A stretch of 25,987 nt of DNA from IMG/VR virus record IMGVR_UViG_3300024999_001208, positions 1 through 25,987 of that record. One strand, written 5' to 3'. Source of the stretch: a virus. Below the pieces are notes generated by a model. That model saw nothing but the letters and a program-made list of their open reading frames with translations. It did no database searches and was not told where the DNA came from. Shown in pieces: positions 1-25,987 of the stretch. Both the position numbers and the translations under genes were made by a program. Numbering within the stretch: the first letter of the stretch is position 1; every line of letters starts with the position of its first letter.

Positions 1-100
1 TTATCTTTTCCGGCCCGTTCAAAAAGCTATTCCCCACCCACCCTAAAACACCCATTAAGGCGGCGGTTCCGATTATCGTTAGAAGTGGTGTTTTTTGCAT
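1..100 (-). CDS. Small membrane protein, 3' end beyond window
   Basis: An open frame starts at the ATG at 100-98 and is still open at position 1, giving 33 visible codons. It begins MQKTPLLTIIGTAALMGV and forms one hydrophobic helix over about residues 5-24, followed by WVGNSFLNGPEK. It lies 34 nt downstream of the coiled-coil gene and reads in the same direction, so it is probably the next gene of the late operon. The leader just before the start (AAATCT then ATG) is shared with the starts at 17527 and 17766. A small membrane protein at this end of a late operon could be a holin or another lysis or anchor protein, but only one helix is visible and I do not assign a function. Confidence 0.5.
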   Translation of the reverse strand, partial: MQKTPLLTIIGTAALMGVLGWVGNSFLNGPEKI

Positions 101-134
101 AGATTTTTCATTAGCTAGACATTTAGCTTATTAT

Positions 135-470
135 TTACGGTTGAATATCAGCAGGTATCGCAGGGTCTGCCACCACTTCTTCCGCCACAGGCACCACCTC
201 CACCACCCCTGCAGTTTCAGCACCAACAATTTCTACATTGATAATATCCAGCTCTGCCTGCCAACCGCTTATCATTGCGTCATTCGCTTTACCAAGCATT
301 GCAAGGTCGTGAGCGGCCTGTTGGTCGTATAGGCTTCTCCGTCCTTGTATTTTTTCCTCCAACACCGCTTTCTTTTCTTTTAAGTCGTGCAAATCAACGA
401 CCTTCTCGTTTACCACCGTCTCAACTACCTTAACCTTTCCATCAACATCTTTTGTAAATGTTTTTTCCAT
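135..470 (-). CDS. Hypothetical coiled-coil protein (111 aa)
   Basis: This protein of 111 residues has no family I recognise. Residues about 10-85 are charged and rich in Leu, Ile and Val at heptad-like spacing (LHDLKEKKAVLEEKI, then WQAELDIINVEIV), which fits a helical coiled coil. The last 25 residues are acidic and rich in Ala, Val and Pro (VVPVAEEVVADPAIPADIQP). There is no signal peptide or membrane segment. It starts 10 nt after the stop of the Cys-rich microprotein and is followed by a small membrane protein, so it belongs to the end of the tail/fibre cluster. A small structural, chaperone or lysis-accessory role are all possible. Confidence 0.6.
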   Translation of the reverse strand: MEKTFTKDVDGKVKVVETVVNEKVVDLHDLKEKKAVLEEKIQGRRSLYDQQAAHDLAMLGKANDAMISGWQAELDIINVEIVGAETAGVVEVVPVAEEVVADPAIPADIQP

Positions 471-480
471 AAAGTTAATG

Positions 481-576
481 CTAATTTTTAATACAATGAG
501 AGCAATTTCTATATCCTAAATCGTGGCAATCGCACCGACAGAAAAGTTCTTTTAGGAAGCGGATAAAGGATTTCAT
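481..576 (-). CDS. Cys-rich microprotein (31 aa)
   Basis: A 31-codon frame begins one nucleotide after the stop of the LamG gene (TAA A ATG) and ends with TAG at 483-481, 10 nt before the next gene. It fills a gap of 107 nt that would otherwise be empty. The N-terminal third is basic and hydrophobic (MKSFIRFLKELF). The rest holds five Cys and two His in the pattern CxCxCH then CxHC (Cys 13, 15, 17, 25, 28; His 18, 27), which could bind zinc or another metal. Support comes from the tight coupling on both sides and the non-random Cys/His spacing. No family is recognised, and the short length leaves real doubt that it is translated. Confidence 0.45.
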   Translation of the reverse strand: MKSFIRFLKELFCRCDCHDLGYRNCSHCIKN

Positions 577-577
577 T

Positions 578-1303
578 TTAACGAGGATAAATAATACGCG
601 GGTGAGCAATTGTAGAGACCGTCCCACCTTGAATAAGGGTTACACCTTTTCTTAAATCTTGTATGTTTCTAACTCCGGGCAAATAAAATACAAGATTTTG
701 AGGTCTTACAAACCGAGGAGAAAAACCTTTTGCTAAAATAGCAACCTCTTCATCTGTCAGCGCAACATTCCAAATTGCCGTTTCAGCTAAATAGCCATTC
801 CACTTATCAGTTGTCCCGCCACTCCAAGGCCCATATCCAATATTTAACTCATTAGGAACTTGCGTGTTGTCATTTAGGTTAGTATCAGTCCCCTTTGAAC
901 CACCGTTCAAATAAGCGGCTCTACTACTTTGTGATGCCCACACGCCCGTTGCGTGTTGCCACACACCATGAGATGAGGCGGCCGTTGCATTAGCTCTATG
1001 ATACCCGTCGGTAGACCAAGAATTTGCTGATATTGTCCACTGTCCTCCTATATCATTTATTATCAATCTGATTTGTTTATCGTCTCCTCCTGTGTGCGCG
1101 GAGTCTGCTAATGCTAAAAGTGGCTCAAAAGGAACACCACTTGTAGTGCTGTAATACCAAGTCGCCATAGTGAACGGCTCAATACTGACTGGTGCAGAGG
1201 CCACCTCAAGATAATCATTTGTTCCGTCAAACTCTAAAGCGGCATACGCAGACGCACTTGCAAAAAGAAAGAGTATTGAGATTAAAAAAATTAGTTTTTT
1301 CAT
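578..1303 (-). CDS. Secreted LamG / concanavalin A-like lectin domain protein (241 aa)
   Basis: Residues 1-21 form a classic Sec signal peptide: MKK, a hydrophobic core LIFLISILFLF, then ASASAYA with likely cleavage before ALEFDG. Residues 22-205 match the pattern of a LamG-type (laminin G-like, concanavalin-like) beta-sandwich: LEFDGTNDYLEV, FTMATWYY, GVWQHATGVW, YLNGG, LNIGYGPW, and WNGYLAETAIWNVALTDEEVAIL near the end of the domain. Such domains bind glycans. The last 35 residues contain FYLPGV, common in phage and Patescibacteria LamG proteins. The gene starts 3 nt after the 951-aa fibre gene. A cleavable signal is unusual for a virion protein, so it may be exported to the host surface, or it may be a receptor-binding accessory whose N-terminus acts as an anchor. 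Confidence 0.75.
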   Translation of the reverse strand: MKKLIFLISILFLFASASAYAALEFDGTNDYLEVASAPVSIEPFTMATWYYSTTSGVPFEPLLALADSAHTGGDDKQIRLIINDIGGQWTISANSWSTDGYHRANATAASSHGVWQHATGVWASQSSRAAYLNGGSKGTDTNLNDNTQVPNELNIGYGPWSGGTTDKWNGYLAETAIWNVALTDEEVAILAKGFSPRFVRPQNLVFYLPGVRNIQDLRKGVTLIQGGTVSTIAHPRIIYPR

Positions 1304-1306
1304 AAA

Positions 1307-4162
1307 CTATTGTTCAATTAAGTCAGCTCCTAATAATTCCAAGTCCCCTGCCGCCGTATCGTTTGCCACGTCTCTGCAAATTTCTAATCTGAAAGTTTCC
1401 CCTCCTATAATAGAATCCATAGCCGAACCATTCGCAATGTTTACCGAAGATGTCGCCACAACGCCTGAAGTTCCGGGGACGGTTAATGCCGTTATAGTGC
1501 TTCGGGCCGAAAATCCTCCCTGCACTGTGTCCAAATCAAGAACAGAGTCATCAAATCTTTCAAACGCGACTGTCCAGCCTCCCGTTCCTGTCGTAGCCGA
1601 GGTTGCCGCCCACGTTGTTTTTACCGTAACGCCACTGCCTCCGTAGTCGTAAGGCATAACATCTGTCCAGTAAGCGCACTCTTGAGTTGTGGTGTCAAAA
1701 TCCAAAACAGGGTGATTATTCCTTGTGTCCAAAGTTGCGAAGTTTGTCGTCGTTGCTTCACTCCCCAAAACAGAGAAGGGAATAAACGCTGTGCCTCGGA
1801 CGCCACCGCCTAACACTACCGTTGAAGAAGCCATCAAAGAATATGGAGAACCTGTAAGCCAGATAGGAGTAGATGTTGAGTTTGCGTTCGCTCCGAAGTT
1901 TGTCGTTGGTGTCCAAGAGAAAGTTCCACCCCCTGCGCTAGTTGCGTCATCTCCGTCACAAAGTCCCGACCCACCTGTTATCGTGGTGCAAAAGTCTGTC
2001 CATGCCGTGCCTGTTACTCCACCAAAAGTAAGTGAAGAGGTGGCGGTTATTGAACCTGCTGTTAATTTACCGATAGTAGAAGAAGCCGTGCTAAAGTTCG
2101 TTGTCGTTCCAAATAGAGAAGTGAATGTAAGCGGGAATGTTAAGTAGTTTGGTAGGGAAAGCGTCCACGTTCGGTTGGCCGCTAAAGACTGCGCGCCAGC
2201 TGAAGATGTAATTTGTGAGGCTGTTCCTGCTATAGTCAAAGTTGTAGCTTGTGCCGCGTATGCCGCCGAGGTATTTTCCGCTTCCGTCCAAGCGTCAGTG
2301 CAGTTCACAACAGCACCAGAAGCGTCTACTCCGAGAGGAAATGAACCAGCCGAACAGTCAGCACCGTCTGCGGCCAAAGCGGTGGCGGTAGAGGCGTTAC
2401 CGGTCAATGCGCCGATGATTGTTGGTGTTGATACCTGTCCACTAAAATACCCATTCCCCGCCACTGAAAGTTGTTGAGAAGGTGTTGTTGTGCCAATTCC
2501 AACTTTCCCGTTTGAGTTTATTACAAACGCCGTGCTGGTCGCGAGCAGAGTTGAGGTAGAAATCCTAAATAAGTCAGATGTGTTGTTGGAGTAACCAGCG
2601 AGATACATTCCCAATCCCGTTGAACCTTGGTTGATGGAGAGTTTGGCGGCTGGTGATGTCGTCCCGATGCCAAGGTTGCCGGTGCTTTCTATTCTAACCC
2701 TTTCGTTCCCGGCGGCCGCACCGCCAGTCATCAATCTAATATCAGCGGAAGCACCAACTGCTGCAATATTAATACCCGCTGCACTACTCTCGCCAAATAA
2801 TGCAACTCTATCCGCCCAGGCAGCATCACTGTAAGTACTTGGATAAGCTGAAAAAGTCAACGCACTGGAAGCCGATTCTACGGTCATTCTTGTCTGAGCC
2901 GCCGTCCCAGTGTTTGGATTCTTAATATAAATACCCTCTATTCCATTCGTACTGCGTTCAGCATGTAACAGGTAGCTAGGACTCGTCGTCCCGATGCCGA
3001 CGTTGCCATTAGAAGTAATCCTCATTTTCTCGCTCGCATTTGTTTGGAACATAAGTGCATTGGCGTTGGTTGCGTGGCTTGAAAGGCCGTACTGAATAAC
3101 ACCTAAAGCATTGTTGGTCGAATCACCGAAGTAGATTGAGCCGGAGTGAACTGTTGTTCCAAGAATGCTCAATCCAGCATTACCGTTGTCCTCCAAGACT
3201 AATTCGGCATTGGAATTTCCAACTCCCCCGCTAGCTCCGTCGTAGATTTCCAGTTTTCTTTGCGGAGTAGTAGTTCCAATCCCGACGTTGCCGCCGTATG
3301 GATTCAAATTAAGATTTCCATTTGTATTAAGAACAGAACCTGTCCCCGTCCTTCCCTGAATAGTGTTGCCGGTATAACCAACCATAACTCCGCCGGTCGA
3401 ACCACCAGCAACAAAATGCCCGCTGATCGTCACATCGGGATTAGTGTTAACAGTCAAATTACTTCCCACCGTAAACTTCGCCCCAGGATTCGTCGTCCCG
3501 ATCCCCACATTCCCATTCTGCAAAACGGTGAGGCCGGACGAGCCGGCGGCTGAAAGACCGCCGGCGAACGTAGAAGTCGCGGTGGTAGAAGTCGCGTTAA
3601 AGTAAGGTGCGCCGATTTTTGTGCCACTTTCAATACCGCCGGAAAAGGTGGAAGTTCCAGTCGCACCGACAGCTATTGCTACGGTCGTAGTCGGGGCGAG
3701 TTTTCCTAATCCGTTTATCTCCCACGCTTGACCGAAAGAGGAGCCACCACCCGAAGAATTTATGACTATCGTATTCGCATTTGAAGACGTGGAAAAGGTT
3801 ACATTCGTTCCCGCTGAAATTGTGTTGAAGCGAAGCACCCCTGCGGATTCGGTGTCAAAGAGATTTGTGCCAGTGCCAAGTGATGAAGCTCCTGTGATGT
3901 CGCCAGCACCTCCTGCCGGTGTGTCAAAAGAGTATGTAAAAGGCGAATCATCGGAAACTTTGAGATACTTTCCGACATCTCCGGCGGTGGCGGTTCCTTT
4001 ACCTGTGCCACCTTGAGAAGCGGTAAATACACGGACATCACCAAGAGTAAGTTGTGATTCTTGTTTTGTATTCTGTTGTGAAAAATACATAGGCACACCG
4101 AATGCAAAAATAGCGGCGAAAATTAGAACGACTGAAGTTGTTATAAATCCTTTATTTTTCAT
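1307..4162 (-). CDS. Tail fibre-like protein with GNVGIGTT repeats (951 aa)
   Basis: This is the largest protein in the window and very probably forms an extended beta-rich fibre. It begins with a hydrophobic helix (residues about 6-27, VVLIFAAIFAFGV) after MKNKG, so it may be membrane-anchored. A QGGTG segment lies near residue 50. Five copies of the motif GN(V/L)GIGTTxP followed by a hydrophobic strand occur near residues 217, 291, 387, 496 and 552. This repeat is common in phage tail fibres and spikes and in Patescibacteria surface proteins. The middle is rich in ATSTST and Gly/Thr/Ser. The C-terminus (from about residue 815) changes composition, with ECAYWTDVMPYDYGG and FRLEICRDV, and resembles a compact tip or trimerisation domain. 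Likely role: adsorption to the host. Confidence 0.75.
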   Translation of the reverse strand: MKNKGFITTSVVLIFAAIFAFGVPMYFSQQNTKQESQLTLGDVRVFTASQGGTGKGTATAGDVGKYLKVSDDSPFTYSFDTPAGGAGDITGASSLGTGTNLFDTESAGVLRFNTISAGTNVTFSTSSNANTIVINSSGGGSSFGQAWEINGLGKLAPTTTVAIAVGATGTSTFSGGIESGTKIGAPYFNATSTTATSTFAGGLSAAGSSGLTVLQNGNVGIGTTNPGAKFTVGSNLTVNTNPDVTISGHFVAGGSTGGVMVGYTGNTIQGRTGTGSVLNTNGNLNLNPYGGNVGIGTTTPQRKLEIYDGASGGVGNSNAELVLEDNGNAGLSILGTTVHSGSIYFGDSTNNALGVIQYGLSSHATNANALMFQTNASEKMRITSNGNVGIGTTSPSYLLHAERSTNGIEGIYIKNPNTGTAAQTRMTVESASSALTFSAYPSTYSDAAWADRVALFGESSAAGINIAAVGASADIRLMTGGAAAGNERVRIESTGNLGIGTTSPAAKLSINQGSTGLGMYLAGYSNNTSDLFRISTSTLLATSTAFVINSNGKVGIGTTTPSQQLSVAGNGYFSGQVSTPTIIGALTGNASTATALAADGADCSAGSFPLGVDASGAVVNCTDAWTEAENTSAAYAAQATTLTIAGTASQITSSAGAQSLAANRTWTLSLPNYLTFPLTFTSLFGTTTNFSTASSTIGKLTAGSITATSSLTFGGVTGTAWTDFCTTITGGSGLCDGDDATSAGGGTFSWTPTTNFGANANSTSTPIWLTGSPYSLMASSTVVLGGGVRGTAFIPFSVLGSEATTTNFATLDTRNNHPVLDFDTTTQECAYWTDVMPYDYGGSGVTVKTTWAATSATTGTGGWTVAFERFDDSVLDLDTVQGGFSARSTITALTVPGTSGVVATSSVNIANGSAMDSIIGGETFRLEICRDVANDTAAGDLELLGADLIEQ
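2485..3514 (-). repeat. Five imperfect ~23-bp coding repeats in the fibre gene
   Basis: On the plus strand the segments beginning near 2485, 2658, 2985, 3270 and 3492 share the form GTcGTcCCgATgCC followed by GACGTTGCC or a close variant. They encode the GNVGIGTTxP peptide on the minus strand. The copies at 2658 and 2985 are identical over the first 14 bases, and the unit between them is of variable length. Such DNA-level similarity offers sites for homologous recombination and unit gain or loss in a host-range protein. Confidence 0.6.
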
Positions 4163-4163
4163 A

Positions 4164-4964
4164 TTAAGACCTTATGTATATTACATCTATATAAGTGTTA
4201 TCGTCAGGAGTGAATAACAATGGAATGTTTGCTCCACCGTTGCTGGTAAAGTGAACAGACCTTTGTTGCTGTTGGCCTTGAAAATTGAGCCAAATAGCAT
4301 TGCCTCCAGAAGCTACACCGTTAGCAAGCGTGATTGAAGTTGTGGCAGAAGAAACACTGAAACTTTCAGTTACAACATTCCCCATTCCACCACCACCTTT
4401 GCTTCCTCCACCTTTTTTAGCTTCACGAATGTTTTGTTTTAATACGGCGAATCTTTCTTCTAATCCTTTAATCACACTCTGTTCAACCTTTTCTTTTAAG
4501 GTATTGAGTTTGTCGGCAATTTCAATCGGTTTGTCGGGAGACCCGTCCTTACCATCAATACCATCTTGTGGAGTAGGAATTTCTTTTAACACCATAAATG
4601 CAACTTCGGCAGGGTCGGGATTATTTCCATCTTTACCGGGGAGTCCATCAAAATAATCTTTGTTCTTTATAGGTGTATATCCATCATTTCCAGATTCACC
4701 TTTGAACAAATTGGGATTTTTTGTTACATAATCTCTTGCGCCAGACATCAATTGCTGGTATATCTCTCTTTGCATTATTGGAATTTGAGTTTTCAAATCT
4801 TTAATATTCTGTTCAAAATTGGCGCGCATACTATTTATGGCTTTTTCAATCGCCATTTCCGCAAATTCTTTAGCCGTTTTTTCCGCCTCGTTCAAATACC
4901 CATAAACAGCCAGTTCAGGAGATTTGCGAGCGAGAAATGTGTATTTTTTTAGGTTAGTGGACAT
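4164..4964 (-). CDS. Collagen-like tail fibre protein (266 aa)
   Basis: The order of segments is visible in the sequence. Residues 20-85 are a charged helical region with coiled-coil character. Residues about 89-145 hold collagen-like and Gly-Asp-rich turns (GESGNDGYTP, DGLPGKDGNNPDP, DGIDGKDGSPDKP). A second helix spans about 148-185. A Gly-rich hinge (GGGSKGGGGMG) follows at about 187-197, then a beta-rich C-terminal domain of 70 residues with FSVSSATTSITLANG and a QQQQ run. This is the build of a trimeric phage fibre: stalk, hinge, receptor-binding tip. The C-terminal part resembles fibre tips that follow the Gly-rich linker in many phages. It ends 1 nt before the 951-aa fibre gene, so the two are probably co-expressed and may assemble together. 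Confidence 0.7.
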   Translation of the reverse strand: MSTNLKKYTFLARKSPELAVYGYLNEAEKTAKEFAEMAIEKAINSMRANFEQNIKDLKTQIPIMQREIYQQLMSGARDYVTKNPNLFKGESGNDGYTPIKNKDYFDGLPGKDGNNPDPAEVAFMVLKEIPTPQDGIDGKDGSPDKPIEIADKLNTLKEKVEQSVIKGLEERFAVLKQNIREAKKGGGSKGGGGMGNVVTESFSVSSATTSITLANGVASGGNAIWLNFQGQQQQRSVHFTSNGGANIPLLFTPDDNTYIDVIYIRS

Positions 4965-4966
4965 AG

Positions 4967-4995
4967 TTGTATTAGAATGAGGGTTGTGGTATAGT
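4967..4995 (+). promoter_or_regulatory. Possible plus-strand promoter in the gap between fibre and helical-protein genes
   Basis: On the plus strand TTGTAT (4967-4972) and TATAGT (4990-4995) are separated by exactly 17 nt, and the -10 is preceded by TGG, giving an extended -10 (TGnTATAGT). The predicted start of transcription is about 5002, which is the A of the mini-ORF start codon. It points against all neighbouring genes and would give an antisense transcript to the helical-protein gene. AT-rich gaps produce such matches by chance, so confidence is low. Confidence 0.25.
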
Positions 4996-5001
4996 TACTT
5001 A

Positions 5002-5064
5002 ATGATATTGTTTCTCTTTATTATCGTTTGTGCATTTTTGGGTTTGTTTTACCCTAACGCATAA
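5002..5064 (+). CDS. Possible leaderless plus-strand hydrophobic mini-ORF (20 aa)
   Basis: This frame of 20 codons lies wholly within the 103-nt gap between 4964 and 5068 and is opposite in direction to all other genes. The peptide begins MILFLFIIVCAFLG and ends LFYPNA, a single hydrophobic stretch like a membrane microprotein or a bare signal peptide. A promoter-like element places transcription start at its first base. AT-rich sequence often encodes Phe, Leu and Ile runs by chance, so this is a candidate only. Nothing else was seen in the gap apart from a weak 4-bp GGGT/ACCC hairpin. Confidence 0.2.
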   Translation: MILFLFIIVCAFLGLFYPNA

Positions 5065-5067
5065 TTT

Positions 5068-6840
5068 CTATTTTATATCAGGCAACATTTTGTTTGGATT
5101 AAACCGTTCTTGAGGGTTTAGAATAGGAATATTGTCAATGTCTTGAATGGTAAAACCTTCTCCAACAGCTTTCCCTTGTGAACGTTGTTCTAGAATATAT
5201 TTAACTATCTGTTCTTGTTCAGCTTGATTTTTTGCGGCTTTAATAAGTGCTTGTTCATTTCTTGAAAGTGGAATTGGGTTTTCTGTTATAAATCCTTTTA
5301 CACCTTCACTCATTGTAAAACCTGATTTCTGTAATTCATCAGCAAGAAGCGCAGCCTGTGTAGTTTCTGCTTTTGCTGTTTCAATCTTTTTAAATAATTC
5401 TGTAGCTCTTTTGGTTATTTCATCTAAATCAGCTAACGGCATTGTTTTTACCTTTGGAAAACCAGCAAGAGCTTTGGCCGCAAATGCCCGGGCGGTTTCA
5501 GTAGAAAGTAGTTTTTTAGTAACAAAACCTGATAAGAAAGTAGGGTCAATTGCACCCGGTGTTATGGCAATCCAGTCAGTGAGTGTCATAAGGTTATTTG
5601 CGCCCTGTCCTTCCATTTTTCCTGCAATCTCATCCCCGAGGAATTTGCTGGCTTGGATTTCTTTGTTTATTTCACGAAGATTTGTAAAACCGTTCTTATC
5701 GGCAATTTCTAGTAAAGATTCGCGAATTCCTGAATCCCTATTTGTGGCCCTTTGTATCTGTTCCGAAGTCTTTGTTGCATCTTTTTTATACCCTGTCTTT
5801 ATATTTCTTTCGTAAAATCTTTTTACCTCGTTTATTTCAGAAGTAGTCAAACCTTCATTTTTAGCTTTATTTGCAAGTTCGGCAATTCTGCCCGATAGCT
5901 TACTCTCAGTTTGTGCTGCAAACTCCGCAGCCTCGTCTGCGACAATTGTAATTCTAGAATCTTTATATTGTCCGGGTATTTTATCAAGAGCATTATCTAC
6001 ATTTTCTCGTAAAGTTTTGAATCTGTTAGCCAATTCCTCAATAGTTTTTTCACGTGTTCCTACAATACCCCTTTCAATTAACCATTTTTCTGCAGAAATA
6101 CCTTGTTGTGCCACAAATTCTTTACGTTTTAAAGGATTGAGTCGGTTTATATTGGCTATAATAGATTCTGAAAGCCCTTTAGTTTTTGGAGCAATAACTT
6201 CAGCGGTCTTAACTCCTGCATTTACTAAGGCTTCAGTTCCAGTCTTTACAATGTTTTCAACAACAGATTTAGTCGCTTCAGCTGTTTTGGTTGTTAAAGT
6301 TGCACCCTTACCTCCAACATAGAAAGTAGAAAGTAAATCAAAAGTATCTTTTAAGGATTGAAAAACTTCAGATCCAACTTTGTCTTTCAAAGATTCAATG
6401 TTTTTTCCAGCGGTTTGAAGTTCAATCCCTATTTCATTCAAAGTATCTTTAGGTAAGGTTTTCTGCAAAATATCTGCCCCTGCTGAAATTGCTTTACTAA
6501 TAGGTTTCATTATTGGTTCAGCCGCCTTAACCACTCCTCGGGCCACATCAGCCCCCACTTTAAGCGGAGACTCTAAGGCTACAGCGGTTTTACCCACAAT
6601 AGAGGGTTCTTCGGCCATTTTTTGGCCTTGAGATTGAATCGTTGAACTAATCGCTCTTGCAGTTTCAGCCGGCACACTTTCTTCGCCTTGTTTGTAACCT
6701 AAAAATGTCGGAGATTCTGGAACAGATTTTGGAACACCACCGCTCCACGCCTGTTCTAAAACAGACGGCACTGATTTTATTTGAGGAGTAGCCGTTACCG
6801 CCGGTTTCCCGTATTTTGCATTCATTTCATCAACGGTCAT
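5068..6840 (-). CDS. Large helical virion protein, ejection-protein candidate (590 aa)
   Basis: No family is recognised with certainty. The protein is almost wholly alpha-helical in composition, rich in Ala, Lys, Glu and Thr. The N-terminal 60 residues are Pro/Ser-rich and disordered-looking. Amphipathic stretches occur at about 80-130 (VGADVARGVVKAAEPIMKPI), about 155-215, and long charged helices fill about 260-400. A hydrophobic patch lies near residues 415-445 (LMTLTDWIAITPGAIDPTFL). The C-terminus has a short turn-rich tail. The start overlaps the stop of the preceding gene by 4 nt (ATGA), so the two are translationally coupled. Two adjacent long helical proteins after the tail hub fit the ejection proteins of P22-like phages, which form a channel for DNA entry. 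This role is inferred from position and composition only. Confidence 0.6.
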   Translation of the reverse strand: MTVDEMNAKYGKPAVTATPQIKSVPSVLEQAWSGGVPKSVPESPTFLGYKQGEESVPAETARAISSTIQSQGQKMAEEPSIVGKTAVALESPLKVGADVARGVVKAAEPIMKPISKAISAGADILQKTLPKDTLNEIGIELQTAGKNIESLKDKVGSEVFQSLKDTFDLLSTFYVGGKGATLTTKTAEATKSVVENIVKTGTEALVNAGVKTAEVIAPKTKGLSESIIANINRLNPLKRKEFVAQQGISAEKWLIERGIVGTREKTIEELANRFKTLRENVDNALDKIPGQYKDSRITIVADEAAEFAAQTESKLSGRIAELANKAKNEGLTTSEINEVKRFYERNIKTGYKKDATKTSEQIQRATNRDSGIRESLLEIADKNGFTNLREINKEIQASKFLGDEIAGKMEGQGANNLMTLTDWIAITPGAIDPTFLSGFVTKKLLSTETARAFAAKALAGFPKVKTMPLADLDEITKRATELFKKIETAKAETTQAALLADELQKSGFTMSEGVKGFITENPIPLSRNEQALIKAAKNQAEQEQIVKYILEQRSQGKAVGEGFTIQDIDNIPILNPQERFNPNKMLPDIK

Positions 6841-8927
6841 AATGTTTGTTGGTTAATCCAATTCATAATGTCATTCATAGTTTCTCCATTTTTTTCCATT
6901 TGAATAAGTTGAGGTTGTAAAACAGGATTTTGATTTCCAAATTCTATAACTTTCGCTTTTATTTCATTCTCAGCAGTTTTATCTTCATATACTTTCAATC
7001 TACGATTATCATCAATTACATCTAAAGTTGAAACAGTTGGAAGATTTACCGCTCGTCTTGTGGAATTGTATCTATCCAAAACAGACTGCTCAAAAGTATT
7101 TATTTTTTCCAGAAAATTAGCCTTTTTATCTGTAATATCGGCAATCAACGGTTCAAGAAATTTGGTTTCAGAAGGGGTTACCGCGCTTCCCAATAAGTCT
7201 TTTCTGAATGAAGCATAAAGTTGAGTTAATTCCGCCTTAAGTTTTGTAGCATTTTCTCCCTTAAATCTTCCTAACAAATTTTGAAATGTTCCAGCCACAG
7301 GGCCGCCCGGGGCACCTAACGCACCGCCTTCTTGTAAAATCTCTTTAATTCTATTAACCCTAGCTAAAGAAACGTTAGCAGAAATTGAATCTAGGTAAGA
7401 ACCATTCTCCCCCGTTCCAACTAATCCTTTTGCTTTTTCCAATCCTAGATTTTCAACCATTTTCATTGCACCCACCGCATCGCCAGAATTCAAAAGTAAA
7501 GACACCTTACCCATTGCGTCTGTTTGAGTATTAGCATCAGAAGTATTTTGAACAATTGAGTTTCTAAACTTGGTGTTATATGGAGTTGTAACATCTGTAG
7601 CAAATCCGGAAAGTTTATCCATAATCTCCTGTTCTCCCATTCCAGCATCTCTAAATTGTGCAATTCGTTCATCAATAATCTTTCTGTCAGTATCAGAAAC
7701 TTGCCCCTTATTTATGATGTTCATCAACTTTGAAAAAAGTCGGGTTCGTATCATTGTTTCTTCCGTAGAATTTGTCGCGCCAATACTGGGTTTCACTGGA
7801 GTTACGGAATTTCCCGCGACCGGAATTTTTTCAGCACCTTTAACAGCAGTTAGGAAGGCAAAATATTGTTCATCATCAGGGAGAGAAGTGATTGAATCCA
7901 GTAGCAAACCATTCTCTTTCAAATAATTAAATGATTGAATGTCAGTCGGCAAATTCTCTGCTTTGTTTTCTATCGTAAGATTTTTTGCAACCTCAGCAAT
8001 TTCTTTTGAATTTGTAGAATAACCAGCTTTTTTTAATACTTGTAAAATTTCGTTCGGGTCAGAAAAACCATTGGATATTAAAGCTGAAATACCGTCCTCA
8101 ACATTTGACAATCTAGTCGCCTCTGTCTGTTTCTCACTTATCTTCCTCGCCTCCTCATTCAATTTAGAAAGCTGTTCATCAAGGTTGTCATTGATTGTAT
8201 TCAACCGTTCAAACTCTTTGCCCATTAATTCAAACTTGGAAGAATCATAAGCAGAATTCACTTTTGAAATTGCCTCGTTTCTTTGAGAAATTAAACCGCC
8301 AACTTTAGACAGTCCTTCAGAAACTGTGGCCTGTAAAAATCCCAAAGTTATTTCTGGGGTAAAACGGTTTGCACCCCCCACACCTCCTCCACTCCTTATT
8401 CCGGCGGTAGACACAACGGCTTCGGTTCGTTTATTCACGTCCTCTTGTTGGGCAACAAGACGATTGAACTGCTCACCCAAAGACGAGAGCGCGGCGGCGC
8501 GTGAAGAATCCAGTTGAGCACCTAAAGATGTTATAAACGCCTTCGTGTCTTCCGTTCTTTTAGCGGCCGCATCTTTCAACCTCAACGCCTCTTTATCAGC
8601 AGGTGCTAGAGATTCATCCGCCAAAGCACTAAGCACCGAATCCTCTTTGGAAGTATCTTGTTTAGGTGTAGGAGTTACTGGTGTAACGGGCGATGGTGTC
8701 ATCGCGTCCGTCTTGTTTTTCATGTTACTTACAATCCCCGCCCCCGCACTACTTGAAATTGTGGTTACGGGAGTTGTTTTCTGCACAGGAATAACCCCGG
8801 AAGCGTTTTGAATATCCGTTGCCGTTTGCATATTAGGCGTTATAGACTTAGCTGCCTGATCGTGGGAAGCATAAGTCGCCCCTGTGTCTGATTTGTATGT
8901 GCCTGTGGTTGGGTCGTAAGTAACCAT
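6837..8927 (-). CDS. Large coiled-coil virion protein, ejection-protein candidate (696 aa)
   Basis: I place the start at the ATG at 8927 (MVTYDPTTGTYKSDTGATY), which has AGGG 9 nt upstream and avoids overlap with the fibre gene ending at 8932. An upstream in-frame ATG at 8948 would add 7 residues and overlap by 17 nt. The N-terminal 100 residues are Thr/Pro/Ser-rich with a PVTPVTPTPK linker. Residues about 110-290 are long charged helices of coiled-coil type (RLNTINDNLDEQLSKLNEEARKI and similar). A Gly-rich turn (SGGGVGG) occurs near 180. The rest is helical with an ALGAPGGPVAGTF loop near 540. There is no membrane segment. It is coupled to the 590-aa helical protein by a 4-nt overlap. I infer an internal virion or DNA-ejection role. 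A short tape-measure-like role cannot be excluded. Confidence 0.6.
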   Translation of the reverse strand: MVTYDPTTGTYKSDTGATYASHDQAAKSITPNMQTATDIQNASGVIPVQKTTPVTTISSSAGAGIVSNMKNKTDAMTPSPVTPVTPTPKQDTSKEDSVLSALADESLAPADKEALRLKDAAAKRTEDTKAFITSLGAQLDSSRAAALSSLGEQFNRLVAQQEDVNKRTEAVVSTAGIRSGGGVGGANRFTPEITLGFLQATVSEGLSKVGGLISQRNEAISKVNSAYDSSKFELMGKEFERLNTINDNLDEQLSKLNEEARKISEKQTEATRLSNVEDGISALISNGFSDPNEILQVLKKAGYSTNSKEIAEVAKNLTIENKAENLPTDIQSFNYLKENGLLLDSITSLPDDEQYFAFLTAVKGAEKIPVAGNSVTPVKPSIGATNSTEETMIRTRLFSKLMNIINKGQVSDTDRKIIDERIAQFRDAGMGEQEIMDKLSGFATDVTTPYNTKFRNSIVQNTSDANTQTDAMGKVSLLLNSGDAVGAMKMVENLGLEKAKGLVGTGENGSYLDSISANVSLARVNRIKEILQEGGALGAPGGPVAGTFQNLLGRFKGENATKLKAELTQLYASFRKDLLGSAVTPSETKFLEPLIADITDKKANFLEKINTFEQSVLDRYNSTRRAVNLPTVSTLDVIDDNRRLKVYEDKTAENEIKAKVIEFGNQNPVLQPQLIQMEKNGETMNDIMNWINQQTL

Positions 8928-8931
8928 GTTT

Positions 8932-10506
8932 TTAATCCCTAGAACCATACACTGATAATCTAGTTCCTGCTGAAAATGTCATTGTGTAGCCAGTAATCAA
9001 AGATACAGATGTTATTGAATCTGATGTGTTATTCCAAACAAAAGAGCCAAAATTACGATTTTGTGGTGCAGTCCCGACGGATGCCACACCAGAAAAATCT
9101 CCAACCTTGACTCGCGAAGCATTGTTGTTCATGAAGATTTTATAATATCCAAAATCAAAATCTTCCGTGGTATATTTCAATCTTGTTGAAGTGGCAGTAA
9201 ATCTTATTGATGTGCTTACAGTATTATTTATTTCAGTTAATTGCATTGAATAATTTGATGCAACATCATCGTTAAACACCAAAAAGACAGACGATGCGGC
9301 AGAAACACCAGCTATGTCTACATCTATCATTAAAGAACGGTGTGTCCCTGTAAAACTGACTGTAGTTGTCGCGTTGGCGGTTTGTAAAGTATTTTCACCC
9401 AATAATTCCCACTGTGGCTGATACCAATGCAGGTTTCCACTTCCGTCATTCATCAAAGCTGTTGAGGACGCGCCTTGAGTTGCAGGAAAGACTGTTGAAA
9501 CTCCATTTAGTATTAAAGGTTTTGATGCTGAAGCAGAAATCACACTGGCAGTATTTATTGTTGTGGTTGCACCAGAGAATGTTGTTGAAGCTGTCCAGTT
9601 ATATCCTGCGGGTGCGTCAATTGAAGATGTTGCAATAAAGTTTGGGTCAATCTTATTTGTTAAACCTGTTACCACCACTTTATTACTCCCATTTCCGAAA
9701 TATGTAGAAGTGGAGATTAGTGTTGAGAGGAAGTAAGGAGAAGTCAAAGTATAAGTCCCCGCGGCCGCCTGCACCCCTGTAGCCAAAAGCCCGATACCGG
9801 AAGTGTCGGTTGTTGAGGTCGCCACACCTTGAACAGCTACGGAGTTTACATAAGCCCGTGTAGCAAATTGGCGAGTTGATGTCGCGGTGTCCCAAGAATA
9901 TGGGATAGAGGAAAAATTCCACAAGGCACTGATTGTTGAAACATTGTTTACATTTGCATACTGTTCATAGAAACAAGGTGGAGAATTGGAAATAACCACC
10001 GTTGAAGCCCCTGCGTGGCTTGTTTGTAGTGTTGTAGATGCTGTGAATGGGCTGTATCTTTCCAAACCGCGTATTGCACCAGTTAGTGTGGCCGTTCCAT
10101 CGGAATTCTGTGTAACCCCTGTGAAAGACACGAATTCTTGCTTACCATTAGTAGCCCCCGGTTGAATGGTAGCGCAACCCAAATCACCGAAGTTTGTTAT
10201 CGTAAATTTAGCATAAGTCCCGTTGGGTTGCGTGTAACCGAATTTAGTAAGTCCGATTGATGTGGCGGAAGATGAGATACCAGAACCGGAAAGATAGTAT
10301 GTTTCGCCACCAACAGCATTTTTAGAACCTAATTCCAAAGTCTGTTCTTGAAACTCCGAATTTAGTTTAGAACTCTGTTCTACTGAATACTCAACACCTT
10401 GTCTGACATTTTCCAAAGTATCTTTTACTTTTTGAAGTTGAGGAATAAGCCAACCGGAGAGCGAGAGCGAAGCTATTGTAATTATGGAAAGAGCGATGTT
10501 AAACAT
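8932..10506 (-). CDS. Membrane-anchored fibre-like protein (524 aa)
   Basis: Residues 3-24 form a hydrophobic helix (ALSIITIASLSLSGWLI), followed by a short coiled coil (about 27-60) that could trimerise it. A first beta domain spans about 65-180, including ETYYLSGSGISSSATSI, GATNGKQEFVSFTGVTQNSDGTATLTG and LERYSPF, a module I associate with fibre-like proteins of Patescibacteria and their phages. A Thr/Ser-rich shaft follows with ATSTST repeats (about 200-345). The C-terminal 155 residues form another beta-rich domain (QWELLGENTLQTANATTTVSF through FSAGTRLSVYG), like a fibre tip. It lies 16 nt after the hub gene. Probable role: tail fibre or surface-exposed adhesin. The N-terminal anchor is unusual for a virion fibre. 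Confidence 0.65.
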   Translation of the reverse strand: MFNIALSIITIASLSLSGWLIPQLQKVKDTLENVRQGVEYSVEQSSKLNSEFQEQTLELGSKNAVGGETYYLSGSGISSSATSIGLTKFGYTQPNGTYAKFTITNFGDLGCATIQPGATNGKQEFVSFTGVTQNSDGTATLTGAIRGLERYSPFTASTTLQTSHAGASTVVISNSPPCFYEQYANVNNVSTISALWNFSSIPYSWDTATSTRQFATRAYVNSVAVQGVATSTTDTSGIGLLATGVQAAAGTYTLTSPYFLSTLISTSTYFGNGSNKVVVTGLTNKIDPNFIATSSIDAPAGYNWTASTTFSGATTTINTASVISASASKPLILNGVSTVFPATQGASSTALMNDGSGNLHWYQPQWELLGENTLQTANATTTVSFTGTHRSLMIDVDIAGVSAASSVFLVFNDDVASNYSMQLTEINNTVSTSIRFTATSTRLKYTTEDFDFGYYKIFMNNNASRVKVGDFSGVASVGTAPQNRNFGSFVWNNTSDSITSVSLITGYTMTFSAGTRLSVYGSRD

Positions 10507-10522
10507 ATTGATATTATAACTG

Positions 10523-12358
10523 TTAATTTCTTAATTTAATAGGTAAGTTTTCTGAAGCTTTAATATCCGAACCTCTTGAAAGAATTTGAAACACAGCGTC
10601 GGGGTCTTCCGATTCAAAACGAATTTGATATTCAAAAAAATCTTCTAAAGCTACTTTTTTGAATCTGCGATATTTCGGCGTAAGTTCTCCCGCTTCCAAA
10701 GCGCCACCCAAAGGATTGGTTCCAAGTGAGTTCACGCCTAAAGAAGCCGCAACATTTGGAGTGAAAAGGTAAACGGCGGCAGAACCGTCTAAAATCCACG
10801 AAATTATACTCTTACTTCCTTTCCACTCTTTGAGCAGAGAAGCGACCACTTTTGTATTGGCAGCAATATACAGTTCGGTAAAATAATGATTTAAGTTTTT
10901 CAAATCAGCTCGTTTTCCACCGTTTTGATATGCGAAATGAGCTTTGAATGAAATTGGGTTTTCGTTGTCATTCAAACCCGTAAAGAGTTCGTAAGTTTCA
11001 TTCACGGAATTAGAATGTCCGTATAAAAGGTCGTTGTAAATTGACAAAAGACGCATACCCATAATCTGCGGGGGATTCCAAAACCTATTCTCTACATCGT
11101 AAATCCACACCTTGCCGTCTACGGGGGCGGTAACGAGTAAATAATTCCGCCAAAACTTAACCTGCCCGTTTGTAAATGTCGCCACATCAAAGTCTGGTTG
11201 TATCGGATCTGAAATTGGTCGTGCTTGAGGAGACGGAAGATTCTCCACTTGAGCCAATTCTACAAGCTCTTTGTTATTTGAAAGCCAAACAATACTTTGC
11301 TTAATTTTCCCTATAAGTTCTTGTGATACCGCACCTTGTCCCTCGCCCACAAGCAAAGGTTTTACCGTTATGTTTTCTCTGTCTGCAGTAGAACCTGCGG
11401 AAACCTCAAAGAAAGCTCTGTAAAGCCTATTTTTACCTGAAAATACAATTATCTGATTGTTGTTATCGTCAATTTCAAGTCCAATCGTAATATCGTCCAT
11501 TGTTACCAAAGCTCCTTCGCCAATTAAACGTGGAGTTGAAAAAGTAAACAAAGGAATCGCCCCAGAGTTGTCAGTATTTCGCGATACATAAAGTCTACGA
11601 GAAGATTCCGAACCTATAAACACCTGATTTTGCAGAGTTTTAATTGTGTCATTGGTAAAAGTAGAAGCTGGAGTATTAGCGTTTTGTCTCACCACTTGAA
11701 CTACTGGAGCATTGGCACTGAAAGTAAAAGCGGAAAGGTCTGTAGAAACAGTAAAGTCAGAACCCGATTGCGCCGTATAGACAGTTTCTCGCCACGTTCC
11801 ACCTGAATCCTTAATGCGAATACTTCTCGTGCCAGCAGTCCAAAATCCTTCGGTTGTGATAGTTTCTTGAATTGTAATTGTTCCGGCCGTTACTGAAGCA
11901 TCGCCTGCGATTGTCCCGCGCGCGCCAGTCCATTCATAAAGAATCGCGGAATGATTAACGAAAACAAGAACGTCTATCCCCTCGGTGGTATTCCAATAGG
12001 TTGAAAAGCGGATTGGTTTTGTTGTGGAAAGTCCGGTTAAAAGTTCTTCAAACTCCGTTGAATCATCATCGTAGTATTTCAAAACTCCGTTTTCTTCACG
12101 GAGGAATCTCTCATCGCCGTTATGATTTTTCCAAACGTGTTCTGATTTAGGTGGATTGTTTGCGTCATTAACTTGTCCAAACAATTCATACCCAGCTCTT
12201 GTTATCACCTTTCCCCCCACCGCGCCGTCATCATTGGATTTTACATCATTGATAATTACATTTTGAGAACCTTGAATAAGGTAACCCTCGTCTGTGTTAG
12301 TCGGGTCGGGTTTACTGACATATCCCTTACAACCTGTAATCAAAGTAAAATCACTCAT
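10523..12358 (-). CDS. Tail hub / DNA-stabilisation protein, beta-propeller-like (611 aa)
   Basis: Length, beta-rich composition and position fit the tail hub or packaged-DNA stabilisation proteins of podoviruses, of which P22 gp10 is an example. The start, FTLITGCKGYVSKPDPTNTD, and QGSQNVIINDVKSNDDGAVGG are typical of the N-terminus of such proteins, with a motif for the list of inputs followed by repeated blades. Blade-like segments include RFLREENGVLKYY, VLVFVNHSAILYEW, QVFIGSESSRRLYVSRN, IVFSGKNRLYRAFF, SIVWLSNNKELVEL and LLVTAPVDGKVWIYDVENRFW. The C-terminal 110 residues (FTELYIAANTKV onward) form a separate beta domain. It lies between the putative adaptor and the fibre gene, as expected for a hub that links portal to fibres. 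No catalytic motif is visible. Confidence 0.6.
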   Translation of the reverse strand: MSDFTLITGCKGYVSKPDPTNTDEGYLIQGSQNVIINDVKSNDDGAVGGKVITRAGYELFGQVNDANNPPKSEHVWKNHNGDERFLREENGVLKYYDDDSTEFEELLTGLSTTKPIRFSTYWNTTEGIDVLVFVNHSAILYEWTGARGTIAGDASVTAGTITIQETITTEGFWTAGTRSIRIKDSGGTWRETVYTAQSGSDFTVSTDLSAFTFSANAPVVQVVRQNANTPASTFTNDTIKTLQNQVFIGSESSRRLYVSRNTDNSGAIPLFTFSTPRLIGEGALVTMDDITIGLEIDDNNNQIIVFSGKNRLYRAFFEVSAGSTADRENITVKPLLVGEGQGAVSQELIGKIKQSIVWLSNNKELVELAQVENLPSPQARPISDPIQPDFDVATFTNGQVKFWRNYLLVTAPVDGKVWIYDVENRFWNPPQIMGMRLLSIYNDLLYGHSNSVNETYELFTGLNDNENPISFKAHFAYQNGGKRADLKNLNHYFTELYIAANTKVVASLLKEWKGSKSIISWILDGSAAVYLFTPNVAASLGVNSLGTNPLGGALEAGELTPKYRRFKKVALEDFFEYQIRFESEDPDAVFQILSRGSDIKASENLPIKLRN

Positions 12359-12363
12359 TGTCT

Positions 12364-13521
12364 TTATCGTCTAAAAGGTCTTATATTCCAATAAGTTTCA
12401 ACCATTCGCTTGCTCATAGAAGGAAACTCGGAACGATTCTGCGCATACAGATTTTTGAGTTCAATCTTTGCGTAATTATAGTCAGCGGGATTCGTTCGCA
12501 ATTGCTGATTGATAGCGATTAAACATTCAAGAATATATGCTTGGAGAATAACACCCGAAAGAACGCACGAGTCAGTGTCAACAGTGGGAATTGAAATCCA
12601 AGTTCCTGCAAGATTCTTAAAGATGTATTGTGAGTAGTATTTTAGGTCAAAAGGTCGTCCCATTGATACCAAAATATTATCCACTCGGATGTTTGAGATT
12701 GCACCTGTAGCCTGAACGGTTAGTTTGAACGAATCTATCGTTGTTGCTGTAACAGTCCCCGTTTTTGTAGCCGTAGCCCACGGACAGAGAATAAAGTTCC
12801 AACCCACTCTGAAAGCCGTTCCATCAGCTTGAGTCGTCTGCGCAACAGTCGTCCAGTAGTTAGCAGTTAAGTCATTACCGAATATAAAGGTAAGAGATGT
12901 AAGGTTTGTAACAGAGCCAAGATATACGGGGATAATAAAGTCGGCCATTTCATCTTCGTCAGTCAAGTCCAAAGCAGTCATAGTCGTATTCTGAATTCCA
13001 TCATCAGACGCTACGACATCAAACTCAATAGAGGCCGAACCCGATAACTTATACTGCGAATTCGCTTTGAGTCCTGTTGCCGTTCCAACTGCGGAAATGG
13101 TCCCGTTAGAAGTAAGCGAATCCATTGTGTGGAGTGTTCTCGCACATCTGTCTTTCCAATTGATGTTTATGAACTTCACTCCTTCGTTTGCCTCTACAGT
13201 AATCTGTTTGTTTCTTATGTTTAATTCAGCGCTAAAAGACTCTGACGGAACTCTAAATGCACGGTCAGACGCTTGCCTGTCTTCCACATTAGCAATATCA
13301 ATTACCTTTTTGTAGTCAGAAGGTAAAGAATATTTTTGTAAGTCATCGTGAACAAATTGTGAAAGTTGCTGGTTTCGTATCGTTTCAATCGGATCGCTAT
13401 ATCCAAGTAAAGTATTTCCAACTCGTTCAAACAATTCATAAAGGTTCACAACATCATCAAGGCTTGCACCTCGGTTCATACCAGTCAGAGTATTTTTCAG
13501 TTGTTGAATTGTTACGCTCAT
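12364..13521 (-). CDS. Putative head-tail adaptor / tail accessory protein with inserted beta-sandwich (385 aa)
   Basis: The ends are helical: residues 1-70 (LKNTLTGMNRGASLDDVVNLYELFERVGN) and about 318-385 (LQAYILECLIAINQQLRTNP to PFRR). Between them lies a beta-rich region of about 190 residues. Its pattern LDLTDEDEMADFIIPVYLGSVTNLTSLTFIFGND, then AFRVGWNFILCPW and IDSFKLTVQATGAISNIRVDNI resembles carbohydrate-binding-module-like jelly rolls. The start overlaps the upstream stop by one base (TAATG), showing translational coupling, and the hub gene follows after 5 nt. Position just before the hub suggests a connector or adaptor. The domain assignment is by eye, and other tail accessory roles are possible. 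Confidence 0.5.
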   Translation of the reverse strand: MSVTIQQLKNTLTGMNRGASLDDVVNLYELFERVGNTLLGYSDPIETIRNQQLSQFVHDDLQKYSLPSDYKKVIDIANVEDRQASDRAFRVPSESFSAELNIRNKQITVEANEGVKFININWKDRCARTLHTMDSLTSNGTISAVGTATGLKANSQYKLSGSASIEFDVVASDDGIQNTTMTALDLTDEDEMADFIIPVYLGSVTNLTSLTFIFGNDLTANYWTTVAQTTQADGTAFRVGWNFILCPWATATKTGTVTATTIDSFKLTVQATGAISNIRVDNILVSMGRPFDLKYYSQYIFKNLAGTWISIPTVDTDSCVLSGVILQAYILECLIAINQQLRTNPADYNYAKIELKNLYAQNRSEFPSMSKRMVETYWNIRPFRR

Positions 13522-14129
13522 TAGTTAGTTTCTTTAACTGGTCTAAGTTCCGCCCAAATGTTAGATGGTTGGGAAGAAACGGGAACAGTAAATAACACTT
13601 TGAAATACCTAGCTCTATCGGGGTTAGGAATTTGAATTGTAACCGTTGTCGTTGCACTAGAATTTCCTGACAAAACGTCAGTTGAAGTGGCTACCTGTTG
13701 GTATGTCCGATAGAATCCGGGGTTTATAAACTCACGCGAAGTTGTCGCAGTAGCACTCGTAAATGTTTTGTAAACTTCTTGACTCCACTGTTTGCCGTCC
13801 ATTGAAGTCTGAACATAAATATTCACGATACTCTGCGGTGAAGATGAAGCCGCGTGCTGAATTGTCAGATTAAGAGTTTTTGGAACAGTGTTATTACCTG
13901 CCGTAGTATCACAAAGTGTAGAATTTCCTATTGTGCTGGTCGCTCTGCCTTGCGACATCCAATTCACGGTGCTAGTTGAAGAAGAAAGCCCATCAGTATA
14001 ACAGGGAGAATAAGAGTAGAACCCCGGATTCGCCCTTGCTAAAAACGGGTTAGAAGAATAGTAGAAAGCGCCAAGTGCGATGGCGACCAATCCTACAAGT
14101 GTGCCAAGTGTAATTTTCAATGATTTCAT
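13521..14129 (-). CDS. Membrane-anchored structural-module protein, unknown (202 aa)
   Basis: I choose the ATG at 14129 because it gives a natural N-terminus, MKSLKITLGTLVGLVAIALGAFYY, and is preceded by the A/T-rich context (TTATTAAA) seen at many starts here. A longer frame upstream to 14264 overlaps the previous gene and reads as unlikely sequence. Residues 6-24 form a membrane helix. The rest is Ser/Thr-rich and beta-like, with SSSTSTVNWMSQGRATST, IVNIYVQTSMDGKQWSQEVYKTF and RYFKVLFTVPVS, reminiscent of a small galactose-binding-like or fibronectin-like fold. No family is assigned. It may be a minor virion or surface-exposed protein. Confidence 0.55.
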   Translation of the reverse strand: MKSLKITLGTLVGLVAIALGAFYYSSNPFLARANPGFYSYSPCYTDGLSSSTSTVNWMSQGRATSTIGNSTLCDTTAGNNTVPKTLNLTIQHAASSSPQSIVNIYVQTSMDGKQWSQEVYKTFTSATATTSREFINPGFYRTYQQVATSTDVLSGNSSATTTVTIQIPNPDRARYFKVLFTVPVSSQPSNIWAELRPVKETN

Positions 14130-14168
14130 TTTAATAAATAAGTTTTTAATAAGGCATTTGCCTCTATC

Positions 14169-14195
14169 TCCCGCCCTATCACAAGTAAGGCGGGA
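14169..14195 (-). other. GC-rich hairpin in the gap before the 202-aa gene
   Basis: On the minus strand TCCCGCC and GGCGGGA (7 bp, six of them G-C) flank a 13-nt loop in the 79-nt gap between two anchored-protein genes. No T-run follows, so it is not a standard terminator. An mRNA-stabilising or processing element is possible. Confidence 0.4.
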
Positions 14196-14208
14196 TAAGA
14201 AGCAAACG

Positions 14209-14727
14209 CTAAATATCTCCGTAGAGAATGTTTGTCGTTGAAGCGACACCGCCAGTAGCACCAAGCGTCCCAGTTCTACCCATATCGTTCTCCCACATCA
14301 AGGTTACGTAGCCCGCTGTAGTGGAGGCTTTTGCACCAACCAGATGGAACGGAAGTCCAATAAAGACATCTGCGACCGCAGAAGAATAAGGCGAAGAAGT
14401 AGACATCATAGCGAACACTAAATCGCCTGAAGCTACACCTGTAACTGCACAGTCATACGGCGCGGTTGTGGAAGCAACTTGCGCAGTGTTGGCACCAATG
14501 ATTGAAGTGCAAGAAAACATCTTCAATTCGGTAAATTCCGAACCGTTGTCTCCAATTTTCATTCCATTAGCCGCGGGAGCCGTAGCTGTTCCGATACTAA
14601 TTCCGTGCTGAAAACGAGTTCCACTGCCTAGCTCTATTGCCACTTGCTTTACCTGAGGAAAAACATATCCACCGACTGCGATTACTATCGCAATCAGTAT
14701 CCCACCATACACAATTTTGAAGTTCAT
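14209..14727 (-). CDS. Membrane-anchored structural-module protein, unknown (172 aa)
   Basis: The N-terminus MNFKIVYGGILIAIVIAVGGYVFPQ is a membrane helix over about residues 5-24. The remainder (SGTRFQHGISIGTATAPAANG, MKIGDNGSEFTELKMFSC, YDCAVTGVASGDLVFAMM, YVTLMWENDMGRTGTLG) is beta-rich with two Cys (about positions 72 and 92) that could pair. The LKMFSC and GVASGDLVF pattern resembles small beta proteins found with phage fibres and capsids, but I cannot name a family. It is the gene directly after the major capsid protein, where head fibres or minor head proteins often lie. The anchor parallels the 202-, 524- and 951-aa proteins. Confidence 0.55.
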   Translation of the reverse strand: MNFKIVYGGILIAIVIAVGGYVFPQVKQVAIELGSGTRFQHGISIGTATAPAANGMKIGDNGSEFTELKMFSCTSIIGANTAQVASTTAPYDCAVTGVASGDLVFAMMSTSSPYSSAVADVFIGLPFHLVGAKASTTAGYVTLMWENDMGRTGTLGATGGVASTTNILYGDI

Positions 14728-14755
14728 ATAGTTTGATTGCGATTAACGATAATAA

Positions 14756-15724
14756 TCAAGCACCAGCGAGATAAAAGAAACCTTCCCAAGTAGCAGGAAA
14801 CGCCACTTCAAGATACCGAGAACGATACTCCCAAGTATCTGTTCGTGAGTTTTCCGGCGGAATCAACGAGTTGTCAATTTCCGACAAAACTTTCCGGTAA
14901 AGGTGATGGTAATCCGAAACAATACTCACACCAGTCGCTTTGTAAGTTCCTGCATCCCACGCGGAGTTAAGGTAAAGCGATTGTCCGATTGACACACGTC
15001 CGTAATCGGTTTCAAAGATGTTAAGATTGTTTTCACCTCCATCAGCGATAAGGTCAGAATTAAGAATTTCCTTCAAGTGCTTATACTGCGAAGTGCAGGT
15101 AAGCAAACCGCGCGGTGAGTGAATACCCGAAATTTCACCGTCTTGGCCGGGCTGAGTCGTCAAATCAACGAAAGCCGTCCAAAGAGTATCCGGTGTCAAA
15201 GCTCCGGTGTTCAAATTATCCACATTATCGCCATTTTTAAGGGCTGTGTGAGAAGCTGAAGCCAAAGCATCGCCGTCGGGGGTCGTGAAGTAAGTGCCGT
15301 CTGCCGCATCGCCATAAACACGCACGATAGCAGTTCGGTCTTTGGTAATCCTCATACGAGTTCCAATCTGCGAGCCAATTTGCTCTCTCTTTCCAACTTG
15401 GTCAGTCTTAAACGCTTCTACGGAAACCGGAATAGACTTCATCCACTTTTTGACGCGGACGGTCTTTTGGTTGCCGATAAAAGTATTTTCAGACTTAATT
15501 TCCTCCTGTTCTGAAGTCTCCAAGAAGCCACCGACATTTGAATCCTCGTCATAGATATAGGCAATCGTGTCAATCGGCGATGTTCGGAAAAATATCGGAC
15601 TGTCTACGCCTACATAAGACGGGGAAAGAGGTCGTTCTACGGCTTCATACAACGCTTCATCAATTGATGTTTGGCAAGCATCGGGAGACAAATTTGCTGT
15701 AAATCCGCCAGTTAATAATCCCAT
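14756..15724 (-). CDS. Major capsid protein, HK97-type (322 aa)
   Basis: The length and features fit an HK97-fold major head protein. The N-terminal segment (MGLLTGGFTANLSPDACQTSID) is followed by PSYVGVDSPIFFRTSPIDTIAYIYDEDSNVGGFLETSEQEEI, with a strongly acidic loop. The spine-like helix is near residues 100-135 (SVEAFKTDQVGKREQIGSQIGTRMRITKDRTAIVRVYGDA). GTYFTTPDGDALASASHTALKNG and LTPDTLWTAFVDL suit the P and A domains. HSPRGLLTCTSQYKHLKEIL and the C-terminal WEYRSRYLEVAFPATWEGFFYLAGA complete the pattern, ending in the aromatic strand typical of this family. The stop is TGA. It follows scaffold and two decoration genes. I see no separate prohead protease next to it. Confidence 0.85.
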   Translation of the reverse strand: MGLLTGGFTANLSPDACQTSIDEALYEAVERPLSPSYVGVDSPIFFRTSPIDTIAYIYDEDSNVGGFLETSEQEEIKSENTFIGNQKTVRVKKWMKSIPVSVEAFKTDQVGKREQIGSQIGTRMRITKDRTAIVRVYGDAADGTYFTTPDGDALASASHTALKNGDNVDNLNTGALTPDTLWTAFVDLTTQPGQDGEISGIHSPRGLLTCTSQYKHLKEILNSDLIADGGENNLNIFETDYGRVSIGQSLYLNSAWDAGTYKATGVSIVSDYHHLYRKVLSEIDNSLIPPENSRTDTWEYRSRYLEVAFPATWEGFFYLAGA

Positions 15725-15750
15725 TTAAGTAATTTGTTAAACTAATAAAT

Positions 15751-16287
15751 TTAAGTAATATCTACTCTCATAGCTCTTGCATCTACAGTTACATCAAGCA
15801 AACCCCTTTCATAATCTCCACCTCGGATTCTAAGTCCCGAAGTATCAACAGGGTCAGTTGAAGTATCAATAGTGAAAAGCCCTGACGCTAAATTCCAAAG
15901 AGTGTAATCCCAAAGATAAGCAATCAATTCTGAAAGCGTATCTACACTTGCAAAAGTGGTTCCCTTACCGCGAAGACGAGTAAATTCGGGGATTATCTCT
16001 GTAACATCCGCATAACTGGCTATTACAGTTCCTGCGTTATTAACTTCTGCTCTTTGTGCGGCAATACCCACGAATTGAGCATCATCACCGTCAGAATCGG
16101 CAATAATCACAGGAGTTGCATCAGCCGCTTGTGTGATTGTGTTCACATCGGAAGCACCAGAAGCATAGGTCATAGCCGCAAGGTTTACCGGCTCGCCCGG
16201 ATAAAATCTTGTGGCCGAAGCCGCAACCCGATGTCGCGCAACTGCTGATACGCCAATCACATCAATATCTATTGTATTTGAACTCAT
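15751..16287 (-). CDS. Capsid decoration-like protein, copy 2 (178 aa)
   Basis: This protein is a clear paralogue of the preceding 170-aa protein. Shared blocks are MSS-x-x-IDI-VIG, HRVAASATRFY-GEP, EIIPEFTRLRGK, LSELIAYLWDYTLWNL, TIDTSTDPVDTSGLRIRGG and VTVDARAMRVDIT. Its composition is beta-rich, and TRFYPGEPVNLAA with DDAQFVGIAAQRAEV resembles capsid decoration (cement) proteins of the DUF2190 type: small proteins that bind the outside of HK97-type capsids. Position just before the major capsid gene supports this. A GIAA or GVAS block stands where decoration proteins have GVA. The alternative is a minor head or fibre subunit. It begins 11 nt after copy 1. Confidence 0.65.
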   Translation of the reverse strand: MSSNTIDIDVIGVSAVARHRVAASATRFYPGEPVNLAAMTYASGASDVNTITQAADATPVIIADSDGDDAQFVGIAAQRAEVNNAGTVIASYADVTEIIPEFTRLRGKGTTFASVDTLSELIAYLWDYTLWNLASGLFTIDTSTDPVDTSGLRIRGGDYERGLLDVTVDARAMRVDIT

Positions 16288-16298
16288 ATTATTGAGGA

Positions 16299-16811
16299 TT
16301 AGCTAATATCTGCACGCATCGCTCTAGGATCTACCGTTACATCAATCATTCCCTGTTCATAGATTCCACCTTTTATCGTAAGTCCCGAAGTATCGGCCGC
16401 CGCAGTTTCATCAATCGTATAAACAGTTGACGTCAAATCAAACAATACCAAATCCCAAAGCAACGCAACGAGTTCAGAAAGCGAATCACAGTTGGCTGTG
16501 GTTTTCGCCTTTGAACGCATACGAGTAAAGTTCGGGATAACCTCAATCACATCTACCCAATCCGCATCAACGGTGGTGTCAGTGCCTACAGGCGCGTCCT
16601 GTGAAGCTACACCCACAAAGGAATCGGTTCCGATTACCGGCTTTCCATCAGTAAGAACCACGACAGTATTGACGCTCGCTACACCGGACGTATATGTTCC
16701 AGCAAAGTTAATCGGCTCTCCAACATAAAATCTCGTAGCGCTTGCGGCGACACGATGTTTTTGAACAACCGATGAACCAATTACTGAAATATCAATTCTT
16801 GTTGAACTCAT
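16299..16811 (-). CDS. Capsid decoration-like protein, copy 1 (170 aa)
   Basis: First of a tandem pair. It begins MSSTRIDISVIGSSVVQKHRV and carries RFYVGEPINFAGTY, PVIGTDSFVGVASQDA, VDVIEVIPNFTRMRS, LSELVALLWDLVLFDL and DTSGLTIKGGIYEQGMIDV. The fold seems all-beta with one helix (SDSLSELVALLWDL). FVGVAS is typical of phage capsid decoration proteins (DUF2190-like). Both copies keep the same length and ends, so both look functional. A strong 12-bp hairpin lies directly upstream of the start, ending about 3 nt before the ATG. This may tune expression of an abundant head protein. Assignment is by context and pattern. Confidence 0.65.
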   Translation of the reverse strand: MSSTRIDISVIGSSVVQKHRVAASATRFYVGEPINFAGTYTSGVASVNTVVVLTDGKPVIGTDSFVGVASQDAPVGTDTTVDADWVDVIEVIPNFTRMRSKAKTTANCDSLSELVALLWDLVLFDLTSTVYTIDETAAADTSGLTIKGGIYEQGMIDVTVDPRAMRADIS

Positions 16812-16814
16812 TGT

Positions 16815-16843
16815 CAGTATGTTACTAATAAGTAACGATACTG
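16815..16843 (-). promoter_or_regulatory. 12-bp hairpin abutting the decoration-gene start
   Basis: On the minus strand CAGTAT-c-GTTACT pairs with AGTAACATACTG over a TATT loop: 12 base pairs with a single bulged C. It occupies most of the 41-nt gap between scaffold stop and decoration start and ends 3 nt before the ATG. No T-run follows, so it is not a terminator. Its position suggests control of ribosome access or protection of the transcript for the decoration and capsid genes. Confidence 0.55.
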
Positions 16844-16852
16844 TTTTAGATA

Positions 16853-17527
16853 CTATTTCTTTGGAGCGTCTTCAGTCCAACGCTTGCGTAAGTCTTTTGA
16901 AACAAAGAATAGTTTGCGTCCTCCTGCAATAGTTTTTCTGTAGGCCTGTTTAGAATTGTCCCAAACCATTCCCTGAACAACAGTTTTATCCACTGAGTTC
17001 AATTTAGGAATAGTAGTTTCAGGCTTCTTTTGGCCATTCTCACCTGTTGTGAGAGTAGAATCTTTGCTTAAAAGAGCGCGTTTCAATTCTTCGTTTTTAG
17101 CTTTAAGTCTCTTTGAAGTAGCAATTGCTTGAGCTTCCTCTAACTGTTCTTTCAATCCCCCAGCAAATCGTCTATTGGGGTTTCTCCAGACAGCGAGGAT
17201 TAACTCTGCTTCTTTCGGAGATTCAGTTAATGACTTTGCATAGTCAATAGCTTTTTCCTCAAGAAGTTCCTTCCGTGTTTGGCTATCACGGTCAGCAAGC
17301 AGTTTAGCCATTTCCTTACGAGTAAGAGGTTTTTCCTCAGAATCATCTTCTTCGGCTTGCTCCCTCTTTTTTTCCTCAAAGCGTTCCTCAGCTTTAGCTT
17401 TGGTCTTTTCCTCCTTAATAGCTTCATCTAATTCCGTATCGTTTTGTGAAGAACTTTCCTCTGTTTCGGTTTCACCCTCCACTTTGGTTTCTTCGGTAGA
17501 TTCCTCTACCTTTTTTTCTATTTCCAT
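16853..17527 (-). CDS. Scaffolding protein, acidic coiled-coil (224 aa)
   Basis: The composition is that of a phage scaffold. Residues 1-65 are extremely acidic and unstructured (MEIEKKVEESTEETKVEGET, ELDEAIKEEKTKAKAEERFEEK). A helical middle from about 70-155 contains PLTRKEMAKLLADRDSQTRKELLEEKAIDYAKSL and NPNRRFAGGLKEQLEEAQAIATSKRLKAKNEEL. A basic C-terminus (about 180-224) carries TVVQGMVWDNSKQAYRKTIAGGRKLFFVSKDLRKRW, which could bind the capsid shell as scaffold C-termini do. It lies between portal-side genes and the major capsid gene, the usual site. The start has the AAATCT-ATGG context. The gene follows a terminator-like hairpin and a hairpin (17574-17590), so its expression may be set separately from the portal transcript. 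Confidence 0.7.
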   Translation of the reverse strand: MEIEKKVEESTEETKVEGETETEESSSQNDTELDEAIKEEKTKAKAEERFEEKKREQAEEDDSEEKPLTRKEMAKLLADRDSQTRKELLEEKAIDYAKSLTESPKEAELILAVWRNPNRRFAGGLKEQLEEAQAIATSKRLKAKNEELKRALLSKDSTLTTGENGQKKPETTIPKLNSVDKTVVQGMVWDNSKQAYRKTIAGGRKLFFVSKDLRKRWTEDAPKK

Positions 17528-17573
17528 AGATTTAAGGCTCTATCAAAAGCCATCAAGTTTAGACCTTGTAACT

Positions 17574-17590
17574 ACTTGGAATTACTCCAA
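17574..17590 (-). other. Small palindromic hairpin after the terminator
   Basis: CTTGGA-GTAAT-TCCAAG on the minus strand gives a 6-bp stem with a 5-nt loop. It lies 5 nt downstream of the terminator U-run and about 45 nt upstream of the scaffold start. It may be a second element of the same leader. Confidence 0.35.
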
Positions 17591-17595
17591 GCGAC

Positions 17596-17617
17596 AAAAA
17601 ACCGCATTGAGCGGCTT
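17596..17617 (-). terminator. Intrinsic terminator-like hairpin before the scaffold gene
   Basis: The minus strand reads AAGCCGC-TCAAT-GCGGTTTTTTG. The stem AAGCCGC/GCGGTTT has 7 pairs (one G-U), a 5-nt loop, and is followed by a run of six T that the stem partly uses. It lies 68 nt upstream of the scaffold gene and downstream of the 20-codon mini-gene. I see no convincing promoter between it and the scaffold start, so it probably lets a share of transcripts through and lowers or tunes expression of the head genes. Confidence 0.55.
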
Positions 17618-17703
17618 AATAGGTTGTCTCCTGAGGCAAGTCAAGAGGCAACCAATCCAGTCGCCCAACCAGTGCTTGCCCACTGCGTTAATAAATTTAC
17701 AAA
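17618..17703 (-). other. Structured non-coding stretch upstream of the terminator
   Basis: This gap of 86 nt holds no gene. On the minus strand it can form CAGTG-GGCAAG-CACTG (5 bp) and GGCGAC-TGGATTG-GTTGCC (6 bp with one G-U pair that exists only on this strand). GAGGCAA occurs twice as a direct repeat. An alternative GGTTG/CAACC pairing with CTC/GAG would compete with the second hairpin, which is the kind of arrangement seen in attenuators. Confidence 0.35.
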
Positions 17704-17766
17704 TTACTCAACAGTCGGAGTTGTATCCTCTGTTGTTTCTTCCACCGCCTTTTCTTCTTCGGCCAT
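17704..17766 (-). CDS. Acidic mini-gene resembling the scaffold N-terminus (20 aa)
   Basis: An ATG at 17766 opens a 20-codon frame ending in TAA, with peptide starting MAEEEKAVEETTED and ending TPTVE. It resembles the start of the scaffold protein (MEIEKKVEESTEETK), and the DNA around both starts shares TAAATCTATGG exactly, then GAA and AAG-rich codons. It lies 21 nt after the stop of the 125-aa gene. It may be a remnant of a duplicated scaffold start or a leader peptide. Too short for confidence. Confidence 0.35.
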   Translation of the reverse strand: MAEEEKAVEETTEDTTPTVE

Positions 17767-17787
17767 AGATTTACAATTAACTAATAA

Positions 17788-18165
17788 TTACTTTCTAAAT
17801 CTATCAATCCTTGTTTTCATAACATCGTAGAGCCAAGTTGTAAGTTGTCCCCAAACCATATCTCCATCAACTCTGGCTTCCTCAAACATTTTCCTACGGA
17901 GCTGATACTCAATATCCTTGCGTAGAATCTTCCACAAAAACATCTTATCAATCGTTTCGGCTTGAGTCCTTAATTCCTTGCGAAAAGACGAATCAAGTAT
18001 TTTGCCGTCAAAGTTTATAGTGCCGTCAAGATTTTCTTTGAGAACATCGTCAGCGTCAATCGTGCAAAATAACTTCTTAATCGCCTCTTGCAGAATTATC
18101 TTCTTGGTATTCTCATCTGCTTTGAGCAGACACCACAAGGCAAGTTTTGCGAGACTATTCTTCAT
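17788..18165 (-). CDS. Hypothetical helical protein (125 aa)
   Basis: No known family is recognised. The protein is alpha-helical: LAKLALWCLLKADENTKKIILQEAIKKLF, then FRKELRTQAETIDKMFLWKILRKDIEYQLRRKMFEEARVDGDMVWGQLTTWLYDVMKTRIDRF. There is no membrane helix and no obvious catalytic motif. Its start overlaps the stop of the preceding gene by 11 nt (ATGAAGAATAG), so translation is coupled. Between portal and scaffold, possible roles include head assembly factor, portal accessory or minor capsid protein. Confidence 0.5.
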   Translation of the reverse strand: MKNSLAKLALWCLLKADENTKKIILQEAIKKLFCTIDADDVLKENLDGTINFDGKILDSSFRKELRTQAETIDKMFLWKILRKDIEYQLRRKMFEEARVDGDMVWGQLTTWLYDVMKTRIDRFRK

Positions 18166-18586
18166 CTTTTACTTTTTTACCTTTCTTGACCTTTTTTTCT
18201 TTTACCTCTTCTGTGATTTGCTTCTTTGCGATTTGAACTTCCAAAGTTTCAGGTTCACCTTCAACTTGTTCTACAACAACTCCATTTACTTTAATAAGCA
18301 AAGTGATAACGGGTTTTTCAATCACAACCAATTGATTGCGTCTTGCGGCCTTAATATCAAAGAAAGTCCGAGGTTTTACTTTGTAAGCATTTTTTGTGAT
18401 GTAACCACCAAGCTTGTCGTATTCAGCAAGAATAGTTTTGGAATCCGCATTCTCGCCGACACCGCCAACTTTACCGCTTGATGTATCAAGTCCAAAAACA
18501 GCACGAGTAACCTTAACCGGATTGACCATAAAAAATCCCGTATCGGCTAGCACTTTATCTGTAAATGATTTAATTTCTGCGTCCAT
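18155..18586 (-). CDS. Hypothetical protein with Lys/Glu-rich tail (143 aa)
   Basis: No family is recognised. Residues 1-100 look globular, with FTDKVLADTGFFMVNPVKVTRAVFGLDTSSG, a Gly-rich loop (GKVGGVGENADSK) and PRTFFDIKAARRNQLVVIEKPVITLLIKVNGVVVEQ, a beta-rich block. The last 30 residues are charged and low in complexity (ITEEVKEKKVKKGKKVKDEE). The start is 44 nt after the portal stop. It overlaps the 125-aa gene by 11 nt. A minor head protein is possible from the context. Confidence 0.5.
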   Translation of the reverse strand: MDAEIKSFTDKVLADTGFFMVNPVKVTRAVFGLDTSSGKVGGVGENADSKTILAEYDKLGGYITKNAYKVKPRTFFDIKAARRNQLVVIEKPVITLLIKVNGVVVEQVEGEPETLEVQIAKKQITEEVKEKKVKKGKKVKDEE

Positions 18587-18630
18587 TGTTTTTTGTTTAA
18601 TAGTTGTCTAATAATTACGACCAATTATAC

Positions 18631-20562
18631 CTAAACTCCTAGTGGTGTGGCAACAGGCGAAGGCATTTTAGCAGGCAAAGCGGGATTAGCCCCTTGTATT
18701 GCAGGATTTTGCATAGGAGGAGTTTTAAGGACAAAGTCATCACCCTTACTTCTAAAGAAAGCATACATATACTCACGAAGGAATGCTTCAGCGTCAATCA
18801 ATGGATCAGCTCTAAGTTGTCCATACATATTCTGCAACATAATCTGCATTTGCTGTTGGTTTTGAATGAACATTTCTTCAGGGTCAAAAGAAATAAGATA
18901 TTTCATTCGTGCGGCCATTTCGGGATTCATTTCAATAATATCCGACTTCTGTTCGGGGTAACCTGATTCTTCGGCTAGTTTCAAAGCGTAATTGTCCTTC
19001 TCCTTATCAGTCATTTCAGTTCCCACAAAACCTTCTTGGAATCTCAACACCTTCCCCATTCTTTTACCTTTAGTCATACGATTAGGCAAAACAAACTGGC
19101 GATACTTTTCTTTCATTCCACCACCTGTAATTTCAGTTATTTGCGGAATAGAAAGATTGCGAACAGCAATATCAACCATCAAACGAGTATAAGCAGTAAT
19201 TGACTGTCCCAATACTTTCCCAGTGCCTTTGATTATAGTTCTGCTGGATTGCGTAGACTGCACGATTGCCGTAGCTTTTTGAGACGCTTCAGGCAACTGT
19301 CCAGATTGAGTATCGGAAATTGACGAGTCTTCAATTGATTTCTTAATTTCAGAAAGCGCGGCGTAAGCGTTGCCAGTTTTAGGAGGAAGAATGGCGCGAA
19401 CATCAAAATCTTTGCTCTTTGCGCTTATATGCGCGCCGGGGAAGATTACCGAAGTGTTTACGGCATTATCCTCATCACCCGTTGAAACTGTAGGAGGCAA
19501 CAAATCAATTATTTCCCTGTTCAACACATTTCTTGAGAACTCATCATAGAAAGAATCTTCCCATTGAAGCGTATTCATTAGAGATTTATAGAAAGCAAAG
19601 TGTTCGGAGATTAAAGAATAGCCAAATGGAACGATATTGTATTTTGGTTGATTCTTTAAGTCCCTGTGTTTAACAGGATTCCACTCAGTATTCTCCGAAC
19701 CCATATACACTCCTCCGAGATACGGAATCTCCGTGTCATCTGCACGCCAACTAAATATAGTTTCTTTTACATAATTGGGATTTTCGGAATCAAATACATC
19801 GTAGAATAAACCGTCTTCGCCATTGAATACTGCAGTGTTGCCTTTTTGCACATAGTCCCAGTTAGGATGTTTGCCATATTTCTTTTTGGCATCCGAATAG
19901 TCAAGATATTTGTTTTTAATAATGCAATTCTGTCTTTGAAAATTGAAAGGAGATAAATAGGCATTGGTTATCATCACATCGGTTGCACCATAAACAGGGG
20001 CGCGAAAGCCGGAAAGCTCTTCGTCCAACACCTCTTTCGTTCTGTAACCCTTTTCAGTCTTTTCCTTAATATTCTGCATTACTTCCGCCCATTCTGCGCC
20101 GAGATATGTAACGGGGTTCATCATCATTGCCATTGATACTTGAATAAACGAAGAACCGTAATCAGAGTTCTCCGCCAACCACTCCACAAGTCCTCGCATA
20201 AAGTCTCCAGCCGCTCTATCCTCTTTGTTATCATCATCCTGTGCGGAGATTCCGGCATAAAGAAAACCCGCAGTAAGTTGAGCGTGCATTGCGACACCAC
20301 GTTTGCGGGCTTCAGAGCGCGTGCCTTTCCATTTCCACGCTTCTTTGGGGTCGGTTGAAGATTCATCCACATAAGCATTCCAAATCTTCTTACCGTTTTG
20401 CTCATCGTCTTTTAGGGAGCGATTATTAAGTTCGGGATAAGCTTGCGTTAGAACTTGGTTTCCAATCTCATAATTCTCTTGAGCATATTTAATTAACTCC
20501 TGCTCTGGGCCGGAAGGTTGGTAGAGAGAGATAGACTTTTTGTCAAGATAGTCGCTTATCAC
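18631..20562 (-). CDS. Portal protein (643 aa)
   Basis: Size and position match portal proteins of P22-like phages, which form the dodecameric DNA channel at one capsid vertex. Features seen: an N-terminal helical clip (LIKYAQENYEIGNQVLTQAYPEL), WKWKGTRSEARKRGVAMHAQLTAGFL, a wing-like block (VTYLGAEWAEVMQNI), NIVPFGYSLISEHFAFYKSLMNTL, and the helix ATAIVQSTQSSRTIIKGTGKVLGQSITAYTRLMVDIAVRNL, typical of the portal crown and stem. The C-terminus is Pro/Ala-rich (PPMQNPAIQGANPALPAKMPSPVA). I accept GTG at 20562 as start because no in-frame ATG lies nearby. The approximately 40 nt before it are A-rich and follow a large RNA structure, so translation may depend on that leader. Confidence 0.8.
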   Translation of the reverse strand: MISDYLDKKSISLYQPSGPEQELIKYAQENYEIGNQVLTQAYPELNNRSLKDDEQNGKKIWNAYVDESSTDPKEAWKWKGTRSEARKRGVAMHAQLTAGFLYAGISAQDDDNKEDRAAGDFMRGLVEWLAENSDYGSSFIQVSMAMMMNPVTYLGAEWAEVMQNIKEKTEKGYRTKEVLDEELSGFRAPVYGATDVMITNAYLSPFNFQRQNCIIKNKYLDYSDAKKKYGKHPNWDYVQKGNTAVFNGEDGLFYDVFDSENPNYVKETIFSWRADDTEIPYLGGVYMGSENTEWNPVKHRDLKNQPKYNIVPFGYSLISEHFAFYKSLMNTLQWEDSFYDEFSRNVLNREIIDLLPPTVSTGDEDNAVNTSVIFPGAHISAKSKDFDVRAILPPKTGNAYAALSEIKKSIEDSSISDTQSGQLPEASQKATAIVQSTQSSRTIIKGTGKVLGQSITAYTRLMVDIAVRNLSIPQITEITGGGMKEKYRQFVLPNRMTKGKRMGKVLRFQEGFVGTEMTDKEKDNYALKLAEESGYPEQKSDIIEMNPEMAARMKYLISFDPEEMFIQNQQQMQIMLQNMYGQLRADPLIDAEAFLREYMYAFFRSKGDDFVLKTPPMQNPAIQGANPALPAKMPSPVATPLGV

Positions 20563-20602
20563 GAAAATGTTTTTATTTTTTGTTGTTATAAATTCTTATC
20601 AA

Positions 20603-20875
20603 CGTTCTGACAAGCAAGCGTTTTTTACCTCTGAAAGAAGTAATTTGCCTGCCAGAACGCTGGCAACAATCTGTAACAATATCTTTGAAGCTCGTTTACC
20701 TAATTAGGATACCGCTTCTTAATCAGATTCGGAATTAGTCAGATGGCTGGGCAAGAAACGCTAAACTTGTTTTCCCAGCTTTCGCACTAATTCCTAAAAT
20801 GAAGTTGTTTATTTTACCGACAAAGTTTTAAGTGTTTCGCCGGACAGCACTTTTTGATATTGAATTGTAACTAAC
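20603..20875 (-). ncRNA. Structured RNA / portal leader with pseudoknot-like pairing
   Basis: No gene is present in the 347 nt between 20910 and the portal start. On the minus strand two domains are clear. Domain I: GGAATTAGT (20794-20786) pairs with ACTAATTCC (20739-20731), enclosing GCTGGG/CCCAGC and CAAG/CTTG with a 4-A bulge. Domain II: a 14-bp helix (20659-20646 with 20616-20603) with two G-U pairs, an internal loop, then TTACTTCT-TTC-AGAGGTAA (8 bp, one G-U). The apical loop of domain I contains AGCGTTT (20762-20756), complementary in 7 pairs to AAACGCT in the internal loop (20623-20617). The G-U pairs would be A-C mismatches on the other strand, favouring a minus-strand RNA. Its class is unknown. 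A competing hairpin (TGCCAG-CGTT-CTGGCA, 20665-20650) overlaps domain II. Confidence 0.6.
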
Positions 20876-20881
20876 TAAACC

Positions 20882-20906
20882 ATTATACCATAAAAACAAA
20901 AGTCAA
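20882..20906 (-). promoter_or_regulatory. Extended -10 promoter upstream of the structured RNA
   Basis: The minus strand has TGGTATAAT (20890-20882), a perfect extended -10 element, just after the stop of the peptidase gene. TTGACT lies at 20906-20901, but the spacer of 13 nt is too short for a normal -35, so the extended -10 would do most of the work. Predicted transcription start is near 20875, giving a leader of about 313 nt before the portal. Confidence 0.45.
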
Positions 20907-20909
20907 GCA

Positions 20910-21320
20910 TTATTTTTGTATTAGTTCTAACGCTTCACTTTGTGTTACAAGATTGCCATAACGGGGAGAAGCAAGTTCTTTTGCCAAAGCAATACGAATT
21001 GCGTTTAACTTATTTCTATCACTATAAACTGTTTTGCAGAAATTGTATTGCGCTTGATAAGCAATTCGCTCCTCCTCCAATCTAAAGTCTTTGGATTCCA
21101 TATATCTCTCCCACCACCGGCGAGCGGAGTTTTCTGTCCACCCTTGTCGTTCACAATGTTTTAATTCGTGGACAAGTAAATCACTGGACATTCCATCTGC
21201 AGGGCAATAAACGGCATCGCCATAACTAATTATTGTGTCCTGTTCTGAAACACCAAAAGTGTCCTTAAGTATTTGGAGATTGGGTGCTTCTCCGATTGGT
21301 TTGATTTTAGGTTTTACCAT
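20910..21320 (-). CDS. HExxH metallopeptidase (136 aa)
   Basis: The zinc-metallopeptidase signature HELKH lies at residues 51-55 (LLVHELKHCERQGW), with Glu52 the likely catalytic base. A downstream EERIAYQ block (about 83-90) supplies a Glu suited to the third zinc ligand, as in gluzincin families where EExxAY follows HExxH. WWERYMESKDFRLEEERIAY is typical of small phage peptidases found next to terminase genes. The TAATG junction at 21320 (one-base overlap with the large terminase) shows tight coupling. It may be a head-maturation protease or act on host or virion proteins; the substrate is unknown. Confidence 0.65.
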   Translation of the reverse strand: MVKPKIKPIGEAPNLQILKDTFGVSEQDTIISYGDAVYCPADGMSSDLLVHELKHCERQGWTENSARRWWERYMESKDFRLEEERIAYQAQYNFCKTVYSDRNKLNAIRIALAKELASPRYGNLVTQSEALELIQK

Positions 21321-22615
21321 TAGTTCTTATTATATCCTTTCCATTGAGGAATAAATACTGAAACACCATCACCACTTTTTAACTTTGTTACCGCCCAATA
21401 TCTTAAAGCATCAGCAAAGTGTGAAGTAAAATCGTGCAAAGGTTTACTCCTAAACTCTCCCTTCTTGTCGTCCCATTCCTTACGATAAAGTAAAATGCAG
21501 TGTATAAATTCTTGGTTATTTTCCTCATCAATCCACAGAGTGCTAAACCTTAATCTTGCGGCGTTTATTCCGTCCTCAATACTTAAATTTGGCGCAACCA
21601 AGAACTTAATTCCAAGTTCGGAAGCAAATTCAATTCTTGATTTTCCACTTCCTAATTCTCTCACTTCAATATCGTGGGGTGCGTAATGATACCGGTAAAC
21701 ATAACCATTTTTATTCGCTCGCTCTTGTAAAACAGTTACATAATGGGAAAGTCCTTCACCTGTGGCTTGATATGAATCAATCAATCTCCAATTAACTCCA
21801 TCATTTTGCATAAACAAAATTGCTGTCGCGTCCCCGATTCCCAAATCCCACCAAGTGTCAATCGGTAATGCTTTATCATAAGGAACATTTGTAATTCGCT
21901 TGTCTTGGCGAGCTTTTAGCATTTCCTTTGAGTAATAAGCACCCTTAATCGCCGCTTCAAAAGAACACATAAACTCTTGCTCATACTCGTCAGCAGTCAT
22001 TGTCTGCCTTGCGTCGACCAGTTCAGCGTCTGAAATTATTTTGGTATCACTTACAGTTAAGTGCGAAACATACCAATCTTTGTCAAAGTTCTCTATTTTG
22101 TTACCTTCTTCGTCATAACCCTGGAAAATTTTCCAGAACGAGTTTTTACCTTTTGGCGTCCCAATCCAGATGGCGTAACCCGTGTGGTCGGCAAGGGCTG
22201 GTCTAATAATTTCAGAAAAGATATTGGAAGGTTGTTGGCTGTATTCATCAAAGACCACACCCCAAAGTCCGATACCACGGAGGGAGTCTGGATTATCCGC
22301 GCCGTATAATGTAATACGGCTACCGTTGGGATATTTGATAGTGAGTTCCGCTTCATTGTATTCAACATTAGGAATTACGTTAGAATAAAACTTTGCTAAA
22401 TCCCAAATCACATTCTTGGCTTGTTTATATGTCGGGAGAATAAAAGCATAGCGCGATTCCTTTACAGTCAAAGCATCTCTTTGTAAATGATTGAAACAAG
22501 CAGTTGATTTACCTGAACGCCTGTGAGCGACAATTACTGCCCAACGTTTTTTAGATTCGTGAAAAGGAATAAAATAATCACGAGGACTATATGGAATTAT
22601 TATTTCTTTAACCAT
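21320..22615 (-). CDS. terL: Terminase large subunit (431 aa)
   Basis: This is the motor-nuclease of DNA packaging. The Walker A motif HRRSGKST is at residues 31-38, and the Walker B strand VVFDE at about 120-124 ends in the catalytic Glu. GTPKG at about 152 is the coupling motif. The C-terminal RNase H-like nuclease shows Asp257 in WWDLGIGD, Asp315 in YAPHDIEVRE and Asp402 in SHFADALRYW, the metal-binding triad. The length fits the shorter terminases of the HK97/P22 type. The start overlaps the small subunit by 16 nt (22600-22615), so the two are made together. It would be membrane-free and act with portal to fill the head. Confidence 0.9.
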   Translation of the reverse strand: MVKEIIIPYSPRDYFIPFHESKKRWAVIVAHRRSGKSTACFNHLQRDALTVKESRYAFILPTYKQAKNVIWDLAKFYSNVIPNVEYNEAELTIKYPNGSRITLYGADNPDSLRGIGLWGVVFDEYSQQPSNIFSEIIRPALADHTGYAIWIGTPKGKNSFWKIFQGYDEEGNKIENFDKDWYVSHLTVSDTKIISDAELVDARQTMTADEYEQEFMCSFEAAIKGAYYSKEMLKARQDKRITNVPYDKALPIDTWWDLGIGDATAILFMQNDGVNWRLIDSYQATGEGLSHYVTVLQERANKNGYVYRYHYAPHDIEVRELGSGKSRIEFASELGIKFLVAPNLSIEDGINAARLRFSTLWIDEENNQEFIHCILLYRKEWDDKKGEFRSKPLHDFTSHFADALRYWAVTKLKSGDGVSVFIPQWKGYNKN

Positions 22616-23025
22616 CCAAAGTTTATTGGTTCGTGACCACTTGTAATATCAGCAGAATCCCCAAACTCCAACTTCTTTTTTCTCTTGAGATAGTCCATAG
22701 CATTTTGGTAGCTTTCACCAAGCTTTGTAACAGCGGTTTGACGGGCTTTAATATTTGGTAACTGATTACAAAGCTCTTTTATAGTGGAAAAGTAAGGATG
22801 CTTCTCGTAAAAATATTTATATTGGTCATTGGAAATACCTGCATAACTACAACATTCTTCAACAGAAGCGTCAATTTTACACACGGCAATTAAATTCTCA
22901 ACTTTTGCCCTTTCCTTCCACCAAGCATTTTCTGTATTAAGCACGTCAAGTTTGCCAAAAACTTTATCTTCAATAGTGTAGGCAATGGGATTTTCTATTA
23001 GTTTTTTTGATACTCCTTTAGCCAT
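22600..23025 (-). CDS. terS: Terminase small subunit (141 aa)
   Basis: The central region is a helix-turn-helix (CKIDASVEECCSYAGISNDQYKYFYEKHPYF), as in the DNA-recognition domains of small terminases. The C-terminal half has the typical alpha-helical oligomerisation block (LPNIKARQTAVTKLGESYQNAMDYLKRKKKLEFGDSADIT), where YLKRKK..F is common in this family. It recognises the packaging site and regulates the large subunit. It overlaps the large subunit by 16 nt and is preceded by an 11-codon frame. Upstream lies an HNH gene, which is typical of packaging modules. Confidence 0.75.
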   Translation of the reverse strand: MAKGVSKKLIENPIAYTIEDKVFGKLDVLNTENAWWKERAKVENLIAVCKIDASVEECCSYAGISNDQYKYFYEKHPYFSTIKELCNQLPNIKARQTAVTKLGESYQNAMDYLKRKKKLEFGDSADITSGHEPINFGWLKK

Positions 23026-23026
23026 T

Positions 23027-23062
23027 TTATAGTTTAACTGCTTTTTTAGTTGGTCTTCCCAT
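23027..23062 (-). CDS. Upstream mini-ORF of the small terminase (11 aa)
   Basis: An ATG at 23062, preceded by AAAAAGAG, opens an 11-codon frame (MGRPTKKAVKL) whose stop TAA lies one nucleotide before the small terminase start (TAAAATG). MGRPTK is a frequent start of small terminases, so it could be a relic of a longer N-terminus or a coupling leader peptide. Translation is unproven. Confidence 0.3.
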   Translation of the reverse strand: MGRPTKKAVKL

Positions 23063-23097
23063 CTCTTTTTATTTTATGAATTTCTTTATAGTTATTT

Positions 23098-23289
23098 TCA
23101 TGATTTTGTTTTTGAACCAAAAGTATCAGTTTTTCTATGACAACTTTCACATAATGTTCTTCCGTTATCAATTTCAAATCTTAATTCGGGATAAAGAGCA
23201 AAGGGTTTGATATGGTCTGCTCTCAAATCATTACTGTGTTCTTTACCTCCAAATACACACTGGAAATTGTCTCGTTCAAAACTTCCCAT
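23098..23289 (-). CDS. HNH endonuclease-like protein (63 aa), one zinc Cys missing
   Basis: The pattern is that of short phage HNH nucleases next to terminases: RDNFQC, LRADHIKPFALYPELRFEIDNGRTLCESCHRKTDTFG. The likely catalytic residues are His26 in DHI, Asn42 in DNG and His51 in CHRK. Zinc ligands would be Cys11, Cys47 and Cys50. The normal fourth Cys, two residues after Cys11 (CVFC), is Gly here (CVFGG), and the codon is GGA, not a single-base change from TGT. The frame begins right after a TAG stop, so no longer form exists. HNH proteins of this type support cos cleavage with the terminase. This one may be weakened or bind metal differently. Confidence 0.7.
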   Translation of the reverse strand: MGSFERDNFQCVFGGKEHSNDLRADHIKPFALYPELRFEIDNGRTLCESCHRKTDTFGSKTKS

Positions 23290-23294
23290 ATTTT

Positions 23295-23483
23295 TTACGG
23301 CCTATAACCGTCTTTCATCATCGCTTTAAGTTTCATTACATTCGGGCGTCTCTGTTCACCTGCGGTAAATGCGGCATCGTATTTCTTTTTCATTGAAGAA
23401 ATACCTTTCGCCATTCTTGCAATCATTGGGTGAATACCTTTTTTGGCGTAAATTATTGCCTTTGACATTCTGCTAGCCGCCAT
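23295..23483 (-). CDS. Hypothetical basic protein (62 aa)
   Basis: A small, very basic, Met-rich protein (MAASRMSKAIIYAKKG, then MAKGISSMKKKYDAAF and MKLKAMMKDGYRP). No family is recognised. No signal peptide is apparent. A promoter with an extended -10 lies just upstream. The stop is 5 nt before the HNH start. Its charge would suit DNA or RNA binding, which is a guess only. Confidence 0.45.
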   Translation of the reverse strand: MAASRMSKAIIYAKKGIHPMIARMAKGISSMKKKYDAAFTAGEQRRPNVMKLKAMMKDGYRP

Positions 23484-23511
23484 TTTATTGTTTAATTATT
23501 TATAATTGAGA

Positions 23512-23540
23512 ATTATATCATAAATCAAACTATTAGTCAG
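23512..23540 (-). promoter_or_regulatory. Internal promoter upstream of the HNH/terminase genes
   Basis: The minus strand has CTGACT (23540-23535), a 17-nt spacer, then TATAAT (23517-23512) preceded by TG at the correct spacing (TGATATAAT, extended -10). The -35 matches TTGACA in 4 of 6 positions and lies in the stop region of the preceding gene. Predicted start is near 23505, about 22 nt before the 62-aa gene, and would drive HNH, terminase and peptidase genes. Confidence 0.5.
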
Positions 23541-23697
23541 CCACTTTTTTTAATGATTTTTGTGGGTCAATTTCAGGGCTAAGAAAAAACTTGATTCTTT
23601 CTAAAATGGTAAGTCTTTTATAGATTCCTTTTTCCTCGTCTACACATTTGTAGTATTTATTATTATATCCCAAAACAATATGTTCATATTTAGTCAT
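23533..23697 (-). CDS. Hypothetical protein (54 aa)
   Basis: The start is set at ATG 23697-23695 because it overlaps the chaperonin stop by 8 nt (ATGACTAA), the same coupling seen between the two small genes upstream. A longer frame to 23754 lies inside the chaperonin gene and is unlikely. The protein begins MTKYEHIVLGYNNKYYKCVDEE and is charged and helical later (RLTILERIKFFLSPEIDPQKSL). No family is recognised. It may be a small accessory protein, possibly linked to chaperonin or packaging by the context. Confidence 0.5.
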   Translation of the reverse strand: MTKYEHIVLGYNNKYYKCVDEEKGIYKRLTILERIKFFLSPEIDPQKSLKKVAD

Positions 23698-25420
23698 TTT
23701 CTTTTGCCATAGCGGCTTCCCGTTTTTGTAAAGCTTCGGCCGTGCCTTCGTCAATTCCGGACTTTACCATTCCCTTATCCTTTGCCCAATAAAGCGTGTA
23801 ACGGTCAAGAGCATTAGCAATCACTTCATACCCCATACGAGGGTCGTGTTCGTCAAATTCAGGAACTATCGCCTTTATGGTAATGATATTAGCAGCAACT
23901 CCAAAGCCGTGTTCCACCTCCAATTCTACCACACGAGCAGGGTCAATAATTTCCTTACCTATTTTCAATTCAGTCCCGCAATTTTCTTGAATCTGATTGT
24001 AAGGAGAGCAAAGAGCGTCGTAAATAAGTAAGTCATCTTTGAATAATTCATTTGCTATCTCCTTTAAGCAAAGACCTCCACCTTTTACATATCCATATTT
24101 CAGTGCCGCTTGGCCTGCAAATACAGCGTCTTCAATCTTGTGTTTAAGCGGTAATGCTTCGGCTTCCGTTGCGGCTCCTACTCGTATTAGGCCACCAGCA
24201 GAGGCCATTGACGCAATTCTTTTTTGGATAAGAGCTTTATGTTCCGGCATTTTAGTAAGCTCCAATCGGGATTTCAAATCAGCAATTCGCTTTTTGGTCT
24301 TTTCGCCTTTAGCACCCCTACCACCGAGCAAGACGGCGTCTTCCCTATCTTCAACACTTTTCACAGTGCATTTTTCTACAAATCCCAAATCAAAACTTTT
24401 AATATCTTTTAGTTTGTCTCCTTTGTTTTTATCAATAAATTTAGCATCACAAAAATCAGCAAGGTCTTGGAAATTATGAGGCGTTAAGTCTTCAGAACCT
24501 AAAGACGGACATTTAATTGGGAAAATCTGTATTCCAGAAGGTCTTGTGCCACCACCGGGGATTGGTTGCGGGGCAATTAACTTCACCATTTGGATTAAGA
24601 CTTCATCAGAGAAATTCGGCGCAAAGACAATCAACTTACTCACTTTCATTTGTCCGGGGTTTAATGTATTCCAAAAAGAAGCAAAATCAACGAGCGTGTC
24701 AATTTTGTAATTTGTTACCAAAACTTCAATGTCTTCGGCAACCATTTCATAACGGTCAGCGTGATTAAGAAATACCGGCGCAGCTATCTTCATTGGGAAT
24801 CTAGCACCCTCAATCACTTCAGTCTCTAATCCACCTTTGAATCCGTCTGTAAGGGAAATAAATCCTTCAGTTCCAGTCTTCCAAATCATCTCGGAAAGTG
24901 TCTTGGCCACTTCGCGATTACCAGCCAAAGAAACGTCAATTACATCTTCTAACTCCTTAATTGTCTTTATCTTTTTGGTTTTTTCCTTGATTGCTTCTTT
25001 GATTTTAGGAACCGCCGCAATGATATGTTTGCGAAGTGAATTTACACCCGTGTTTTGTGAATCAAGCCCCGTAATTTGAACACTTGTATCACTTACTTTT
25101 GATAAAGCGTCATTGATAAGTTTAGCGGAAATTACTATCGTTGACGTAGTGCCATCACCTACCTTTTCACCTGTTTTACTCGCGCCTTCTTTGAAAGCGG
25201 TTGCTACGAGATTCTCAAACTCGCCTTTAGGTTGAATGTTTTTTGCAACTGTAACACCATCATTGGTTATTCTTGAACCACGGTTGAATGAACGGTCTAA
25301 AAGAACTCCGGCTCCCTCCGGCCCAAGTGTTACACGAACTGGGTCGCTAATAGCATTCACACCACGAAGAATTACTTTACGAGCATCACCGTGCAATTTA
25401 GTCTCAGTTTTTCTTGCCAT
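23690..25420 (-). CDS. Divergent GroEL-type chaperonin (576 aa)
   Basis: Clear GroEL signatures are present: GDARKVILRGVNAISDPVRVTLGPEG at the N-terminus, ITNDGVTVAK with the catalytic Asp54 (GroEL Asp52), VGDGTTSTIV with Asp89 (GroEL Asp87), and VGAATEAEALPLKHKIEDAV with Asp431 (GroEL Asp398), then YVKGGGLCLKEI. Apical and C-terminal parts diverge. About 30 extra residues lie around the apical region (for example APQPIPGGGTRPSG near 283-296). The usual Gly-Gly-Met tail is absent; the end is EALQKREAAMAKEND. All ATPase residues I can place are kept, so ATP-driven folding is plausible. No GroES gene is visible. It heads the structural operon, so a role in folding capsid or fibre proteins is likely. 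A few phages are known to encode GroEL-like proteins. Confidence 0.85.
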   Translation of the reverse strand: MARKTETKLHGDARKVILRGVNAISDPVRVTLGPEGAGVLLDRSFNRGSRITNDGVTVAKNIQPKGEFENLVATAFKEGASKTGEKVGDGTTSTIVISAKLINDALSKVSDTSVQITGLDSQNTGVNSLRKHIIAAVPKIKEAIKEKTKKIKTIKELEDVIDVSLAGNREVAKTLSEMIWKTGTEGFISLTDGFKGGLETEVIEGARFPMKIAAPVFLNHADRYEMVAEDIEVLVTNYKIDTLVDFASFWNTLNPGQMKVSKLIVFAPNFSDEVLIQMVKLIAPQPIPGGGTRPSGIQIFPIKCPSLGSEDLTPHNFQDLADFCDAKFIDKNKGDKLKDIKSFDLGFVEKCTVKSVEDREDAVLLGGRGAKGEKTKKRIADLKSRLELTKMPEHKALIQKRIASMASAGGLIRVGAATEAEALPLKHKIEDAVFAGQAALKYGYVKGGGLCLKEIANELFKDDLLIYDALCSPYNQIQENCGTELKIGKEIIDPARVVELEVEHGFGVAANIITIKAIVPEFDEHDPRMGYEVIANALDRYTLYWAKDKGMVKSGIDEGTAEALQKREAAMAKEND

Positions 25421-25451
25421 ATTTTTTTAATAAATAATAAACTTACCAATC

Positions 25452-25634
25452 CTACCCCTTATCCCCGCTACCGTTAAAAGCTGGCGGAGTATAAACGGGT
25501 TGAGGAAATTCAATCTTTGATTCTGGCGCGGGTTTTAACTCAGAACCATCAGTCATCAAATACCAAATACTGGCGATTAAAATAACCGGAATCAATGTCC
25601 ACATTACCAGAGCTATTTTTGATGACTTATCCAT
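25452..25634 (-). CDS. Small single-pass membrane protein (60 aa)
   Basis: The start MDKSSKIALVMWTLIPVILIASIWYLM makes a membrane helix over about residues 8-27. The tail is Pro-rich and acidic/hydrophilic (ELKPAPESKIEFPQPVYTPPAFNG). The start overlaps the preceding gene by 8 nt (ATGGATAA), so it is translationally coupled. No family is recognised. It is the last gene before the chaperonin, 31 nt upstream. Confidence 0.5.
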   Translation of the reverse strand: MDKSSKIALVMWTLIPVILIASIWYLMTDGSELKPAPESKIEFPQPVYTPPAFNGSGDKG

Positions 25635-25830
25635 TTTTCAAAAGATTAAATTCTACGTCAAAAATAAATTCCTCAAAATCAAATGGTTTGTTTCTTCCTC
25701 GGTGGCTTGAAATGAATGAAATACATTTAGGACAGATGTTTCCGTGAATCCGGTATCGTTCGTCTGAATCTTTTAGAGTTATTTCACAATTAGGATTTTT
25801 GGCCCCAAATTGGCAAAGTAGTTTTTTCAT
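25627..25830 (-). CDS. Small Cys-rich, possible zinc-binding protein (67 aa)
   Basis: I choose ATG at 25830 because the longer frame would begin with a GTG inside the terminator-like hairpin, and GAGGTG lies 9 nt upstream of this ATG, a good Shine-Dalgarno, rare in this window. The protein starts MKKLLCQFGAKNPNCEI and has HGNICPKCISF. Cys 6, 15, 33, 36 and a His nearby suit a zinc-ribbon-like site. No family is recognised. First gene of the operon after the promoter. Confidence 0.5.
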   Translation of the reverse strand: MKKLLCQFGAKNPNCEITLKDSDERYRIHGNICPKCISFISSHRGRNKPFDFEEFIFDVEFNLLKNG

Positions 25831-25858
25831 AAAAAAAGACACCTCAAAAGCAGGTGCC
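25831..25858 (-). terminator. Leader hairpin: terminator-like and Shine-Dalgarno-containing
   Basis: The minus strand reads GGCACCT-GCTTTTG-AGGTGTC-TTTTTTT, a 7-bp stem (extendable to 11 pairs with flanking A/T and G-U) and a run of seven T just before the ATG at 25830. It has the form of an intrinsic terminator. The 3' arm contains GAGGTG, the Shine-Dalgarno for the first gene. The G-U pair is possible only on this strand. It lies about 20 nt after the predicted transcription start, so it could be an attenuator. Confidence 0.6.
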
Positions 25859-25884
25859 TCTTGCTTGTATTCAATTGTGCTTAA

Positions 25885-25912
25885 ATTATATACCCTACAT
25901 TACGCTAGTCAA
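25885..25912 (-). promoter_or_regulatory. Sigma70-like promoter of the operon
   Basis: The minus strand has TTGACT (25912-25907), a 16-nt spacer and a perfect TATAAT (25890-25885). Predicted start is near 25878, about 48 nt before the first gene. The -35 is inside the left arm of an imperfect inverted repeat, so a regulator bound there could control it. Confidence 0.6.
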
Positions 25913-25970
25913 TTGAGTTATCCACTTTTAATTTAACCAACTGATAAAATTCTATTTGGATAACATTGAC
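25908..25970. repeat. Imperfect inverted repeat, possible operator
   Basis: The plus-strand left arm GTCAAT-TGA-GTTATCCA (25908-25924) and the right arm (25957-25970, reverse complement GTCAATGTTATCCA) share 14 bases; the left has a 3-nt insertion. The arms are 32 bp apart. TTGACT of the minus promoter is in the left arm. TTGACA at 25966-25971, overlapping the right arm, could be the -35 of a rightward promoter whose -10 is beyond the window. Both would thus be preceded by TGGATAAC. Confidence 0.5.
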
Positions 25971-25987
25971 AGTGCCACAGATATTTT

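What the first reader, a model, noticed from the sequence alone, without database searches (positions are those of the whole stretch)
20563..20909. Structured RNA between packaging genes and portal, with long-range 7-bp pairing
Seen: no gene in 347 nt; a perfect extended -10 (TGGTATAAT) at its 5' end; a 9-bp helix enclosing a 6+4-bp helix; a 14-bp helix with two G-U pairs topped by an 8-bp hairpin; and a 7-nt complementarity (20756-20762 with 20617-20623) between the domain I loop and the domain II internal loop. The G-U pairs favour a minus-strand RNA. A competing hairpin (20650-20665) overlaps the long helix, so a two-state switch is possible. Inference: a portal leader regulator or a separate small RNA. 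A packaging-RNA role, by analogy with phi29 pRNA, is speculative.
Basis: partly seen in the sequence, partly recalled or inferred. Interest (0 to 1): 0.75.

Follow-up and report, generated by a model that had tools for sequence, protein, structure and literature searches.

The report
Pseudoknotted leader RNA of portal gene
A 300-base folded RNA just ahead of a phage structural gene belongs to a previously uncatalogued, strongly conserved RNA family whose other members sit in front of recombinase genes in mobile DNA of tiny (Patescibacteria) bacteria.

Summary
The minus strand of 20563-20879 folds far better than shuffled sequence (z -6.9), and the 7-nt long-range complementarity is present. 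On this sequence alone that complementarity is not exceptional; homologues make it decisive. A covariance model of the window's central hairpin found the same hairpin in Patescibacteria genomes, with E-values down to 1e-11. In all ten accepted loci it lies upstream of a large serine recombinase gene, on the same strand. Across 11 sequences, 98.5% of pairs are kept and 23 of 31 pairs covary. No Rfam family matches. So this is a real, apparently undescribed RNA family.

In the phage it lies between a conserved extended -10 promoter and the portal start. Many relatives have only 6-8 nt there (apparently leaderless mRNA) and lack the RNA, so it is a lineage-specific insertion. Most likely it acts in cis as a pseudoknot-based 5'-leader control element; that mechanism is inferred, not shown. 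A phi29-pRNA-like packaging role is not supported: relatives lack the RNA, and its homologues are in mobile elements. The proposed two-state switch (20650-20665) is window-specific and untested.

The parts
20882..20906 (-). promoter: -35-like TTGACT (20906-20901) and extended -10 TATGGTATAAT (20892-20882); predicted transcript start about 20876
   Evidence: sequence; the same promoter in relatives L003, L029, L012 and many others directly before the portal start
20563..20876 (-). whole leader RNA, inserted between promoter and portal start relative to sister phages
   Evidence: z -6.94 for 20563-20879
20817..20843 (-). 5' hairpin P2 (8 bp, CCGGCGAA/UUUGUCGG)
   Evidence: MFE, mean pair probability 0.97; similar upstream hairpins in several homologues by eye only
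20731..20794 (-). hairpin A, conserved core: 9 bp + tandem-mismatch internal loop GCGAAA/CAUCUG + GCUGGG/CCCAGC + 4-A bulge + CAAG/CUUG
   Evidence: covariance model hits and covariation
20756..20762 (-). pseudoknot strand 1, AGCGUUU, last 7 nt of the apical loop of hairpin A
20687..20718 (-). linker hairpin D (GAAGC...GCUUC)
   Evidence: MFE 0.98; comparable linker hairpins in several homologues, not formally tested
20583..20679 (-). long helix B enclosing hairpin C and pseudoknot strand 2; specific to the phage copy
   Evidence: model R1 of this domain finds no homologue in L143 or in the genomes searched
20625..20643 (-). hairpin C (UUACUUCU-UUC-AGAGGUAA)
   Evidence: 5 of 5 pairs counted covary in 11 sequences
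20617..20623 (-). pseudoknot strand 2, AAACGCU, directly 3' of hairpin C
18631..20562 (-). gene that follows the leader: portal-like protein, 643 aa, GTG start, no Shine-Dalgarno, A-rich mostly unpaired stretch upstream
   Evidence: position after TerL and conservation in 77 contigs; no Pfam, PHROG or PDB match, so the name is inferred from position and size; pairing near the start

Best explanation
The interval is a cis-acting, pseudoknotted 5' leader of the portal (late) mRNA and a diverged member of an undescribed RNA family whose other members are 5' leaders of large-serine-recombinase operons in Patescibacteria mobile elements. Shown: the shared fold, its covarying pseudoknot, its absence from sister phages, the conserved promoter 5' of it and the gene immediately 3' of it. 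Inferred: it is transcribed from that promoter; the loop of hairpin A pairs with the strand just after hairpin C during or after transcription; and this closed pseudoknot, upstream of the start codon, controls ribosome access to (or stability of) the downstream message in response to an unknown factor. Also inferred: the phage gained it from a mobile element of its host group and placed a formerly leaderless gene under its control.
For: Homologues: a model made from the window alone finds L143 and L145-L150 at E 1e-4 to 1e-11, the retrained model adds L151-L153. Structure: A8 99.3% paired, 11/21 pairs with double changes; unfitted MAFFT alignment 24 pairs, 12 covary; composite A10 with pseudoknot 98.5% paired, 23/31 covary, 0/500 shuffles, slid controls about 40% paired. 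Pseudoknot: own loop-to-downstream complement mean 7.7 nt versus 5.7 for mismatched loci, 0 of 20,000 permutations. Position: pseudoknot strand 2 ends roughly 4-95 nt before the first open frame in most copies; window 54 nt. All ten downstream recombinases carry Pfam Resolvase. Promoter conserved and leader absent in sisters.
Against: No expression or binding data. Distance from pseudoknot to start codon varies (about 4 to 95 nt; about 240 nt to the recombinase in L149, with a short frame right after the pseudoknot), so no single ribosome-occlusion geometry fits all. Only a minority of serine-recombinase genes have it (1 of 30 sampled loci). Sister phages do without it, so it is dispensable for portal expression. 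In the phage the pseudoknot strand sits inside an extra long helix that homologues lack.
Confidence: 0.55

Rival explanations
1. A trans-acting non-coding RNA that works with the serine recombinases (regulator, scaffold or guide, in the way bridge RNA serves IS110), of which the phage carries a stand-alone copy processed out of the portal transcript.
For: All ten accepted bacterial copies lie within about 1 kb upstream of a large serine recombinase on the same strand, sometimes with a small gene between, as IscB omega-RNA and IS110 bridge RNA precede their protein gene (general knowledge).
Against: No resolvase-type gene in the window or 27 relative phage records; only 1 of 30 sampled recombinase loci has the RNA; nothing in it was shown to match an att site; serine integrases are known to recognise DNA by protein alone.
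Confidence: 0.18
2. A passenger: a non-autonomous piece of a mobile element inserted between promoter and start codon, folded because of its origin but with no function in the phage.
For: Lineage-specific insertion at a site where sister phages have 6-8 nt; no homologous copy in 50 relative records.
Against: The phage copy keeps every core pair, the conserved internal-loop letters and an intact pseudoknot although its sequence has diverged from the bacterial copies, which implies selection after or shortly before transfer.
Confidence: 0.12
3. A processive antitermination element (put- or EAR-like) at the head of the late operon that helps polymerase pass terminators further down.
For: Position immediately after the promoter of a roughly 20-kb co-oriented gene block; a terminator-like hairpin at about 17620-17590 on the minus strand.
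Against: Bacterial copies head short operons of one to three genes; relatives manage without the RNA and have a homologous hairpin; no Rfam match to EAR or any other family.
Confidence: 0.1
4. A packaging RNA in the manner of phi29 pRNA.
For: It lies between packaging genes and portal.
Against: Sister phages lack it; TerL is an ordinary terminase (Pfam Terminase_6N, PHROG 2), not a phi29-type ATPase; homologues sit next to recombinases in bacterial chromosomes; no Rfam match.
Confidence: 0.02

Closest known systems
IS110 bridge RNA / IscB omega-RNA
   Same: Structured RNA encoded directly upstream of the recombinase or nuclease gene of a mobile element, same strand.
   Different: The partner gene is a large serine recombinase (PF00239+PF07508), not a DEDD recombinase or IscB; no guide segment was identified; the phage copy has no recombinase near it. 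Comparison from general knowledge.
STAXI and Lacto-int candidate motifs (PMC2864571)
   Same: STAXI: pseudoknot RNA often near integrases and other DNA-handling genes; Lacto-int: candidate motif in Lactobacillales and phages, resemblance from its name only.
   Different: STAXI is a pseudoknot in tandem copies; this is a single RNA of about 200-300 nt. No Rfam match here.
LOOT RNA (Rfam RF03000)
   Same: Found within 1.5 kb of three of the bacterial copies (L147, L148, L150).
   Different: Separate place and fold, opposite strand in two of three, absent from the window.
phi29 pRNA
   Same: Phage RNA near packaging genes.
   Different: See membership test; not related by any test made here.
Pseudoknot riboswitches and translational operators in 5' leaders
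   Same: 5' leader position, conserved non-Watson-Crick core, loop-to-distal pseudoknot upstream of the start codon.
   Different: No known aptamer class matches; ligand or protein partner unknown.

Membership tests
new Patescibacteria mobile-element RNA family (defined here) | hairpin A with 9+6+4 bp, GCGAAA-type internal loop and A-rich 4-nt bulge | tested here: met
   window-only model R2 hits seven genomes in one order; covariation
new Patescibacteria mobile-element RNA family (defined here) | pseudoknot from the apical loop of A to the strand directly 3' of hairpin C | tested here: met
new Patescibacteria mobile-element RNA family (defined here) | large serine recombinase downstream (context of known copies, not part of the fold) | tested here: not met
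   met in 10 of 10 accepted bacterial copies; in the window the next gene is the portal and no resolvase-type gene is in the contig
phi29 pRNA | match to a curated Rfam family | tested here: not met
   no match at gathering score; none among permissive hits
phi29 pRNA | phi29-type packaging ATPase in the same phage | tested here: not met
   TerL is Terminase_6N / PHROG 2
IS110 bridge RNA | DEDD-type IS110 recombinase as partner | tested here: not met
   partners are serine recombinases
IS110 bridge RNA | loops complementary to target and donor DNA | not tested
   att sites of these elements were not determined
any Rfam 15 family (for example introns, STAXI, EAR, riboswitches, LOOT) | covariance-model score over threshold | tested here: not met
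   window; homologues: only LOOT, at other positions
put/EAR-type antitermination RNA | readthrough of terminators in cis | not testable with these tools
   needs an in vivo or in vitro transcription assay

The most novel reading that the evidence does not exclude
The family is the RNA component of a serine-recombinase system, an RNA that regulates, scaffolds or guides a large serine recombinase, and this phage carries a stand-alone copy used in trans or repurposed to control its structural genes.
Probability: 0.12. Interest if true: 0.95.

Novelty: new variant of a known kind. Interest (0 to 1): 0.74.

Why it matters
A compact RNA with a strongly supported pseudoknot, no Rfam match and a consistent tie to serine recombinases in Patescibacteria opens a testable question: what does an RNA do at the head of these recombinase operons, and why did a phage place the same RNA between its late promoter and its portal gene? 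It also points to a phage family whose portal message looks leaderless in many members, with one lineage converting it to a long structured leader. Serine recombinases are widely used genome tools, so an RNA that controls or accompanies them would be of general interest.

Tried and rejected
Model R1 of the long 3' hairpin (20575-20690): no homologue in 380 genomes beyond one chance-level hit, none in relatives or in L143; that helix is specific to this phage. Nucleotide BLAST of the leader in 287 Patescibacteria genomes and in the phage collection: only short, mostly A-rich-tail, matches. Four exact-pattern scans of viral contigs: the three for the leader gave only the identical contig L002 plus other sites; those of two scans were read and are unrelated, those of the third (L139-L142) were only scanned with model R3, without a match. 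Decayed gene in the gap: no six-frame peptide matches relatives apart from the identical contig and the portal N-terminus, and the small genes that some relatives carry there do not match. DNA-level palindrome: DNA fold scores are weaker than the minus-strand RNA score and covariation follows the RNA. L154 (29.5 bits, inside an open reading frame) rejected as false; L164 (40.7 bits, no recombinase within 1.5 kb) left undecided. Terminator reading of the hairpins rejected for lack of a U-run. A few calls failed on bad handles or references and were redone where needed. One paper of interest (PMC5737381) is not held.

Full report
What the window is. The window is a linear IMG/VR virus record of 25,987 bases. 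Genes run on the minus strand: chaperonin-like protein (Pfam Cpn60_TCP1), HNH, TerS-sized protein, TerL (Terminase_6N; PHROG terminase), a 136-aa protein with an HELKH motif, a 347-nt gap, a 643-aa portal-like protein, then head and tail genes. The portal-like protein has no Pfam, PHROG or PDB match, so that name rests on position and size. Relatives were found by protein: 77 viral contigs and one contig of a Candidatus Kaiserbacteria MAG, which points to Patescibacteria as host group.

The observation. The minus-strand RNA of the gap folds with z -6.35, or -6.94 without the promoter. The plus strand gives -4.29 and single-stranded DNA -2.9/-2.4. 20551-20700 minus is the most structured 150-nt stretch in the whole window. 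The 7-nt complementarity lies between the apical loop of one hairpin and a 7-nt bulge of another; opening it costs about 1 kcal/mol in the model. In shuffled leaders, loop-loop runs of at least 7 bases occur in 9%, so on this one sequence it was only suggestive.

The RNA is an insertion behind a conserved promoter. The closest contig, L002, is the same virus (99.6% over 7.5 kb, leader identical). In L003 (portal 73% identical) and L029 (60%) the same 136-aa gene is followed by an extended -10 promoter and then, 7-8 nt on, by the portal ATG. Of 61 loci examined, the window's twin included, 20 have the best -10-like element ending 6-8 nt before the portal start, the geometry expected of leaderless mRNA; some of those elements score weakly. 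In the window the same promoter is followed by 319 nt before the GTG. So the structured leader was most likely gained in this lineage. Six-frame comparison shows no decayed gene.

Homologues. Sequence searches found none, and model R1 of the large 3' hairpin found none. Model R2, made only from the window's central hairpin (20719-20800 minus), hit a Patescibacteria genome at E 1.3e-9 among 380 and then seven genomes of 297 in the same order (that genome among them), E 2e-4 to 1.4e-11. Retrained model R3 added L151-L153. L154 was rejected as false and L164 is undecided. The order that holds these copies appears to be the one that holds the Kaiserbacteria genome with a relative of the phage (a search of that genome's order drew G256).

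Covariation. On the fitted alignment of seven sequences, 99.3% of cells pair and 11 of 21 pairs change on both sides, against 80% and 6 in shuffles. An unfitted MAFFT alignment gives 24 pairs, 12 with double changes. In every accepted copy but one, the apical loop has a 6-10 nt complement directly 3' of a small hairpin downstream; in L149 the complement at that place is only 5 nt. The paired sequence differs between copies (AGCGUUU/AAACGCU in the window; UCGACUU/AAGUCGA in L143; CCAGCUU/AAGCUGG in L146; AGACACU/AGUGUCU in L150). A permutation of loops against downstream regions never reached the observed total in 20,000 trials. A composite of the paired parts for 11 sequences, assembled by hand and so leaning towards the structure, gives 98.5% paired cells and 23 of 31 pairs with double changes; the pseudoknot helix is 96% paired with 6 of 7 pairs covarying; slid controls are about 40% paired.

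Context of the homologues. All ten accepted bacterial copies lie on the same strand upstream of a large serine recombinase, either directly or with one or two small genes between. Pfam Resolvase is found in all ten and Recombinase in eight (several proteins were cut by the locus end). In L156 and L159 the recombinase end overlaps the start of a GTPase gene that looks like YchF, as expected for an integrated element ending there; this reading is an inference. The converse does not hold: of 30 sampled recombinase loci in the order, only the already known one has the RNA. The window and 27 relative phage records hold no resolvase-domain gene, and 50 records of relatives or pattern-related phages lack the RNA.

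What it most likely does. In the phage, and in most copies, the RNA occupies the leader of the gene that follows, and pseudoknot strand 2 ends about 4-95 nt before the first open frame. The conserved letters concentrate in an internal loop (GCGAAA opposite CRUCUG) and a 4-nt A-rich bulge of hairpin A, beside the pseudoknot, which would suit binding of a ligand or protein (inference). The best reading is a cis-acting leader whose pseudoknot gates expression. The strongest rival is an RNA partner of the recombinase. Packaging is disfavoured by absence in sisters and by the homologues' context. The competing hairpin at 20650-20665 lies in the long helix that only the phage copy has, so a two-state switch has no comparative support.

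Known or new. No Rfam 15 family matches the window or the homologues at this place. STAXI and Lacto-int (PMC2864571) are comparable only in being integrase-linked candidate motifs. The literature searches made here found no description of such an RNA, within the limits of an open-access library.

Noticed in passing
window 17528-17630 (minus); L003 6778-6882 (+): A second structured non-coding region, upstream of the 224-aa gene: three hairpins conserved with L003, with changes that keep pairing (AAGCCGC/GCGGUUU vs AAACUGC/GCGGUUU; CUUGGA/UCCAAG vs CGGAGA/UCUCCG; CAAG/CUUG vs CAGG/CCUG). One pattern scan found it convincingly only in these viruses.
   Followed up: partly
portal upstream regions of L027, L029, L031, L032, L034-L036, L040, L049, L055, L057, L058 and others: A -10-like element, often extended (TGnTATAAT), ends 6-8 nt before the portal start codon: probable conserved leaderless portal mRNA in a Patescibacteria phage family.
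   Followed up: partly
L079 2979, L081 2678, L101 2979, L084 2979, L085 1647: Small hairpin with invariant loop TGCGTAATC and varying stem in the portal leader of some relatives: possibly another leader element.
   Followed up: no
L071 about 2940-2980: Terminator-like hairpin (GCCC..GGGC then TTTTT) immediately before the portal start.
   Followed up: no
L063 2795, L069 2763, L083 2834, L067 2822, L070 2049: Other relatives carry a small gene of about 55-70 codons between promoter and portal, at the site where the window has the RNA.
   Followed up: no
L147 2071-2195, L148 2702-2823, L150 40-154: LOOT RNA (RF03000) within 1.5 kb of three of the ten bacterial copies.
   Followed up: no
L164 1501-1593: Possible remote member of the family (40.7 bits) in another Patescibacteria genome with no recombinase within 1.5 kb downstream.
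   Followed up: partly
window 23690-25420: Phage-encoded chaperonin-like protein (Pfam Cpn60_TCP1), also present upstream of the terminase position in several relatives.
   Followed up: no
window 14101-14250: Second most structured 150-nt stretch, both strands (z -4.8/-4.1): long hairpin near a gene boundary.
   Followed up: no
L003 1180-3555: Frame of 791 codons in the terminase position of the sister phage, unlike the window's 431-codon TerL; possibly an intein or a different terminase.
   Followed up: no
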